Assembly (NCBI GenBank): GCA_022508305.1
Contig: JAFLVM010000002.1
Coordinates: 27,729 to 91,728 of the forward strand
DNA length: 64,000 nt
From: Clostridiales bacterium
GTDB taxonomy: Bacteria > Bacillota > Clostridia > Christensenellales > CAG-314
Reading direction: 5' to 3'
Shown here: positions 1 to 64,000 of the stretch, piece after piece
How positions within the stretch are numbered: position 1 is the first letter of the stretch
How the letters are laid out: each line of letters opens with the position of its first letter
The notes under the pieces: generated by a model
The model's database searches: none
The model's input: the letters and a program-made list of their open reading frames with translations, nothing else
What the model was told of the DNA's origin: nothing
Translations under genes and position numbers: made by a program

Positions 1-111
1 AACACTCCTTGCCGATTCCAGCTTTCCACGCCGAAAGCCGCCTGCAACATTCAGCCCCACTGTAGCGGATTGTGAGTAACAGGGCACCGCTAGCTCCCCG
101 CTTAGCGCAGT
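1..111 (-). ncRNA. ffs: SRP RNA, large bacterial type (5' part, truncated by window edge)
   Basis: Read on the minus strand, the sequence carries the conserved 5' Alu-domain block of Bacillota SRP RNA: GCTAAGCGGGGAG, then AGCGGTGCCCTGT, then AATCCGCTA. The S domain lies beyond position 1. The RNA would assemble with Ffh for co-translational targeting. A consensus promoter lies just upstream and places the transcript start near 111. The family match is from remembered consensus, not a covariance search. Confidence 0.85.
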
Positions 112-117
112 AACGAC

Positions 118-146
118 ATTATACAACAGTCGCACGAATTTTGCAA
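118..146 (-). promoter_or_regulatory. Promoter of SRP RNA
   Basis: On the minus strand TTGCAA (141-146) and TATAAT (118-123) are separated by 17 bp. The start is expected 6-7 nt further on, at the 5' end of the SRP RNA. The remaining stretch up to 368 shows no gene or RNA I can recognise. Confidence 0.8.
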
Positions 147-368
147 GTATTTATAAGTGGCGTATTTTGTCGTGTACTCGTTGCAGAAAACTTTGAGTGA
201 AACGCTCCCGCCTCTTGTTGAATTGCAAATTGAACTTGTGGTATCAAAAGTATTATCTATATAACCTTACCGAGATATTTCGGCGTTCGTAATGTGTTGC
301 GGCAAGAAATAGAATTAGTGGCAAGTCAAGGCGGTGAGTGGTTAAGATGAATAGGATTGCTGTACAGA

Positions 369-397
369 TTGACACTTGCGCATATGTGTGATACTAT
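369..397 (+). promoter_or_regulatory. Promoter for the DUF896 gene
   Basis: TTGACA (369-374), 17-bp spacer, TACTAT (392-397). It lies 33 bp before the start codon of the small protein gene. Confidence 0.6.
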
Positions 398-429
398 TTA
401 TATATTATTTGCAAAAAGGAAATTCAACC

Positions 430-639
430 ATGTTAGAGGAAAAAATAAAGCGTATCAACGAACTTGCCCAAAAGAGCAAAACTCCCGAAGGACTGACTGA
501 GGAGGAAAGGGCGGAACAAAAACAACTCCGTCAAGAGTACGTTGCCGAGTGGCGTCAAGGCGTAGTGCAGGTACTTGACAACACCTACGTCATGGACGAA
601 AAGGGCAACAAACGCAAACTCGAAAAGAAAGAAAAGTAA
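430..639 (+). CDS. DUF896 (YnzC-like) small cytosolic protein
   Basis: A 69-residue highly charged protein. The N-terminal half matches the DUF896 helical-hairpin pattern (KIKRINELAQKSK, then GLTEEERAEQKQLRQEYV), and the tail has the family's DEKGN motif. Family members are about 70-80 residues, so it is full length. The ATG at 430 follows AAAGGA and is preferred to an upstream in-frame start at 376 that lies on the promoter. The family has no firmly established function; in Bacillus some members are linked to the SOS response. It stands alone between the SRP RNA and the ileS leader. Confidence 0.85.
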   Translation: MLEEKIKRINELAQKSKTPEGLTEEERAEQKQLRQEYVAEWRQGVVQVLDNTYVMDEKGNKRKLEKKEK

Positions 640-645
640 AATTAC

Positions 646-674
646 TTGCAATTTTTATTATATTTTGTTAGAAT
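646..674 (+). promoter_or_regulatory. Promoter of the ileS T-box leader
   Basis: TTGCAA (646-651), 17-bp spacer, TAGAAT (669-674), just upstream of the leader RNA. Confidence 0.6.
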
Positions 675-680
675 AAAGTT

Positions 681-970
681 AATATAAATAGTAAATACGT
701 TTGAGCAGGGACAAGACTGCGGAAGTAAATCTGCCCAGAGAGCGAACCAAACGGTGCAAGGTTCGTCCGATTTGTCCGAAAGCCATCACCCTGCGAGTAC
801 ACTTTTCGAACTCGGGCAATTTTTGCGGGAAGCGAAAGTAGAAAAGTGCGGCAAGCGCTCCGTTATCTTGGCGCGCGGTATAACCTTCACGTATACGCAT
901 ATGTGAAAACGTACCTGTTTGAAATGGTAACTACCTAAAATGGCTTGTTTTTCAAACATGCCATTTTTTT
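681..970 (+). promoter_or_regulatory. Isoleucine T-box riboswitch
   Basis: Stem I closes through GCAGGGACAA (705-714) with TTGTC (772-776) and CCCTGC (789-794). The distal AGAGAGC (737-743) and GGTGCAAGG (753-761) match T-box stem I motifs. The specifier position reads ATC (785-787), an Ile codon, followed by A. Downstream, TGTTTGAAA (916-924) pairs with TTTCAAACA (950-958) and leaves the bulge TGGTAAC (925-931), whose UGGU can pair with a tRNA ACCA end. The competing terminator pairs AAATGGC (938-944) with GCCATTT (960-966) and runs into T's. Uncharged tRNA-Ile would favour readthrough into ileS. The bulge departs from the UGGNACC consensus at one base. Confidence 0.85.
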
Positions 971-986
971 ATTTACAGGAGGCAAA

Positions 987-3900
987 ATGTCCAAATACAC
1001 AAAGGTCGACAGTTCGTTGAATTTCGTTGACAGGGAAAAGAAAGTACTGAAATTTTGGAAGGACAACAAGATTTTCGAGCAAACCGCAGCAAAAGGCGAC
1101 GGTAGCTTCACGTTCTACGACGGTCCGCCGACAGCAAACGGCAAACCGCACATAGGTCACGTTCTGACCCGTTCAATTAAGGATTTAATTCCCCGCTATC
1201 AAGTAATGAAAGGCAAAAACGTTCTTCGAAAAGCCGGTTGGGACACGCACGGTCTGCCCGTTGAGCTGGAAGTGGAAAAGCTACTCGGCATCGACGGCAA
1301 AAAGCAAATCGAGGCGTACGGCATTGAGCCTTTCGTCGAGAAGTGCAAGGAATCCGTGTGGAAATACAAGGGCGAGTGGGAGCAGCTTTCTGACCGCGTG
1401 GCTTACTGGGCAGATATGGAGCGCCCCTACGTTACCTACGACAACGACTACATCGAGTCTGAGTGGTGGGCGTTGAAAACCATCTACGACAAGGGTTTGC
1501 TGTACAAGGGTTTCAAAATTGTACCATATTGCCCCCGTTGCGGTACGGCTCTTTCGTCGCACGAAGTGGCGCAGGGCTACAAGGATGTCAAAGAAAAGTC
1601 TGCCGTTGCGCGTTTCGAGTTGGTAGACGAGCCAAACACCTATTTTCTTGCTTGGACGACAACACCTTGGACGTTGCCAAGTAACGTTGCATTGTGTATG
1701 AATGCCGAATACGACTACGTAACGGTAGAAAGTGACGGCAAACGCTACATTCTTGCAAAGGATTTGGTTGACAAACACTTTGAAGATGGCAGCTACACAG
1801 TCGTTGACTGCAAGAAGGGCAGCGAGTACGAGCGCGTACACTACAAACCGCTGTTTACCTACGCCGACGTTCAGGGACAGGACTGCTACTACGTCACAAA
1901 CGACGGTTACGTAACGCTCACCGACGGCACGGGAATAGTGCACATTGCTCCCGCATTCGGTGAGGACGACGCAAACGTAGGCAGACGTTACAATTTGCCT
2001 CTCGTTCAACTCGTGGGAGAGGACGGCAAGTTTGTGGAAAATTGCGGTGAATTGACAGGCGTATTCTGCAAGCACGCGGACAAAGCTATCCTTGCCGACC
2101 TCAAAAATCGCGGACTGCTGCATTCCGAACTCATGTTTGAGCACAGCTATCCTCATTGCTGGCGTTGCGACACTCCGCTAATCTACTACGCGCGCAAATC
2201 TTGGTTTATCAAGATGACGGCAATCAAGGATGAACTGCTGAAGGTCAATTCCACAATCAACTGGATTCCGCCCACAATCGGCAGCGGACGTATGGGCAAC
2301 TTCCTCGAAAACGTCATTGACTGGGGTATTTCCCGCGACAGGTACTGGGGAACGCCGTTGCCCATTTGGATTTGTAACAAATGCGGCAAAATTCACGTGA
2401 TTGGCTCGCGCAAGGAACTTGCCGAAAAATGCGGTTGCAGTGAGAACATCGAGCTTCACCGTCCCTTCATTGACGACTGCAAGTGGAGCTGCGACTGCGG
2501 CGGCGAGTACGTTCGCACGCCTGAAGTTATTGACTGTTGGTTTGACAGCGGCAGCATGCCCTACGCGCAATTCCATTACCCGTTTGAAAACAAAGAACTG
2601 TTCGAACGCAACTTCCCCGCTGACTTCATCAGCGAAGCGGTGGATCAGACGCGAGGCTGGTTCTACACGCTAATCGGCGTGTCAACGTTGCTGTTTAACA
2701 AGGCTCCCTTCCGTAACTGTATCGTGTTGGGGCTTGTAGGCGACGAGCACGGCGTAAAGATGTCCAAGCACAAGGGCAACGTCGTAGACCCATGGGATAG
2801 CTTCAACAAACAAGGCGCAGACGCGGTGCGTTGGTATTTCTACACGTCAAGCGCGCCATGGCTCCCAAGTCGCTATTACGACGAGGCTGTTTCCGAAATG
2901 CAAAGAAAGTTCCTTGGTACGCTTTGGAACATCTACGCCTTCTACGTGCTGTACGCAGACATTGACGACTTCGACCCGAGTAAGTACGATTTGTCTAAGT
3001 GCAAGCTTACTTTGATGGACAGGTGGATTTTGTCCGAAGTCAACCAACTTGTCAAAAACGTTGACATGGGGTTAGGAAAATACGAAATAACCGAATCTGC
3101 CCGCGCAATAGAAAAGTTTACTGACATGCTATCCAACTGGTACGTTAGACGTTGCCGTGAGCGTTATTGGGGCAGTGAGTGGACGGCAGACAAAGAGGCT
3201 GCGTACATGACTTTGTACACGGTGCTCGATACGCTTGTCAAGGTGTCCGCTCCGTTCGTTCCCTTTATTTCCGAAAGCATTTACCAAAATATAACTGCCA
3301 ATTGTTTCGACGATGCGCCGAAGTCGGTTCACCTTTGCGATTTCCCCAAGGCAGACGCAAAATATATCAACGCCAAGCTCAACAAGACTATGGAAAAGGT
3401 GCTTGATTTGGTCGTTCTCGGACGTTCCGCGCGTAATGCTGCCAACGTCAAGAACCGTCAGCCTCTTTCCAAAATGTACGTCGCAACCAACGCAAGACTG
3501 GACGACGAAATGAAGGAAATCATCCAAAACGAGCTAAATGTTAAGCAAATTGTAAAGGTCAAGTCGGCGGACAGGTTTGCAGACTACGAAATCAAGCCTC
3601 AACTCAAAACGCTTGGACCCAAGTACGGCAAGCTGCTCGGCAAAATCCGTGAAACCTTCGCAACGCTTGGCGAAAAAGCCGCGACGGTTGTCAACAACGT
3701 CAAAAACGGCGGAAAACACGTGTTTGACCTCGACGGCGAGTCGGTAGAGGTAACGGAAAGCGATTTGCTCATTTCAACCAAGGACAAGGAAGGCTATTCC
3801 GTTGTGTCCGACCATGGCGACACCGTGGCTCTGTGCGTAAAACTCACCAAATCGCTAAAAGAGGAGGGTTTGGTGCGCGAAATCGTGTCCAAAATTCAAA

Positions 3901-4175
3901 CTATGCGTAAGGAGTGCGATTTTGTAGTTACCGACCGTATCACCGTTGGTTATTCTACAAACAGAAAGCTCTCAGGCGTAATTAGTAGACACACGCAGGA
4001 TATTTTTGACGGCTGTCTTGCAGACAAGGTTGTCTCGACGACTATAAACCCTGTTTTCAAGCTGGAGCTTGACCTTGACAAGGATAAACTGATACGCGTT
4101 CGCGGTGGCAGCTTCGTAAAACGTTGGGAAATCAACGGCGAACGCCTGTATCTCAAACTATCGAAAAGCAAATAA
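987..4175 (+). CDS. ileS: Isoleucyl-tRNA synthetase, long (type 2-like)
   Basis: A 1062-residue class I synthetase that charges tRNA-Ile. The HIGH motif appears as GKPHIGHVLT near residue 50 and the KMSKS loop as VKMSKHKGNV near residue 590; the CP1 editing domain contains TTTPWTLPSN and GTGIVHIAPAFGEDDA. The KMSKH form, GWDTHGLPVE and the long C-terminal region resemble the eukaryote-like group, some members of which are insensitive to mupirocin; that phenotype is inference. The ATG at 987 follows AGGAGG and is preferred to an in-frame start at 945 inside the T-box terminator. The leader controls it by isoleucine charging. Confidence 0.97.
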   Translation: MSKYTKVDSSLNFVDREKKVLKFWKDNKIFEQTAAKGDGSFTFYDGPPTANGKPHIGHVLTRSIKDLIPRYQVMKGKNVLRKAGWDTHGLPVELEVEKLLGIDGKKQIEAYGIEPFVEKCKESVWKYKGEWEQLSDRVAYWADMERPYVTYDNDYIESEWWALKTIYDKGLLYKGFKIVPYCPRCGTALSSHEVAQGYKDVKEKSAVARFELVDEPNTYFLAWTTTPWTLPSNVALCMNAEYDYVTVESDGKRYILAKDLVDKHFEDGSYTVVDCKKGSEYERVHYKPLFTYADVQGQDCYYVTNDGYVTLTDGTGIVHIAPAFGEDDANVGRRYNLPLVQLVGEDGKFVENCGELTGVFCKHADKAILADLKNRGLLHSELMFEHSYPHCWRCDTPLIYYARKSWFIKMTAIKDELLKVNSTINWIPPTIGSGRMGNFLENVIDWGISRDRYWGTPLPIWICNKCGKIHVIGSRKELAEKCGCSENIELHRPFIDDCKWSCDCGGEYVRTPEVIDCWFDSGSMPYAQFHYPFENKELFERNFPADFISEAVDQTRGWFYTLIGVSTLLFNKAPFRNCIVLGLVGDEHGVKMSKHKGNVVDPWDSFNKQGADAVRWYFYTSSAPWLPSRYYDEAVSEMQRKFLGTLWNIYAFYVLYADIDDFDPSKYDLSKCKLTLMDRWILSEVNQLVKNVDMGLGKYEITESARAIEKFTDMLSNWYVRRCRERYWGSEWTADKEAAYMTLYTVLDTLVKVSAPFVPFISESIYQNITANCFDDAPKSVHLCDFPKADAKYINAKLNKTMEKVLDLVVLGRSARNAANVKNRQPLSKMYVATNARLDDEMKEIIQNELNVKQIVKVKSADRFADYEIKPQLKTLGPKYGKLLGKIRETFATLGEKAATVVNNVKNGGKHVFDLDGESVEVTESDLLISTKDKEGYSVVSDHGDTVALCVKLTKSLKEEGLVREIVSKIQTMRKECDFVVTDRITVGYSTNRKLSGVISRHTQDIFDGCLADKVVSTTINPVFKLELDLDKDKLIRVRGGSFVKRWEINGERLYLKLSKSK

Positions 4176-4178
4176 TTT

Positions 4179-5069
4179 ATGAAAATCAACAACGAATGGA
4201 AAGATTATGAGATAATTGCCACAGGTGACGGCGAAAAGTTGGAGCGGTGGAAGGACGTGGTGTTGCTACGTCCCGATCCGCAGGTCATCTGGCATGCAGC
4301 AAAGCCGTTACACACAGTAGTAAAACCTGCCGCTCGGTATATTCGCTCCAGTAGCGGTGGCGGACACTGGGAATTTGACAGGAAGCTGCCCGAAAGTTGG
4401 GTTGTAGGTTGGCGCAATCTCAAATTCAACGTGCGCCCAATGAACTTCAAGCATACTGGGCTTTTCCCCGAGCAAGCAGCCAACTGGGCGACCATGATTG
4501 ACCTTATTCAAAATGCGGGCAGACCCATTAGCGTGCTTAACCTATTCGCCTACACGGGCGGGGCGACTGTGGCGTGTCTATCCGCAGGCGCAAGCGTGTG
4601 TCACGTGGACGCCGCCAAAAACATGGTGGAAATGGCAAAGGAAAACGTTGCACTGTCCAGTTTGAGTGAAAAGCCCGTGCGCTACATCGTGGACGACTGT
4701 CGCAAGTTTGTAAAGCGGGAAATTCGCCGGGGCAACCGTTACGATGCCATAATTCTCGACCCACCCAGCTTTGGACGGGGCGCAAACGGCGAGGAATGGA
4801 AGATTGAACGGGACATTTTCGACTTCCTGCAACTGTGTAGCGAAGTGTTGAGCGATAATCCGCTGTTTGTGTTGCTCAATTCCTACACGACGGGTTTGCA
4901 GCCTGCTGTTTTAAGTAATCTTTTGAAGCTAACCGTACCGCGCGAAGGAAGCGTTGCCGCTTATGAGGTGTGCTTACCCACTGACGAGGGTACGGTGTTA
5001 CCCTGCGGAGCAAGCGGACTGTTTGTTGGCAAATATGCGCAAGTGAACAAAGGAGCAAACAATGAGTAG
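4179..5069 (+). CDS. Class I SAM-dependent methyltransferase (RlmI-like)
   Basis: 296 residues. The SAM-binding motif I is LNLFAYTGGATVACLSAG near residue 110, and DPPSFGRG near residue 190 matches the substrate-side motif of rRNA base methyltransferases related to RlmI/COG1092. It appears to lack the PUA domain of full RlmI. It starts 3 nt after ileS and overlaps the next gene by 8 nt, so the three are probably co-transcribed. An RNA, probably rRNA, substrate is inferred. No clear Shine-Dalgarno is visible, fitting translational coupling to ileS. Confidence 0.85.
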   Translation: MKINNEWKDYEIIATGDGEKLERWKDVVLLRPDPQVIWHAAKPLHTVVKPAARYIRSSSGGGHWEFDRKLPESWVVGWRNLKFNVRPMNFKHTGLFPEQAANWATMIDLIQNAGRPISVLNLFAYTGGATVACLSAGASVCHVDAAKNMVEMAKENVALSSLSEKPVRYIVDDCRKFVKREIRRGNRYDAIILDPPSFGRGANGEEWKIERDIFDFLQLCSEVLSDNPLFVLLNSYTTGLQPAVLSNLLKLTVPREGSVAAYEVCLPTDEGTVLPCGASGLFVGKYAQVNKGANNE

Positions 5070-5850
5070 AACTTTTACAATGGATGATGTGGCTATTTTG
5101 CACGAGGACAACAGTATTTTGGTAGTGGTGAAGCCGCAAAACATTCCCTCTCAAGCGGACGCGAGCGGCGACCTCGATTTGCTGTCGCTGCTAAAACAAT
5201 ACATAAAGGACAAATATGCAAAACTGGGCAACGTCTATCTCGGACTTGTTCACCGTTTGGACAGACCTACGGGTGGAGTTATGGTGTTTGCAAAAAACAG
5301 CAAGGCGGCGGAGCGACTGTCCAAGCAGATTGTGGACGGCGAAATGACCAAGCAGTATCTGGCAACAGTTTTGGGCGCGCCGAAGGAAAGAAAGGGAACG
5401 CTCGTCAACTACCTCAAGAAAAACGCGCTGACCAACAACGTTTACGTAGCGACGTTTGGCGACCACAACGCAAAGAGGGCAGAGTTAAGTTACGAAGTGT
5501 TGGAAAGTAACCAAGACCTAAGCCTTGTCAAGGTGCAGTTAGGCACAGGACGCAGTCACCAAATTCGCGTTCAGTTTTCCGCTATCGGTTGTCCTGTTTT
5601 CGGTGACGTACGCTACGGCGGCGACGTTCTTGCCAAGGGCTACAATCTTGCGCTTTGGGCGTACAGGCTTGAGTTTTCCCACCCCATATCGAAAAATCGT
5701 ATGGTTTTTGTGGCATATCCTCCCGAAAGCGAGCCGTGGAAACGCTTTGAAATAAGCAAATTCGTCGAAACCTTTTCCGACAGCGACGACAGCGAGGAAG
5801 ACGGAGTACCTCTCTTTACCAATCCGATTGCAACGGACGACCTTGATTAA
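5062..5850 (+). CDS. RluA-family pseudouridine synthase
   Basis: 262 residues. The catalytic motif GLVHRLDRPTGGVMVFAK (near residue 70) contains the invariant HRLDRPTGG with the catalytic Asp, and LGTGRSHQIRVQFS (near residue 160) is the second family signature. There is no N-terminal S4 domain. The protein isomerises uridine in rRNA or tRNA; the exact site cannot be told. The start overlaps the methyltransferase stop and has AAAGGAG upstream. It ends the ileS transcription unit, followed by a strong terminator. Confidence 0.93.
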   Translation: MSRTFTMDDVAILHEDNSILVVVKPQNIPSQADASGDLDLLSLLKQYIKDKYAKLGNVYLGLVHRLDRPTGGVMVFAKNSKAAERLSKQIVDGEMTKQYLATVLGAPKERKGTLVNYLKKNALTNNVYVATFGDHNAKRAELSYEVLESNQDLSLVKVQLGTGRSHQIRVQFSAIGCPVFGDVRYGGDVLAKGYNLALWAYRLEFSHPISKNRMVFVAYPPESEPWKRFEISKFVETFSDSDDSEEDGVPLFTNPIATDDLD

Positions 5851-5884
5851 ATGGAGGCTCGGGTATTAAATCGTACAAATTGGA

Positions 5885-5914
5885 AAAGTCCCTTAGTGTA
5901 AAGGGACTTTTTTG
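5885..5914 (+). terminator. Terminator after the ileS unit
   Basis: AAAGTCCCTT (5885-5894) pairs with AAGGGACTTT (5901-5910), followed by T's. Confidence 0.9.
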
Positions 5915-5938
5915 TTTAAATGCTGATATGGGTTGAAA

Positions 5939-6442
5939 TTATATTATTTTCGTTATTGCCAATACGAACAGTACGACTGCGGTAAAGACGTTGGTGTGTT
6001 TGAGTTGAACCTTTTTTGCAAGGACTTGACCGAGCAGCACCGTAAAAAAGTGAGTTACGCCAAATACGAGAGGGGCAATCAGTCCTACGCCTGTCAAGGA
6101 CAGATTGGCAACGGCGGCGTCCATTCCTACTGCAAATCCTATAGTACAGCTTTCTGCAAGCGTAACGGTTGAGAGAGTTGTGTTTTCCTCATCCTTACGT
6201 ACAAGGCTAATCACTGCAAGTAATCCCAGTAGCGCCGCGCCAAAGTAATCGACGTTTTTGCCCAAATATTTTTCCAAAAAGGAACCGACCAAAGTGGTAA
6301 CAAGACACAGTAGAAGTGTGATGAGCGCTACAGCCGAGGGTAGAATGAGATTCGCCTTTTTGCTCAATGACAGCGAAAATCCCGCCACGAAGCTGTCCAA
6401 AGAAACAATGATTGCCGTTGTTGCCACCGTAAGTATTGTCAC
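5939..6442 (-). CDS. mntP: MntP/YtaF-like manganese exporter family protein
   Basis: A 167-residue integral membrane protein with about six hydrophobic segments. It has the two internal repeats of the family, IVSLDSFVAGFSLSL near the N-terminus and GFAVGMDAAVANLSL past the middle, each with the conserved membrane-embedded Asp. MntP exports Mn(II); the related YtaF is a sporulation protein, so the substrate is not certain. It begins with GTG, with GGAG about 9 nt upstream. It is convergent with the pseudouridine synthase. The upstream region shows no manganese riboswitch. Confidence 0.85.
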   Translation of the reverse strand: MTILTVATTAIIVSLDSFVAGFSLSLSKKANLILPSAVALITLLLCLVTTLVGSFLEKYLGKNVDYFGAALLGLLAVISLVRKDEENTTLSTVTLAESCTIGFAVGMDAAVANLSLTGVGLIAPLVFGVTHFFTVLLGQVLAKKVQLKHTNVFTAVVLFVLAITKII

Positions 6443-6608
6443 GAAGTATCTCCATTATTTTTCACGTAGTACGTTGGGCGAATTTGCGCCCTATGATTTA
6501 CAGTATGCGAAACGAACAAATTATGTTTTTAAGAAAACCGTGAACTGTGATGCGTAATGATTTCCGTGAGCTTAGGTAGTTTGGATTATAAAATATATAA
6601 TTAAATCG

Positions 6609-6637
6609 TTGACAATCTTGCCGAATAAATGTACAAT
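6609..6637 (+). promoter_or_regulatory. Promoter of the 543-residue surface protein
   Basis: TTGACA (6609-6614), 17 bp, TACAAT (6632-6637). Confidence 0.8.
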
Positions 6638-6714
6638 AATTGCATATGCGGTGAAAGACGCATTTTTTGCCGCGCACATAAGTTGGACGGTAGACGTCCT
6701 TCGGAGGAATAACT

Positions 6715-8346
6715 GTGAAAAGATTTTTAAGTATTTTGATTGCTCTCATACTTATTTTGAGCATGTTCTCAGTAACGGCCGTTGCTTTTGCCGAGGAGTT
6801 ACCCGGCAGTACGGAACCGAGTGAGGGCGAAGACCAAGCTGAAGCGCGTGTTATTACGTTTCAACACGAAGCGTTTAAGACAACGGTATTTTTGCCACAT
6901 CTGAAAAAGATCGTGATGAGCGACAAGTTTATGCTTGACGGCAAGATAAAAGACGGCGACAATGACGTCGTGTGGTACAAGAGCGCCAAGTTCCTTCACA
7001 TGTTTTTTGATGGCATCAACTACATCGAACTCAAGGATGAAGCTAAGGGTGATGACGACGTTTGGGCGGATGATACCACGTACAACCTTACGTACGATTA
7101 CAATTTCGCCGCATCAGGAATAGTGGCAGGCGAGGGCGAAGAGCTTCCCAAAGAACCCGACGTTGCTCAGCATCACGAAACCGAGCACGTAAAACTTGAC
7201 AAAGCTCCGAAAATCGAAGGCTACAAGTTCTCGGGTTGGACGGTTAGTTGGGACGGCTGCGACGTAGTAGAGTTTACCAAGTTCAACAACTTCCCTGAAG
7301 ATTTTGAGTTCAGCATGCCCGCAAAGGCCGTTACCGTTACTGCAAACTGGATCAAGCTTGATCCTAAGACAGAAGAGAAAGGCGATGACGACGCTGAAAC
7401 TGCCGATGGCGAAGAGGAAGGCGACAAGAAAACGGAATACGTAGACGTTGAAGTTACCTTCTACGCAAACGACGTAATCTATCTTATGTACTGCGGACCT
7501 GACGGCGACTACAACAAGGAAACGAAAGACTGGGATTACTGCGCGGTTGACAGCACCTTCAATTTGAGCACCGAAGGCGAATGGTGGTTCCGTTTTGCAG
7601 TGTTAGACGGCGTGAAAGTAAGCAAATCCGGCTACGACAAGGAACACATCATAGCAACAACCTACGACAACTTCCTTGAGCATTTGGACGACCCCGAATA
7701 TTCAGACGAACAACTTGTTGAAATTGACTATACGTTGAAACTCTACGCTGACGACCAACTTCACCCCGTAGTCAAAAAGTCCAGTACGGCAACGGACAAG
7801 GAAGAAAGCGGCTTGACAGCCGGCGTAAAATTTACTATTTCTTCCAACTCACTGCTGACGGTAACTGACACATCCTCTTGGTCTGCAACGTATGAAGTGT
7901 ACAAAAAGGTTAGTGGCGAATGGGTGCTTATTTACGACAGCACGCGCGAAGTCGGCGAGAGAGTAGTTGACGAGAAATACGAAGATTGCATTTCCGACAG
8001 CGGCGTTATCACACCGCTCGAAAGCGACGTTGCAGATTATGCCGTTTACAAAATTGTATTTTCCGTTAAAGACAACTACGGTTACTACGGTGTTTCCGAA
8101 CTTGACGACAGTCAACCTTACAAGCCGGAAATTGAACTTAAGGTTGTATTGCCGGAAAAGGATCCCGGCGTAACCCCCGTTGAGGTTTGGAAGATTGTTT
8201 TGTACGTAATTGCAGGACTTTCCGCAGTGGGTATCGTAGTACTTCTGTTCATCAAACCCAAACAACAAAAGGTTGACGACGGACGTTACAACGCAGAAGC
8301 AGACGCCGAAGGCGCAAGCGAAGCGGACGAAAGCGAACAAGAGTAA
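6715..8346 (+). CDS. Secreted, membrane-anchored surface protein with InlB-like repeat
   Basis: 543 residues, beginning with GTG behind TCGGAGGA. A Sec signal peptide (hydrophobic residues 5-20, cleavage after AFA) precedes a large acidic ectodomain. Around residues 150-220, PKIEGYKFSGWTVSWD and MPAKAVTVTANW resemble an InlB B-repeat/Flg_new unit. A low-complexity acidic linker follows, then beta-rich sequence, then a C-terminal membrane helix near residue 490 and a short tail (KPKQQ, then Glu/Asp-rich). There is no LPXTG motif, so it is held by the C-terminal helix. Function is unknown; it stands as a single-gene unit with its own promoter and terminator. Confidence 0.8.
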   Translation: MKRFLSILIALILILSMFSVTAVAFAEELPGSTEPSEGEDQAEARVITFQHEAFKTTVFLPHLKKIVMSDKFMLDGKIKDGDNDVVWYKSAKFLHMFFDGINYIELKDEAKGDDDVWADDTTYNLTYDYNFAASGIVAGEGEELPKEPDVAQHHETEHVKLDKAPKIEGYKFSGWTVSWDGCDVVEFTKFNNFPEDFEFSMPAKAVTVTANWIKLDPKTEEKGDDDAETADGEEEGDKKTEYVDVEVTFYANDVIYLMYCGPDGDYNKETKDWDYCAVDSTFNLSTEGEWWFRFAVLDGVKVSKSGYDKEHIIATTYDNFLEHLDDPEYSDEQLVEIDYTLKLYADDQLHPVVKKSSTATDKEESGLTAGVKFTISSNSLLTVTDTSSWSATYEVYKKVSGEWVLIYDSTREVGERVVDEKYEDCISDSGVITPLESDVADYAVYKIVFSVKDNYGYYGVSELDDSQPYKPEIELKVVLPEKDPGVTPVEVWKIVLYVIAGLSAVGIVVLLFIKPKQQKVDDGRYNAEADAEGASEADESEQE

Positions 8347-8382
8347 TTTCAACCAACGAAATTATAATTAAGTTAAAATCAG

Positions 8383-8415
8383 AACACTCCCTTAACAACG
8401 AGGGAGTGTTTTGTT
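8383..8415 (+). terminator. Terminator after the surface protein
   Basis: AACACTCCCT (8383-8392) pairs with AGGGAGTGTT (8401-8410), followed by a T-rich tract. Confidence 0.8.
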
Positions 8416-8492
8416 GTTGTGGGATTGGTCGTAACCACAAGTTTTATCTATGGCTTTATCAAGTTTACCAATAACAAAACTTTTGCAGGTTC

Positions 8493-8521
8493 TTGCCTTA
8501 AAATGTATATTGTGTTATACT
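8493..8521 (+). promoter_or_regulatory. Promoter of the NifU-like/GGGtGRT operon
   Basis: TTGCCT (8493-8498), 17 bp, TATACT (8516-8521). Confidence 0.7.
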
Positions 8522-8561
8522 TATATATAGTGTAAAAAAAACTTTGGAGGACATACAATCT

Positions 8562-9254
8562 ATGCAATATTCACACGAAGTAGAATTGATGCAATGCGTT
8601 GCTAAGGGTTGCAATCACGGTCCCGCCCCCATTCCCGAGGAGGGCAAGTGGGTTGCCGTTAAGCAAATCAACGAAATTAGCGGTCTTACGCACGGTTGCG
8701 GATGCTGCGCGCCTCAACAGGGCACCTGCAAGCTTACGTTGAACGTCAAAGACGGCGTAATTCAGGAAGCGCTTGTTGAAACGATAGGTTGCTCCGGCAT
8801 GACTCACTCGGCGGCTATGGCTGCGGAAATTCTGCCCGGCAAGACAATCCTTGAGGCTCTCAACACCGACCTTGTTTGCGACGCTATCAACGTTGCAATG
8901 CGCGAGCTGTTCTTGCAAATCGTCTACGGACGTACGCAGTCGGCATTTTCCGACGACGGTCTGCCCATCGGAGCAGGACTTGAAGATCTCGGCAAGGGAC
9001 TTCGTAGTCAAGTCGGTACAATGTACTCAACTAAGGTAAAGGGTCCCAGATACCTCGAAATGGCAGAAGGCTACGTAACGCGTTTGGCTTTGGACAAAAA
9101 TGGCGAAATCATCGGTTACGAATACGTCAATCTCGGCGTAATGATGAAACTTGTTTCCGAAGGCGTTTCGGCAAACGAGGCACTTGAAAAGGCAAAGAAA
9201 CACTACGGTCGTTTTGAAAACGCCGCTAAATACATAGTTCCGCGTAACGAATAA
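8562..9254 (+). CDS. NifU/IscU-like iron-sulfur scaffold-family protein
   Basis: 230 residues. The N-terminal half has a Cys-rich stretch (HGCGCCAPQQGTCKL) followed by the IscU/NifU-type VETIGCSGMTHSAAMAAEIL, a conserved Cys in a helical turn. This long form differs from housekeeping SufU/IscU and pairs with the GGGtGRT protein encoded next. The ATG at 562 of this kilobase (8562) follows GGAGG; an in-frame TTG at 8544 overlaps that ribosome-binding site and is rejected. Fe-S scaffold activity is inferred from the family only. Confidence 0.85.
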   Translation: MQYSHEVELMQCVAKGCNHGPAPIPEEGKWVAVKQINEISGLTHGCGCCAPQQGTCKLTLNVKDGVIQEALVETIGCSGMTHSAAMAAEILPGKTILEALNTDLVCDAINVAMRELFLQIVYGRTQSAFSDDGLPIGAGLEDLGKGLRSQVGTMYSTKVKGPRYLEMAEGYVTRLALDKNGEIIGYEYVNLGVMMKLVSEGVSANEALEKAKKHYGRFENAAKYIVPRNE

Positions 9255-9269
9255 GGGAGGACAGGGAAA

Positions 9270-10268
9270 ATGGCTATCAGATTTGAAGGTTATGAAAGAA
9301 GAATAGACAAAATCAACTCCGAACTTAAACAATACAAGCTCAAATCCCTCGAGGAAGCGCGCGAACTGTGCCTGAGCCACGGCGTAAACGTGGAAGAAAT
9401 CGTAAAGGGCGTTCAGCCTATTGCATTTGAAAATGCAGTTTGGGCGTACACATTGGGTTGCGCAATCGCTTTCAAAAAGGGCGTAAAGACAGCTGCGGAA
9501 GTTTCCGAGTGCATCGGTCTCGGACTTCAAGCGTTTTGTATTCCGGGTAGCGTCGCTGACCAACGTAAGGTTGGTTTGGGACACGGTAACCTTGGAGCAA
9601 TGTTGCTTAGAGAAGAAACAGACTGCTTTGCATTCCTTGCAGGTCACGAAAGCTTTGCCGCAGCAGAGGGCGCTATCGGTATTGCCCGCAACGCCAACAA
9701 GGCGCGCAAAAAGCCTCTCCGCGTAATTTTGAACGGTCTTGGCAAGGACGCAGCGTACATTATTTCTCGTATTAACGGATTCACATATGTACAAACGCAG
9801 TATGATTACTACACGGGCGAACTGAAGATTGTCCGCGAGGTTGCATTCTCCGACGGCGAACGCGCAAAGGTTCGTTGCTACGGCGCAGACGACGTAAACG
9901 AAGGCGTAGCAATCATGCGCTTTGAAAAGGTAGACGTATCTATCACAGGTAACTCCACCAATCCCACCCGTTTCCAACACCCCGTTGCAGGTACCTACAA
10001 GAAGTGGTGTCAAGAAAACGGCAAAAACTACTTCTCCGTTGCAAGCGGCGGCGGCACGGGCAGAACTCTTCACCCCGACAACGTTGCGGCAGGTCCTGCT
10101 TCCTACGGCATGACGGACACGCTCGGACGTATGCACAGTGACGCTCAATTTGCGGGCAGCAGCTCCGTTCCCGCTCACGTAGAGATGATGGGATTGATCG
10201 GTATGGGCAACAACCCCATGGTTGGCGCAACCGTTGCTTGCGCAGTGGCAGTTTCTTTGGCGAAATAG
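9270..10268 (+). CDS. GGGtGRT protein family
   Basis: 332 residues containing the family's naming motif ASGGGTGRTLHPDN near residue 255, with glycine-rich segments such as GLGHGNLGAML earlier. It begins 15 nt after the scaffold gene with GGGAGG upstream, forming a two-gene operon closed by a terminator. The biochemical role of the family is not established; constant pairing with a NifU-like protein suggests a metal-cluster or metabolite function, which is inference. Confidence 0.9.
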   Translation: MAIRFEGYERRIDKINSELKQYKLKSLEEARELCLSHGVNVEEIVKGVQPIAFENAVWAYTLGCAIAFKKGVKTAAEVSECIGLGLQAFCIPGSVADQRKVGLGHGNLGAMLLREETDCFAFLAGHESFAAAEGAIGIARNANKARKKPLRVILNGLGKDAAYIISRINGFTYVQTQYDYYTGELKIVREVAFSDGERAKVRCYGADDVNEGVAIMRFEKVDVSITGNSTNPTRFQHPVAGTYKKWCQENGKNYFSVASGGGTGRTLHPDNVAAGPASYGMTDTLGRMHSDAQFAGSSSVPAHVEMMGLIGMGNNPMVGATVACAVAVSLAK

Positions 10269-10301
10269 GCACAATCAATAACAAACAAAATAATCAAAAA
10301 T

Positions 10302-10328
10302 CCTTGACGATTCGTCAAGGTTTTTTTA
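10302..10328 (+). terminator. Terminator after GGGtGRT
   Basis: CCTTGAC and GTCAAGG arms (10302-10320), then seven T's. Confidence 0.9.
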
Positions 10329-10402
10329 TAGAAAAGTTGGGTTTATTTAATTGTCACAACGTACAGGTTTGGTTTGTAGTTACTAAGTTTCGATATTGGC
10401 TC

Positions 10403-10431
10403 TTGACTGCTTGTCCATATTGTAATATAAT
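10403..10431 (+). promoter_or_regulatory. Promoter of pepF
   Basis: TTGACT (10403-10408), 17 bp, TATAAT (10426-10431). Confidence 0.85.
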
Positions 10432-10511
10432 GTATATAGCAAAATTTGCATATTTGCGTTTTGCCGACTGCTTTTACAGGCAAAACTAAACATCAGTAAA
10501 GGAGAAATATT

Positions 10512-12296
10512 ATGAGTTACACAAAACGTAGTGAAATCCCCGAAAAATACAAGTGGAATTTGGGCGACATTTTCCCGACGCCCGCCGATTGGGAAAAGGC
10601 GTTCGTTGAAATGTCCGAGGAATACAAAAAGCTCGTTGCCTACCAAGGAAAATTGGGCGAGCGCGACACGTTACTTGAGTTTTTGAAGCTGTCGGACGAA
10701 ATTGATTTGAAGTTTGAAAAGCTGTACGGCTACGCTCACATGGACTACGACACGGACATTCAAGATCCCGAGCGTCAGATGCGCTATTCCAAAATTCACG
10801 GCTTGCTGACAAAATACAGCGAGGCGTTGGCGTTTGTTTCGCCGGAATTGTCCTCTCTGTCCGACGCGCGCTTGAAAGAGTTTATCGCAGACCCCGATTT
10901 TTCCGACTATGACGTGCAACTGACTAACCTTTTGAAGGGTAAAAAGCACATTTTGTCCGAGGCGGAAGAAAAGCTGCTTGCAGGCGTTGGCGCGTTTAGC
11001 GGACAGTTCCACGAAGTGTTCAACCGTCTTGACAGCGGCGACATCAAGTTTGAGCAAATAACCGTAGACGGCAAAAAAGTGCAGCTCGGTCACGGCGCCT
11101 ATTCGATGTTGCTTCAGCACAAGGATCAAAAGGTACGCAAAAAGGCGTTTACCACCTACTACAAATCGTATATCGAAAAAATCAACACCCTTGCAGGACT
11201 GTACGAAGGCAGTGTGAAGAACGACTGCTTCTCAGCTAAGGCTCGTAACTTCGACAGCGCAATGGAAAAGGCGCTATTCTACGAGCAAGTAGACAAAAAG
11301 GTGTACGACAACCTCATCAAGTGCATGCACCGTAGCTTCAAGCCTCTGCACAGGTACATTGCTCTTAGAAAGCGTTTGATGGGCGTAAAAACACTAAATA
11401 TGTACGACCTGTACGTGCCCATTTTCGAAAACGCCGACATTTCCTGCGAATACGAAGAGGCATGCGAGCTTGTCAAGAAGGGCTTGGCTCCTCTCGGCAA
11501 GGACTACTTGGACGTAGTGGAAGAAGCGTTCAACAACCGTTGGATTGACGTATGCGAAACTCCCACCAAGCGTAGCGGCGCGTACTCAAGCGGTGTGTCA
11601 GGCGTTCACCCCTACATGCTGTTGAATTACCAAAAGACCACTCACGACATCTTCACTATCGCGCACGAAATGGGTCACTCCATGCACACCTACTACAGCT
11701 GCAAGGCTCAACCGTTTGCAAAAGAGGGCTACAAGATTTTCGTAGCAGAGGTCGCGTCTACTTGTAACGAGGTGCTACTGCTCAAGTATTTGCTTGGTAC
11801 AGTTAAGGATGCCAACGTGAAAAAATATTTGCTTTCCTACTACCTCGATATGTTGCGTACCACAATGTACCGTCAGGCGATGTTTGCCGAGTTCGAACAA
11901 ATCTCTCACGCGCTTGTAGAGAGCGGACAACCCTTGACAGCCGACGTTATGTGTCAAAAGTATCTTGAACTCAACAAGATGTACTACGGCAGATCGGTAA
12001 AGCACAACGACGAAATCAAGTACGAATGGGCGCGTATCCCTCACTTCTACCGCGCGTTCTACGTTTACAAGTATGCAACTGGTATCATTTCCGCAGTGTG
12101 CATCGCCGAAAAGATTTTGAAGGAAGGCGCTCCCGCAGTGGAAAGCTACAAGAAGTTCCTTTCCCTCGGCGGTTCCATGGACCCCGTGTCCGAACTCAAG
12201 GTTGCAGGCGTAGACCTCATGAGCCGTGAACCTTTCGACATCGTTGCTAAGTCCTTCCAAGATACGTTGAGCGAACTTGAAGAGCTTACGAAGTAG
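10512..12296 (+). CDS. pepF: Oligoendopeptidase F (M3 family)
   Basis: 594 residues, the usual length. The zinc-binding site is IAHEMGHSMHTYYS near residue 385, with the downstream Glu in FVAEVASTCNE supplying the third ligand. The N-terminal SEIPEKYKWNLGDIFPT is typical of PepF. It is a cytosolic metalloenzyme that hydrolyses peptides of about 7-17 residues. AAAGGAG precedes the ATG. Single-gene unit with its own promoter and terminator. Confidence 0.97.
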   Translation: MSYTKRSEIPEKYKWNLGDIFPTPADWEKAFVEMSEEYKKLVAYQGKLGERDTLLEFLKLSDEIDLKFEKLYGYAHMDYDTDIQDPERQMRYSKIHGLLTKYSEALAFVSPELSSLSDARLKEFIADPDFSDYDVQLTNLLKGKKHILSEAEEKLLAGVGAFSGQFHEVFNRLDSGDIKFEQITVDGKKVQLGHGAYSMLLQHKDQKVRKKAFTTYYKSYIEKINTLAGLYEGSVKNDCFSAKARNFDSAMEKALFYEQVDKKVYDNLIKCMHRSFKPLHRYIALRKRLMGVKTLNMYDLYVPIFENADISCEYEEACELVKKGLAPLGKDYLDVVEEAFNNRWIDVCETPTKRSGAYSSGVSGVHPYMLLNYQKTTHDIFTIAHEMGHSMHTYYSCKAQPFAKEGYKIFVAEVASTCNEVLLLKYLLGTVKDANVKKYLLSYYLDMLRTTMYRQAMFAEFEQISHALVESGQPLTADVMCQKYLELNKMYYGRSVKHNDEIKYEWARIPHFYRAFYVYKYATGIISAVCIAEKILKEGAPAVESYKKFLSLGGSMDPVSELKVAGVDLMSREPFDIVAKSFQDTLSELEELTK

Positions 12297-12347
12297 TTTT
12301 AGAACGTACTTGTCGTAACAACAATTTAACAAAATTTCAAAAAACCT

Positions 12348-12389
12348 CACCCCATATCAGCTTTTTTGCGATATGGGGTGGATTTTTTT
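12348..12389 (+). terminator. Terminator of pepF, ACCCCAT-stem type
   Basis: CACCCCATATC (12348-12358) pairs with GATATGGGGTG (12370-12380), then a T-run. It shares its stem sequence with other hairpins in the window. Confidence 0.9.
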
Positions 12390-12508
12390 AATATTTAACT
12401 TAAGTGTTTGCTGTTATCAATGGCGTTTTGTACAGAGTTTAGTTTGTACGACGTTTAGACCGAAATTCGGCTACTTCAATGTCCTCAATAGTTTTTAGCG
12501 GTTTGGTA

Positions 12509-12537
12509 TTGAAACTTCTATTGTATTATGATAAAAT
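12509..12537 (+). promoter_or_regulatory. Promoter of the MFS transporter
   Basis: TTGAAA (12509-12514), 17 bp, TAAAAT (12532-12537). Between this and the pepF terminator I see only a short inverted repeat and nothing identifiable. Confidence 0.65.
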
Positions 12538-12566
12538 AAATTATATATTTTAACAGGAGAACCCGT

Positions 12567-14081
12567 ATGGCAGATTTAGTTGTAAAGAAATCTAACAAAC
12601 TTGGCGCAAAGGTGTGGCTGTCCATCGTCATTTTCGGACTTATGGGTCAGATTGCCTGGATGGTGGAAAATATGTATTTTTCCACCTACATTCAAAAGCA
12701 GATTACACCCGAAAGCTGGGCAACCAGCGCAACCGTTGCGGCAAGCGCGGTGGTAGCGGCTCTCGTCACCATTTTCGGCGGCGTGCTGTCGGACAGACTC
12801 GGTAAGCGCAAGGTGTTCATATCTTGGGGCTACATTGCTTGGGGCGTAGTCACCGCAAGCTTTGCCCTGTTTGAGCTTAGCGACTTTGACAAGCTTAGCA
12901 TAGTTGTCGCCGTAACGCTGTTTGTAATCATGGACTGCGTGATGACCGTGTTCGGCTCACTAAGTAACGACGCGGCGTTTTCCAGCTGGGTTACCGACGT
13001 TACGGACATTACAAACCGCGGCTTTGTGGACGTAATTTTGTCCATTATGCCGGTGGCTGCGCTCATGATAATATTCGTCGGCTTCAACGGCTTGACGGAA
13101 AACGGACATTGGGATTTGTTCTTCATCATTCTCGGCGGAATGACTGCGCTGGCAGGTGTGCTCGGTCTGTTCTTGCTAAAGGACAGCCCCAAGCTCAAGC
13201 CTGACAGGTCGGGCAAGTACATGCAAGAGGTCGTGTACGGTTTCACGCCCAAGAATATCAAAAAACACAAGATGATTTACATCTGCCTCATCGGTATGAT
13301 GCTGTCAGGTCTCGCTATGCAGCTGTGGCAGCCCTACATGATAATGATTTTGCAGTACACCTTGGGCTTTGACGTTGCAGGAGGCGGTTTCGTTGTTCCT
13401 CTTGCCGCGGTAATTCTGCTTTCCGCTGCGGTTGCCGTGGTGGGTGGCAAACTCATGGACAAGTACGGCAAGGACAAGCTGTTCTATCCCGTTGCTGCGG
13501 CAGGCGTAGTGGGCGGACTGTTGGTGTATCTCATCAAGTTCGTCAACAACAATATGATTGCCACCTACATTCTGTTTATCGTAGGCGGAACGCTCGTTGA
13601 AAGCGCCTCATTGCTTGCGGCAGGACTTTTCAACGCCACCGCGCGCGACTACACCCCGTCGGAAAAGGCAGGCTGCTTCCAAGGCGTAAGAATAGTAATT
13701 TTCGTAATGTTGCCAATGATAATTGCAAGCATATTCTGCCCCCTCATTATCAACGGATTCGGACCAAAAGTGGGCGAGTTTGTGGACGGCGTTGCGCACG
13801 CTCCTGCGGCAGGATACTTCGACATTCCGTCTAACTCCGGTTACGAAGTGGGTTCTCACGTATACCCCTTCGAACTGTTCCTGTTTGCGGCGATTGTCGC
13901 GGCGTTGATGTTCATACCCACTTACTTCGTTCATCGCGAAAACAAAAAATTCCGCGCCGAAAAACTTGCTGAAATCCACGCAGACGTCAAGGAAATTGGC
14001 AATGCGGTAGAAGACGCGCAAGCAGTGGAACAGGAAAATTCCTCCGATGACGGTGACGACGAAATTGATACAAATAAATAA
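12567..14081 (+). CDS. Major facilitator superfamily transporter
   Basis: 504 residues with about twelve hydrophobic segments. The loop 2-3 motif GGVLSDRLGKRKVFISWG is the MFS signature A, and a weaker copy, GGKLMDKYGKDKLFYP, sits after segment 8. The tail beyond about residue 460 is charged and acidic. Overall pattern is closest to GPH/SLC45-like sugar symporters, but the substrate cannot be deduced. AACAGGAGA precedes the ATG. The acyltransferase gene follows about 100 nt downstream. Confidence 0.85.
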   Translation: MADLVVKKSNKLGAKVWLSIVIFGLMGQIAWMVENMYFSTYIQKQITPESWATSATVAASAVVAALVTIFGGVLSDRLGKRKVFISWGYIAWGVVTASFALFELSDFDKLSIVVAVTLFVIMDCVMTVFGSLSNDAAFSSWVTDVTDITNRGFVDVILSIMPVAALMIIFVGFNGLTENGHWDLFFIILGGMTALAGVLGLFLLKDSPKLKPDRSGKYMQEVVYGFTPKNIKKHKMIYICLIGMMLSGLAMQLWQPYMIMILQYTLGFDVAGGGFVVPLAAVILLSAAVAVVGGKLMDKYGKDKLFYPVAAAGVVGGLLVYLIKFVNNNMIATYILFIVGGTLVESASLLAAGLFNATARDYTPSEKAGCFQGVRIVIFVMLPMIIASIFCPLIINGFGPKVGEFVDGVAHAPAAGYFDIPSNSGYEVGSHVYPFELFLFAAIVAALMFIPTYFVHRENKKFRAEKLAEIHADVKEIGNAVEDAQAVEQENSSDDGDDEIDTNK

Positions 14082-14119
14082 TCGTCTAAAATTTGATTAA
14101 AATAAAAATATGAAAAAAA

Positions 14120-14154
14120 CACCCCATCTGCATATTTTTGCTGCAAATGGGGTG
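14120..14154. terminator. ACCCCAT-stem hairpin between MFS and acyltransferase genes
   Basis: CACCCCAT plus TGCA pairs with TGCA plus ATGGGGTG. A T-run follows only on the minus strand; on the plus strand it is followed by GAAAAATT, so it may not stop forward transcripts. Confidence 0.6.
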
Positions 14155-14179
14155 AAAAATTAAACAAAGGTGAAAGGAA

Positions 14180-15448
14180 TTGAAAATAAAGGTTAAACAA
14201 TTACCCTACAGTCAGGTTTTAGCTTTGCCAAAGGAAAAGCCCGTCACACCCAAGCGTCCAAGCAGGTTTTTGCGTTGTTTGGTAAACGTCATTTGCGCAA
14301 GCGAACTTAAAAAGCTGCATTTTAGCTGGGCGAAAAAGGGCATGGAGAACTTTGACAAAAAACAACCCTGTCTGTACCTTATGAATCATTCGTGTTTTCT
14401 CGACTTGAAGATTGCGCAACGTATAATTCCGCAACGGTTCAACATAGTCACCACAAACGACGCGTTCGTAGGACAAAGAGGATTGCTTAGTAGTTTAGGT
14501 TGCGTACCCACCGCCAAATTCGTTACCGACACAGCGATTGTACGCAAAATGAAGTACTGCTTTGACAAACTCAAAACGTCCGTACTCATGTTCCCCGAGG
14601 CAAGCTACTCATTTGACGGTACAGCAACGACGTTGCCCTACGGTTTGGGTAAATGTATTAAGATGTTCAAGGTGCCGGTGGTTATGATAACGACGCGCGG
14701 GGCATTTTTGCGTGACCCATTGTACAACGGACTGCAACTGCGACAAGTGGACGTGTCCGCGACAATGGAGTACACGCTTTCGCCCGAGCAGATTGCCACA
14801 ATGTCGGTAGAGCAAATAAATGAACATATCAGCAAGTGTTTTTCCTTTGATAATTTCCGTTATCAACAGGAAAAGGGCGTGATAATTGACGAACCTTTCC
14901 GCGCGGATCACCTCGAACGCGTACTGTACAAGTGTCCTCACTGTCACACCGAAGGACAAATGAAAGGTAAAGGAACAACGCTTACTTGCCACGCCTGCGG
15001 CAAGACTTACGAGCTTACCGAGCAGGGCTTTATGCGAGCAACAAGCGGCGAGACGGAAATAGAGCACGTTCCCGATTGGTACCGCTGGGAAAGAGACTGC
15101 GTACGCAAGGAAATTGAGGACGGCTCGTATTTACTGGACGTAGACGTTGACGTAATAGTACTCAAGGGAACCAAAGCGGTGTACCGTATTGGGCAAGGTC
15201 ACCTAACGCACGACGTAGGCGGTTTCCATTTGGTTACGGCAGACGGGCAACTTGATTACTATCAACCCTCCAAGCTGTCGTACAGCCTGTACGCCGACTA
15301 TCTTTGGTACGAAATAGGCGACGTAATTTCCATTGGCGGCAACGACATGCTTTACTACTGTTTCCCGAAGGACAAAAACGTAGCCGTTGCCAAAGCAAGA
15401 CTTGCGACGGAAGAAATATTCAAGCTGTTACCAAACACGCGCAAGTAA
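14180..15448 (+). CDS. 1-acyl-glycerol-3-phosphate acyltransferase-like protein with zinc ribbon
   Basis: 422 residues. The acyltransferase motif H-X4-D is NHSCFLD near residue 70, and FPEASYSFDGT near residue 140 is the second block. After the catalytic domain there is a four-Cys zinc ribbon (CPHCHTEG, then CHACGKTYEL, residues 253-277) and a beta-rich C-terminal domain. It probably acylates lysophosphatidate or a related lipid at the membrane. The start is a TTG preceded by AAAGG; no better upstream ATG exists in frame. The C-terminal extension makes it longer than ordinary PlsC (about 240 residues). Confidence 0.85.
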   Translation: MKIKVKQLPYSQVLALPKEKPVTPKRPSRFLRCLVNVICASELKKLHFSWAKKGMENFDKKQPCLYLMNHSCFLDLKIAQRIIPQRFNIVTTNDAFVGQRGLLSSLGCVPTAKFVTDTAIVRKMKYCFDKLKTSVLMFPEASYSFDGTATTLPYGLGKCIKMFKVPVVMITTRGAFLRDPLYNGLQLRQVDVSATMEYTLSPEQIATMSVEQINEHISKCFSFDNFRYQQEKGVIIDEPFRADHLERVLYKCPHCHTEGQMKGKGTTLTCHACGKTYELTEQGFMRATSGETEIEHVPDWYRWERDCVRKEIEDGSYLLDVDVDVIVLKGTKAVYRIGQGHLTHDVGGFHLVTADGQLDYYQPSKLSYSLYADYLWYEIGDVISIGGNDMLYYCFPKDKNVAVAKARLATEEIFKLLPNTRK

Positions 15449-15471
15449 ATACAGATTGAAAACAAAAAAAT

Positions 15472-15516
15472 CGCACCCCATGTTGCATTTTTCTGCATAT
15501 GGGGTGCGTTTTTATA
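15472..15516. terminator. Bidirectional terminator, ACCCCAT-stem type
   Basis: CGCACCCCAT (15472-15481) and ATGGGGTGCG (15499-15508) pair, with TGCA inner arms; A-run before and T-run after serve both the acyltransferase (plus) and tex (minus) genes. Confidence 0.9.
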
Positions 15517-15526
15517 TACTTTTATA

Positions 15527-17671
15527 TTAGATTTTCATTGTGAGTGAAATGCGTTTTTTGTCAAGGTCAACACCGAGCACTTTTACGTCCACAACGTCGC
15601 CTACCTTCACAACCTCAAGCGGGTGTTTTACAAATTTGGTAGATGACAGTTGCGAAATGTGCACGAGTCCGTCTTGGTGAACGCCGATGTCCACGAACAC
15701 GCCAAAGTCTATTACGTTGCGTACCGTGCCCTTCAGTATCATTCCTTCCTTCAAGTCCTTCATTTCGAGGACGTCGCTCTTGAGTATCGGCTTGGGCATT
15801 TCGTCACGTGGGTCGCGCGCAGGTTTTTCCAATTCTGCAACGATGTCGCGTAGAGTCAATTCACCGACGTCAAGTTCGCGTGACAGCTTGTCGTAATTTA
15901 TACTTGTTTTGCTAAGCCCTGCGAGGTTGCCGATGTTTTGCGGTTCGATGTGTAGCATGTGCATAAGCTTTAACGTTGCATCGTAGCTTTCGGGGTGAAC
16001 GCTTGTCGCATCCAGGAAGTTGTCGCCGCCCGTTATTCTCAAAAATCCCGCGCATTGCTCAAATGCCTTTGCGCCGAGTTTGTCTACCTTCAACAGTTGT
16101 TCGCGATTTGTAAAACGTCCGTTTTTCTCACGGTAGGAAACGATATTCTTCGCAATTGCCGAGGTTACGCCTGATACGTATTGAAGTAGCGGCGCGCTTG
16201 CCGTGTTGAGGTCTACGCCTACCTTGTTTACGCAGTCCTCGACTACGCCGTTGAGCGTTTCGCCAAGCTTCTTTTGGTTCATATCATGTTGGTACTGACC
16301 GACTCCTATGGACTTGGGGTCGATTTTTACCAGTTCGGACAGTGGGTCTTGCAATCTTCTTGCAATGCTCGCCGCGCTCCTTTGACCTACGTCAAAGGTG
16401 GGGAATTCTTCCGTAGCCAGCTTGCTTGCCGAGTAAACGGACGCGCCCGCCTCGTTGACGATGACGTATTGAACAGGCAATCCCGTTTCTTTGAGCAGCT
16501 CGACTATGATTTGCTCGCTTTCACGTGACGCCGTGCCGTTGCCGAGTGAAATAAGTGAAACGTTGTATTTTTTGATGAGTAATTGCAACGTCAGCTTTGC
16601 CTTTGCAATCTTTTCGGGAGTTGTGGGGGCAGTGGGGTAAATTACCGTGGTGTCCAACACCTTGCCCGTTGCATCAACAACTGCAAGCTTGCAGCCTGTG
16701 CGGAATGCGGGGTCCCAACCGAGTACCACTTGACCGACAATGGGCGGTTGCATGAGCAGCTGCTCCAAATTTTTGCCAAATACGGCGATTGCTCCTTCTT
16801 CTGCCTTTTCCGTCAGCATATTGCGAATTTCCGTAGCAATGCTTGGTTCAATGAGGCGGGTGTAGCTGTCCGCGATAGCCGTTTTGAGTAGCTCTTCCGT
16901 ATGTACGTTTTTACGTGTCACGACGTGGCGCACGAGATAGTCGTTTATTAGTTCAGCAGGCGCTACGACCTTGACCGTCAGTACCTTTTCCGCCTCTCCG
17001 CGGTTTACCGCAAGCACGCGGTGACCTGCAATTTTGGCAACGTCCTCCTCGTAAGCGTAGTAGTTGTCGTACACCGTTTTGACTTCAGGTTTTTTGGCAG
17101 TAGAAGTAATCTTGCCCAAGCGGAAAGTGAGGTCTCTGATTGCAGTACGGTAGGTTGCGTCGTCGCTGATATGTTCGGCAATGATGTCGAGAGCGCCGGC
17201 GATTGCCTCGTCAACGGTGTTTACGTCCTTTTCGGGGTTTAGGTATTCCACGGCAACTTCGGGAATGGGCTTGTCCGTCATTTGCAGCAGTATGACGTTA
17301 GCAAGCGGCTCCAAACCCTTTTCCTTCGCGATAGTGGCGCGTGTTCTGCGCTTTGGACGGTAGGGACGGTACAAGTCGTCCACAGCTACCTGCGTTTCGG
17401 CGTTTAGTATTTCTTCACGCAACTCGTCAGTCAGCAGCCCTTGCTCCTCGATGCTTTTTAGTACCTGCGCCTTCTTTTCTTCGAGGTTGCGTAGATATGT
17501 CAAACGCTCGTAGAGTTTTCTGAGTTGCTCGTCGTTAAGCTGTCCCGTCGCCTCTTTGCGGTAGCGGGAAATGAAGGGAATGGTGTTGCCCTCGTCAATG
17601 AGGTTGACTGCCGCGTCCACCTGCCACTTTGCCACGTTTAGTTCTTCTGTAATTTTTTGATTGATGTCCAT
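15527..17671 (-). CDS. tex: Tex-family S1 RNA-binding protein
   Basis: 714 residues, typical Tex length. The N-terminal region (LNVAKWQVDAAVNLIDEGNTI and FISRYRKEATGQLN), the central YqgF-like domain (VLGWDPAFRTGCKLAVVD near residue 320), helix-hairpin-helix repeats and a C-terminal S1 domain starting at EGMILKGTVRNVIDFGVFVD are all present. Tex binds nucleic acid and associates with transcription complexes. AAGGAG precedes the ATG. It is monocistronic. Confidence 0.96.
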   Translation of the reverse strand: MDINQKITEELNVAKWQVDAAVNLIDEGNTIPFISRYRKEATGQLNDEQLRKLYERLTYLRNLEEKKAQVLKSIEEQGLLTDELREEILNAETQVAVDDLYRPYRPKRRTRATIAKEKGLEPLANVILLQMTDKPIPEVAVEYLNPEKDVNTVDEAIAGALDIIAEHISDDATYRTAIRDLTFRLGKITSTAKKPEVKTVYDNYYAYEEDVAKIAGHRVLAVNRGEAEKVLTVKVVAPAELINDYLVRHVVTRKNVHTEELLKTAIADSYTRLIEPSIATEIRNMLTEKAEEGAIAVFGKNLEQLLMQPPIVGQVVLGWDPAFRTGCKLAVVDATGKVLDTTVIYPTAPTTPEKIAKAKLTLQLLIKKYNVSLISLGNGTASRESEQIIVELLKETGLPVQYVIVNEAGASVYSASKLATEEFPTFDVGQRSAASIARRLQDPLSELVKIDPKSIGVGQYQHDMNQKKLGETLNGVVEDCVNKVGVDLNTASAPLLQYVSGVTSAIAKNIVSYREKNGRFTNREQLLKVDKLGAKAFEQCAGFLRITGGDNFLDATSVHPESYDATLKLMHMLHIEPQNIGNLAGLSKTSINYDKLSRELDVGELTLRDIVAELEKPARDPRDEMPKPILKSDVLEMKDLKEGMILKGTVRNVIDFGVFVDIGVHQDGLVHISQLSSTKFVKHPLEVVKVGDVVDVKVLGVDLDKKRISLTMKI

Positions 17672-17698
17672 GCTGTACTCCTTGCAAGTTGTGAATAT

Positions 17699-17727
17699 AT
17701 TTTATCAAAAAAACGACCGTTTTGCAA
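17699..17727 (-). promoter_or_regulatory. Promoter of tex
   Basis: On the minus strand TTGCAA (17722-17727), 17 bp, TAAAAT (17699-17704). Confidence 0.6.
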
Positions 17728-17778
17728 TTACAAAATTAGTGAAATAGTCTATATTTTTCGTTATAGAAATCATCTTAT

Positions 17779-17807
17779 TTGACAACAGTTGCAACTGTTG
17801 ATATAAT
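17779..17807 (+). promoter_or_regulatory. Promoter with an embedded 18-bp palindrome
   Basis: TTGACA (17779-17784), 17 bp, TATAAT (17802-17807). The spacer is almost entirely a perfect palindrome, CAACAGTTGCAACTGTTG (17783-17800), which overlaps the end of the -35 box. A repressor bound there would block polymerase; no regulator gene is adjacent. Confidence 0.75.
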
Positions 17808-17843
17808 CCAAATATAAAATATACTTTATTAGTAAGGTAAAAG

Positions 17844-18857
17844 TTGAAAAAGTCCGTAAAAAAAGCTCTATCAATCGTGGTGTGTTTGGTGTTCGCCTTC
17901 TGCTTCGTTGGCGTGCTTTCTGCATGCTACGATCCCGATGAACACGAACATGACTTTACAGTGTACGAAATTCGCGACTACTGCCATTTGATGGAGTGCG
18001 CTTGCGGCAAGTACGAAGAGGGAGAGCACGCATACGACAGCAACAATGTTTGTACAGTTTGTGGCGCAAAAGATCATGAGCATGAATTCAACACGTACAA
18101 GCCCTATCCCTACGATGTCGATATGCATTGGATTGCTTGCGAGTGCGGTGTAGTTGGCTATTACGAAGCACACGACTACGAAGAGGGTAGCAACGTCTGC
18201 TCAAAGTGCCATGAGGTAAGACATGAGCACAACTGGGAGTACGTTGGCGAACGTGACGAGCTGTATCATAATCTAACGTGTAATCTTTGCAACAAAATGC
18301 TGTCCGCCGTGCACGACTGTACGGAAGACGCGCCCTGTTCCGGTTGCGGTTACACTCTGCATGAGCACTTGTGGGAGGTTGTAGATCAAGGCAACTTCGA
18401 CGAGCATATAGTAAAGTGCACTGTATGTGAGCTCACCGACATTAAAGCGCACGACTTTGAAAACAGTGACGTTTGCTCACAGTGCGGGGCAGAAAAACAC
18501 GTTCACCGTTGGCAGTGGACGGGCGAGAGTAGCGCAAACATTCACTACCTGTACTGCGAGGACTGCAACGGGTACGGTTTCGAGGAACACTCTTTTGCCG
18601 ATGGTGGCGACACCTGTCTTGTTTGCGGCGCGCCTCCTCACACTCACGATTGGAAGTTTATCAACGGTTGCCAAATAACATCTAAATACCACCAGCTTTA
18701 CTGTGACGAATGCGGTTCGGATGGTTGGCAAGAACATGTGTACGGCGATGACGGTAAATGTAAAAAATGCAATCACGAGCAAGGGACAAGCGGCGGTGGC
18801 TCTACTGACCCCGAACCGCTTTGCTACGTTGAGAATATAAAAAGAAAACTACTGTGA
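17844..18857 (+). CDS. His/Cys-repeat lipoprotein
   Basis: 337 residues starting with TTG behind AAGG. The signal peptide ends in the lipobox LSAC (near residue 28), so it should be a lipid-anchored surface protein. The mature part is six to seven repeats of about 45 residues, each with H-x-H-x-aromatic, a CxxCG-type pair, a conserved H, and a second CxxCG pair; metal binding, probably zinc, is inferred. After the last repeat comes a GTSGGGSTDPEP linker and then only 12 residues (ending IKRKLL), as if a C-terminal domain was lost. Function unknown. Confidence 0.8.
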   Translation: MKKSVKKALSIVVCLVFAFCFVGVLSACYDPDEHEHDFTVYEIRDYCHLMECACGKYEEGEHAYDSNNVCTVCGAKDHEHEFNTYKPYPYDVDMHWIACECGVVGYYEAHDYEEGSNVCSKCHEVRHEHNWEYVGERDELYHNLTCNLCNKMLSAVHDCTEDAPCSGCGYTLHEHLWEVVDQGNFDEHIVKCTVCELTDIKAHDFENSDVCSQCGAEKHVHRWQWTGESSANIHYLYCEDCNGYGFEEHSFADGGDTCLVCGAPPHTHDWKFINGCQITSKYHQLYCDECGSDGWQEHVYGDDGKCKKCNHEQGTSGGGSTDPEPLCYVENIKRKLL

Positions 18858-18886
18858 CATAACAATAATGAATCAGAAAACAATAG

Positions 18887-18919
18887 AAAAGGCTTGCGAT
18901 TTATAACCGTAAGCCTTTT
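18887..18919 (+). terminator. Terminator after the His/Cys-repeat lipoprotein
   Basis: AAAAGGCTT (18887-18895) pairs with AAGCCTTTT (18911-18919). Confidence 0.7.
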
Positions 18920-18954
18920 CACTTCGCCAGTGGGGCAAGTAGGTTCGTATGCAA
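18920..18954 (+). repeat. Intergenic repeat, family A, copy 1
   Basis: The block CACTTCGCCAGTGGGGCAAG followed by TAGGTTCGTATGCA recurs with four mismatches or fewer at 52812-52845 and in part, inverted, near 56020-56044. Confidence 0.7.
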
Positions 18955-18971
18955 AATTAGTTACGTTATGT

Positions 18972-18999
18972 AAAAAAAGCTCCCTTGTGTAAGGGGAGC
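18972..18999 (-). terminator. Terminator of glyQS
   Basis: On the minus strand GCTCCCC and GGGAGC arms surround a short loop and are followed by seven T's. The hairpin sequence reappears at 57464-57480. Confidence 0.85.
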
Positions 19000-19008
19000 G
19001 GTTTTCAA

Positions 19009-20397
19009 TTAATAAATAAATATTCTCTTTTTCAAGTAGTCTTTGAGTTCGGTCAATGCTACGCGTTCCTGCTGCATACTGTCGCGGTCGCGGACGGTTA
19101 CGCAGCCGTCGATTTCCGTGTCAAAGTCCACCGTAATGCAATATGGGGTGCCGATTTCGTCCTGACGGCGGTAGCGTTTACCTATGGAACCCGCTTCGTC
19201 GTAGTCGCAAGTAAACTCTTTCAACAGGTCGTTGTACAGAGCAGTTGCAGGCTCGGCAAGCTTCTTTGACAGGGGCAGTACGCACGCTTTCACGGGCGCA
19301 AGTTCGGGGTGGAGGTGGAGTACCACACGGGTGTCGCCCTCGCCAACCTCTTCCTCGTCGTAGGCGTTGGCAAGGAAGGCAAGGAATGCTCTGTCCGCTC
19401 CGAGACTTGGCTCGATAACGTAGGGAATAAAGCGTTCGTTGGTTACAGGGTCGGTGTAGTCAAGCGTTTCGCCGCTTACTTCCGAGTGACGCGTAAGGTC
19501 GTAGTCGGTGCGGTCGGCAATTCCCCACAGCTCACCCCAACCGAAGGGGAATTTTACTTCGAAGTCGGTGGTTGCCTTGCTGTAGAAACACAGTTCGTCC
19601 TTGTCGTGATCGCGAAGTCTCAAATTTTCCTCTTTCATGCCGAGGTCGAGTAGCCATTGCTTGCAAAAGTTTTTCCAATATTCAAACCATTCGAGGTCGG
19701 TGCCGGGTTTGCAGAAAAATTCCAGTTCCATTTGCTCAAATTCGCGAATACGGAAGATGAAGTTGCCGGGGGTTATCTCGTTACGGAAGGATTTACCTAT
19801 TTGACCGATACCGAATGGCAGCTTTCTGCGAGTGGTGCGGCACACGTTCTTGAAGTTGACGAAAATGCCCTGCGCCGTTTCGGGACGGAGGTAAACGGTG
19901 GACGTGGAGTTTTCCGTCACGCCGATAAAGGTCTTGAACATGAGGTTGAATTTACGAATGGGTGTAAAATCGCACTTTCCGCACACGGGGCAGTGTATTT
20001 CGTGTTCCTTAATGTAGTCGGACATATGTTCGTCGGACATGCCGGCAACGGTGTTCGGCAAATTGTGTTTTGCCTGATATTCCTCAATGAGGTTGTCAGC
20101 GCGGTAACGGGTTTTGCAACCCTTGCAGTCCATCAATGGGTCGCTAAATCCGCCGAGGTGTCCGCTTGCCTCCCACGTTTTGGGGTTCATGAGAATTGCG
20201 GTGTCCAGTCCAACGTTGAGCGGGTTTTCTTTGACGAACTTTCTATACCACACCTGCTTGATATTGTTTTTCATTTCCACACCCAAGGGACCGTAATCCC
20301 ACGAGTTGCTAAGTCCGCCGTAAATTTCGCTGCCTGCGTAAATGAAACCGCGTCCTTTGCACAAATTTACCAGCTTGTCCATTGTCAGCTTTGCCAT
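19009..20397 (-). CDS. glyQS: Glycyl-tRNA synthetase, homodimeric type
   Basis: 462 residues, class II. The N-terminus ([20 protein letters not shown]) and the motif 2 region ([14 protein letters not shown] and [14 protein letters not shown]) are diagnostic of the alpha2-type enzyme; a Cys pair set (CKGCKTRY and CPVCGKCDF) suggests a zinc site. It charges tRNA-Gly. AGGAGAG precedes the ATG. The short leader contains no T-box. Confidence 0.97.
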
Positions 20398-20427
20398 AGT
20401 TTCTCTCCTACTTTTGTTGTGATTTCA

Positions 20428-20456
20428 TTCTAAAATTTTGAACAAATTTTGTCAAG
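20428..20456 (-). promoter_or_regulatory. Promoter of glyQS
   Basis: On the minus strand TTGACA (20451-20456), 17 bp, TAGAAT (20428-20433). Confidence 0.8.
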
Positions 20457-20517
20457 CAACTTGCGCATTGTGCACTAAATATATTATATGTACATATGCG
20501 CACAGTCCAATTTACCA

Positions 20518-20547
20518 TTGACAACATCAAGTTGTATGGTATATACT
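20518..20547 (+). promoter_or_regulatory. Promoter of the DUF2804 gene
   Basis: TTGACA (20518-20523), 18 bp, TATACT (20542-20547). It lies inside the longest possible reading frame of the next gene, which supports the later start codon. Confidence 0.7.
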
Positions 20548-20630
20548 TATTTGCGCAAGGAATGAGGCACAGTTGTTGCGGCAATCCCGCAAAAAAACGT
20601 TTGCCTTGTAAAAAACAGGGCGTATTACCT

Positions 20631-21638
20631 ATGATAGAAATTACCAGCACAAAAGAACTACTTGACCCAAGCGGACGTCTTGCAACGGCAGGCTACGCCA
20701 CGCACATGAACTTTAACTACGACAAGTCGGCGGTGAAGTGTCCGCCGTTACGTCTAAAGGAATGGGATTTTTACCAAGTTCACTTTGACGACCGCTACGT
20801 GTTGCAAATGACGGTAGGGCACGTATCCTACGCGGTGCAAATTTCCGCGGCGCTTTTGGATTTGAAAACGGGCGTTTGTCGCAGGGTAGGTAAAACCACC
20901 GCCCGTAACGCGTCTTTTATAAAGAACATGCCGGTAAACCCCGAAGTTCCCAACACAATTCGGTACTTCAGCAGAAATGCTCACGTTCAGTTTGAAGTGA
21001 CGGACAAATTTCGCCGTCTTGCCATGACTTTCACCGATTTTTCAGGCATTAAGGCGGAAATAAATCTGGAATTGAACAACGTCAGCAAGAACAAGGAAAA
21101 AATGGTAATTGCAATACCATTTGCCGACCCACGTCAGTGGTACCTCAATTACAAGGAAAATTGTTTTGTCGTCAACGGCTACTGTCGCATAGAGGATGTT
21201 GCCTACGACATAAAGGACGGCTTTGGCTTACTGGACTGGGGCAGGGGCGTCTGGCCATATCATCACAACTGGGTGTGGGGCAACGGCGGAACGCTTGTTG
21301 ACGGTAAGCACTTTGGTTTCAACATTGGTTGGGGCTTCGGCAACACCGAGGCAGCCACGGAAAACATGTTTTTCTACGACAACAAAGCGTACAAGCTGGG
21401 AATAGTCACGGAAATTCAAATGGGCGACACCTACCGCTACGTCGATTTGGACAAGAGGTTTGTTTTCAGTGTGGAACCCATCTACGACAACTTTACTAAG
21501 ACCAACATGCTGTGGGTCAAGAACAAGTGCCACCAACTGTTTGGCAAGTGGAGCGGTTACGTCGTTCTCGATGACGGAACTAAGGTGGACGTTCCTCCCT
21601 TCGTTGCCTTTTGTGAAAAAGCGGAAAACAACTGGTAA
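20631..21638 (+). CDS. DUF2804 family protein
   Basis: 335 residues from the ATG at 20631. The sequence is beta- and aromatic-rich, with YHHNWVWGNGGTLVDGKHFGFNIGWGFG near residues 205-230, characteristic of DUF2804. No signal peptide is seen from this start. The family has no established activity; a lipocalin- or glycan-enzyme-like fold is sometimes suggested. A longer in-frame start at 20496 overlaps the promoter and is disfavoured. The Shine-Dalgarno is weak. Confidence 0.8.
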   Translation: MIEITSTKELLDPSGRLATAGYATHMNFNYDKSAVKCPPLRLKEWDFYQVHFDDRYVLQMTVGHVSYAVQISAALLDLKTGVCRRVGKTTARNASFIKNMPVNPEVPNTIRYFSRNAHVQFEVTDKFRRLAMTFTDFSGIKAEINLELNNVSKNKEKMVIAIPFADPRQWYLNYKENCFVVNGYCRIEDVAYDIKDGFGLLDWGRGVWPYHHNWVWGNGGTLVDGKHFGFNIGWGFGNTEAATENMFFYDNKAYKLGIVTEIQMGDTYRYVDLDKRFVFSVEPIYDNFTKTNMLWVKNKCHQLFGKWSGYVVLDDGTKVDVPPFVAFCEKAENNW

Positions 21639-21654
21639 ATTACAAAAAAATGAA

Positions 21655-21690
21655 CATGGGGTGGCAAAAATGCTACCCCTTGTATTTTTT
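21655..21690. terminator. Terminator, ACCCCAT-stem type, between convergent genes
   Basis: ACATGGGGTGGCA and TGCTACCCCTTGT form a hairpin with a 4-nt loop; T's follow on plus and an A-run precedes, so it can serve both strands. Confidence 0.8.
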
Positions 21691-21918
21691 CTTGGTTGCC
21701 TGCCCTCCGCGAAGGTACCTCACGTCCCAGTTGTCGCTCATCACTTCAACAATTTTGTCGTACCGTTGTTTGTCGATTTGCGCAAGCCTTTCGCTCAAAT
21801 CCTTGTGGGCTGTGGACTTGCTCACGCAAAACACCTTCGCCACCTCTCGTACGGTACACTTGTTTAACAACACGTAGTCAGCTGTCTCCAACACCCGTTC
21901 GGCAATATATTCCTTCAT
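21673..21918 (-). CDS. spoIIID: Sporulation regulator SpoIIID
   Basis: 81 residues from the ATG at 21918, which has GGAG 7 nt upstream; the open frame extends 15 codons further without support. MKEYIAERVLETADYVL, the helix-turn-helix VREVAKVFCVSKSTAHKDLSERL and the C-terminal VRYLRGGQATKKKYKG match SpoIIID along its length. In spore formers it acts in the mother cell, activating or repressing genes after sigma-E. Its presence supports sporulation ancestry; no other sporulation gene is in the window. Confidence 0.95.
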   Translation of the reverse strand: MKEYIAERVLETADYVLLNKCTVREVAKVFCVSKSTAHKDLSERLAQIDKQRYDKIVEVMSDNWDVRYLRGGQATKKKYKG

Positions 21919-22087
21919 CAACTGCTCCGACAATTTTGCTGTTACTATTAAATGTCGAAACAACGCGAAATATGACTGAACCGCAGATAAAACCGTCGGA
22001 ATTGCTTGCTTTTGACCGTATCATGTCTGTAAGGCTTATTGTAAAATACAATGCCACACTAATTGTTGACGATTTCATTTTACTGCC

Positions 22088-22116
22088 TTTACAAATCTAC
22101 GGAACAGTGTTATCAT
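22088..22116 (+). promoter_or_regulatory. Possible promoter of the rubredoxin/rubrerythrin pair
   Basis: TTTACA (22088-22093), 17 bp, TATCAT (22111-22116). A TATAAT at 22116-22121 overlaps but has no well-placed -35. Confidence 0.45.
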
Positions 22117-22153
22117 ATAATTACCATTGAAAATCAACAAAGGAGATACACTT

Positions 22154-22267
22154 ATGAAAAAATGGGTTTGTAACGTTTGCGGTTACGTTCACGAAGGCGA
22201 CGAAGCTCCCGAGATTTGCCCTCTTTGTGGCGTTGGCGCGGAAGATTTTAGTGAAGTAGAGGAATAG
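22154..22267 (+). CDS. Minimal rubredoxin-like protein (37 residues)
   Basis: A very short iron-binding protein: two CxxCG-type pairs (WVCNVCGY and ICPLCG) around EGDEAPE. Its ribosome-binding site is AAAGGAG. It is shorter than ordinary rubredoxins (about 52 residues) and nearly identical over its first 25 residues to the N-terminus of the rubrerythrin encoded 50 nt downstream. Electron transfer to that rubrerythrin during peroxide reduction is inferred. Confidence 0.85.
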   Translation: MKKWVCNVCGYVHEGDEAPEICPLCGVGAEDFSEVEE

Positions 22268-22317
22268 TTCGCGTATTGCGAAAAATATTTTAAAGAGATA
22301 AAAGGAGAAAAATTATT

Positions 22318-22860
22318 ATGAAATTTGTATGTTCCGTTTGCGGATACGTTCACGAAGGTGACGAAGCCCCCGAAAGATGCCCTCAATGCAAGGCGCCCAA
22401 AGCGAAATTCGTTGCTCAAGCAGCAGAAATGAACTGGGCGGCAGAACACGTCGTAGGCGTAGCTAAGGGTGTTCCTCAAGACATCATTGACGACCTTAGA
22501 ATGAACTTTAACGGCGAGTGCAGCGAGGTTGGTATGTACCTTGCAATGGCGCGCGTTGCTCACAGAGAAGGCTATCCCGAAATCGGTTTATATTGGGAAA
22601 AGGCAGCTTGGGAAGAGGCAGAGCACGCAGCAAAGTTTGCAGAGCTTTTAGGTGAAGTTGTGTCTGACAGCACTGCTCAGAACCTCAAAGTACGCATCGA
22701 GGCGGAAAACGGCGCAACGATGGGCAAAACCCAACTTGCTAAGCGCGCAAAAGAACTCGGTTTGGACGCCATTCACGACACAGTACACGAGATGGCTCGC
22801 GACGAGGCTCGTCACGGCAAGGCATTCCTTGGACTTTACAACCGTTACTTCAAGAAGTAA
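22318..22860 (+). CDS. Reverse rubrerythrin (N-terminal rubredoxin domain)
   Basis: 180 residues. The rubredoxin domain comes first ([22 protein letters not shown], residues 3-24 in part), followed by a four-helix di-iron domain with [31 protein letters not shown] and [14 protein letters not shown] carrying the Glu and His ligands. This domain order is that of reverse rubrerythrin, an NADH-driven peroxide reductase of anaerobes. AAAGGAG precedes the ATG. It is probably co-transcribed with the small rubredoxin. Confidence 0.93.
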
Positions 22861-22888
22861 GACTCGGGTAACTTATCTTTATTTGTAT

Positions 22889-22920
22889 GGACTTCCTGTT
22901 GCAGGGAAGTCCTTTGTTTT
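22889..22920 (+). terminator. Terminator after rubrerythrin
   Basis: GGACTTCC (22889-22896) pairs with GGAAGTCC (22905-22912), then a T-rich tract. Confidence 0.85.
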
Positions 22921-22951
22921 ATTTATTTAAATTATATTATTTGTATAAGTA

Positions 22952-22980
22952 TTGCAAGAAACGTTAAATTGTAGTACAAT
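22952..22980 (+). promoter_or_regulatory. Promoter of the patatin gene and following block
   Basis: TTGCAA (22952-22957), 17 bp, TACAAT (22975-22980). The predicted start is about 7 nt before the ATG, giving almost no leader. Confidence 0.7.
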
Positions 22981-22994
22981 AAAATATACGTTAT

Positions 22995-23813
22995 ATGGTT
23001 ACGTTTAAAAGAAAAACAAAAACACCAAACACACAGGACAGGCGCAAGCTCAATTTCAAGTTGGGTTTGGCTTTGTCCGGCGGCGGCACTCGCGGGCTTG
23101 CGCACATTGGCGTACTCAAGGCATTTTCGGAAGAACGCATTGGCTTTGACTGTGTTGCAGGTACTTCTTTCGGGTCTCTTGTGGGCGCGCTGTACTGCGC
23201 AGGCGTTAATATTGACGACATGGTGGAGGCTGCAAAGCATATCACCCGCAAAGATATCGTCAGCCGACTGTGGGTAGGGTCGGACGCGGGCAACATTGCT
23301 AAGGCGGTCAAACCGTTTCTGGAAAACAAAACCTTCAAGGACTTAACCGTTCCGTTTGCAGCGGTTGCCGTGGACATCACGGATGGACAGGAAGTAGTGC
23401 TTACTGACGGCAACGTTTCCAAAGCTGTTTCTGCATCCTGCGCCGTTCCCGCATTGTTCAAACCCGTCGAAATGGACGGTATGCTGCTCGTTGACGGAGG
23501 TCTGCTCAACAACATGCCCGCAGACGTATGTAGGGCAATGGGGGCGGAAATTGTCATTGGTGTGGACTTGAATCACAATCGCGGGCAGGGCACGAAGTCC
23601 AAGAAGATAGGAAATATTTTGCTTGCCACTTGGAACATTGCCTTGAAATCCACAATGTACAAGGGGCAGCTCAACAGCGATTTGATCATCGAACCTGAAC
23701 TGTCGGATTTCAACCGCACCAGTTTGAAGGACGTGGACGAAATGGTGGAAGAGGGCTACCGCGCAGCCAAGGACAAAATGTCGGAAATAAAACACCTTTT
23801 ACAAATAAAATAG
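22995..23813 (+). CDS. Patatin-like phospholipase
   Basis: 272 residues. The oxyanion motif LALSGGGTRGLAHIGVL (near residue 20), the nucleophile elbow GTSFGSLVGA (near residue 55) and the catalytic-dyad segment VDGGLLNNMPAD (near residue 170) are all intact. It is a predicted Ser/Asp lipid acyl hydrolase with no signal peptide, so cytosolic. No Shine-Dalgarno precedes the ATG. It is the first gene of a same-strand block running through the shikimate genes. Confidence 0.93.
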   Translation: MVTFKRKTKTPNTQDRRKLNFKLGLALSGGGTRGLAHIGVLKAFSEERIGFDCVAGTSFGSLVGALYCAGVNIDDMVEAAKHITRKDIVSRLWVGSDAGNIAKAVKPFLENKTFKDLTVPFAAVAVDITDGQEVVLTDGNVSKAVSASCAVPALFKPVEMDGMLLVDGGLLNNMPADVCRAMGAEIVIGVDLNHNRGQGTKSKKIGNILLATWNIALKSTMYKGQLNSDLIIEPELSDFNRTSLKDVDEMVEEGYRAAKDKMSEIKHLLQIK

Positions 23814-23829
23814 GCTTAAGGAGTAGAAA

Positions 23830-25605
23830 ATGAAGCGTCAATGGAAAATTGCGTTTGCTATAATTTGTTGCGTAGCGTTGCTTTCGACGCTGCTTGTGGC
23901 GTGCGACATAAACGTCTGGGCGACTTTTGACCCCAACTACGATGGAGCGCAGCCTATTTACGTCGGTACGATATTCGGCTCGTCGGTAACTCCTCCGACT
24001 GTTAAGCGCGACGGATACGAATTTGCAGGTTGGTACCTCGATTCCGCTTGTACCGAAGTTGCAACGGAAAACGATTTCGTTCTATTCGATTACGCAACAT
24101 TCTACGCCAAGTGGACGAAGATTGAAGTAACTCTGGTAAGCATATCCGCCACCTACAACGGCAGCAATTTGGAAGTGGGTTGGGCGGTACACGAAAGTCA
24201 ATTTACCGTTACGGCTAACTATTCGGACGGTAGCAGCAAGACGGTGACGGACTTCACCATTTCTACAGTGGACACGTCAACCGTCGGACAAAAGACTGTA
24301 ACCGTTTCCTACGAGGAAAACAACGTCACCAAAACGACTGAAGTGACGGTAACCGTAGTGGAACTTGTCGAGGACAAAACGCTTGTAAATATTTCGGCGG
24401 TCTATACGGGCGGCGACGTACTTGTCGGACAACAACCTGAAGAAAGCGCGCTCGTCGTCACCGCCTACTACGACAACGACACGCAACGCGTAGTGACTGA
24501 CTTTGAAACGGACGCAATTGACACTGACACGGTCGGCGAAAAGGTTTGGACTGTTTCCTACACGGAAAACGAGGTTACCAAGACTACGACTGTGACAATT
24601 AACGTAGTTACTAACACAGTTGCAGATATATACATACATTTTTTGGAGTTGGGCAACAACTCTAACGGTGACTGTATTTATATCAAGGCGGGCGACACAG
24701 ATATTTTGATTGACGCGGGTTCAACGGCAGGAAGCGCGCCCACAATTCAAAAATACGTCAATCAATATTGCAAGGACGGCATTTTGGAATACGTAATAGT
24801 AACACACGGCGACACCGACCATATTGCTGCGTTTACACGTTCAAAAAATTCAGGCGGCGGAATTTTCGAAATGTACGAGTGCAAAACGATAATAGACTTT
24901 GTCCGTACAGGTAAAAATACGTCTACGCTAACAGAGTATTTCGCAAGACGTGACGAAGAGGTGGCTGCGGGCGCAAATCACTACACGGCGCTTGAGTGCT
25001 ACAACAATGAAAACGGCGCTCAACGCGTGTATCAGCTTGCTGACGGCATAACCATGGAAATACTTTATCAAAAGTATTACGAAACAAGCACGTCCAATGA
25101 AAACGATTACTCGGTGTGTGTAATGTTCACGCAAGGCGACAATCACTACCTATTCCTCGGCGACCTTGAAGAGGCGGGCGAAAAGTCACTTGTAGAAATG
25201 AACCCTGATTTGCCTAAGGTTGAGCTGTACAAGGCAGGACATCACGGCTCACAGACTTCCGCAAGCGAATTGTTGATGGCAAAAATTCAACCTCAATACA
25301 TTTGCATTTGCTGTGTAGCAGGACACACTGAGTACACGCAAAATCTTGAAAACACATTCCCCGCGCAGTCCTTTATTGATCGAATTGCGCCCTACACCGA
25401 CAACGTGTACGCAACTACCTGGGGACACATCAAGCTCAACTCCAACGGACGTTGGAACAGCGACGGATACGAGTCAATGAACGGTAATATTACCTTCTCA
25501 TGCGTCAACGGCGTGATAGAAGTTCACGGTTCCAACAACGACACCAAGCTCAAGGACACGCAGTGGTTCAGTGAATACCGCACGATGCCGGAGGCGTGGA
25601 AATAA
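23830..25605 (+). CDS. Lipoprotein with InlB-like, Ig-like and ComEC-type metallo-beta-lactamase domains
   Basis: 591 residues. Signal peptide with lipobox LVAC near residue 25; then an InlB B-repeat (DGYEFAGWYLDSAC, residues 58-71); two Ig-like repeats of about 85 residues (residues 95-265); then a metallo-beta-lactamase fold from residue 268. The metal site is THGDTDH near residue 326, with GDLEEAGE and KAGHHGSQTS further on, as in the hydrolase domain of ComEC. It is probably an extracellular phosphodiesterase or nuclease tethered by lipid; the substrate is unknown. AAGGAG precedes the ATG, 16 nt after patatin. Confidence 0.85.
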   Translation: MKRQWKIAFAIICCVALLSTLLVACDINVWATFDPNYDGAQPIYVGTIFGSSVTPPTVKRDGYEFAGWYLDSACTEVATENDFVLFDYATFYAKWTKIEVTLVSISATYNGSNLEVGWAVHESQFTVTANYSDGSSKTVTDFTISTVDTSTVGQKTVTVSYEENNVTKTTEVTVTVVELVEDKTLVNISAVYTGGDVLVGQQPEESALVVTAYYDNDTQRVVTDFETDAIDTDTVGEKVWTVSYTENEVTKTTTVTINVVTNTVADIYIHFLELGNNSNGDCIYIKAGDTDILIDAGSTAGSAPTIQKYVNQYCKDGILEYVIVTHGDTDHIAAFTRSKNSGGGIFEMYECKTIIDFVRTGKNTSTLTEYFARRDEEVAAGANHYTALECYNNENGAQRVYQLADGITMEILYQKYYETSTSNENDYSVCVMFTQGDNHYLFLGDLEEAGEKSLVEMNPDLPKVELYKAGHHGSQTSASELLMAKIQPQYICICCVAGHTEYTQNLENTFPAQSFIDRIAPYTDNVYATTWGHIKLNSNGRWNSDGYESMNGNITFSCVNGVIEVHGSNNDTKLKDTQWFSEYRTMPEAWK

Positions 25606-25606
25606 C

Positions 25607-25620
25607 CACCCCATATTGCG
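25607..25620 (+). repeat. ACCCCAT half-element between the two hydrolase genes
   Basis: CACCCCATATTGCG follows the stop codon but has no complementary arm nearby, so it is not a terminator. Confidence 0.5.
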
Positions 25621-25663
25621 AAAAATATAAGCTAAAAATACCAAAGATAGCAAAATTGTTACA

Positions 25664-26872
25664 ATGTCCGCAGAAACAAACGGTAAAACACATGACCCGA
25701 TGACAGCCCAACGCAAGCGCAAATTGTTTGCCGCTTTGAGCGTTGCAATCGTAGTGTTGCTGCTCGCGCTGTTTGTCGTAGGTTACTACTGCGGTTGGTT
25801 TGACGGTCTTGTCTACCGCTACAATAGGACAACTTACAACGTCAACGCAATATTGAGCGAGCAACTGTCTATACACTTTTTGCAAATGCCAAACGGTGTT
25901 AACGGAGATTGCATTTACATAAAGGCGGGCGAAACGGACGTTCTCATTGATGCAGGGTCGCGTCAAAATAGCGCAAGGTACATAAGTAGCTACGTTAACA
26001 GATTTTGTACCGACGGCAAGCTGGAATTCGTAATTGCAACTCACGCGGATTACGACCACGTTTCCGGTTTTACGAGTACAAATCTTGTCAAGGGCATTTT
26101 CGACAGGTACGAATGTGAAACGATAATTCAATTTGCGCGTACCAACAAAGATGCAAATAAAAACGAAACTTATCTTGACTACTGTGTTGCGCGCGACAGG
26201 GAAATTGCAAACGGCGCAAACTGTTACACGGCGCTTGAGTGCTACAACAACGTTAACGGGGCTAAGCGTAGTTATGAACTTGCCGAAGGCATCACAATGA
26301 CGGTGCTATATCAGGAGTACTACGAAACCTACTCGGACAAGGAAAACAACTATTCCGTATGTCTGCTTATTTCGCAGGAGTACGAGCAGGACGGCAAGAC
26401 GGAAAGGAACAACTATCTGCTAATGGGCGATTTGGAAGAGGCAGGCGAGCAGTCGCTTGTGAAATGTAACCCCGATTTGCCCGAGGTTACGCTGTACAAG
26501 GGCAGCCATCACGGTTCTAAAACCTCGTCAAACGACGTGCTGCTAAGACAGATAAAACCTCAAATAGTATGCGTTAACTGTGTGGCGGGCAGCGTTGAAC
26601 ACACGCAAAACCTGCTAAACACATTCCCAACGCAGGACTTTATCAACCGAATTGCGCCCTACACCGACGAGGTTTACGTAACAAACGTAGCGCAAGTGAA
26701 ATTGAACTCAACGGGCAGTTACGTCAATACGGGTTATTCCCCTTTGAACGGCGACGTGGTAATAGCGTGTACGGACGGCGTAATCACAAAATATTTTTCC
26801 AACAGCGACGTAAGGCTCAAGGACACCGAGTGGTTTAAGCAAAATAGAAATTGCCCCGAAAGTTGGTCGTAA
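25664..26872 (+). CDS. Membrane-anchored ComEC-type metallo-beta-lactamase protein
   Basis: 402 residues. A short basic N-terminus and one membrane helix (about residues 22-45) place the rest outside the cell. The catalytic domain begins at IHFLQMPNGVNGDCIYIKAG and has THADYDH near residue 127 and SHHGSKTSSN near residue 282. It is a close paralogue of the preceding lipoprotein's hydrolase domain (shared GDCIYIKAG, ALECYNN and NTFP blocks) but lacks the InlB and Ig modules. No Shine-Dalgarno is visible. Confidence 0.85.
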   Translation: MSAETNGKTHDPMTAQRKRKLFAALSVAIVVLLLALFVVGYYCGWFDGLVYRYNRTTYNVNAILSEQLSIHFLQMPNGVNGDCIYIKAGETDVLIDAGSRQNSARYISSYVNRFCTDGKLEFVIATHADYDHVSGFTSTNLVKGIFDRYECETIIQFARTNKDANKNETYLDYCVARDREIANGANCYTALECYNNVNGAKRSYELAEGITMTVLYQEYYETYSDKENNYSVCLLISQEYEQDGKTERNNYLLMGDLEEAGEQSLVKCNPDLPEVTLYKGSHHGSKTSSNDVLLRQIKPQIVCVNCVAGSVEHTQNLLNTFPTQDFINRIAPYTDEVYVTNVAQVKLNSTGSYVNTGYSPLNGDVVIACTDGVITKYFSNSDVRLKDTEWFKQNRNCPESWS

Positions 26873-26896
26873 GACGGTCACGCATAAAAAACAATC

Positions 26897-27937
26897 ATGA
26901 TAACTTACAAATTCAACGGTACATCTCACGGCGAAGGTTACAGCGGCGTAATCAGCGGCTTGCCAAATGGCTTTACCTTTGACGTGGACGAGGTCAACAA
27001 ACAACTATACGAGCGCAAGCGCGGTTTGGGCAGAAGCGACCGTCAGGTTTATCCCGACGTAGTCACGTTTAGCGGCTTTGACAAAAAGGTGACGGTCAAC
27101 GGCGACGTACATTTTTTCGTTGCCAACAAGTCGGTAGAAAACCGCCCCGAAATCACCGCGCTCAGGAGCGGTCACAGCGACGTGGTGGGCAGGGCGCGTC
27201 ATCCCGAGCTGACCGTCAGGGAAATTGCCGAACTGACTTCCGCGCGCAACAGCGTGTGCTACGTCGTACTGGGAGCAATATGCAAGCAGCTTTTGGCAGA
27301 GCGCGGAATTTATACATATCATTACGTGGAAAAGATTGGCGGCATTTCCTCTCGCAACAGGTACCGCCATGGTATATCGGAAAAAGAGCCACATTTTGCC
27401 ACCCTTCACTGCCCGTGCAGGTACGCGACGGGTCTCATGGTTGAGGCAATCGAGAAAGCCCGCATTGAATTCAACAGTTTAGGCGGCACCGTGGCGGTGG
27501 GCGCGACGGGCGTTCCTATGGGACTTGGTGAAATTTTACCCTACACCGAACGTCTGGACGCTCAGATTGCGGCTAATTTCGTCGGTATACCGTCTGTCAA
27601 AGGGGTAAGCTTTGGAATCGGCGACAAATACGCCAGTCTCGACGGGGTTGCCGCCCACGACGAATTGACGGTTGTAAAGGGCGAGATTACCTACGCTACC
27701 AACAACTGCGGCGGCATAGTTTCCGGCATAACCACAGGCGGCGATATATTGTGTCACTTAACGGTCAAACCCGTACCTACCGTCAAGGGCGTTGACACGG
27801 TAGACAGCGTCACAAAAACGACCGTACCCCAACACTACGAACGCGCGGACGTATGCGTAGTTCCCAACGTGGGAGTAATTGCGGAAAACATCTTGGCGTA
27901 CGTAATTACAAATCAGATACTCAAACAACAAGTGTGA
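26897..27937 (+). CDS. aroC: Chorismate synthase
   Basis: 346 residues. It has the opening GTSHGEGYSGVISGLP, the central CPCRYATGLMVEAIEKAR region and the C-terminal TYATNNCGGIVSGITTGGD with the flavin-site signature. It converts EPSP to chorismate using reduced FMN. The usual RRPGQS segment is replaced by KRGLGRSDRQ, so the protein is divergent. It starts 24 nt after the hydrolase gene with no evident own promoter and opens the shikimate cluster. Confidence 0.9.
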   Translation: MITYKFNGTSHGEGYSGVISGLPNGFTFDVDEVNKQLYERKRGLGRSDRQVYPDVVTFSGFDKKVTVNGDVHFFVANKSVENRPEITALRSGHSDVVGRARHPELTVREIAELTSARNSVCYVVLGAICKQLLAERGIYTYHYVEKIGGISSRNRYRHGISEKEPHFATLHCPCRYATGLMVEAIEKARIEFNSLGGTVAVGATGVPMGLGEILPYTERLDAQIAANFVGIPSVKGVSFGIGDKYASLDGVAAHDELTVVKGEITYATNNCGGIVSGITTGGDILCHLTVKPVPTVKGVDTVDSVTKTTVPQHYERADVCVVPNVGVIAENILAYVITNQILKQQV

Positions 27938-27938
27938 C

Positions 27939-28847
27939 ATGAGCGTAACCTTTGAAAAATTCGATTTAACGACATACCGAACTTGCCCAATAGTTACCGA
28001 CGGCAAGATAGCCAAGCTTTACGGCATAAGCGGCGACAACGTGTATCTTTTACCTCGAGGTGAAAAGTCCAAGAGTTTTAGATACGTCGAACAGCTGTGC
28101 AGGTGGTTTTTAAGTCTCAACCTCAATAAAAGCGATTTGGTAGTTGCCGTTGGCGGTGGAAGTGTTGGCGACACGGTGGGCTTTGCGACAAGCATTTACA
28201 AGCGAGGCGTAAGATTGCTTCACGTGCCCACGACGCTACTTGCTCAAATTGACAGCAGCATCGGCGGCAAAACGGCGATTGACCTTGACTGGGTGAAAAA
28301 CGCGGTGGGCAGCTACCACTTTGCAGATACGCTAATTGACGTAGATTTTTTGAAAACATTGGACAAAAAACAGCTTACAAGCGGTTACGGCGAAATTCTG
28401 AAATACCGAATGCTCAATGAAAAAATAGACGAAGTGTTCAAAGAGGGCGATTTGTCGCAGACGGTACAAGCCTGCGTAAGGTACAAACAGCAGGTGTGTG
28501 ACGTTGACCCCTATTGTCAAAATGAACGCAACAAATTAAACTTCGGACATACTGTCGGTCACGCAATGGAGCTAATCTACGGATTGCCTCACGGAATTGC
28601 GGTCGCCAACGGAATTTACTACGAGACGCTTTTAGCTGCAAATATGGGCATATGTTCACGCGAGTACGCCGCAAAGTGGATGGCGGAAGCGGAAAAATTC
28701 GCTATTTTGCCCCTAACCGACGAAATAATCTCACTAACGCTCAGCGACAAAAAGAACGTGGGCGGCAAGGTGAGCTTTGTATTACCGAAAGCCTTTCAAC
28801 AGATAAGCCTTACTATAGAAGAATTGGAGGAACTGAAACATGCTTAA
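27939..28847 (+). CDS. aroB: 3-Dehydroquinate synthase (compact)
   Basis: 302 residues, about 50 shorter than usual, the reduction lying in the N-terminal part. The NAD loop VAVGGGSVGDTVGFAT and the core HVPTTLLAQIDSSIGGKTAID are intact, as are the metal ligands in SGYGEILKY, NFGHTVGHAMEL and GLPHGIAVANG. It converts DAHP to 3-dehydroquinate. Its ATG lies one base after the aroC stop, so translation is probably coupled. Confidence 0.95.
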   Translation: MSVTFEKFDLTTYRTCPIVTDGKIAKLYGISGDNVYLLPRGEKSKSFRYVEQLCRWFLSLNLNKSDLVVAVGGGSVGDTVGFATSIYKRGVRLLHVPTTLLAQIDSSIGGKTAIDLDWVKNAVGSYHFADTLIDVDFLKTLDKKQLTSGYGEILKYRMLNEKIDEVFKEGDLSQTVQACVRYKQQVCDVDPYCQNERNKLNFGHTVGHAMELIYGLPHGIAVANGIYYETLLAANMGICSREYAAKWMAEAEKFAILPLTDEIISLTLSDKKNVGGKVSFVLPKAFQQISLTIEELEELKHA

Positions 28848-30822
28848 TCTAAACGGACAGTATCAACTACACACCAACGTCAGCTACGGCGACAAATCGT
28901 TGTCTCACCGCGCGCTAATATTAGCAGCGCTCAGTAGCGGAAAATGTATTATACGCAACCTGTCACTGTGCAGCGACGTGATGTACACGGCGAATTGTTT
29001 GATGACTTTGGGCGCAAAAATTACCATTTCCGGCACGACGGCGACGGTTATTCCCATCAAAAAGAAGCCGAGCAAGGAGGTCATTCTCAACTGCGGCAAC
29101 AGCGGTACTACTGCGCGTTTGCTTGCGGGCGTAGTGGCAGGATTGGACGTCAAGGCGCGTTTTGTCGGTGACAAATCGTTGATGAAACGCCCAATGGACC
29201 GTGTAATCGCGCCGTTAGAGGCTATGGGCGCAGAGTTCAAAACCGAGCCTGACTGTTTGTTCGTCAGCTGTGGCGGCGCATTGAAGGGTACGACGATAGA
29301 ACCAAAGGTGGATTCGGCGCAGGTAAAGAGCGCGGTGCTCCTTGCAGGCTTGTTTGCCGACGGCGAAACACACTACGTGGAGAAAAATCCCACCCGCAAC
29401 CACACCGAGCTTATGTTGGACAACTTTGGCGCAAGTATTTTCGGTAACGCATTGAACGTCGGCGTGAAAAAGAGTTCGCTAATTCCCTTTGAGCTTGACC
29501 TGCCCAACGACCCGTCCAGCGCAGCCTATTTAGTGGCTTTGGCTCTGTTAAAGGGCGAAGAGTTGACGTTGCCTAACGTCCTGTTGAGTGACAGAAGACT
29601 GGGATTCTACCGCATACTGCAACGTAGTGGCGCAAATATCAGCTTCGCCAACATTCACACGGTTTGTGGCGAGCGCGTGGGTGACATCGTGGTAAAACCA
29701 AGTGTTTTGAAACCTATTGTGGCAACTGAGCTTGACGTCAGCGACGGCATCGACGAGGTTCCACTCCTTGCAACGGTTGCTTTGACAGTCAAGGGTAAGC
29801 ACCTGTTCAAGGGCGTTACCGAGTTGCAAAACAAAGAGTGCGACAGAGTGGAAGCCATCAAGCATATTGTAAGCGTGTGCAATCAAAAGTGCTCCTTCAA
29901 CGGCAAGAGTTTGCGTATCGTATCCGACGGTAAGCTGGAAGGCGGCAAGAGTTTCGTTAGCTTTGACGACCATCGAATTGCCATGTGCGAAGTCGTTTTG
30001 TCGCTGTATCTCGGCGGCGGAAACGTTGACAAAACGCCTTTTGAGGTGTCATTCCCGCAGTTCTTGCCTATGCTCGGCGTCAAACCCTTACGTCTTGGCT
30101 TGATTGGACAACACGTTTACGACAGCAAGTCGCCTTTGCTTATGGCTCATTTGGCGAAGAATGCAGGCGTATGCTGCAGCTACGACACAGTAGAGCTGCC
30201 CGCCAACATTTCCGATGAGGAACTGCTCAACGCCGTAAACAGCTTTGACGGACTGAACATCACAACTCCTTTCAAAATCAGAGTTGCAGACCTGCTCAAA
30301 ACCAAGCTTACTTCGCTAAATACCGTAGGCAAAAATATTGCTCCGCAGTCCACTGACGGTTACGGAGTGTTGCAAGCACTGCATCATCACGACGTTGACC
30401 CGCGCTACAGTTCGCTGTGGATTATCGGCGCCGGCGGTTCGGCTGAGGCGTGCGTACACGAGCTGGTACAGTACGGCTGCAAAATGCAGGTATTCAACCG
30501 CACTGAGGAAAAAGCTAAGGCGCTTTCGTTGAGGTACGGCTTGCAGAAGAAGGTAGCTAAGCCCATCGGCGTGTTGAGCTTCGTTCCGGAATGCGAATTC
30601 GAACAATCATTGACGTTGCCCGAAAGCTGCGAATATTTGCTCGTTGCAGATTACAAGGGTCGCAGCAATCTTGCCGAACAGGCGGACTCATTGGGAATTC
30701 CCGTAATTGGCGGTTTGGAAATGCTGTATTATCAAGGCGCCAAGAGCTTCTCGCTGTGGACGAACACTCCCGCTCAGGACGACTACGACGGATTTGCTGC
30801 TGTCCTTCCCCAAGAGGCATAG
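28840..30822 (+). CDS. aroA-aroE: EPSP synthase-shikimate dehydrogenase fusion
   Basis: 660 residues in one uninterrupted frame. Residues 1 to about 415 are EPSP synthase: DKSLSHRALILAAL near the start, NCGNSGTTARLLAG near residue 87, and FDDHRIAMCEVVLSLY near residue 378. From about residue 418 (LRLGLIGQHVYDSKSPLL) it is shikimate dehydrogenase, with NITTPFK near residue 473, IIGAGGSAEA and NRTEEKAKAL for NADP binding, and GGLEMLYYQGAKSFSLWT at the end. It would catalyse two non-consecutive steps, dehydroshikimate to shikimate and shikimate-3-phosphate to EPSP. It overlaps aroB by 8 nt. Confidence 0.95.
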   Translation: MLNLNGQYQLHTNVSYGDKSLSHRALILAALSSGKCIIRNLSLCSDVMYTANCLMTLGAKITISGTTATVIPIKKKPSKEVILNCGNSGTTARLLAGVVAGLDVKARFVGDKSLMKRPMDRVIAPLEAMGAEFKTEPDCLFVSCGGALKGTTIEPKVDSAQVKSAVLLAGLFADGETHYVEKNPTRNHTELMLDNFGASIFGNALNVGVKKSSLIPFELDLPNDPSSAAYLVALALLKGEELTLPNVLLSDRRLGFYRILQRSGANISFANIHTVCGERVGDIVVKPSVLKPIVATELDVSDGIDEVPLLATVALTVKGKHLFKGVTELQNKECDRVEAIKHIVSVCNQKCSFNGKSLRIVSDGKLEGGKSFVSFDDHRIAMCEVVLSLYLGGGNVDKTPFEVSFPQFLPMLGVKPLRLGLIGQHVYDSKSPLLMAHLAKNAGVCCSYDTVELPANISDEELLNAVNSFDGLNITTPFKIRVADLLKTKLTSLNTVGKNIAPQSTDGYGVLQALHHHDVDPRYSSLWIIGAGGSAEACVHELVQYGCKMQVFNRTEEKAKALSLRYGLQKKVAKPIGVLSFVPECEFEQSLTLPESCEYLLVADYKGRSNLAEQADSLGIPVIGGLEMLYYQGAKSFSLWTNTPAQDDYDGFAAVLPQEA

Positions 30823-30831
30823 TTGCAAATT

Positions 30832-31251
30832 ATGAAAATACTACTTCTCAACGGAGTAAATCTCAATTTACTGGGCAAGCGTGACAGCAAGTACTACGGA
30901 ACGGACACGCTTGCCGAATTGGAAAGTAAGCTGACAGACTACGCCGCAAAACACGGTGTAACCCTCGTGTGCAAGCAGAGCAACGTTGAGGGTGAATTGG
31001 TAAACTTGCTGCAGCAAACGGACTGTGCCGCCGTCGTGTTCAATGCGGGGGCGTACAGTCACTACAGTTACGCCCTTCGCGATTGCATTGAGAGCATTCC
31101 TACGCCCGTAGTTGAGGTACATATGTCTGATATTTACCAAAGGGAGCCGTTTCGCCACGTTGACGTACTGGAGGACGTGTGCAAGGCGCGTTTCTACGGC
31201 AAGGGAATCAACAGTTACGTTGAGGCGATTGACTTTTTGTTGACAAAATGA
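30832..31251 (+). CDS. aroQ: 3-Dehydroquinate dehydratase, type II
   Basis: 139 residues. NGVNLNLLGKRD with the catalytic Tyr in the following YYG, then SNVEGELVN, FNAGAYSHYSYALRD and VEVHMSDIYQREPFR, are the type II signatures. It dehydrates 3-dehydroquinate. The ATG at 30832 gives the canonical MKILLLNG start; a TTG at 30823 has better spacing from AAGAGG and would add three residues, so the start is open. Confidence 0.95.
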   Translation: MKILLLNGVNLNLLGKRDSKYYGTDTLAELESKLTDYAAKHGVTLVCKQSNVEGELVNLLQQTDCAAVVFNAGAYSHYSYALRDCIESIPTPVVEVHMSDIYQREPFRHVDVLEDVCKARFYGKGINSYVEAIDFLLTK

Positions 31252-31748
31252 AAAAAATCATATTGATAGGTTTTGCGTGTTGCGGCAAGTCAACAGTGGG
31301 CAAAATTCTTGCGAACAGGCTGAATTGCGCTTTCGTGGACACCGACCGTGAGATAGCTAAACGCAGCAATCTCACCGTGGAACAGATTTTCGGGTGTTAC
31401 GGTGAAAATTATTTCCGTGAAAAAGAAAACCAACTGCTGAAAACACTTGTAGACGGCAACACGGTAGTCGCCTGTGGTGGTGGTAGCGTGCTTGCCGACA
31501 GCTTCAACGCTTTTTCCGCCGATGGAACGGTAGTGTGGCTGACGGCAACGGCGCAAACGGTGCGTGATAGGCTGGGCGACGTTCCAAGACCGTTGTTTGA
31601 CAGGCTGACTGTTGAGCAGTTGAATGAGTATATGCTACGCCGTAATCCGATTTACGAAAAGTACGCGCATATCAAATTTGCCACCGACTGTAAAACACCC
31701 GAGCAAGTAGCCGAAGAGATACGTGATTGGTTCGTGAAACGTCATTGA
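31248..31748 (+). CDS. aroK: Shikimate kinase
   Basis: 166 residues. The P-loop is GFACCGKSTVGK near residue 6, FVDTDREI follows as the substrate/Mg site, and CGGGSVLAD near residue 80 with DRLGDVPRPLF complete the kinase pattern. It phosphorylates shikimate with ATP. It overlaps the aroQ stop by ATGA and ends the shikimate cluster, which lacks only DAHP synthase. Confidence 0.95.
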   Translation: MKKIILIGFACCGKSTVGKILANRLNCAFVDTDREIAKRSNLTVEQIFGCYGENYFREKENQLLKTLVDGNTVVACGGGSVLADSFNAFSADGTVVWLTATAQTVRDRLGDVPRPLFDRLTVEQLNEYMLRRNPIYEKYAHIKFATDCKTPEQVAEEIRDWFVKRH

Positions 31749-31768
31749 TAACTGTATTTATAAAAATA

Positions 31769-31803
31769 ACTCCCTACAAATACGTATGGAGTTAATTTTT
31801 TTA
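31769..31803 (+). terminator. Terminator of the shikimate cluster
   Basis: AACTCC (31769-31774) pairs with GGAGTT (31789-31794), then a T-run. The AT-rich stretch from here to about 31970 holds nothing I can identify. Confidence 0.7.
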
Positions 31804-31971
31804 AGAAAGATTTTCATTCAATTTTGAATTCTATTATACAAGTTAAGTTTCTTACTTAATTATTAGTTCATCATCTATCTTAATATATACTCAATAATAA
31901 AGTCATTATCTATATTATTCAATATATATATCCTAATACAGGAAGAAGTCGCCTGTCCGCCTAGTTCATAT

Positions 31972-32004
31972 AAAAAAATAACGTAACATTAAGTCACGTT
32001 ATTT
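31972..32004 (-). terminator. Terminator of the 886-residue surface protein
   Basis: On the minus strand AATAACGT and ACGTTATT arms, followed by T's. Confidence 0.75.
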
Positions 32005-32026
32005 TTAATTGGTTAAAGATTTGAAA

Positions 32027-34687
32027 TTACGCTGCCTTTCTCTTGAACTTGCCTTCTTTGAAAAGTCTAAGTACGAGAACTACCAACAATGCTGCCAGTA
32101 GCGCCACGCTGGAAATTACCGAGAACAGCAATCCGAGGTCTACGTCACTGGGAGTAGTCGTATCCTTGTTGTCGTCGGGGTCTTCTTCCTTTTCTTCAGG
32201 AATGAGTCTCATTTCTTCCCAATCTTCCTCACTGGGTTGATTGACGGAAATGCCCCAAGATTCAAGCAGGTTGTCTTCGCTGTCTTCTACGTTTTGAACA
32301 AGCAGATCGCCGAAGTTTTCACCGAATCCGTCAGTGCTTTCCGCGTAGGGATGGTCGGTCCACACTACGTTGTAGTGGGTTTCTTCGTAGGAGCCTTCTT
32401 CGGGGTCTTCGTACTTTTCGAATGAGTAGCTGCCGAGTGACAGGATTTCCGCTTGATCGTAGTAAACGATTCCCTTTTCAAGCGTTTTTCCGTCAAGACT
32501 GCCGTTAAACAAAGCCAATCTTACCGTTCTGCTTGAGCTGCCCGTAACGACGATGAAGTAGTAGCGTACCCAGTTGTTTCCAAGCTCGCTTGTGGTAAAT
32601 TCCTGTCCAAACAGCTTTTCCGCTTCGTCGGGGAGGGTTTGAGCGTCTTTGTCTTCTATCTTGGCTATTACTCTGTCATCTCTTTCAAGATTCGTGTCGG
32701 TGTCGAGCAAATAAATGTAGGGATTACCCGTTAAATTATCTACCGTTCTTGCCAATACGGAAATTACGTACGCCGTTCTTGCCGACAGGGAAACGTCGCC
32801 GGACATGTAACCGTAACTTGTTGGAACGTTGTTGTTAATCATCAACGCTTTTTGTTGCGCGTCGTCAAGGTTACCGCTGTTAATACTGGGAAGCAACGAT
32901 TTATTGTTTGCAATTCCGCTGCCCAACACGGCATTGACAGTTCTGTCAAGATTAAATTCGTCGCCCAAGCCGTCTCTGTAGATGGAGTTGTCGCCTGCAA
33001 ACGCTGCCGTCCAACCGGAGGGTTGAAGTCCTGAGTTGCTGAGAGATGAGAAGCTGCCGTTGGCAATGGAAGTTTTTGCCGAATTACCTATTAAGTCGAA
33101 TTTCTTTACGTAGCTACCCGCAGATGCGTTGTTGTAGTCCTTGTAGGAAATCTTTTCGTAAGCGGGTTTAGTCACGTACAGCGAACCATTTGCCGCTAAT
33201 TTGTTCTCTTTTTCATCGCCGAAGGTGAACAGAATGCTCACGTTCGTTGAAACTGCGGAGGGTTTGATGTAAACGTCGTATTTCACCCAGCCTGCGTTGC
33301 TGTCGGTGTCAAGGTCCTGCGAAGTAGTAATAGCCGTCCAGCTACCGCTACTGAGGTCTTCCCATTTGCCATCGGGGTCTTCCTTAAACTGAACGTGAAC
33401 GTTAGCTCTTGCTACCTTGTTGACGCGGTCTACCCTCACCCAAAAGCTGATGTGGTGGTGGTCCTTTCTGATTAGACTGGACACAATGCCGTTAAGCTGT
33501 TCTGCCTCCAATCTAAGTCCGATAGTACCCTTTTTGGAAGTGTTTGAAATCTTGTAGATACGGAACTCCTCAACGTCACCCTCAACGTCTACGAAGTCGT
33601 CTTTCTTCGTGAAGGGAGAATAGGTTGCCTCTTCAAGGTATTCGTCGTAGCCCAAAGGAGTTACCGTCGTTCCGTCTTCTTCCGCCTTCAAGGGGAGATA
33701 AATAGAGTCGTCAGTGATATCTAAGTTTTCAAGAATTTTGTACGGTTGGAACTTATCAGAAGGTTCTACGTAGTCATCTGCGTTCAAGTACTCAGCGTCA
33801 ACAACTTGGCGATATTCGTCAGCGTTGACCTTTTCGTATTCGATTTCATCAACGAACAGCACGCCCGCGCCCTTGATAACTTCGCCCTCGTCAAACAGAA
33901 GGTCGCCGCTTTCGGTGTATTCTTCGCCGCTGTACACGTTACCGATACCAATGCTTATGCGAAGGTACTGCGTGCTGTTTTCACGGTTGAAGATGTGGAA
34001 GGTGTACTGTTGCCAGCCGTCTTGCTTACCAACTTCGAAGTTGTAGGCGTACCAGTATTTGCTCAAAGCGGAAACGGTAGACTTTTGAATCATGATTACC
34101 GCGTTACCTTCCGTCAGTTGGCTGGTGTTCAACCAAACGGTAATTTTCACCGACGAGCCGCTTGTAACGGAAAAGCTGTCGGACAAAATGCTGGCAGCGG
34201 TTGGCTCGCGGGTAGCAATCATGTAGACGTTGTGGTCCTCTGCGTCGTCGTTAGGCCTGTTCGGGTTGGAAATATTCAATCCTTCTTCGGCAAGGTCGGA
34301 AACGACGGTATTCCAGTTGTCCTCGACGTCTTCGTCAGTAGAAGTGTTGATTATACCCATCACGGCATTTTCGTGGGTGCTAATGGACTCAAAGTCGTGC
34401 GTATCGGAACCGGACTTTGCTTTGTAGCCGTATTTCGTCCAGTTTTGCGCCGTCTTGGGGTAAGCCGTACCTTCCGAACTGGTGTACGCAAAGTCACCGT
34501 TTCGAATGGTCAACGAGGAACTTCCCGAGCTACCGCTGTTTTGGTCATCGGGCAATTTCTCAACGGGTCTAAGTATCAGAGCCAAAGATACGGACAGTAT
34601 GATAACTGCAACCAACACGATAGCGGCAATGATGATTGCCTTACGTGTGTTCTCTGATAGCGGTTGTACTGCTAATTTCTTGTTCAT
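32027..34687 (-). CDS. Large bitopic surface protein with jelly-roll-like modules
   Basis: 886 residues. A hydrophobic helix at residues 16-38 (signal or anchor) is followed by a Ser/Asp-rich linker and at least three modules with carbohydrate-binding-module-like openings: IRNGDFAYTSSEGTAYP near residue 60 and IANGSFSSLSNSGLQPSGW near residue 550 are the clearest. Repeated phrases such as WVKYDVYIKP and WVRYYFIVVT mark beta-sandwich edges. A C-terminal helix (about residues 848-872) ends in a basic tail. No LPXTG and no catalytic motif is seen. A glycan-binding role is inference. Confidence 0.7.
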   Translation of the reverse strand: MNKKLAVQPLSENTRKAIIIAAIVLVAVIILSVSLALILRPVEKLPDDQNSGSSGSSSLTIRNGDFAYTSSEGTAYPKTAQNWTKYGYKAKSGSDTHDFESISTHENAVMGIINTSTDEDVEDNWNTVVSDLAEEGLNISNPNRPNDDAEDHNVYMIATREPTAASILSDSFSVTSGSSVKITVWLNTSQLTEGNAVIMIQKSTVSALSKYWYAYNFEVGKQDGWQQYTFHIFNRENSTQYLRISIGIGNVYSGEEYTESGDLLFDEGEVIKGAGVLFVDEIEYEKVNADEYRQVVDAEYLNADDYVEPSDKFQPYKILENLDITDDSIYLPLKAEEDGTTVTPLGYDEYLEEATYSPFTKKDDFVDVEGDVEEFRIYKISNTSKKGTIGLRLEAEQLNGIVSSLIRKDHHHISFWVRVDRVNKVARANVHVQFKEDPDGKWEDLSSGSWTAITTSQDLDTDSNAGWVKYDVYIKPSAVSTNVSILFTFGDEKENKLAANGSLYVTKPAYEKISYKDYNNASAGSYVKKFDLIGNSAKTSIANGSFSSLSNSGLQPSGWTAAFAGDNSIYRDGLGDEFNLDRTVNAVLGSGIANNKSLLPSINSGNLDDAQQKALMINNNVPTSYGYMSGDVSLSARTAYVISVLARTVDNLTGNPYIYLLDTDTNLERDDRVIAKIEDKDAQTLPDEAEKLFGQEFTTSELGNNWVRYYFIVVTGSSSRTVRLALFNGSLDGKTLEKGIVYYDQAEILSLGSYSFEKYEDPEEGSYEETHYNVVWTDHPYAESTDGFGENFGDLLVQNVEDSEDNLLESWGISVNQPSEEDWEEMRLIPEEKEEDPDDNKDTTTPSDVDLGLLFSVISSVALLAALLVVLVLRLFKEGKFKRKAA

Positions 34688-34824
34688 AGTTGTTTCAATA
34701 CCTTTACATTAAAGTTTTTCTATAAAGTTAATATGTATAAATACATACGTACACCTATTTTAATACAAACTAAAATAAAAATCAATCAAAATACACCACT
34801 CAATTAAAATTAAGGACAGAAAAA

Positions 34825-35190
34825 ATGAATCTCACGGCAAAAAACAAATGGCTTCTACTAATTTTTTCCGCTTTGGCGGGATTTGTAAACGGCTTTTTGG
34901 GCGGCGGAGGCGGAGTGTTGATAGTCACGCTGCTTCTCGCCGTAGTTAAATTGCATCAAAAACACGCTCAGGCAACGGCGCTATTGGTAATTTTGCCCCT
35001 TACCGTAGTCAGCGCGGTGGTGTATCTTGTCCGCGGCAACGTGGATTGGGAGCCTACCTTGTGGGCAACGCTGGGCGTCGTTGTGGGAGGCGTAGTCGGC
35101 GCGCTGCTGCTGTCCAAAATTAAAGGCAACGTAGCTAAGATTATATTCGCGTTAGTTCTCGTGGCAGGTGGAGTGAAAATGCTTTTTTAA
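34825..35190 (+). CDS. Half-size TSUP (TauE/SafE-like) permease, subunit 1
   Basis: 121 residues with about four membrane segments. GFVNGFLGGGGGVLIV near the N-terminus is the signature of a TSUP half-domain; normal TSUP proteins are about 250 residues with two such halves. AAGGACAG precedes the ATG. A second half is encoded 101 nt downstream, so the two may form a heteromer. Substrate (sulfite, organosulfonate or other anion) unknown. Confidence 0.85.
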   Translation: MNLTAKNKWLLLIFSALAGFVNGFLGGGGGVLIVTLLLAVVKLHQKHAQATALLVILPLTVVSAVVYLVRGNVDWEPTLWATLGVVVGGVVGALLLSKIKGNVAKIIFALVLVAGGVKMLF

Positions 35191-35291
35191 GGGCTTACAA
35201 ACTACGCAATATTTTGTTGCATTGCGTTTTGCCTGCTTCAAAACTTTCAAAATCCAATAACGTGACTGTCAACTAAACTAAAGGAGCATTT

Positions 35292-35768
35292 ATGACAATA
35301 TTTCTACTTATCTTATTCGGTTTTCTTGCCGGCATTGTCGGCGGAATGGGTATGGGCGGCGGTACCGTGCTTGTGCCGCTACTGTCTTTTTTGGATTTGC
35401 CGCAAAAGACCATTCAGGCGATCAATTTGGTAAGCTTTTTGCCTATGTGCTCCGTCGCGCTCATTTTTCACGCCAAAAACAGGCTTGTTGAAACAAAGCA
35501 CGTGCTTTGGCTGATAGTTCCCGCCATTATCTTCGCGGTAGCGGGAGCATTGGTCGCCGACGTGGCAAGTAACGAAATACTCAGGCTGTGTTTCGCCGTT
35601 TTTTTGATAGCGGTGGGCATTTGGCAGCTTGTGCTTTCCGTCAAGTTCGTAGTCAAACAAAGAAAAGAGCGTCGAAATTCCACCCCCGCCGATACGGGAG
35701 TGCTGAATGATGAAATGCCCGAGCAGTCCGTCGCTACGAAACGGCAGTATGACGATACGGACAACTGA
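35292..35768 (+). CDS. Half-size TSUP permease, subunit 2
   Basis: 158 residues: four membrane segments opening with LAGIVGGMGMGGGTVLVPLLS, then a hydrophilic tail of about 35 residues (basic then acidic). It lines up with the other half of a TSUP transporter. AAAGGAG precedes the ATG. The intervening 101 nt contain a weak hairpin (ACGCAAT with ATTGCGT) that may reduce transcription between the halves. Confidence 0.85.
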   Translation: MTIFLLILFGFLAGIVGGMGMGGGTVLVPLLSFLDLPQKTIQAINLVSFLPMCSVALIFHAKNRLVETKHVLWLIVPAIIFAVAGALVADVASNEILRLCFAVFLIAVGIWQLVLSVKFVVKQRKERRNSTPADTGVLNDEMPEQSVATKRQYDDTDN

Positions 35769-35887
35769 CTTGGCATATCACCGTAAATAGTGAAAATGAC
35801 AAGATAGAGTTACAAGGATTGGAGCGTAACTCTTTTTTTATGCGGTTTTCAATTTTTGTGCAGTTTTCAATGGACAAGGTGAAAGTG

Positions 35888-35916
35888 TTGCCAAATTCGG
35901 TCAAATTTGGTAAAGT
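35888..35916 (+). promoter_or_regulatory. Possible promoter of the exonuclease gene
   Basis: TTGCCA (35888-35893), 17 bp, TAAAGT (35911-35916). It would put the transcript start at the ATG itself. Confidence 0.4.
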
Positions 35917-35923
35917 ATATTTG

Positions 35924-36868
35924 ATGAAATTTTTAGCTTTCGATATCGAAGCGGCTAACGGTTACATGCTGTCAAGCATATGCAGCGTCGGAGTGGTTAT
36001 TGCCGACGAGCGGTTTAACGTATTGAGCCGCGAAAACATCTGGATTAACCCGAAAACTAAATACAATCTCAACGGTACCCGCGCAAACGTCGGCATTGAC
36101 CTTCATTTGGACAAGGCGCTGCTTTCCGCCTCGCCCGATTTTGCCAAGGTGTATCCGCGACTTAAGTCGTTGTTGACCGACCCGCAATACGTAGTGTTTG
36201 GGCACGCCGTCGACTCGGACGTCAGAATGCTCAACAAGGCGTGCGAGCGCTACCGTTTGCCCTCAATCGACTTTGAGTTTGTTTGCTCGCAGTTACTTTA
36301 CAGGTTGTACAAGGGCGAAAAAGAAATCAAGGCGCTCCACAAGATTGCCGACGAACTTGGCGTGACCTTTCAACAGCACAATTCCGAAGAGGACGCCTAC
36401 GTGTCCATGCTAACGATGAAGTACCTTGTTGAGAGCAGCGGCTTGACTGTTGACGAATTGTTGGACAAGTACCGTGTGCGAAAGGGCGTCAACAAAAATT
36501 TTGTTTTGACCCGTCCGGTGACTCTTGCGGGGCAGGTTTCCAACAAAAAACTCACCCAGGTCGCGATTGAGCGCATCAAGGAGTACAATTTAACGGTGCA
36601 AAAGACAGGTGGTAAGTACCGCAACGTGGCGTTTTGTCTTGCGCGCTCGTTGGAGCTGAGCGACGGTGAACAGTTGTATGCCGTCCTCAACAAAATAATT
36701 CAAAATGGCGGACGGTACACGGCAAAGTTGATCAAAGGTAACGTCTACGTCAAAAGCGACAATCCTATCGAGCAGGACGTAATGCGCGAAAAGCGTGTTG
36801 CCGAGCTTGAGGAGCAAGGGCTTATCAAGGTCGTCACAATCGACGACGTTTTGGAGGGCAGGGTATGA
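35924..36868 (+). CDS. DEDDh 3'-5' exonuclease (DnaQ-like) with C-terminal extension
   Basis: 314 residues. Exo I is FLAFDIEAANG with Asp and Glu; Exo II lies around VFGHAVDSDVRML; Exo III is HNSEEDAYVS with the His and Asp. About 130 further residues follow; the NAFCLARSLELSDGEQLY-like segment could be a BRCT-type fold, but I am not sure. It resembles stand-alone exonucleases of the DNA polymerase III epsilon superfamily. The ATG at 35924 gives the correct Exo I position; an in-frame start at 35819 lies over a candidate promoter. No Shine-Dalgarno. Confidence 0.82.
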   Translation: MKFLAFDIEAANGYMLSSICSVGVVIADERFNVLSRENIWINPKTKYNLNGTRANVGIDLHLDKALLSASPDFAKVYPRLKSLLTDPQYVVFGHAVDSDVRMLNKACERYRLPSIDFEFVCSQLLYRLYKGEKEIKALHKIADELGVTFQQHNSEEDAYVSMLTMKYLVESSGLTVDELLDKYRVRKGVNKNFVLTRPVTLAGQVSNKKLTQVAIERIKEYNLTVQKTGGKYRNVAFCLARSLELSDGEQLYAVLNKIIQNGGRYTAKLIKGNVYVKSDNPIEQDVMREKRVAELEEQGLIKVVTIDDVLEGRV

Positions 36869-38124
36869 CGGCAAAAGAATTTTTGTTTGCGCACGGGCAA
36901 AGCGCCGACAACGTAGACGTAGAAGCATCGCTAAACAAATTTTGGGAGCAAATGCAGCTTGGTCTTGACGGCAAGGGCGGGTTGCCAATGATCCCCACCT
37001 ATTTGACCAACGTAGACCGTTCCAAAATTCAAACCGACTCGAAACGAATACTCATCGACGCCGGCGGCACCAACTTCCGCAGCGCAATCGGCTACTTTGA
37101 CGGCGACGGAAAAGTGGTGATAGAACGCCTTTCCAAAACAAAAATGCCCGCTTCCGATTGCGCGATGAGCAAGACGGAGTTTTACGACGCGATAGCAAGC
37201 AATATCAAGCCCCTGCTGTTCGACGCGCGCGATATAGGCTTTTGTTTTTCCTATCAAGTGGATATGGGCGCAGACGTTGACGGAACAGTGGTGATGTTCA
37301 GTAAGGAAGTGGACGCTCCCGAGGTTGTCGGCACCAAGGTGGGCAGCGAAACGCTTGCAGCATGCAAAATGTACAGCAATGCGGATCGTAATATAGTAGT
37401 TTTGAACGACACGGTGGCAACACTGCTTGGTGGAATGGCAAGTACGGACGAACGCTATTCGGCATATCTCGGATACATCTACGGCACGGGAACTAACGTG
37501 TGTTACGTTGAGGACACGAGCAAAATCAGTAAGGTCAAGGGGCTGCCTGCGGGTAAAATGCTTGTCAACACCGAATGTGGCAATTTTAACGGCTTTGTTC
37601 AAGGGGACTTTGACAAGGCGACAATCGCGTGGACGGCTGTGCCTGACAAACAACAATTTGAAAAGATGACAAGCGGGAAATATCTTGCCGACATTATGTA
37701 TGAGGCATTACTTGCTGCCGACAGGGAAAATTTGTTCGAAGGTAAAGTAAGGATTAGACCCTTTACGTTACAGGACGTTTCGGCATTTATGACAGGCCGC
37801 GGTTACTTCCCCTGTAGGTTTGAAGTGGTTGAGGACAAAGGCTTTGCTTTTAACGTTTGCGCGGAACTAATACTGCGCGCGGCAAAGATGGGCGCAATAG
37901 TGAACTCCGCTTTGGCGTATGCTTCGTGCAAGGATAAGAGCCTGCCCGTTGCAATTGTTTGCGAGGGTACAACCTTCAATAAGTTACCTTACTACCGCAC
38001 GTTCTTTGAAGGGTATCTAGGCGATATTTTCGCGACATGGGGTATGAAATATCGCATTTTGCAGGGCGAAGACCTCAATCTTGTAGGTACTCTTATGGCA
38101 ACAATGATACTGAAAGAGGAGTAA
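36865..38124 (+). CDS. Hexokinase of the eukaryote-type family
   Basis: 419 residues. ILIDAGGTNFRSAIG near residue 62 is the phosphate-1 motif, VVLNDTVATLLGGMAS near residue 175 contains the catalytic Asp, and GYIYGTGTNVCYVE is the phosphate-2 motif; these follow the Hexokinase_1/2 pattern rather than ROK or GlkA. It phosphorylates a hexose with ATP. Its ATG overlaps the exonuclease stop (ATGA), indicating an operon although no functional link is obvious. Confidence 0.9.
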   Translation: MTAKEFLFAHGQSADNVDVEASLNKFWEQMQLGLDGKGGLPMIPTYLTNVDRSKIQTDSKRILIDAGGTNFRSAIGYFDGDGKVVIERLSKTKMPASDCAMSKTEFYDAIASNIKPLLFDARDIGFCFSYQVDMGADVDGTVVMFSKEVDAPEVVGTKVGSETLAACKMYSNADRNIVVLNDTVATLLGGMASTDERYSAYLGYIYGTGTNVCYVEDTSKISKVKGLPAGKMLVNTECGNFNGFVQGDFDKATIAWTAVPDKQQFEKMTSGKYLADIMYEALLAADRENLFEGKVRIRPFTLQDVSAFMTGRGYFPCRFEVVEDKGFAFNVCAELILRAAKMGAIVNSALAYASCKDKSLPVAIVCEGTTFNKLPYYRTFFEGYLGDIFATWGMKYRILQGEDLNLVGTLMATMILKEE

Positions 38125-38127
38125 CAA

Positions 38128-39933
38128 TTGACTAAACTGACTGACCGCGTGCAAAAGCCTTACCGATATTTCGGTGGCGAGTACAACACGCCAGATATGA
38201 ACAAACCGTGCGACGTGCGTTTTTGTATGTGCGTTGCCGACAGCTACGAAGTGGGAATGTCCAATTTGGGCGTTCGTATTTTGTATTATCTTTTCAATTC
38301 CATTGACAAAGTGGTGTGCGAGCGTTGCTATGCGCCGTTTGCAGATTACGAAAATTACCTCAAAGAAAACAATTTGCCGCTTGCAAGCCTCGAAACCCAA
38401 ACTCCGCTCAAAGACTTTGATTTCGTAGGTTTTTCATTGCAATATGAAATGTGTTACAGTAACGTTTTTCATATGCTCACACTTGCAAATATTCCCGTAA
38501 CGGCTGAAGAACGTGGCGAGGAATTTCCTTTTATCGTTGCGGGCGGGCCGTGTACGGTGAACCCCGAACCAATGTACAAGTACTTCGATTTCTTCTTCGT
38601 GGGCGAAGGTGAAACCCCGTGGAAAGAAATAATTGAAGACTACAAGCGGCAAAAAAGTGAACATGGGGTCAAAAAAAGCGACTTTTTGCGCTACCTGGAC
38701 GAAAAATACAGCTGTATTTACGTTCCAAGCTTGCATGAGGCGGTCTACGACGGTGACAGAGTAAAGATTCCGCAGACAGCTGTGTGGAGAAACATCGAGA
38801 AAGACATGAACACGACCTTCACTCCTACGACGCAGCTTGTGCCAAGTATGGAGATAGTGCACGACAGAGCCGTCGCCGAACTGTTCCGCGGTTGCGCCAA
38901 CGGTTGCCGATTCTGTCAGGCGGGCTTCATCTACCGTCCCGTGCGTGAACGAACTCCCGACAATGCTTTCGAACTGTGCAAAACGTTGTTGGAAAGCACA
39001 GGCTACGATGAGTTGTCCTTGAACAGCCTGTCCACAAGCGACTACAGCGGACTTCAACCGTTGCTTGCCAAACTTATTCCATACGCCAAGGAACATCACG
39101 TACAATTGAATTTGCCAAGCTTGCGCTTAGACAGTTTCAAGGGTGAATTTGCTCAAGGTAACCGCAAGAGTTCACTGACCTTTGCCCCGGAAGCGGGTAC
39201 TCAACGTCTACGCAACGTTATCAACAAGAATATTACGGAAGAAAACATTTTCGGCACCCTCACTGAAGCTTTCAAAGAGGGGTATTCTTCCGTCAAGCTG
39301 TACTTTATGCTGGGGCTTCCTACCGAAACGATGGAGGACGTCAAGGGCATTTACGAGCTTGCCTGCAAGGTGAAATCACTTTACAAGCAAACGCGTACTT
39401 CAGGCAAGGGACTGCGACTGTCCGTTTCCTGTTCAACCTTCATTCCCAAGCCCTTTACGCCATTTCAGTGGTGCGCTTTTGCTAACCGTGAGGACATCGA
39501 GGCAAAACAAAGGTATCTTTCGGATGCATTCAAGCAGAGCGGAGTTAGCTTTGCCTACAACGACTACGACAGTTCTATTATGGAAGCGGTGTTGGCGCGT
39601 GGCGGGCGTAACGTTGCCGACAGTCTCTATCAAGCGTACCTGAACGGCGCGCGATTTGACGCTTGGAGCGAATTTTTTGACTTCGAGCATTACAAGCAAG
39701 CTTTTGAACAGTGCGGAGTAGACGTCAACGAGATAATACGAAGTTACGACCTTGACGAAACGTTGCCGTGGGATTTCATTGATATAGGCGTAACGAAAGC
39801 CTACTTCAAGAGCGAATATCTGAAGGCAATGAACGCGACTACAACGCCGTCCTGCAATAAGCAATGTAACGGCTGCGGCTTGAAAAAACACGGGTATTGC
39901 GCCGAATTTGAGGGAAACCGAAAGCTCCGTTGA
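38128..39933 (+). CDS. B12-binding-type radical SAM protein (TIGR03960-like)
   Basis: 601 residues, starting with TTG behind AGAGGA. The N-terminal region resembles a cobalamin-binding fold; the radical SAM cluster motif is FRGCANGCRFCQAGF (CX3CX2C) near residue 250; the C-terminus carries CNKQCNGCGLKKHGYC, suggestive of a further metal site. Members of this family are encoded beside a radical-SAM-linked DUF2344 protein, as here. Reaction not established; an RNA- or ribosome-related role is a guess from gene neighbourhoods in other genomes. Confidence 0.9.
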   Translation: MTKLTDRVQKPYRYFGGEYNTPDMNKPCDVRFCMCVADSYEVGMSNLGVRILYYLFNSIDKVVCERCYAPFADYENYLKENNLPLASLETQTPLKDFDFVGFSLQYEMCYSNVFHMLTLANIPVTAEERGEEFPFIVAGGPCTVNPEPMYKYFDFFFVGEGETPWKEIIEDYKRQKSEHGVKKSDFLRYLDEKYSCIYVPSLHEAVYDGDRVKIPQTAVWRNIEKDMNTTFTPTTQLVPSMEIVHDRAVAELFRGCANGCRFCQAGFIYRPVRERTPDNAFELCKTLLESTGYDELSLNSLSTSDYSGLQPLLAKLIPYAKEHHVQLNLPSLRLDSFKGEFAQGNRKSSLTFAPEAGTQRLRNVINKNITEENIFGTLTEAFKEGYSSVKLYFMLGLPTETMEDVKGIYELACKVKSLYKQTRTSGKGLRLSVSCSTFIPKPFTPFQWCAFANREDIEAKQRYLSDAFKQSGVSFAYNDYDSSIMEAVLARGGRNVADSLYQAYLNGARFDAWSEFFDFEHYKQAFEQCGVDVNEIIRSYDLDETLPWDFIDIGVTKAYFKSEYLKAMNATTTPSCNKQCNGCGLKKHGYCAEFEGNRKLR

Positions 39934-40020
39934 AAATGCTCGTTTGCCTCGTCTTGCTCGCTTCTAAACCCCTCAACACTAAGTATAAATTGTATATCTG
40001 ATTTTGGTTGAAATGGTATT

Positions 40021-40653
40021 ATGGTTATTTTAAAATTTGAAAAAACGGGTACCGCAGCGCTTGTTTCCCACGTGGACAACCTGCGGGCGATAACGTACTT
40101 ATTTAATAGGGCAGGGCTGAACGTAGAGTACTCGCAAGGCTTCAATCCGCACATGGAACTGGGCTTTTCCTCGCCTGTTGCTCTCGGAGTAGAAAGCCTA
40201 TCCGAGTACGTTTCCGTAAAGACTGATTATTCCGACAACCTAATCGACAGGTTAAATGCGGTAAGTCACAAAGGCATTCGTTTTACAAGAATTTTCAACG
40301 CGGAAGTCAACCTTGCCGCAACCTTGAACCGAGCAACTTATCGCATCGAGGCAGAGGGTATAGGCGACGTAATTTGCGAAATTTCCCACCCCATGTTCAC
40401 AATTTGCTATCAGGAAAAGGGAGAGTGGGTTACGAAAAACGTAGCAAGCCGTATTTTCAATGCAGAGAAAATTAACAGCAACACAGCGCTTGTTACACTT
40501 GCAATCGGCAATGACAATCTTCGACCCGACCGCCTTGTTACGCACTTGATGAGAACTCACGATTTATCGGGCGACTACCGCATAACAAAACTCCAAGCCT
40601 ATTTCAACGACACCCCTGCCGACGAGTATTTGACTTTATTGCAAAGCAAATGA
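40021..40653 (+). CDS. Radical-SAM-linked protein (DUF2344)
   Basis: 210 residues. FEKTGTAALVSHVDNLRAIT, FNRAGLNVEYSQGFNPHMELGFSSPVALGVES and YRITKLQAYF are the DUF2344 landmarks. It lies 87 nt after the radical SAM gene, its regular partner, and is probably co-transcribed. No Shine-Dalgarno is apparent before the ATG. Confidence 0.92.
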   Translation: MVILKFEKTGTAALVSHVDNLRAITYLFNRAGLNVEYSQGFNPHMELGFSSPVALGVESLSEYVSVKTDYSDNLIDRLNAVSHKGIRFTRIFNAEVNLAATLNRATYRIEAEGIGDVICEISHPMFTICYQEKGEWVTKNVASRIFNAEKINSNTALVTLAIGNDNLRPDRLVTHLMRTHDLSGDYRITKLQAYFNDTPADEYLTLLQSK

Positions 40654-40668
40654 AAATAGGAGAAAATT

Positions 40669-41328
40669 ATGAAAACTTATGAAAAGGAACTTCCGCAAGG
40701 TTACGTTGAGGCGAAGGTTGTAGATGCAAAGAGTAAAAAAGTCGGTATTATATTCTCTCTAATCGCTCTTGTTGTAACTGTTGCAACGCTTGTAATCACT
40801 TGGTTTGCGCTGTTCGGTCAATACGACGAAAGCTTTTGGGAAATTGGAGAAAAATACCTTGTTTTGGAAAATCCATTTGCCAATATTGCGCGTTTGGCAA
40901 TATTGATAGTAGCAATCCCTTTGTACATTATTTTGCACGAGCTTGTACACGGCATTGTTTACAAACTACTCACAAGACAAAAGCTCAAATTTGGTTTAAC
41001 ATTCACTGTTGCATATTGTGGCGTTCCTGATATTTACGTCTACCGTACGACAGCATTGCTTTCGTTGCTTGCGCCATTTATCGTATTTTTGCCGGTGTTT
41101 ATAGTACCCATGTTCTTTTTGAAGAACAATTTGGATATTTTTCTTTTTGCCGTTATGCTTGGTCAGCACGTGGGCGGTTGCGTTGGCGATTTGTACGATA
41201 CGGCATTGTACACGTTCAAGTTCCGCAGCCCCGATACTCTTATGCGCGACACCGGACCCAAACAAACTTTCTACGTAAAGCAGAGTAGTGAAGTATTGAT
41301 GACAGAATATGACGGTGAAAATATTTAG
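40669..41328 (+). CDS. DUF3267 membrane metalloprotease-like protein
   Basis: 219 residues with about four membrane segments. The third ends in IILHELVHGIVYKLL, an HExxH zinc motif near residue 90, as in DUF3267 putative zincins. AGGAG precedes the ATG. It follows the radical-SAM pair by 15 nt on the same strand; a functional relation is not evident. Proteolytic activity is unproven for the family. Confidence 0.85.
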   Translation: MKTYEKELPQGYVEAKVVDAKSKKVGIIFSLIALVVTVATLVITWFALFGQYDESFWEIGEKYLVLENPFANIARLAILIVAIPLYIILHELVHGIVYKLLTRQKLKFGLTFTVAYCGVPDIYVYRTTALLSLLAPFIVFLPVFIVPMFFLKNNLDIFLFAVMLGQHVGGCVGDLYDTALYTFKFRSPDTLMRDTGPKQTFYVKQSSEVLMTEYDGENI

Positions 41329-41337
41329 CTGAAATTT

Positions 41338-41350
41338 CACCCCATGTCGC
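41338..41350 (+). repeat. ACCCCATGT half-element
   Basis: CACCCCATGTCGC follows the DUF3267 stop with no pairing arm. Confidence 0.5.
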
Positions 41351-41367
41351 AAAATTTAGATAGACTA

Positions 41368-41409
41368 TACAAAAAAGAAGTCCTTAGGTGATTTACCCTA
41401 AGGACTTCA
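41368..41409 (-). terminator. Terminator of rnpB
   Basis: A 12-bp stem, GAAGTCCTTAGG with CCTAAGGACTTC, followed on the minus strand by six T's. Confidence 0.92.
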
Positions 41410-41418
41410 CAAATTTTG

Positions 41419-41763
41419 TAAGAGTTCAGTCTGTAAGCCGAGTTCTGTATTGGACGGTTATCTGTCTACGGCTACCGTTACCGATAGTCTCAAGCGAGTA
41501 TGTCGAGATGCCGAGCAGGCATTTTGTCTCATTTCTTGCACCGAGTGGGGTTTACATGCACACTTTGTCACCAAAGTGTGTGTAGGCTCTTACCCTGCAT
41601 TTCCACCCTTACAGCGTTACCGCTGCGGTATATTTCTGTTGCACTTTCCTTGAAGTCGCCTTCACAGGCCGTTAGCCTGCACTCTTGCTCTGTGGTGCTC
41701 GGACTTTCCTCGTGGCCTAGCCAAGCCTGGCTACCATCCACGCAACCGTCTGGCTGTCTCTTA
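41419..41763 (-). ncRNA. rnpB: RNase P RNA, type A
   Basis: Read on the minus strand: GAGGAAAGTCCGAGCACC near the 5' end, AGTGCAACAGAAA, GGGTAAGAGCC, and the 3' block CAGAACTCGGCTTACAGACTG. These are the universal core of bacterial RNase P RNA; the short hairpin after GAGTGC and overall order fit type A. It cleaves the 5' leaders of pre-tRNAs with the RnpA protein. The 3' boundary is approximate. Confidence 0.96.
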
Positions 41764-41770
41764 CACGTAT

Positions 41771-41799
41771 ATTATACGCTTTTAAAATGGCGCTGTCAA
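41771..41799 (-). promoter_or_regulatory. Promoter of rnpB
   Basis: On the minus strand TTGACA (41794-41799), 17 bp, TATAAT (41771-41776): a perfect consensus. Confidence 0.92.
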
Positions 41800-41913
41800 A
41801 TAAATAAACTCATAGCAGTAACGACGGTAAGCAAGCGTATGACGCCACAAAACAATCTGTAGCCGAGAGTTCGGTCGAAGCCGTTTTGCGCGTAACAAGC
41901 GAGTCTTATATTG

Positions 41914-41942
41914 TTGCAAAAAATAAATATATTTGTTAAAAT
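41914..41942 (+). promoter_or_regulatory. Promoter of the ecf-truA operon
   Basis: TTGCAA (41914-41919), 17 bp, TAAAAT (41937-41942). Confidence 0.65.
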
Positions 41943-41965
41943 AATCAAGTAATAGGACTTTTGCT

Positions 41966-42820
41966 ATGGAAATAATCAAGCTGGACAACGTAAGCTTTTT
42001 CTACAAGGCGTACAATGACGACGGAACGGTAGGTTCTGCCACAGGTGTGGAAAACGTTTCCCTCTCAATCGAAGAGGGCACTTTCTGCGCACTTGTAGGA
42101 CACAACGGTTGCGGCAAATCCACGTTAGCCAAGTTACTCAACGGTTTGCTGCTACCCACAAAGGGAACTGTTACTGTTAACGGCTTGGAAACTTCCAAGA
42201 AGGAAAATATTTTCGAAATTCGCAAAAATATCGGAATGGTATTCCAAAATCCCGACAACCAAATGGTGGCAAGTATTGTCGAAGAGGACGTTGCCTTTGG
42301 ACCGGAAAACTTAGGCGTTCCACAACCGGAAATTGTCGAGAGAGTGTACGGCGCTTTGGAGCAGGTTGGAATGTCCGAATACGCCAAGCGTTCGCCGCAC
42401 AAGCTGTCAGGCGGACAAAAACAGCGTATAGCCATTGCGGGCGCATTGGCAATTAGACCCAAAGTGCTTGTCTTGGACGAATCTACCGCCATGCTCGACC
42501 CTCTCGGCAGACGCGAGGTGTTGGACGTCGCTCACAAGCTGAACGAACAGGGCATGACGGTTATACTTATCACCCACTTCATGGAAGAAGTGCTTGACTG
42601 CGACAAGGTAGTAGTAATGAACGGCGGACACGTAATCAAGACGGGTACGCCAAACGAAATATTTGATGACGAACAGTTGTTGAGTGACGTGGGTTTGAAT
42701 GCTCCCCGCGCCGTTCAACTTGCAAAAAAGCTTAGCAACTTTGGTTTTGCCGTAACGGAAAATCAATCGGACGCGGGCGCATTGGGAGGTGAAGTATGTC
42801 AAGAGCTGACAAAAAACTGA
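41966..42820 (+). CDS. ecfA1: Energy-coupling factor transporter ATPase A1
   Basis: 284 residues. Walker A GHNGCGKSTLAKLL, Q-loop VFQNPDNQMVAS, ABC signature LSGGQKQRIAIAG and Walker B VLVLDESTAMLDP are intact. With EcfA2 and EcfT it forms the shared energising module for group II vitamin and metal uptake, to which separate S components dock. AGGA lies about 9 nt before the ATG; first gene of four. Confidence 0.96.
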   Translation: MEIIKLDNVSFFYKAYNDDGTVGSATGVENVSLSIEEGTFCALVGHNGCGKSTLAKLLNGLLLPTKGTVTVNGLETSKKENIFEIRKNIGMVFQNPDNQMVASIVEEDVAFGPENLGVPQPEIVERVYGALEQVGMSEYAKRSPHKLSGGQKQRIAIAGALAIRPKVLVLDESTAMLDPLGRREVLDVAHKLNEQGMTVILITHFMEEVLDCDKVVVMNGGHVIKTGTPNEIFDDEQLLSDVGLNAPRAVQLAKKLSNFGFAVTENQSDAGALGGEVCQELTKN

Positions 42821-43722
42821 AATCCCAACAAACGGTAGCGGTGGAAGTTCCCGAAAATTCCGCAATCTTTGCGCAGAACTTGAACTTTATCTACAATCCC
42901 AAGTCACCCTTTGCCAAACACGCGCTAATCGACGTTAATCTCAACATCAATCAAGGCGAATTTGTGGCGATAGTTGGACACACGGGGTCGGGAAAAACCA
43001 CTTTCGTGCAACACTTGAACGCTCTCATTCGACTTCAAAGTGGCGAACTTACAATTCTCGGTAAGTACAATCTTGCCGCGAAAAAGCCCGATTTGAAGGG
43101 ACTTAGGCAGGACGTTGGAATGGTGTTCCAATACCCCGAATATCAACTTTTTGCCGACACAGTCCTCGACGACGTATGCTTTGGACTCAAAAACTTCGGC
43201 GTGGAAAAGGACAAACGCGAGGGTATGGCGCGCGAGGCGTTGGAGCTTGTAGGACTTGACTTTGACAAGATTAAATCCAAGTCGCCCTTTGACTTGTCCG
43301 GTGGCGAAAAGCGTCGCGTGGCTTTGGCTGGCGTGCTTGCCATGAAACCGCGTATTTTGGTTATGGACGAGCCTACCGCAGGACTTGACCCACGCGGTAA
43401 ACGTGAAATTCTTTCCCTTGTGTCCGAATTGAACAGAACTCACGGCGTAACCGTCATCATGGTTTCCCATGACATGAACGAGGTGTACGAAAACGCCCGC
43501 CGTGTAATCGTGTTCCGTGACGGCGAGATTGTATTCGACACAACTCCAAGGGAGCTTTTCCGCTTGGAAGATGAAATAGAATCAATGAACCTCGAAGTGC
43601 CTGCAATGGCTAAGTTTGCAAACGTCCTCGAGCGTCAAGGCTACGCAATCGACGAAAACTGCAAAACGGTTGAGGACGTGTACGAGGCTGTACTGAAACT
43701 GAAGGAGGCGAAGAATGCTTAG
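42796..43722 (+). CDS. ecfA2: Energy-coupling factor transporter ATPase A2
   Basis: 308 residues. Walker A GHTGSGKTTFVQHL, Q-loop VFQYPEYQLFAD, signature LSGGEKRRVALAG and Walker B ILVMDEPTAGLDP. About 30 extra N-terminal residues precede the ABC fold. It overlaps ecfA1 by 25 nt and has GGAGG upstream. Pairs with EcfA1 as the ATPase heterodimer. Confidence 0.96.
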   Translation: MSRADKKLKSQQTVAVEVPENSAIFAQNLNFIYNPKSPFAKHALIDVNLNINQGEFVAIVGHTGSGKTTFVQHLNALIRLQSGELTILGKYNLAAKKPDLKGLRQDVGMVFQYPEYQLFADTVLDDVCFGLKNFGVEKDKREGMAREALELVGLDFDKIKSKSPFDLSGGEKRRVALAGVLAMKPRILVMDEPTAGLDPRGKREILSLVSELNRTHGVTVIMVSHDMNEVYENARRVIVFRDGEIVFDTTPRELFRLEDEIESMNLEVPAMAKFANVLERQGYAIDENCKTVEDVYEAVLKLKEAKNA

Positions 43723-44584
43723 AGACGTAACCTTCGGTCAGTACTACCCTGCAGATTCATTCGTACACAAATTGGACGCGCGCGTAAAGCTCGTATTGAC
43801 GTTGTTGTTTATGGTGGGCATATTCTTCGTGGTCAGCTTCATGGGATTTGCCTTCATCACAGTGTATTTGCTAACTGTAATACTCGTATCTCGCGTACCG
43901 CTCAAGTCGGTACTAAAATCAATCAAAGGAATAATTTTCCTGTTGCTTTTGACGTCAATTCTCAACGTGTTTTTCACTAAAGGCGACGACCCCGCGCTTG
44001 CGTTGGTGTACCTAAAAGTGACGGACAGGTGGACGATTGAAATTTACAAAGAGGGATTGATTTTCGCGGCAAAAATGCTGCTGCGCCTAACTTACCTTGT
44101 TATTGGTTCGAGCATTTTGACGCTGACAACCACCCCCGTAGACCTCACCCATGCGGTGGAAAGTTTGTTGAAACCCCTACGGATAATCCATTTCCCCGTG
44201 CACGAATTTGCGCTGATTATGAGTCTGACGTTGTCCTTTATTCCCAGTTTGATTGAGGAAACGGACAGAATAATACGCGCGCAGAAAGCTCGCGGGGCAG
44301 ATTTCGACACCGGCGGACTCGTCAAGCGCGCTAAAGCGTTTGTACCTATTTTAATTCCGTTACTTGTAGGCGGTTTCCGTAGAGCAGAGGAATTGGCTAA
44401 CGCAATGAACAGTCGCTGCTACGAAGGCGCTACGAAACGCACCCAAATGCGAGTAATGAAGCTTAGTTGGCGAGATCTCGTAGCCACACTGTTTGCGCTC
44501 GTGTTTATGGCGGCAATATTTGTCCTTTACGGCATGAGAGGGCAATGGGGCGCTTTGGACTTCCTCAATTGGCTTTATTTCTAA
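43715..44584 (+). CDS. ecfT: Energy-coupling factor transporter transmembrane protein
   Basis: 289 residues with about six membrane helices. The coupling motifs appear as AQKARGADF near residue 190 and NAMNSRCYEG near residue 230, each with the Ala-Arg-Gly-type core contacting the ATPases. AAGGAGG precedes the ATG, and it overlaps ecfA2 by 8 nt. No S component is encoded in the window. Confidence 0.95.
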   Translation: MLRDVTFGQYYPADSFVHKLDARVKLVLTLLFMVGIFFVVSFMGFAFITVYLLTVILVSRVPLKSVLKSIKGIIFLLLLTSILNVFFTKGDDPALALVYLKVTDRWTIEIYKEGLIFAAKMLLRLTYLVIGSSILTLTTTPVDLTHAVESLLKPLRIIHFPVHEFALIMSLTLSFIPSLIEETDRIIRAQKARGADFDTGGLVKRAKAFVPILIPLLVGGFRRAEELANAMNSRCYEGATKRTQMRVMKLSWRDLVATLFALVFMAAIFVLYGMRGQWGALDFLNWLYF

Positions 44585-44585
44585 T

Positions 44586-45320
44586 ATGACAAAGATTAAA
44601 CTGACAATAGAATACCTCGGCAGCGACTTCTGCGGTTGGCAAAGTCAGGCAAATGGCAACGGAGTTCAGGACGCTGTCGAACACGCCCTTGGCAAGTACT
44701 TCGATTGCGACTTCGTTCGTATTTACGCGGCGGGTCGTACGGACGTGGGAGTACACGCAAGGGGGCAAGTTGCGCATTTTACGACGGACGCGACTGTCAA
44801 CTGCTACAAGCTGTGTTTGGGTGTAAATCTCAGTTTGCCCGAAACGGTGGCTGTAACCTCGGCGGAGGTAGTGGACGACGACTTCGACGCGCGGTTTTCC
44901 GCTTTGTCCAAAACCTACTGCTACCGCGTGTACGTATCGCCAACTCGCAAGCCAACGCTGGACGTCAATCACGCGCAAGTGTACAAGCCCCTTGACGTTA
45001 CCTCAATGCAACAGGCGGCAAAGCTGCTGGAAGGTAGCCACGACTTCGCCGCTTTTCAAAAGACGGGCAGCAACCTGAAGGGAACCGTGCGCACAGTCAA
45101 CAGTTTCAATGTGACGGACAATGGCGACGGTACAATTTACTTTACGGTCAACGGCAACGCATTTTTGTACAATCAAGTACGAATAATGTGCGGATTGTTG
45201 GTAGAAGTAGGCAAAGGAAAGTTTACCCTCGACGACGTACAAGCAATGCTCAACGGCACCAAACTCAAGTTCAGAACTTTGCCCGCAAAAGGGTTAACCT
45301 TAGAACGAGTATATTATTGA
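44586..45320 (+). CDS. truA: tRNA pseudouridine(38-40) synthase
   Basis: 244 residues. AAGRTDVGVHARGQVAHF near residue 50 contains the catalytic Asp, and FLYNQVRIMCGLLVEVGKG near residue 195 is the second TruA signature. It modifies the tRNA anticodon arm. It begins two bases after ecfT, the order commonly seen in Bacillota (ecfA1-ecfA2-ecfT-truA). Confidence 0.97.
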   Translation: MTKIKLTIEYLGSDFCGWQSQANGNGVQDAVEHALGKYFDCDFVRIYAAGRTDVGVHARGQVAHFTTDATVNCYKLCLGVNLSLPETVAVTSAEVVDDDFDARFSALSKTYCYRVYVSPTRKPTLDVNHAQVYKPLDVTSMQQAAKLLEGSHDFAAFQKTGSNLKGTVRTVNSFNVTDNGDGTIYFTVNGNAFLYNQVRIMCGLLVEVGKGKFTLDDVQAMLNGTKLKFRTLPAKGLTLERVYY

Positions 45321-45437
45321 GGTTGTGCAACATTCGCTGAATAGCGAAATATTCGTCGGTATGCTTTGTTCCACTTGCGTATCGCCTACCTCGCATCTGA
45401 CGACTTCATATTTACTAAAACTGAGCGGATAAAAAAA

Positions 45438-45474
45438 CGCACCCCAAAAATTGACATGGGGTGCGATTTTTTGC
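45438..45474. terminator. Bidirectional terminator, ACCCCAT-stem type
   Basis: CGCACCCC (45438-45445) pairs with GGGGTGCG (45457-45464); A-run before and T-run after serve truA and the convergent aminopeptidase gene. Confidence 0.88.
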
Positions 45475-45517
45475 ATTTTTTGTTTGAAAATTTGTTTATC
45501 TATTGTGTTTGATTGGA

Positions 45518-46750
45518 TTAAATAACCCACTCACCGTTGCGGAACAACGGAACAACCTTTCCGTCGTAAGTGATACCGTCAATGTCCATGTCCTTCGTGC
45601 CAACCATGAAGTCAACGTGTTGAATGCTTTGGTTCATTCCGCGTTCGGCAAGCTGTTCAAGTGTCAAACTGTTGCCGTCCTTTGTGGTTGTGGGATAGCT
45701 TGCGCCGAATGCAAGGTGACAGCTTGCGTTTTCGTCAAACAACGTGTTGTAGAACAGTATGCCGCTTTCCGCAATGGGGGAGTTTCTGCCGATCAAAGCA
45801 ATTTCGCCCAGTGACAGCACGCCTTCGTCTGATGACAAAATTGCTTTCAATGCTTCGTAGCCAACTTCCGCCTTGTAGTCAACAACCTTGCCGTCTTTAA
45901 ACGTTATTGAGAAATTGTCAATCACGTTGCCGTTGTTGACAAGGGGCAATGCGTTTACAACCTTGCCGTTAATCTTGCGGTTGTGCGGCGCAGTGAACAC
46001 CTCTTCCGTAGGCATATTCGCCGTAAAGGGAATGCCGTCCTGACCTTCTTCTTCCGCTGCAATCCACTGGTGGTCTGTAGCAAGTCCAACCTTGAGGTCG
46101 GTTCCGCGCGCATTACGCATGTGTACGTACTCGAAGTTGTGTTTGTTCAAGAAGTCTGCCCTGCGGTGGAGCGTTGCAATGTGTCCTTGCCATGCCGCAG
46201 TAGGTTCAACCGTGTCCAAACGCATGATGTGGGCAATTGCGTCCCACATTTTGTCAACAGCTTCCTCAGGAGAAACGTCGGGGAACACTTGGCTTGCCCA
46301 CGCTTTTGTGGGAATAGATATTATTGTCCAACGCAGGTAGTTAGACATGGTGGCATTTCTAAAGTCTTTTCTGGACTTGAGTATAGCAAGTTGTCTTGCC
46401 TCGATTTTGTCAGCCTTGCAACCCTTAAATTTGTTGGGGTTTTCTGCTGAAATTGCGATAAGACACACCTTGTGCTTGATAAAGTACTTGTATTGAGCGG
46501 TCTTGTATTCGGGAACTTTCGACAAGGTTCTCTTGCTTGCTCTCTGCACTTCGATACGGTCAAGCACTTCGTCCAGCCACTCGATGTGTACGCGTTTTGC
46601 GCCAAATTTGTAGGCTTTTTCAGCAATTAAGTGAGCGAAATCCGCGCACTGCACGTCACAGCGGATGACAACCTCTTGCTTGGGTTGCATATTTGCGCCG
46701 ACCAAAACTGCCAATTCGGCAAAGTTTTCCATTTGTTTTTTAGTTAACAT
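45518..46750 (-). CDS. M29-family aminopeptidase
   Basis: 410 residues, typical of AmpS/PepS. The metal-site regions include NMPTEEVFTAPH near residue 245, IALIGRNSPIAES near residue 313 and SIQHVDFMVGTKDMDIDG near residue 380, providing Glu, His and Asp ligands for two divalent metals. It is a cytosolic exopeptidase removing N-terminal residues. AAAGGAG precedes the ATG. Two perfect palindromes lie in the upstream region. Confidence 0.93.
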   Translation of the reverse strand: MLTKKQMENFAELAVLVGANMQPKQEVVIRCDVQCADFAHLIAEKAYKFGAKRVHIEWLDEVLDRIEVQRASKRTLSKVPEYKTAQYKYFIKHKVCLIAISAENPNKFKGCKADKIEARQLAILKSRKDFRNATMSNYLRWTIISIPTKAWASQVFPDVSPEEAVDKMWDAIAHIMRLDTVEPTAAWQGHIATLHRRADFLNKHNFEYVHMRNARGTDLKVGLATDHQWIAAEEEGQDGIPFTANMPTEEVFTAPHNRKINGKVVNALPLVNNGNVIDNFSITFKDGKVVDYKAEVGYEALKAILSSDEGVLSLGEIALIGRNSPIAESGILFYNTLFDENASCHLAFGASYPTTTKDGNSLTLEQLAERGMNQSIQHVDFMVGTKDMDIDGITYDGKVVPLFRNGEWVI

Positions 46751-46792
46751 TCGTATGCTCCTTTGCGCATATGCGCGAGTAATTATGGCAAT

Positions 46793-46828
46793 ATTATATT
46801 AGATTGCAGCTACAAAGTCAACTTTGTA
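46793..46828 (-). promoter_or_regulatory. Promoter of the aminopeptidase with a palindrome over the -35 box
   Basis: On the minus strand TTGACT (46816-46821), 17 bp, TATAAT (46793-46798). TACAAAGT and ACTTTGTA arms with a 2-bp gap (46811-46828) straddle the -35. A second palindrome, GCGCATATGCGC (46765-46776), lies in the leader. A regulator is plausible but unidentified. Confidence 0.75.
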
Positions 46829-46925
46829 AGGGTGAAGATGAACTTAAAGATTGATTGGAATTATGCTTACCGATATATCAGTAAGGTCAGGCAATATTTT
46901 TGTGGCTGTTGAGTTAAACCGTTTG

Positions 46926-46954
46926 TTGCAAACTAAAGTTAGATATGTTATTAT
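46926..46954 (+). promoter_or_regulatory. Promoter of the cyclophilin gene
   Basis: TTGCAA (46926-46931), 17 bp, TATTAT (46949-46954). Confidence 0.65.
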
Positions 46955-46983
46955 GTTACCAACAAATCACAAGGAGAACTAAT

Positions 46984-47505
46984 ATGCAAAATCCAGTTGC
47001 AACCGTAACGATGAAAAACGGCAAGCAAATTGTACTTGAACTTTACCCCGACGTTGCGCCTAACACAGTCAACAACTTTATTGCTTTGGCAAACAGCGGC
47101 TTTTACGACGGACTTATCTTCCACAGAGTCATTCGCGGCTTCATGATTCAGGGCGGTTGCCCTCAAGGCACCGGCACGGGCGGTCCCGGCTACGGTATAA
47201 AGGGCGAATTTTCCCAAAACGGTTTCAAAAATCCGTTGAAGCACACTCGCGGAGTGATTTCTATGGCGCGCGCAATGGACCCAAACAGCGCGGGAAGTCA
47301 ATTCTTCATCATGCACGCCGACGCGCCGCACCTTGACGGAGCCTACGCGGCATTCGGTGAGGTCACAAGCGGAATTGAGGTAGTGGACGCAATCGCCGAC
47401 GAGTACACCGACTTTAGAGACAAGCCCTACGAGCCGCAGGTGATGGCGACCGTTCGTGTGGAAACGTTTGGACGGGAATTTCCCGCGCCAACCAAAGTAA
47501 GATAG
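46984..47505 (+). CDS. Cyclophilin-type peptidyl-prolyl isomerase
   Basis: 173 residues from the ATG at 46984, which follows [30 protein letters not shown] contains the catalytic Arg region; [18 protein letters not shown] and [12 protein letters not shown] complete the fold. No signal peptide, so a cytosolic folding factor. A frame extension to 46945 overlaps the promoter. Confidence 0.96.
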
Positions 47506-47520
47506 TAAAAGGAGTAGTAA

Positions 47521-48474
47521 ATGTCACGAATAGGACGCAGATTACTAATATTTTTGCTTGTTTTAGTGATTTTGTTTGCCGCTTGCGCGGTGACGGTAGC
47601 GGTGCTTTTCAACAAAACCTTTGAGCAGCTTGGCGTTAGTGACGTACCTTTGATAAACGGCAAAACAATTGCAGACATGAATCTTGAGGGCTACAAGCCT
47701 GTTGACGTGTGGCCTCTTGCCAAATCGTTGTTCAAAGACAACTCGTCTTTGATGGACTACGCGCCAAACGACGATGACCTTGCAGCTGTGAACAATATTT
47801 TTAAGACAAGCTCCATATCGTTGGGGTTAACGGGAGTCCATTACAGTGAGCTTATTTACAGTTCGGCAACTTTTGTCAACAGTAGGCTACTGATTTTTAC
47901 GGACAAACAGCTGTGCGCGCTGCTTAACAGCGTTGTCAAGCAAGCGCCTAACGATTTGTTGCTGTCCGCGGGCGGCGAGATTTTGGCGTATTTGGGCAGT
48001 AAAGAAATTAAGGAAATTCTTGACCTTTTGGAAGAGTTTGACGTAACGGTAGAGCAAATAAAGCTGTTGTCCGAAGATGATACGCCTCACCTTGAGTTAC
48101 TCATTTCTTTGGATATTTCCAAGTACACGCAGGACTTCTATTTGCCTGTTTTGGGGAAAATAAATTCCCGCATTTACGTCACCGTCAACTACCGTTTGAA
48201 CGTTGATGAAAATGGGTTTATCAAGTTGTATTCGCCTGTTTTGTTCGTTAACGGCAACGACGCAAAGTTAAGTCAAGCGGTACTGGACGGATTGTTCATT
48301 GCAATGAATAATGACGAAAATTCCGACCCCATGTCAACAAAATCGCTCACGGACGGCGTTTCCGCTTTCGTCGGAGTCGTGTTTGAACACGTCGGTTGCA
48401 TTGGCAACGGTTCAAGCTACGGACTAATGGGTGTGGACGTCACAAACCGAACAATTTGCCTTGTAAGTCACTAA
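47521..48474 (+). CDS. Hypothetical single-pass membrane protein
   Basis: 317 residues, not recognised. An N-terminal basic stretch (SRIGRR) and one helix (residues 8-30) anchor a predicted extracytoplasmic domain with alternating hydrophobic beta-like and helical segments and only one Cys outside the helix. It begins 15 nt after the cyclophilin gene with AAAGGAG upstream, so the two are probably one transcript. There is no catalytic motif I can name. No T-rich terminator follows before the next promoter. Confidence 0.75.
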   Translation: MSRIGRRLLIFLLVLVILFAACAVTVAVLFNKTFEQLGVSDVPLINGKTIADMNLEGYKPVDVWPLAKSLFKDNSSLMDYAPNDDDLAAVNNIFKTSSISLGLTGVHYSELIYSSATFVNSRLLIFTDKQLCALLNSVVKQAPNDLLLSAGGEILAYLGSKEIKEILDLLEEFDVTVEQIKLLSEDDTPHLELLISLDISKYTQDFYLPVLGKINSRIYVTVNYRLNVDENGFIKLYSPVLFVNGNDAKLSQAVLDGLFIAMNNDENSDPMSTKSLTDGVSAFVGVVFEHVGCIGNGSSYGLMGVDVTNRTICLVSH

Positions 48475-48490
48475 ATTTTTACTTTTGGTA

Positions 48491-48518
48491 TTGACTTTTT
48501 TTCCAATTAATGTATAAT
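48491..48518 (+). promoter_or_regulatory. Promoter of the nucleoside kinase gene
   Basis: TTGACT (48491-48496), 16 bp, TATAAT (48513-48518). Confidence 0.8.
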
Positions 48519-48562
48519 ACCAATGCGCCGTGAATATGGTGTATTTTTTCAAGGAGAAAACT

Positions 48563-50209
48563 ATGTTTAAAGTTAATATTGCAGGCAAAACTCACACGCT
48601 CAGCGAGAAAACCCCCATTTTGAACCTAATTGACAATTCCGCAAAGGAATTCGTTGTGGCAAAGGTTAACAACCGTTTGCGTGAGCTAACCTACGAGTTG
48701 AGCTTTGAAGCTAACGTCGAGCTGCTCAACCTCAAAACTTCTGACGGCGTCAAGGTGTACGAAACAAGCCTGAGGTACCTTTTGGCAATGGCTTTCCACA
48801 ACCTGTACCCCGACTACCAAATCAAGATTAGCTACGCAATTTCCCGTTCGCTGCTTGTATCGGTGGTGGAACCCAAGGTTACAATTGACAAAAAGATGCT
48901 CAACGCCGTCGTTGCGGAGCTTGACCGTCTTGTTCAGGCAGATTTGCCCTTTGAGCGCACGGTAATGTCGAAAGAGGACGCCTACGACTACTTTGTAAAG
49001 CAAAAGCAAGTTGACAAGGCGGACGCGCTTCAGTACCGTCCGGAAAAAACGTGCCATTTTTACCGCTGCGGCGACTACCTCAACTACATGTACGGCTACA
49101 TGGTACCGTCCACAGGTTATATTTCTCAATACAAGCTGTTCTGCTACGACGGACATATCATCGCGCAGTACCCCAGATACGAGGCTGACGGCAAAATTCC
49201 CGAGTTTAATGATGAGCCGACCTTTAGTAAGGTACTGAAAAACGCGCACAAGTGGGCGAAAATTTGCAACGCGGAAATAATTTCCAAAATGAACGAGCAC
49301 ATTGTGGAAGACACTTACGTTGACTTCATCAATATGAACGAGACCTTGCACAATGATATGTTGCACGAACTGGGGGACAGAATTGCGGGCGACATAGAGA
49401 ATATTCGTCTAATTTGCATTGCGGGACCGTCAAGCTCGGGTAAAACCACCTTCAGTAACCGTCTGCGTATCGAACTCATGTCTCGCGGAATTAAGCCGCT
49501 GCGCATTTCTCTCGATATGTACTACAAAAACAGGGACGACATTCCAGTAGACGAATTTGGACAAAAGGACTTTGAGCATATCAATGCGCTGGACGTGGAC
49601 TTGTTCAACGAGCACATGGCTGCTCTCATTGACGGCGAGGAAGTGGAGTTGCCCAACTACCAATTTGAGCAGGGACGCGCGGAAAAGGGCTTTTTGACCA
49701 AGATTGGTCCGGACACACCCATTATTATCGAGGGAATTCACGCGCTCAACGACCAACTGTCCTACGCAATCCCCAAGCACCAAAAATTCAAAATTTACAT
49801 TGCGCCGCAGTTCCAAATCAACATTGATTACCACAACCCGATAAGCTACACCGACATTCGTCTGCTTCGTCGAATTGTACGCGACAAGAAGTATCGCGGA
49901 GCTTCTGCCGAGAGGACGCTTGATATGTGGCCGTCGGTAAGACGCGGTGAATTCAAGTGGATTTACCCCTATCAAGAGGGTTGCAACTACGTTTACAATT
50001 CGGCGCTGACGTACGAGCTTTGCGTACTGAAAAAATACGCCCTTCCTGCGCTTCAGGAAGTCAAGGCGGACAGCCCGTACTACATAACCGCCAATCGCCT
50101 AATCAAGTTCCTCAAGTACTTCAAGGATATGGAGGACAAGTGGGTGCCCTGCAACTCGTTGCTTCGCGAATTCATCGGCGGTAGCTGCTTTGCCGAAGTG
50201 GATGAGTAG
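48563..50209 (+). CDS. Uridine kinase-like nucleoside kinase with ThrRS-like N-terminal region
   Basis: 548 residues from the ATG at 48563 (AAGGAG upstream). The N-terminal 60 residues resemble a TGS domain, followed by a region akin to the second N-terminal domain of threonyl-tRNA synthetase, with HFYRCGDYLNYMYGYMVPS near residue 160. The kinase domain starts near residue 285 with the P-loop IAGPSSSGKTTFSNRL, followed by SLDMYYKNRDDIP and the uridine-kinase-like IIEGIHALND. Such proteins phosphorylate nucleosides, probably uridine or cytidine; the role of the N-terminal part is unknown. Confidence 0.9.
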   Translation: MFKVNIAGKTHTLSEKTPILNLIDNSAKEFVVAKVNNRLRELTYELSFEANVELLNLKTSDGVKVYETSLRYLLAMAFHNLYPDYQIKISYAISRSLLVSVVEPKVTIDKKMLNAVVAELDRLVQADLPFERTVMSKEDAYDYFVKQKQVDKADALQYRPEKTCHFYRCGDYLNYMYGYMVPSTGYISQYKLFCYDGHIIAQYPRYEADGKIPEFNDEPTFSKVLKNAHKWAKICNAEIISKMNEHIVEDTYVDFINMNETLHNDMLHELGDRIAGDIENIRLICIAGPSSSGKTTFSNRLRIELMSRGIKPLRISLDMYYKNRDDIPVDEFGQKDFEHINALDVDLFNEHMAALIDGEEVELPNYQFEQGRAEKGFLTKIGPDTPIIIEGIHALNDQLSYAIPKHQKFKIYIAPQFQINIDYHNPISYTDIRLLRRIVRDKKYRGASAERTLDMWPSVRRGEFKWIYPYQEGCNYVYNSALTYELCVLKKYALPALQEVKADSPYYITANRLIKFLKYFKDMEDKWVPCNSLLREFIGGSCFAEVDE

Positions 50210-50269
50210 TAGTTTCACGTGGGTTTGCTTTTGGTAAATAAATTAAATATATTCAAATAAGTATCTAAA

Positions 50270-50302
50270 AAGGCTTGCCGAAATTTCGGTAAGCCTTTTT
50301 TT
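50270..50302 (+). terminator. Terminator of the nucleoside kinase gene
   Basis: AAGGCTT-GCCGAAA and TTTCGGT-AAGCCTT form a long stem, then seven T's. Confidence 0.92.
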
Positions 50303-50303
50303 G

Positions 50304-50377
50304 AAATAAAAATCCCGAGCGGCGATTAAGCAGGCTCGGGGTTGATGCACTCTAGAAATGCATCTGCCTAATTGGCA
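50304..50377 (-). ncRNA. Candidate stand-alone small RNA with H-type pseudoknot
   Basis: A consensus promoter on the minus strand predicts a start near 50377, and a terminator stem (CCCGAGC at 50340-50334 with GCTCGGG at 50320-50314) plus T-run ends it near 50304. In RNA order: ATTAGGCAG, a small hairpin GATGCA/TGCATC, CCCGAGC, CTGCTTAAT, GCTCGGG. ATTAGGCAG pairs with CTGCTTAAT (one G-U), which lies in the loop of the terminator stem, giving a pseudoknot or two exclusive folds. No reading frame is present, and no gene lies downstream on this strand before the kinase 3' end. I do not recognise a known family. Confidence 0.65.
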
Positions 50378-50382
50378 ATAGT

Positions 50383-50411
50383 ATTATATAAACATATTTA
50401 AAAAATGTCAA
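50383..50411 (-). promoter_or_regulatory. Promoter of the candidate small RNA
   Basis: On the minus strand TTGACA (50406-50411), 17 bp, TATAAT (50383-50388), a perfect match to consensus. Confidence 0.85.
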
Positions 50412-50426
50412 TTAGATGTTCAGTTT

Positions 50427-51020
50427 TTATATTTTGTTGATTTCGTCAAGTATCGCCGTTGCTTGTTTTTCGAGAGAGTTTTTGAGGGTGGGGTCGGAAA
50501 TCAGCGCCGTATTGGCGTGAACGTTGACCAAACAACTTTTTGCTACCGTCTTGCACAAATCCATTGCAATCACGCAGTCGGAACTGACGTATTTACTAAG
50601 ATATGGCAAGATTCGAACCTTTGAGAGCCTCAGTATTTCACGGCACAAGCCCATCACGTCAATTGGAACGAGGGCTGCGCGGTGGTAGGCTTTTTGCAGC
50701 TCGTTAGAGCGGCGTTTTTGTTCGTCAGCGGTGGTTTTCGGCAGTCGCAACGCTTCTACAATCCGTTCAAATGCTTGCGCGTCATCGTTAGACAGTTTGT
50801 ACAGCGCTCTTTTTGCGCGGGCAATTACTTCACCCTGACTACGCAGATACACGTAGTTTTCGTCCGTTTCGGCAAGCTTTGCAGTGGTGACGTTGATAGC
50901 CATTTCTGCGAGCGAGCAAGCTATCGCTGCAACCTGCGCCAATGCGCTTCCGCCACCGGGAGTAGGGGCTTTGCTTGCCAAAATACCGTTATATTCTTCT
51001 ATCGTGAGATTCTCAAACAT
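50427..51020 (-). CDS. Formiminotransferase-cyclodeaminase C-domain family protein
   Basis: 197 residues from the ATG at 51020, which follows GGGAGG. The N-terminal KAPTPGGGSALAQVAAIACSLAEMAINVT is the cyclodeaminase signature. Stand-alone proteins of this fold act as formimino-THF cyclodeaminase or methenyl-THF cyclohydrolase in one-carbon metabolism. It is a single gene, divergent from hrcA. Confidence 0.93.
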   Translation of the reverse strand: MFENLTIEEYNGILASKAPTPGGGSALAQVAAIACSLAEMAINVTTAKLAETDENYVYLRSQGEVIARAKRALYKLSNDDAQAFERIVEALRLPKTTADEQKRRSNELQKAYHRAALVPIDVMGLCREILRLSKVRILPYLSKYVSSDCVIAMDLCKTVAKSCLVNVHANTALISDPTLKNSLEKQATAILDEINKI

Positions 51021-51043
51021 CTTTTCCTCCCGTGTATGCGACA

Positions 51044-51072
51044 ATTATATAAAATTTTATTGTTTTGGTCAA
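51044..51072 (-). promoter_or_regulatory. Promoter of the cyclodeaminase-family gene
   Basis: On the minus strand TTGACC (51067-51072), 17 bp, TATAAT (51044-51049). Confidence 0.75.
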
Positions 51073-51090
51073 ATTTTTCCGTATATTTTA

Positions 51091-51119
51091 TTGACAAGGC
51101 GGGCATATAGTGATATATT
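51091..51119 (+). promoter_or_regulatory. Promoter of the hrcA-grpE-dnaK-dnaJ operon
   Basis: TTGACA (51091-51096), 17 bp, TATATT (51114-51119). Confidence 0.85.
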
Positions 51120-51130
51120 AGAGGCAGAAA

Positions 51131-51157
51131 TTAGCAGTCAAACCGTTTGAGTGCTAA
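51131..51157 (+). promoter_or_regulatory. CIRCE operator (HrcA binding site)
   Basis: TTAGCAGTC, nine bases, GAGTGCTAA: the CIRCE inverted repeat with one mismatch in the left arm. It lies just after the promoter, where HrcA repression of the heat-shock operon is expected. Confidence 0.95.
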
Positions 51158-51183
51158 CACTCGACAAAAAATGGTGACAAAGT

Positions 51184-52212
51184 ATGTTATCTGACAGAAA
51201 AAAGAAAATACTGTGCGCAGTAGTGGACAGTTACATTGACAAGGCGACGCCCGTTGCCAGCAAGGACATTCAGGAGGAATATCTTTCGGAATGTTCTTCG
51301 GCTACTATTCGTAACGAGCTGTCTACACTTGAAAGCATGGGATACCTAATCCAGCCGCACGTGTCTGCCGGACGTATTCCGTCGGAAAAAGCATTCCGCT
51401 TTTACGTCAACGAGCTGATGTACGAAAGCAACCTCACAAGCCGTGAGGCGGAGTTGATTGAGCAGTACTTCAATCGTAAGATAGGTTCGCTCGAGGACGT
51501 GATGACGGCGGTGACGCGCATCGTTGCGGAAATCACCAATTACACCTCGGTTGTTGTCAAAGAGGACATGTCGGACACGATAACGGCAATCAAGCTTCTC
51601 GACCTCGACAACGGCAAGATGCTAGTGGTAATAGTCACCGATTCGCGTGTACTTAAAGACGGAATGGTGGATTTGCCCGACGACTTTGACGAACGCATGA
51701 TAGAGCAGGCGCAGCGTTGGCTCAACAAAATTTTCTGTGGCAAGCACGTCAGCGAGTTTATCAACTTCAACTACCCGTTTGCCCTTGTCAACGACGAGTT
51801 CGCGCAGTACAACGCATTGTTCAAGAAGATTATCGACGTTTTGAAAAAGGTGTCGCTTGCTAACGGTATGGACGTTGAGATGTACGGCGAAAGCAAAATT
51901 CTCGAACACAGCGAGTACACCAACGTCGCAAGCGCGAGAAAGTTCCTTGCCGAAATGGAAAACAAGGAAAAGATTGCCGAAATCCTCACCAACGACGGCG
52001 GAACGGACGGCGTCACTGTCAAGATTGGCAAGGAAGAAAACGCTCCCGAGGGCTGCGCGGTAGTGACTACGAGGGTTAGCCTTGGCGACAACGTCAGCGG
52101 CTCAATCGGCGTAATCGGACCTGTCAGAATGAACTACAAAAAGGTGCTTTCGGTACTGGACAAAATTAGTGAAATCATCATTGATTTGGTGGGTAACAAG
52201 GAGACTAAATGA
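51184..52212 (+). CDS. hrcA: Heat-inducible transcription repressor HrcA
   Basis: 342 residues. The winged-helix N-terminus includes ILCAVVDSYIDKATPVASKDI and SSATIRNELSTLESMGYLIQPH, followed by the usual dimerisation domain ending with SIGVIGPVRMNYKKVLSVLD. It represses its own operon through the adjacent CIRCE and loses activity when GroEL is occupied. Shine-Dalgarno is weak (GGTG). Confidence 0.97.
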   Translation: MLSDRKKKILCAVVDSYIDKATPVASKDIQEEYLSECSSATIRNELSTLESMGYLIQPHVSAGRIPSEKAFRFYVNELMYESNLTSREAELIEQYFNRKIGSLEDVMTAVTRIVAEITNYTSVVVKEDMSDTITAIKLLDLDNGKMLVVIVTDSRVLKDGMVDLPDDFDERMIEQAQRWLNKIFCGKHVSEFINFNYPFALVNDEFAQYNALFKKIIDVLKKVSLANGMDVEMYGESKILEHSEYTNVASARKFLAEMENKEKIAEILTNDGGTDGVTVKIGKEENAPEGCAVVTTRVSLGDNVSGSIGVIGPVRMNYKKVLSVLDKISEIIIDLVGNKETK

Positions 52213-52811
52213 AAAAGGAAAAACAGACAAAACAACAGGAAGTAAAGCCTGAAGCTTCAAATGGGGTGGAGAAAAACGCCCAAACGGAGCTTGAAAAGGC
52301 ATTGACGGAAGAAAACGAAAAGCTTATTGCAGAGGTGGAACGCTTAGCTGCCGAAAACGAAAAGCTAAGTAAAACCTGCAAACGGCTGCAAAGCTCGGCG
52401 GACAAATCCGACGCCTATCTCAATCAGCTTGTGGCAATGAAAAACGACTTTGAAAGCTACAAGCGCCGCATGAAATTCAACGGCGAGCAGGCAAAGGCAG
52501 AGGGAGTTCAGTCAGTTATAACCAAGCTAATTGCCGTTTGCGACAATTTTGACCTTGCAAAGCAGCACTTGACGGACGAAAACTTGAAAGCGTTTGAAAT
52601 GGTGTACGGACAGTTTCTGCAAATTCTCAAGGAGTGCGGCGTAGAGGAAATGGACGTTATCGGACAGCCCTTCGACTGCATGAGAATGAACGCGCTTTCC
52701 AAGATGGACTACGGCGAAGACAAGCGTGACCTTGTTGTAGAAGTGTACAAGAAAGGCTACGTAATGGGCGACAAAATCCTACGCTACGCCGAAGTAATAG
52801 TAGGAGCATAA
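52209..52811 (+). CDS. grpE: Nucleotide exchange factor GrpE
   Basis: 200 residues. A charged, low-complexity N-terminus leads into a long coiled coil (about residues 30-75), then MKNDFESYKRRMKFNGEQAKAEG and the C-terminal beta domain with QPFDCMRMNAL and VVEVYKKGYVMGDKILRYAEVIV. It releases ADP from DnaK. ATGA overlap with hrcA. Confidence 0.96.
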   Translation: MKKEKQTKQQEVKPEASNGVEKNAQTELEKALTEENEKLIAEVERLAAENEKLSKTCKRLQSSADKSDAYLNQLVAMKNDFESYKRRMKFNGEQAKAEGVQSVITKLIAVCDNFDLAKQHLTDENLKAFEMVYGQFLQILKECGVEEMDVIGQPFDCMRMNALSKMDYGEDKRDLVVEVYKKGYVMGDKILRYAEVIVGA

Positions 52812-52845
52812 CACCTCGCCGGTGGGGCAAGTAGGTTCGTGTGCA
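52812..52845 (+). repeat. Intergenic repeat, family A, copy 2
   Basis: CACCTCGCCGGTGGGGCAAG plus TAGGTTCGTGTGCA, directly after the grpE stop. Further on in this gap, TATTCATT and AATGAATA (52874-52893) form a small hairpin before dnaK. Confidence 0.7.
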
Positions 52846-52956
52846 GTGCCTTTGTTCAAGATAAATAACGGTGTATTCATTCAATAATGAATAAAAACAA
52901 TATATATACCCCTCGTGGGTTTGAATAAAAAATAATGGAAAAAGGAGATATATATC

Positions 52957-54768
52957 ATGGGAAAAATCATAGGAATTGACTTAGGAACAACTAACAGCTG
53001 CGTAGCAGTACTCGAAGGCGGCGAACCCGTCGTAATCACCAACTCGGAAGGCAACCGCACGACACCCTCAATCGTCGGTTTTACAAAGGACGGCGAACGT
53101 CTTGTAGGACAGGTTGCGAAACGTCAGGCAGTTGTAAACGCCGACAAAACCGTGCTTTCCATCAAGCGCGAAATGGGAAGTAACTACACCGTAGACATCG
53201 ACGGCAAAAAGTACAGCCCGCAAGAAATCTCCGCTATCATCCTTTCTAAACTGAAGGCGGATGCAGAGGCTTATCTCGGCGAAAAGGTTACTCAAGCGGT
53301 AATTACCGTTCCCGCGTATTTCAGCGACGCTCAACGTCAGGCAACCAAGGACGCAGGCAAAATTGCAGGACTTGAAGTACTCCGTATAATCAACGAGCCT
53401 ACAGCGGCAGCTTTGGCGTACGGTCTTGACAAGGGCGAAAACAAAAACCAAAAAATCTTGATTTACGACCTTGGCGGCGGCACGTTCGACGTATCAATCC
53501 TTGAAATCGGCGACGGCGTGTTCGAAGTTCTTGCAACCAACGGTAACAACCGTCTGGGCGGCGACGACATCGACCAAATCGTAATGGATTACCTCATTGC
53601 AGAATTCAAAAAGACCAGCGGCATCGACCTCAGTAAAGACAAGCAGGCTTTGCAACGTTTGAAAGAGGCTGCTGAAAAAGCAAAGATTGAGTTGTCATCC
53701 ACACTCAAAACAACCGTTTCGTTGCCCTTCATCACGGCAGACGCAACAGGTCCCAAGCACTTGGAAATCGAAATCACCCGCGCTAAGTTCGAAAGCCTCA
53801 TTGACGGCATAATCAAGAAGACAATCGAGCCGATGAAGCGCGCAATGTCAGACGCAGGCGTTACAAACAACGACCTCAACCGTGTAATCTTGGTAGGCGG
53901 TTCCACCCGTATACCCGCTGTTGTAGAAGCTGTTAAGAATTTCAGCGGCAAAGAGCCCTACAAGGGAATCAACCCCGACGAATGCGTTGCAATCGGCGCT
54001 GCAATTCAAGGCGGCGTACTTGGCGGCGAAGTTAAGGACGTTCTTTTGCTTGACGTAACCCCGCTGTCACTCGGTATCGAGGTACTTGGCGGCGTTATGG
54101 CAAAGCTCATCGAGCGTAACACGACAATCCCCACAAGCAAATCTCAAATCTTCTCAACGGCTGCGGACAACCAAACGAGCGTAGACATTCACGTACTGCA
54201 AGGCGAACGCGAAATGGCAGCAGACAACAAGACTCTCGGTCGTTTCCAACTGACGGGTATTGCTCCCGCTCCCAGAGGAATTCCGCAAATCGAAGTTAAG
54301 TTCGATATCGACGCAAACGGTATTGTACACGTAACGGCTAAGGACCTCGGCACTCAAAAGGAACAGTCAGTTACGATTACTTCGTCTACCAACCTTTCCG
54401 AAGCAGACATTGACAAGGCTGTCAAGGATGCGGAAAAGTACGCCGAAGAGGACAAGAAACGCCGCGAAGCAGTAGAAGCGCGCAACGGACTTGACCAAAT
54501 GATTCTTTCTCTCGAACAGTTCATTCGCGAAAGCGGCGACAAGCTCGAAGCAGGCGACAAGGAAAAGATTGAGGAAGAAATCAAGAAGGGCAAGGAAGTA
54601 CTTGAAAAGCAAGGCGCAACCACCGAAGAACTCAAGGCGGAAACCGACCGCATTGCTCAAAGCTCGGCTTCAATCTTCCAAAAGTTCTATCAACAGGCTC
54701 AACAGAGCTCACAGCAAGCAGACGGTAGCGAAGTCAAGTACGACGTTCACGACGACGAAAACAAATAA
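52957..54768 (+). CDS. dnaK: Chaperone DnaK (Hsp70)
   Basis: 603 residues. [18 protein letters not shown], the Gram-positive-type NBD without the insertion found in Proteobacteria, [31 protein letters not shown] and the linker [17 protein letters not shown] are present, ending in a Gln-rich lid and [15 protein letters not shown] precedes the ATG. Confidence 0.98.
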
Positions 54769-54788
54769 ATACCCCTTAGAGATACAAA

Positions 54789-55934
54789 ATGCCAGTAAAA
54801 GACTACTACAGCATTCTCGGCGTGGACAAGAACGCCACGCAGGATGAGATAAAATCGGCGTACCGTAAGCTTGCCAAGCAATATCACCCCGACTTGCACC
54901 CCGGTGACAACGCCGCAGCGGAAAAGTTTAAGGAAGTCAACGAAGCGTATTCAGTGGTTGGCGATCCCGACAAGCGCGGCAAGTACGACCGTGGCGAAAC
55001 GGACATGAACGGCGGCGCAGGCTTCAACCCGTTTGGAGGCGGCGCGGGCGGCTTTACCGCAACGGGCTTTGACGACATTTTCGACATGTTCAGCGACGCG
55101 TTTGGCTTTGGCGGGTCTTCGCGTAGGCGCAGAACGCAAGTAAACGTCGGCAGCGACATCACCTACAAGCTGGAACTCAGTTTTATGGAAAGTGTGCTCG
55201 GTTGCAAGCGGCCAATATCCTTTACTCGCGTAGAGAAGTGCCCAACCTGCGGTGGTACGGGCGCTAAGTCCGAAGCTCACATGCGTACGTGTGACAAGTG
55301 CGGCGGTAGCGGACAGATTCGACACGTTCAAAACACGATTTTCGGTCAACAGGTAAGCGTAGGCGTTTGCGACAAATGCGGCGGCACGGGCAAAGTGGTT
55401 ACGGAAAGCTGCAAAACCTGCAACGGCAAACGCGTAATCAACAAAAGCAAGGTCATCAACGTCAACATACCTGCGGGCGTGGAAAACGGCTCTATTTTGC
55501 AGCTTGCGGGAGAGGGCAACGCGCCTAAAAGCGGAACAGGACGTAACGGCAATCTGCTACTGGAAATTTCCGTCAAACCCAGCGCCATTTTCCGTCGCGA
55601 CGGTTTCAATTTGTACGTAACTGTGCCGGTAAGCTTCTTGACAGCGGTGTGTGGCGGACAGATAGAAATCCCCGCTCCCGACGGCGTGTTCATTCACAAC
55701 CTTGCGGAAGGTACCCCCAACGGCGAAGTTTTGCGCTTCCGTGGCAAGGGTATCAAGACGGCAAGAGGAGTTACGGGCGATTTGTTCGTAACGGTGAGCG
55801 TTGAAGTACCCAAGGGAATCACCCGCGGGCAAAAGAAAGCGCTTGAACAGTTCGAAAACGACTGTTCTATCAAGAACTACGCCAAAAAGAAAGCCTATCT
55901 TGACGAAATAGCCAAGCTATACGAAAATAAGTAA
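54789..55934 (+). CDS. dnaJ: Chaperone DnaJ (Hsp40)
   Basis: 381 residues. J domain with YHPDLHPGDN, a Gly/Phe-rich segment, four CxxCxGxG-type zinc repeats (CPTCGGTG, CDKCGGSG, CDKCGGTG, CKTCNGKR) and the C-terminal substrate domains. It stimulates DnaK ATPase. The last repeat is CNGK rather than CxGxG. It starts 20 nt after dnaK; no strong Shine-Dalgarno. Confidence 0.97.
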   Translation: MPVKDYYSILGVDKNATQDEIKSAYRKLAKQYHPDLHPGDNAAAEKFKEVNEAYSVVGDPDKRGKYDRGETDMNGGAGFNPFGGGAGGFTATGFDDIFDMFSDAFGFGGSSRRRRTQVNVGSDITYKLELSFMESVLGCKRPISFTRVEKCPTCGGTGAKSEAHMRTCDKCGGSGQIRHVQNTIFGQQVSVGVCDKCGGTGKVVTESCKTCNGKRVINKSKVINVNIPAGVENGSILQLAGEGNAPKSGTGRNGNLLLEISVKPSAIFRRDGFNLYVTVPVSFLTAVCGGQIEIPAPDGVFIHNLAEGTPNGEVLRFRGKGIKTARGVTGDLFVTVSVEVPKGITRGQKKALEQFENDCSIKNYAKKKAYLDEIAKLYENK

Positions 55935-55940
55935 CCTCAA

Positions 55941-55975
55941 AACCCTCGAATTTGCGAAATTTCGAGGGTTTTTTT
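55941..55975 (+). terminator. Terminator of the heat-shock operon
   Basis: AACCCTCGAA (55941-55950) pairs with TTCGAGGGTT (55961-55970), then T's. Confidence 0.92.
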
Positions 55976-56018
55976 ACTATTCTATCTTGTGGGCTTTCGC
56001 ATCTTATTTCGTAATTTC

Positions 56019-56044
56019 CTTTGCTTGCCTCATCGGCGAGGTGG
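56019..56044 (-). repeat. Intergenic repeat, family A, partial inverted copy
   Basis: On the minus strand CACCTCGCCGATGAGGCAAG matches the first 20 bases of the other two copies with few changes, then diverges. Confidence 0.5.
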
Positions 56045-56172
56045 TTTCACAATGTTTCATATTTGTGAAAAAAAAAGCTAAAAATTCTTTTTCAAAAAAA
56101 CCCCGTTTCCCGCTTTACAAATCGTGTACAAGGTGATACTCTATATTACAGACATAGTATGGAGAGCAAAAG

Positions 56173-56496
56173 ATGAAAGTAATATCAAGCGATTTGCTCC
56201 GCGGTCACATTGACACCTTTGTGTTGTCTGCCTTAATGACGGGTACAAAGTACGGCAATGAGATTCGCAAGTTTATCGCGAACAAGACCAACAATTTATA
56301 CGTTCCCAACGAACAGAGCCTGTACTCGGCGTATCACCGACTGGAGGACATGGAGTGCATCAAGGGCTACTGGGGCGAAAACGTCGGAGCAACGCGCAAG
56401 TACTACACGATTACGGAAAAGGGTCGCGCGCTGTACGAGGTGAACAAACGCGAGTGGGAAAACGCCAAAATGCTTATTGATATTCTAATCAAATAG
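56173..56496 (+). CDS. PadR-family transcriptional regulator
   Basis: 107 residues. LLRGHIDTFVLSALMTGTKYGNEI and the wing segment LYSAYHRLEDMECIKGYW followed by YYTITEKGRALYE are the PadR winged helix; the C-terminal dimerisation helix is short. No characteristic partner (DUF1700 or ABC exporter) is adjacent, so its target is unclear. GGAGAGC precedes the ATG. Confidence 0.93.
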   Translation: MKVISSDLLRGHIDTFVLSALMTGTKYGNEIRKFIANKTNNLYVPNEQSLYSAYHRLEDMECIKGYWGENVGATRKYYTITEKGRALYEVNKREWENAKMLIDILIK

Positions 56497-56545
56497 GCTG
56501 CCGTACAATTTACTAAAAAGAAGAATAGCCAAAACAGTATTAAAT

Positions 56546-57445
56546 ATGAAATTTAGCGAGATTGCCGTTTATACAACTTCGGAAACGTCGGAATTAGTTG
56601 CCTATTTCCTTCAAGAGGTTTGTATGGACGGCGTAAGTATTTTTGACAAAAATGACCTTTACACCAACCCTTCTTGGGACTACAAAGAGGAAGGAATTGA
56701 GCTACAGTACGACAGCGAAGTAGTGGTAAAAGGTTACTGCAACTTAGAGGACACTGACAGTGTTCTCGATTTTTTACGCCAAAATCTTGCGCATCTTACC
56801 GACGCGGGCAGTTTGAAGGTAGTTGTCAACGAGGTGGAAGGCAACGCTTGGGTGGACAAGTTCCGCGAGACCTTCCGCCCGATTGAAACGGACAAACTCG
56901 TCATATGCCCCGAATGGCAACAGGTGGAAACGTCCAAAACGGTATTTTTGATGGACAGCGGCGTTGCGTTCGGCACGGGACAGCACGAGACGACCTCGAT
57001 GTGCCTCGAATTTGCCGAAAATCTCAATTTGAGCGGCAAAACGGTGCTTGACGTAGGCTGCGGCAGTGGCATTCTCGGCTTGTGCGCTTTGCTACTTGGT
57101 GGAAAGCATGCGGAGCTAATTGACATTGACCCTCAGGCAACCGACGTAGCCAAACACAACGCGGAAATCAACGGACTTACACAACAATGCGTTATAAAGA
57201 CGGGCAACCTCACCGAGCAAACGAAGGGTAGGTTCGACGTCGTGTTCGCCAACCTCACTGCGGACGTTTTGGAACTGTTACACGCAGATATTTCCAAGGT
57301 TGTAAATCGTGGCACAGTCGCAGTTCTTTCAGGTATACTGGACGTCAAACTTGACGGCGTACTTGCCACCTACTCCGATTTGTTCGAGGTGGTGGAAATC
57401 AAGCAAAAGGGCGAGTGGCGAGCGCTCCTGCTCAAAGCAAGATAA
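56546..57445 (+). CDS. prmA: Ribosomal protein L11 methyltransferase
   Basis: 299 residues. FGTGQHETTSMCLEFAENL and VLDVGCGSGILGLCALLLGG, then VFANLTADVLELLH, are diagnostic of PrmA, which methylates L11. No Shine-Dalgarno. The usual neighbour rsmE is missing between it and mtaB. Confidence 0.96.
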   Translation: MKFSEIAVYTTSETSELVAYFLQEVCMDGVSIFDKNDLYTNPSWDYKEEGIELQYDSEVVVKGYCNLEDTDSVLDFLRQNLAHLTDAGSLKVVVNEVEGNAWVDKFRETFRPIETDKLVICPEWQQVETSKTVFLMDSGVAFGTGQHETTSMCLEFAENLNLSGKTVLDVGCGSGILGLCALLLGGKHAELIDIDPQATDVAKHNAEINGLTQQCVIKTGNLTEQTKGRFDVVFANLTADVLELLHADISKVVNRGTVAVLSGILDVKLDGVLATYSDLFEVVEIKQKGEWRALLLKAR

Positions 57446-57463
57446 AGGTAGTTGAACCAAGGC

Positions 57464-57481
57464 TCCCCTGTGTAAGGGGCT
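57464..57481 (+). repeat. Short hairpin shared with the glyQS terminator
   Basis: GCTCCCCTGTGTAAGGGGC repeats the stem-loop found at 18979-18999 with one change, but no T-run follows. Confidence 0.5.
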
Positions 57482-57501
57482 GTAAATTCTTACATTAGAC
57501 A

Positions 57502-58740
57502 ATGATTATTTCGGTATTTACATTAGGTTGCAAGACCAATCTATACGAAAGCGGACAAATAATTTCCGCGCTAAAGGAAGCAGGACACGAGGCTTTTCAC
57601 GGACTGAAACAAGCCGACGTGTTCGTGCTCAACACCTGCGCGGTAACGGGCGAGGCGGAGAAGAAATCTCGCCAAGCCATTGCCCGCGCACGCAAGCTAA
57701 ATCCTGCTTGCAGTATCTTGGTAGTGGGTTGCGCCGCCGAGAAGAATGCCGAACAGTTTAGAAACATACCCAACGTTACTTTCGTCAAGGGCGTTGCCAA
57801 CAAGACGGAAATAGTTAAAGAAATTGAGCGCGTAGGCGTAAGCGTTGAGCAACTTCCCTCGGTGTACGCCGAAACGGGTTTTGCCACGCAGGAACGTACT
57901 CGCGCGTTTGTCAAGATTCAAGACGGATGCAACAATTTTTGCAGCTACTGTATCGTACCGTATCTTCGCGGTCGCAGCCGTTCAAGACTGTTAAAGGACG
58001 TAGTTAGCGAGGTTAAACAGGCTAACTCTGCCGAAACAGTGCTTATTGGTATTGACATATCTCAGTACGGCAAGGACACCGGTGAAAGTCTGCCCGCGCT
58101 GTTTGATGCTTTGCAAGGCGTAAACACCCGCATTCGTTTGGGCAGTCTTGAGGCGCGAGTCGTGACGGACGAACTGCTTGAAAGTTTAACTAAAATAAAC
58201 TTCTGTCCGCATTTCCACTTGTCGTTGCAGTCGGGCTGCGACAGCGTGTTGCAACGAATGAACCGCAAGTACACAACGGATGAGTACTACGAGGCTGTAC
58301 AAAAAATTCGCAAATATTTCCCAACAGCTGCAATCACGACGGACGTTATCGTGGGCTTCTGCGGTGAAACGGAGGAGGAATTTGAAGTTACAAGAGCGTT
58401 CGTCGAAAAGGTAGGTTTTGCTGACGTTCACGTATTTCCCTATTCGCCTCGCGAGGGTACTGTGGCAGTCAAGTGGCAGGACACCGACAGCGCAACGAAA
58501 ACTCACCGCGCGGAAGTCTTGGGCGAAATAAAACAACAGTTGAAAAACAGGTTTGCCGCAAGCTTTTGCGGTACTGTACAGGAAATTCTCTGCGAACGCA
58601 AACGTAACGGTTATTGGGAAGGTTACACAAAAGAGTATTTACGTGTCTACTTCACAGGCAAAGCAAAAGTTGGCGAAGTGGTAAACGTAAAAGTAATCGA
58701 ACCGTATCTCGACGGAGCAAAAGGCGTAGTGGCAGATTAG
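57502..58740 (+). CDS. mtaB: tRNA t6A37 methylthiotransferase MtaB
   Basis: 412 residues. The N-terminal FTLGCKTNLYES, NTCAVTGEAEKKSRQ and VVGCAAEKN give the first cluster's Cys residues; the radical SAM motif is CNNFCSYCIVPYLRGRSRS (CX3CX2C) near residue 145. It lacks an obvious TRAM motif but has the C-terminal extension. It converts t6A to ms2t6A in tRNAs. No clear Shine-Dalgarno. Confidence 0.96.
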   Translation: MIISVFTLGCKTNLYESGQIISALKEAGHEAFHGLKQADVFVLNTCAVTGEAEKKSRQAIARARKLNPACSILVVGCAAEKNAEQFRNIPNVTFVKGVANKTEIVKEIERVGVSVEQLPSVYAETGFATQERTRAFVKIQDGCNNFCSYCIVPYLRGRSRSRLLKDVVSEVKQANSAETVLIGIDISQYGKDTGESLPALFDALQGVNTRIRLGSLEARVVTDELLESLTKINFCPHFHLSLQSGCDSVLQRMNRKYTTDEYYEAVQKIRKYFPTAAITTDVIVGFCGETEEEFEVTRAFVEKVGFADVHVFPYSPREGTVAVKWQDTDSATKTHRAEVLGEIKQQLKNRFAASFCGTVQEILCERKRNGYWEGYTKEYLRVYFTGKAKVGEVVNVKVIEPYLDGAKGVVAD

Positions 58741-58827
58741 TTTTTGACAAAACCGACCGTAAAATCAGATGTAAAAGTGTACATATATACATGTACGAAT
58801 TAAACTCACAATTTAAGGAGAAAATCA

Positions 58828-59229
58828 ATGAACGATTGCATATTCTGTAAAATAGTAAAGGGCGAGATTCCAAGCTACAAAATTTACGAGGACGACAAGG
58901 TGTACGCCTTCCTCGACATTGCATGCGACGCTGTAGGACACACGCTCGTAATACCGAAAAAGCACTTTACGAACGTACTTGACTGCGACAAGGAGTATCT
59001 TGACGCGGTGATAGAGGCAGTTCAAAAGATTTCCAACCATTATGTTGCAAATTGCGGCTATGACGGGGTAAACGTGCTGAATGCAAGCGGCGCTTCGGCA
59101 GAGCAGACAGTATTCCACCTGCATTTCCACGTTGTTCCGAGAAAAAACGGCGACGGCTTGCACATGTGGCCGCTCACAGGCAAGCAGGAACTGAATTTGC
59201 AGGAAATTGCCCGTAAACTCGCGCTGTAA
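58828..59229 (+). CDS. HIT family protein
   Basis: 133 residues. CIFCKIVKGEIPSYKIYEDD opens it, and the histidine triad is HLHFHVVPR near residue 93. It is an Hint-type nucleotide phosphoramidase or hydrolase with a likely zinc site. AAGGAG precedes the ATG. Confidence 0.96.
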   Translation: MNDCIFCKIVKGEIPSYKIYEDDKVYAFLDIACDAVGHTLVIPKKHFTNVLDCDKEYLDAVIEAVQKISNHYVANCGYDGVNVLNASGASAEQTVFHLHFHVVPRKNGDGLHMWPLTGKQELNLQEIARKLAL

Positions 59230-59311
59230 ATTCGCCGCAAATTTTGGCAGCTGTCGAAATCGTGAGACGGCGCGGAACGTCAATTTCTCTACTTAATTTA
59301 TCATCAAATAA

Positions 59312-59340
59312 TTGACAATCTTTTCAACCTGTGAGATAAT
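59312..59340 (+). promoter_or_regulatory. Promoter of rpsU
   Basis: TTGACA (59312-59317), 17 bp, GATAAT (59335-59340). Confidence 0.8.
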
Positions 59341-59387
59341 ACAACAGCACGAGAAAAACGGTGGTACCGAAAGGAGGCGAAAAAGGA

Positions 59388-59564
59388 ATGGCAACAATCA
59401 AAGTTGGCGAAAACGAAACGTTGGACAGCGCATTGCGCCGTTTCAAGAGACGTTGTGCCCGCGACGGTATCATTGGCGACCTTCGCAAGAAGGAACAGTA
59501 CGAAAAGCCCAGCGTAAGACGCAAGAAGAAGGCTGAAGCCGCGCGCAAACGCAGCAGAATGTAA
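59388..59564 (+). CDS. rpsU: 30S ribosomal protein S21
   Basis: 58 residues, the typical length. [20 protein letters not shown] at the start and a Lys/Arg-rich C-terminus are characteristic. The ATG at 59388 follows AAAAGGA; the frame extends nine codons further upstream without support, through another purine-rich stretch. Confidence 0.96.
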
Positions 59565-59595
59565 TTACAAAAGATTTTTGAAGTACGACAGACAA

Positions 59596-59632
59596 AAACT
59601 GCTTACCCAACGAGGTAGGCAGTTTGTATTTT
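59596..59632 (+). terminator. Terminator of rpsU
   Basis: AAACTGC-TTACC pairs with GGTAG-GCAGTTT, followed by a T-rich tract. Confidence 0.85.
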
Positions 59633-59689
59633 CCGAAGTTTTTTCGACAAATATTTATACAATATGTCAAAGTTAGCACGGAGGAACAA

Positions 59690-60070
59690 ATGTCTACTTT
59701 CAAAGAATACGCCAAACGCGCCAAAGAGCGCATGAAGAGTGGCTTTTGGGAACAAGCCAAACAAGAAATTCAAACGGAAAAGCAGGTTGCGGCAACGTTG
59801 GGTCTCAACACGAGGCAAGTGGGCGAAGAGGAACGTCGCAAGCTTCAACGCAAAATTTACGATTACGACGGCTTTTGCGAGGAGCAAGAATTTTACGCCA
59901 AGGTGGAGGAAATCCTGAATAGCGACGAGCTGATCAGTAACCCAATTATGCGTCTTGCCGACCAAGAATACATGGAAAGGCTAACTCCTGCCGAGAAACA
60001 GGTGTACATTTCGAAAATCGCCACTAAATATCGCGAAGCGGTGGACAAGTATAAAAGACTAAGAAGTTGA
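59690..60070 (+). CDS. Hypothetical charged protein
   Basis: 126 residues, mostly helical and highly charged (FKEYAKRAKERMKSGFWEQAKQE), with one Cys and no membrane segment. It occupies the place where YqeY is often found after rpsU, but the sequence does not match YqeY. GGAGG precedes the ATG at 59690. Middle segment DEEERRKLQRKIYDYDGF-like spacing suggests a helical bundle. Function unknown. Confidence 0.75.
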   Translation: MSTFKEYAKRAKERMKSGFWEQAKQEIQTEKQVAATLGLNTRQVGEEERRKLQRKIYDYDGFCEEQEFYAKVEEILNSDELISNPIMRLADQEYMERLTPAEKQVYISKIATKYREAVDKYKRLRS

Positions 60071-60077
60071 TGACATT

Positions 60078-60105
60078 CCTCCCTTACGTAGGGAGGATTT
60101 TTTAT
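60078..60105 (+). terminator. Terminator after the hypothetical protein
   Basis: CCTCCC (60078-60083) and GGGAGG (60091-60096), then a T-run. Confidence 0.85.
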
Positions 60106-60157
60106 ATTTCGCTTATCTGAATTTATGTAGGCATTGTTTATTTAATCTTATCAATAT

Positions 60158-60186
60158 TTGCATTTTATCTATTCTTATGTTAAAAT
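60158..60186 (+). promoter_or_regulatory. Promoter of recX
   Basis: TTGCAT (60158-60163), 17 bp, TAAAAT (60181-60186). Confidence 0.6.
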
Positions 60187-60228
60187 TGTGTCGATAAAAT
60201 AATCACACTCCACCCACAAGGACTTGCT

Positions 60229-60846
60229 ATGCCCAAGATTACCGACATGCAAATTCAAAAGAACAACAAAACTCGCGCCAACGTGTTTATCGACGGCGAG
60301 TTTGCTTTTGCTTTGGAAATGTTCACGGTAATGAAGTTGGGGCTAAAAATCGGTCAAGAGGTGTCTGAAGAAAAGCTCAGCGAGGCAATGCTGGACAGTG
60401 AAAAGTCCGTTGCATTCGAGCGCGCAATCGACTACCTCGGTCGCGGCATGAAGACGGTCAAGCAGCTTAAAGACTATCTCGTTAAGAAATCCTACCCGCC
60501 CGAAGTGGTGGAACACGTTGTCAACCGCCTTAAGGACTACCGCTATTTGGACGACGAAGCCTATGCCAAAATGTACGTCGAGCATAACAGCGCAACCAAG
60601 GGCGAACGCCGCTTGAAACAGGAGCTGGTGCAAAAGGGCATTTCCGTAAGCTTAGCCGAAGAGTATTCCGTAGTAGACGAGGAAAAATCACTCGAAAACG
60701 CCCGTCACCTTGCGGAAAAGTATATGAAAAACAAGCCTCGCGACCTCAAAACCTTGCAAAAACTGCAACGCTACCTTGTGGGGCGCGGTTACGACTTCGA
60801 CGTAGTTAATTCAGTTACCCGCTCTTACCGCTTTGACGAGGAGTAG
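60229..60846 (+). CDS. recX: RecX regulatory protein
   Basis: 205 residues of repeated three-helix units. ERAIDYLGRGMKTVKQLKDYLVKKSYPPEVVEHVVNRLKDY and RRLKQELVQKGIS are the RecX tandem-repeat signatures. RecX modulates RecA filament activity; recA is not in the window. ACAAGGA precedes the ATG. Confidence 0.93.
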   Translation: MPKITDMQIQKNNKTRANVFIDGEFAFALEMFTVMKLGLKIGQEVSEEKLSEAMLDSEKSVAFERAIDYLGRGMKTVKQLKDYLVKKSYPPEVVEHVVNRLKDYRYLDDEAYAKMYVEHNSATKGERRLKQELVQKGISVSLAEEYSVVDEEKSLENARHLAEKYMKNKPRDLKTLQKLQRYLVGRGYDFDVVNSVTRSYRFDEE

Positions 60847-60934
60847 ACCGACTCTACGGGATTAAAAATCGCAGTTATCTAATATGCAATTTTTCACATA
60901 TAATAATTATAGAGAAATTATTTTCCCAAAGCTA

Positions 60935-60963
60935 TTGACACCCCAAAACGACTATGCTACAAT
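60935..60963 (+). promoter_or_regulatory. Promoter of the leader peptide and Cys-rich lipoprotein
   Basis: TTGACA (60935-60940), 17 bp, TACAAT (60958-60963). Between recX and this promoter only an AT-rich weak hairpin is seen. Confidence 0.85.
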
Positions 60964-61015
60964 AAATGTAGAAATTTGTCGCACCAGTTTATAACGATTT
61001 AGCGAGGGATAATCT

Positions 61016-61096
61016 GTGACTAAAACACTTACAATAACTCACACTTATTTAACGCAATGCTGTACCTGTGACGAATTGAACAGTTTTGTAATTTAA
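61016..61096 (+). CDS. 26-residue leader peptide with clustered Cys codons
   Basis: A GTG-initiated frame with GAGGGA seven bases upstream. It opens with Thr-rich residues (TKTLTITHTYLT) and then has QCCTCDE: three Cys codons at 61058, 61061 and 61067. The stop overlaps the 5' arm of a terminator. This is the arrangement of a ribosome-mediated attenuator, and the gene behind the terminator encodes a strikingly Cys-rich protein. The alternative is that it is a free peptide or a non-coding leader. Confidence 0.55.
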   Translation: MTKTLTITHTYLTQCCTCDELNSFVI

Positions 61097-61138
61097 GCGC
61101 CGCAAATTCTTCGGTTAGAAGTACGTTGCGCTTTTTTT
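61095..61138 (+). terminator. Terminator between leader peptide and lipoprotein (attenuator)
   Basis: AAGCGC (61095-61100) pairs with GCGCTT (61128-61133), with an inner TTCT/AGAA hairpin, followed by seven T's; the lipoprotein's ribosome-binding site comes 20 nt later. Confidence 0.8.
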
Positions 61139-61171
61139 AATTTAAAAATTTTTATAAGGAGAAACAAAACA

Positions 61172-62659
61172 ATGACAAAAACAAAGAAAATTGTAGCTCT
61201 TTTGGTTGTTGTAGCAATGTTGTTCACGTTCGTTGCAGCTATTGCAGCTTGCGCTGAACCTCACGAGTGCGGACACGTATGTGAAACTTGCCACAAGTGC
61301 ACGGACGCAACCTGCGAGGACAAAGTTTGCGCAGAAAAGTGCGAAGGTCACGGTAGCGAAACAACTCACACCTGCAAACACGTTTGCGCAACTTGCGGAA
61401 AATGCACAGACACAGCTTGCCAAGATACAGCTTGCGCTCAAAAGTGCCCCGGTCACCAACAACAAGGTGGCTCTCACGAATGCAAACACGTTTGTAGCGT
61501 ATGCAACAAGTGCCAAGACACGTGTACCGACTCCGCTTGCGCTCAAAAATGCGAAACAACCTGCCCCGGCAATCCCGACTATGACGACGGCAAAGGCAAC
61601 CCCGCGCACGTTAAAGACAAGGGAATTGACGATTTGGTAGATAATCCTCCCGCAAATCTCACGGCTATCTACGAAGTAATTGGTATTTGGGTTCCCACCG
61701 GAAATGACAGCGACCAATACGGTAACGGTAAGCTTATTGACAAGAGCTCGGGCAAAGAACTGGTAATTTACGGTATGGCTCCCACGGAAGATGCATTCTC
61801 ATACAACAGCGATACCGGTGTTTATGCATTTACCAATCCCAAAGCTTTCCAAAGCATAAAGGATCAATTTGCAGCAGGCGATGAAATTAAGCTTGGCGTG
61901 GCTTATAGCTCACAATACAAGAACTACTATTCTTACTTCATTTCGAGAGAAGAAGTTTCTGCAAATATCCTGTACGAAGCAACCTTGACGTTTGATAACG
62001 AGAAAGGTTCTGCATCTCTTTCTAAAACTTCCGGTCTCGTTTACGGTGAAGAAGTAACCATCACAGCTACTCCTGCGGCAAACTTCAAGATTGGTACAGT
62101 AAAATTCAACGGTGTTGAAATTAACAAAACCGGTGAAGATTACAAATTCAAAACAGTCGTGGGTAAAAACGAAGTAGAAGTTAATTTCGCTCCGGAAAAC
62201 GAAAAAACACTCAAAACACTGGTTATTGACTTGACTAGCACTGCTAGCGGTATCGTTGCAAAAGCTGACGTATCTACAACTGAAGTTAAAGAAACAGTTA
62301 TAAATGGTATTACGCTTAAATATCTCAACTGCCACCAAAACAGCGGTTATGCGATGTTTAACACAGCCAATTCATGGCTTGCGAATGATACACCTATCAA
62401 CGGTACTATTGTCAAGGTCGAAATTGCAATCAATACTGGCTCAAGCGGAAGTGCAGTATACTATATAACAATTGGCACTGAAAAAATATTAGAAACAAAA
62501 ACGACTGGCGCTACCGCTACTCAGACAGGATTAGGAACAACTAATAGTTTGGTCGCAGAAGTTAGCGAACAAAACGGTGGTTCTTACTTTAACGTTTCAC
62601 AGTCAAGTAGTAAAAACGGTCAAATCAAAACAATCACCGTTTCTTACTACGAGGCATAA
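61172..62659 (+). CDS. Cys-rich repeat lipoprotein with OB-fold-like and beta-sandwich domains
   Basis: 495 residues. The signal peptide ends in lipobox IAAC near residue 27. Three tandem Cys-rich repeats of about 35 residues follow (pattern HxCxHVCxxCxKCxDxxC, then CAxKC), residues 30-135; this part could bind metal or be disulfide-bonded. Then an OB-fold-like domain (AIYEVIGIWVPTG, GKLIDKSSGKELVIYG), a short beta module near residue 270 and a C-terminal beta-sandwich ending VSYYEA. AAGGAG precedes the ATG. Its repeats 2-3 are nearly identical in DNA to the convergent neighbour. Function unknown. Confidence 0.8.
   Translation: MTKTKKIVALLVVVAMLFTFVAAIAACAEPHECGHVCETCHKCTDATCEDKVCAEKCEGHGSETTHTCKHVCATCGKCTDTACQDTACAQKCPGHQQQGGSHECKHVCSVCNKCQDTCTDSACAQKCETTCPGNPDYDDGKGNPAHVKDKGIDDLVDNPPANLTAIYEVIGIWVPTGNDSDQYGNGKLIDKSSGKELVIYGMAPTEDAFSYNSDTGVYAFTNPKAFQSIKDQFAAGDEIKLGVAYSSQYKNYYSYFISREEVSANILYEATLTFDNEKGSASLSKTSGLVYGEEVTITATPAANFKIGTVKFNGVEINKTGEDYKFKTVVGKNEVEVNFAPENEKTLKTLVIDLTSTASGIVAKADVSTTEVKETVINGITLKYLNCHQNSGYAMFNTANSWLANDTPINGTIVKVEIAINTGSSGSAVYYITIGTEKILETKTTGATATQTGLGTTNSLVAEVSEQNGGSYFNVSQSSSKNGQIKTITVSYYEA
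61369..61596 (+). repeat. Inverted near-identical module, left copy
   Basis: 228 bp coding for Cys-rich repeats 2 and 3, matching the reverse complement of 63773-64000 with four mismatches by direct comparison. The right copy is cut by the window edge, so the true repeat may be longer. Confidence 0.95.
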
Positions 62660-62718
62660 AGTTAGTAATTAAATATACAAATCACTAACGTATAGTTGAC
62701 CGTACAACTAAAGAAAAA

Positions 62719-62750
62719 AAAGGACTTGGGAATTTCCCAAGTCCTTTGTA
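62719..62750. terminator. Bidirectional terminator between convergent paralogues
   Basis: AAAGGACTTGGGAA (62719-62732) pairs with TTCCCAAGTCCTTT (62734-62747); A-run on one side, T-rich on the other. Confidence 0.9.
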
Positions 62751-62775
62751 TTTTGACTGTTTGATTGCCTATTGA

Positions 62776-64000
62776 TTAAGCATAAACCTCTACTTTCTCA
62801 ATACGAACTTGAACTGCAATTTTCGTAAGAGTAAATGAATCTGCTGCGCTGTCAAGAGTGATAGTGATTTGACGAGTGGTTGATTCTTCGGTTATTGTGA
62901 GACCAGCACCAGTTGTAGAACCAAGTGTTGCCTTTCCCGATTCACATGTCAATACAACGTATTTGAATGCAGATGTATACGCAAATGTGATATTTGTGCT
63001 TGCATAGAAACGTTGCGCTTGTCCTGCAGAAGGAGTATACCAACTGCTTGCAGAACCCTTTTCGTTTGTTACAGTGATACCATTTCCAGTATATGTATTA
63101 ACTGTGGAGGAAGTTGTAAATTGAAGGTCAGATGCTTTTAGATCCAATGTAGCAACAAGTACCGGATCTGCTGCTCCTTTTTGTTTCAACTCAACGCTTA
63201 CTTTCGTGTCGCCGTTGATTGTTCCCGTGTATGTTCCATCCGTATCTTCAACTTTTACGCCGTTTACCTTCGCGCTAACGAGTTCATAACCTTCATCGGT
63301 GACTGTAACAGTAAATGTGAAAGATGTTCTATTTTCGCCTTGTGTTTTACTGAGGTTGATTGTAGCGTAATCATTTTCAACAGCTGTGATTGTAGAAATA
63401 CCAACTTCAACAATTTGCTTTACTTCGGATTGTACTTCGTCGGAAGATGCGGCTGTAATTTCTACTGTTCCGTAGTAATTTTGAATTTTACCGTAAACAA
63501 GAACTGTGTCGTGAGCAGCGGGGAGATCTACACCTTCAGCCAAGTACATATAGTAAGTTTTGATAATTGTTGTATCGCCTTCTTCGTCAACCATGTCAAA
63601 TCCGTAAGCACCCTTTGACGCATTGTTAACAGCTACTTCACCCTTTACGATACCTTTAACCCAGTAGTAATCTGTGGAGTACGCCTTGTCAGCAAGACCG
63701 AGTTCTGTGCATTTCGCAATAGCCTCAGCAATTGTGAAAGGATTGGCTTCTGTTCCCTTTTCGTCTGCGCCACCTTTGCCGTCGTCATAGTCGGGATTGC
63801 CAGGGCAGGTTGTTTCGCATTTTTGAGCGCAAGCGGAGTCGGTACACGTGTCTTGGCACTTGTTGCATACGCTACAAACGTGTTTGCATTCGTGAGAGCC
63901 ACCTTGTTGTTGGTGACCGGGGCACTTTTGAGCGCAAGCTGCATCTTGGCAAGCTGCGTCCGTGCATTTTCCGCAAGTTGCGCAAACGTGTTTGCAGGTG
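62776..64000 (-). CDS. Cys-rich repeat lipoprotein paralogue (N-terminus beyond window)
   Basis: At least 408 residues on the minus strand; the start lies past 64000. The visible N-terminal part is the same Cys-rich module (CKHVCATCGKCTD and CKHVCSVCNKC), then TEANPFTIAEAIAKC and an OB-fold-like domain with YYWVKGIVKGEV and VLVYGKIQNYYGTVEI, then an Ig-like module (residues about 180-230 of the visible part) and a C-terminal beta-sandwich ending VEVYA. The C-terminal half shares architecture but little sequence with the convergent paralogue. Confidence 0.8.
   Translation of the reverse strand, partial: TCKHVCATCGKCTDAACQDAACAQKCPGHQQQGGSHECKHVCSVCNKCQDTCTDSACAQKCETTCPGNPDYDDGKGGADEKGTEANPFTIAEAIAKCTELGLADKAYSTDYYWVKGIVKGEVAVNNASKGAYGFDMVDEEGDTTIIKTYYMYLAEGVDLPAAHDTVLVYGKIQNYYGTVEITAASSDEVQSEVKQIVEVGISTITAVENDYATINLSKTQGENRTSFTFTVTVTDEGYELVSAKVNGVKVEDTDGTYTGTINGDTKVSVELKQKGAADPVLVATLDLKASDLQFTTSSTVNTYTGNGITVTNEKGSASSWYTPSAGQAQRFYASTNITFAYTSAFKYVVLTCESGKATLGSTTGAGLTITEESTTRQITITLDSAADSFTLTKIAVQVRIEKVEVYA
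63773..64000 (-). repeat. Inverted near-identical module, right copy
   Basis: Reverse complement of 61369-61596 with four mismatches; identity stops abruptly at 63773 where the proteins diverge. Confidence 0.95.

Follow-up and report, generated by a model that had tools for sequence, protein, structure and literature searches.

The sapA S-layer homologues of Campylobacter fetus have long conserved 5' regions, different remainders and a RecA-linked inversion, and the system has numerous cassettes, with the promoter on a segment that inverts. A common 5' region is also found in slpA and slpB of Lactobacillus acidophilus, two S-layer genes that, as Boot et al. are said to have described in 1996, lie on a 6-kb slp segment. 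Two papers describe slpB as lacking a promoter, and the inversion of a chromosomal segment as exchanging the two genes (PMC6015585, PMC7858073). For Ureaplasma, another paper describes the surface lipoproteins mba and UU172, which have a common 5' region and in which an inversion joins the silent end to the active start; for mba, inverted repeats of 21 nt were proposed (PMC3047005).

A comparable locus was analyzed near the right end of the window, i.e., the whole stretch of 64,000 nucleotides under study (G000:C12:27729-91728). The source genome G000 has 1.47 Mb in 46 contigs, and it was compared with a collection that contains one genome per species. As in slpA/slpB, two genes lie opposite to one another and have a long, near-identical 5' region (567 bp with 98.8% identity in G000, 395 bp with 92% in the relative G020), and one gene is situated at an expression site while the other has no promoter, here by sequence prediction. 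In contrast to slpA/slpB, the products are lipoproteins of an uncultured bacterium and not S-layer proteins, the shared block includes the end of a leader ORF and a hairpin, and the locus recurs in several species and is known from sequence alone. Surface lipoproteins with a common 5' region for signal peptide and anchor are likewise typical of Ureaplasma mba/UU172 and of mycoplasma vsa, vsp and vpma, all of which switch by DNA inversion. However, those systems make use of short inverted repeats and site-specific recombination, whereas the repeats span 395-567 bp where they were resolved in this study; because they are hundreds of bp long, the simpler assumption is general recombination. Among the ORFs adjoining the G000 pair, no recombinase was recognized by eye. 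The difference to C. fetus sapA is that there are two genes and a fixed promoter.

It is somewhat probable that these two surface-lipoprotein genes depend on a single expression site, in a locus in which an expressed and a silent copy form a pair and an inversion swaps the expressed payload, i.e., the part of the gene downstream of the common block. Homologous recombination between the inverted blocks would lead either to conversion, which keeps the blocks identical, or to inversion of the segment between them. A crossover anywhere in the G000 block would leave both reading frames intact and would exchange the payload behind the promoter on the recX side. The far copy, lacking a comparable promoter or leader start led by a Shine-Dalgarno (SD) sequence, would serve as a reserve, either silent or expressed at a low level. 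If true, a genus of uncultured bacteria would have a conserved two-state surface-protein switch, and slpA/slpB-type switching, so far seen in a laboratory Lactobacillus, would be extended to lipoproteins whose place on the chromosome is fixed.

The convergent gene pair and its repeat arms

The features of the locus are as follows (window positions, strand):
60229..60846, +, ORF of recX, the fixed neighbor on the promoter side
60935..60963, +, predicted sigma-70 promoter TTGACA-17-TACAAT, 11/12 matches, outside the repeat and on the recX side only
61016..61096, +, leader ORF of 26 codons with GTG start, MTKTLTITHTYLTQCCTCDELNSFVI, with AGCGAGGGATAATCT ahead of it; the repeat starts 15 nt inside
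61030..61596, +, repeat arm A, 567 bp, 7 mismatches to arm B
61095..61138, +, hairpin with T7, similar to a terminator; about 31 nt separate its end from the start codon
61172..62659, +, lipoprotein gene A, 495 aa, at the promoter position
61597..62656, +, payload A, 353 aa
62719..62747, both strands, two-way terminator between the convergent genes A and B (L008 10448-10476, detected on both strands)
62776..64000, -, lipoprotein gene B, truncated at the window end (full length on the contig: 473 aa, L008 10505-11926, minus strand)
62779..63771, -, payload B, 331 aa
63773..64000, -, inner part of repeat arm B, which runs on beyond the window to L008 12068

The ORF at 60229..60846 was taken to be recX by recognition of its protein. 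The first-pass annotation had reported four mismatches in 228 bp between 61369-61596 and the reverse complement of 63773-64000, with a sharp end of identity at the linker. Both statements were exact: the mismatches are at 61408, 61412, 61427 and 61567, and identity of the arms breaks off at 61596/61597, where the payloads begin. As the annotation had also anticipated, the repeat, which is cut by the window end, extends further to the right. On the source contig it has its full length (second copy G000:C12:91501-92067, E 2e-290), and gene B is complete there. A mismatch-free stretch of 270 bp covers 61033-61302.

The repeat takes in 142 bp 5' of the start codon of gene A and comprises part of the leader, the hairpin, the RBS, the signal peptide, the lipobox and the Cys-rich stalk. 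As read from the sequence, genes A and B both open with one common lipoprotein signal, followed by three Cys-rich repeats. A third G000 paralogue, G000:C23, is much more diverged (68-75%). Past arm B lies the divergent rplM, the promoter of which has 12/12 matches and points away from gene B. The plasmid collection contained no match to window 61016-63999 (near mode), and a relative was found in a record of an uncultured Clostridia bacterium (62%, residues 28-127). The leader and the terminator-like hairpin 5' of the gene, which the shared block also holds, had been beyond the view of the first-pass annotation.

Promoter, leader ORF and hairpin on the recX side

In G000, a site as good as the predicted promoter occurred in 1 of 400 shuffled sequences (fraction 0.0025). 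A recX-side promoter with 11/12 matches and a spacing of 17 was present in all four genomes with two copies of the block, and equally good shuffles out of 400 numbered 1 in G000, 0 in G005, 0 in G013 and 2 in G020. On the far side the best sites were no better than shuffles, with fractions of 0.295 (G000), 0.995 (G005), 0.53 (G013) and 0.11 (G020). Gene B has a promoter-like 9/12 site outside the repeat, TTGCCG-18-TATTAT, found by a scan in which hits are frequent (13 sites against 6.9 expected). In addition, a perfect TATAAT, without a good -35, is situated at the boundary. Judged by eye, an SD-led GTG start of the leader lies at -15 or -16 from the block on the recX side in 4/4 genomes, while no evident Shine-Dalgarno sequence accompanies the in-frame start codons that the far copies of G000, G005 and G013 contain. 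The best reading is that the recX side, with its predicted promoter, is the sole expression site.

The repeat begins 15-16 nt into the leader ORF in the four two-copy genomes. The leader comprises 26 codons in G000, G005 and G020, 23 in G008 and 31 in G009; those of G005 and G020 also start with GTG and are in the corresponding place. All five complete recX-side leaders (G000, G020, G008, G005, G009) have the same arrangement, an SD-led short ORF and then a hairpin with a T-run of 5-8 ahead of the gene. The distance from the end of the hairpin to the start codon is 31 nt in G000, 30 in G020, 30 in G008, 28 in G005 and 16 in G009. The predicted energies range from -12.3 kcal/mol, the value for G000, to -33.5 kcal/mol, and for each of the five, G000 included, 0 of 100 mononucleotide shuffles were equally good. 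In four of the five leaders the distance between stop codon and stem is -2 to +3 nt, with an overlap of the first two stem bases in G000; in G009 the stop codon is inside the stem. A stricter terminator scan does not list the G000 hairpin, and folding of the whole leader was ordinary in comparison with shuffles (z -0.87). No Rfam family reached its gathering score, the best being SSRC34_1 with 26.9 bits versus 64.

In the leader-peptide attenuators pyrBI and tnaC a short translated ORF lies directly ahead of a hairpin with a T-run. The order of leader ORF and hairpin is the same here, and the hairpin beside the leader stop codon is a probable attenuator, which would be relieved by a ribosome on the leader. 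In contrast to pyrBI and tnaC, the putative attenuator sits inside the exchanged block. Attenuation by Cys sensing, an idea that came from the QCCTC in the G000 leader, was rejected as a general mechanism, as the leaders carry 3, 2, 2, 1 and 0 Cys.

A further-reaching proposal is put forward tentatively and is rather doubtful, namely that the block carries a translation-gated silencer, i.e., a DNA switch with an RNA lock, which several species have conserved next to recX. In the copy at recX, a ribosome reaching the leader stop, which touches the hairpin, would keep the hairpin open and the gene on. On the far side after an inversion, the SD-led leader start would be lost, stray transcription would hit an unopposed terminator, and the gene would be off. 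A single inversion would thus swap the promoter and the license for read-through together. If true, switching would be joined to an attenuator-like leader within the switched block, possibly a new link between a DNA switch and an RNA gate.

The locus downstream of recX across the genus

A recX relative was found in all 25 genomes of the genus, and the region downstream of it was read in all of them, up to the contig ends. A lipoprotein gene behind a leader is located next to recX in G000, G005, G008, G009 and G020. In G013 the promoter and the leader are present, and the contig stops 240 nt past recX. The layout with two copies is found in G000, G005, G013 and G020, while G008 has the recX-side block in single copy, and in G002, G015 and G019 minD directly follows recX. 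The second copy adjoins a divergent gene, which is minD in G005, G013 and G020 and rplM in G000. G020 also has a convergent pair, with an inverted repeat of 395 bp (92%) and payload ORFs of 455 and 235 aa, and this pair carries another kind of N-terminal module than that of G000. With the G005 block as query, the second G005 copy was found on C12 (98% over 323 bp), and weaker matches were seen at the corresponding places in G013 and G020. Between the two G005 copies there is also a difference of 54 bp, which falls in a Gly/Ser-rich linker of 18-bp units.

A palindrome, CAATAAT-ACxCA-ATTATTG, is present at the outer edge of the block in 3 of the 25 genomes (G005, G013 and G020, with at most 1 mismatch). 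It occurs at two places in G005, two in G013 and four in G020, on the recX and far sides only; in G020 one is at recX and three are in tandem on the far side. The palindrome is absent from G000, and the reversed pattern, used as a control, was found in none of the 25 genomes. At the boundary in G005, G013 and G020 it may be a candidate recombination site.

In G005 and G013 all four contigs stop at the repeat: C5 and C12 of G005 terminate on identical letters, and in G013 the ends lie 52 nt (C17) and 81 nt (C21) past the first base of the palindrome. Such loci are thus easily lost, because two of the four genomes have contigs that break off there, and the payload segment is attached to neither flank. 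It is very improbable that the assembler made the repeat or the convergent order in G000. The draft state of the assemblies and the contig ends at the repeat in G005 and G013 would fit such an artefact, as would the absence of recX next to rplM in stretches from 24 relatives, several of them cut by contig ends. But the pair in G020, at 92% identity, was resolved independently, and the two G000 copies must both be real, since 7 positions distinguish them and neither their outer flanks nor their payloads are the same. The order of the middle segment in G000 could be a choice of the assembly, which consists of 46 contigs. An inversion survey reports that many Clostridia have inversions, that the origin of large inversions is usually elsewhere when long repeats recombine homologously, and that reads with several mapping places were discarded (PMC5903667). 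Its method would therefore miss long repeats like these.

The eight copies of the four genomes were split at the boundary, and the inner and outer parts of every pair were compared separately. Within one genome the inner blocks are 98.9% identical over 564 nt in G000, 98.1% over 323 in G005, 98.1% over 52 in G013, where the comparison covers these 52 nt only, and 92.2% over 387 in G020. Across genomes, inner blocks reach at most 81% in alignments of at least 42 nt, and several pairs have no match; stretches of 24-26 nt at 96% are the palindrome. The outer flanks behave in the opposite way. The two sides of one genome match in none of the four genomes, whereas across genomes, out of 6 genome pairs, 5 have a match between their recX sides and 3 between their far sides, the similarity lying largely in the coding ends of recX and minD. 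The far flank of G000 matches none of the other three genomes. As inner blocks are alike within genomes and outer flanks across genomes, the sides are old and the inner blocks are young in each genome. By these comparisons, this is an old gene pair homogenized by recombination.

The first-pass annotation had offered two explanations, a recent duplication and ongoing gene conversion of the Cys-rich stalk, and had added that inversion between the copies could switch ends. The second agrees well with copies that are 92-99% alike within four genomes and clearly different between genomes, and the alignments give good support to an exchange between the copies, by gene conversion or inversion, that is limited to the 5' part. 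The first is not the best reading: in G005, G013 and G020 the pair sits between recX and minD and has the same boundary element, which indicates that the two-copy locus is older than these species. It is accordingly improbable that the 5' part was recently duplicated in G000 and a new payload attached. The 98.8% identity of the arms, compared with 68-75% for the third paralogue G000:C23, would suit such an event, and payload modules do move between N-termini (G011, G020, G012 and G006 C16/C12, see below), but duplications that happened independently would all need to have struck one and the same boundary, each with the promoter on one side.

Homogenization can arise from gene conversion alone, without an exchange of payloads. 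Both genes would then be expressed and fixed in place, signal peptide and stalk would be kept alike by concerted evolution, and no switching would occur. This is possible, albeit unlikely. The homogenization in four genomes is what it predicts, the 270-bp mismatch-free stretch spans the leader as well as the beginning of the gene, like a conversion tract, and unlinked G006 genes also share 5' blocks, which inversion at one locus cannot explain. However, conversion alone leaves unexplained the one-sided promoter and SD-led leader start, as well as the convergent layout in both genomes with an assembled segment (G000 and G020), and recombination that converts long inverted repeats is also expected to cross over. 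End-swapping by inversion, as proposed for the expression-site/silent-copy pair, is plausible, as the promoter is one-sided and a payload swap would thus have a reason.

The self-comparison took in 243 loci of at least 2.5 kb, chosen for this gene family and not genome-wide. Inverted repeats longer than 300 bp among them were only the G000 and G020 pairs, together with overlapping loci of those places. Shorter inverted repeats were seen in L169 (122 bp, 80%) and L037 (120 bp, 82%).

Payloads and the wider gene family

Payloads A and B had no DNA match in the within-genome pairwise comparison. At the protein level, BLASTP with composition correction off gave 23% identity over 192 aa (E 1e-6), and hhalign of two 5-sequence profiles gave a probability of 97.6% (E 3e-12, 226 columns, 21% identity). 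Judged by these alignments, the two payloads are distant homologues with their parts in the same order. The annotation's view of C-terminal halves with the same order and diverged sequence was thereby upheld, while its names for the parts, OB-fold and beta-sandwich, found no support in Pfam and PDB searches. Sequence searches of Pfam, NCBIfam and PDB yielded no credible assignment of a function for payload and stalk; on gene A, Pfam gave a sub-threshold InlB-like repeat alone (E 0.017, 15.5 bits versus a cut-off of 23.6). No S-layer family was found at E 1 or better, and the products consist of a signal peptide with a lipobox Cys, followed by a Cys-rich stalk.

Of the 61 genomes searched, 12 have relatives of payload A and 13 have relatives of payload B, in both cases with the own genome counted. 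For payload A, the best relative is in G011 (68%), where it forms the C-terminal end of an ORF of 2423 aa whose N-terminus is different. Relatives with other N-termini are also found in G020 (50%) and G012 (42%), and for a relative in G015 (39%) the contig stops before the N-terminus. Payload B of G000 has 22-29% identity to its aligned relatives; the best relative is G002:C67, which is not known to be a neighbor of recX. Type-B payloads follow recX in G008, G009 and G020, while in G000 payload A is found there and B on the far side. A type-B payload at recX in other genomes would be an expected outcome of inversion between the blocks but, at such low identity, is no more than a hint in this direction.

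A relative of the N-terminal module was detected in 22 of the 25 genus genomes (E 0.001 or better). A Cys-motif filter reduced 37 examined loci to a set of 26 ORFs from 25 loci, and it missed, e.g., the G023 gene. Repeats were compared in within-genome pairs of five named genomes, and 5' blocks common to genes with different ends were observed inside single genomes. In G006, C38 and C10 share 438 bp (96.8%), and C38 and C30a share 437 bp (95.2%); the payloads of C10 and C30a are related, as they are alike over 931 bp (85.6%). In G005, C1, C4 and C17 are 94-98% identical over 168-183 bp, and contigs C4 and C17 begin inside the module. A movement of payloads is exemplified by C16 and C12 of G006, which share 1456 bp (94%), while their N-terminal parts have 77% over 109 bp.

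Poly-G promoters in the genus

The 25 genus genomes, including the source genome G000, were searched for promoters of the pattern TTGACA..G7+..TATAAT, i.e., with a tract of at least seven G between the -35 and -10 boxes. They were found at 28 places in 14 of the 25 genomes (loci L239-L266), none of them in G000, and the reversed pattern, which served as the control, gave no matches. The genes 3' of the 28 promoters were classified by eye as lipoprotein genes in 13 cases and as other ORFs in 11 cases, and no ORF was found in the remaining four. The promoters resemble slipped-strand phase-variable promoters.

In the relative G006, such a poly-G promoter is part of the 5' block, the shared start, of the lipoprotein genes, and the identical promoter sequence is present at four places in this genome, one of them at a contig end (C33:62-92). 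The contigs concerned here are:
G006, contigs C38, C10, C30 and C33
G005, contigs C1 and C2

Repeats at lipoprotein loci

Seven loci (L148, L150, L152, L156, L157, L186 and L210) contain direct repeats of 454-476 bp with 94-99.6% identity. Most of these lie where a lipoprotein gene ends (3'), a position that would fit recent duplication of a C-terminal domain. Locus L173 (G022:C42:31500-39000) carries three neighbouring 5' blocks of 188-276 bp in the same direction, which are 90-93% identical. This is a direct-repeat version, at which deletion or duplication, not inversion, could occur.

On the far side of the G020 pair, i.e., at its second block copy, the palindromic boundary element, which borders the inverted repeat on its outer side, is present in several copies:
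L224 2239-2295, boundary element, three tandem copies of a 19-bp unit

Genomic surroundings in G000

In G000, recX (60229-60846 of the window) and rplM are about 4 kb apart, in an interval that reaches position 12245 of L008, the contig stretch extending beyond the window end; in G023 the distance is about 29 kb. recX was present in none of the rplM-upstream stretches from 24 relatives, several of which were shortened by contig ends. Either a rearrangement at the recX locus or an assembly join has brought rplM to the far side in G000.

G000 has a third Cys-rich lipoprotein:
L009 8037-9758, Cys-rich lipoprotein without the leader

Directly downstream lie an alpha-amylase lipoprotein gene (Pfam PF00128, E 4e-84) and additional genes that appear to encode carbohydrate-related lipoproteins.
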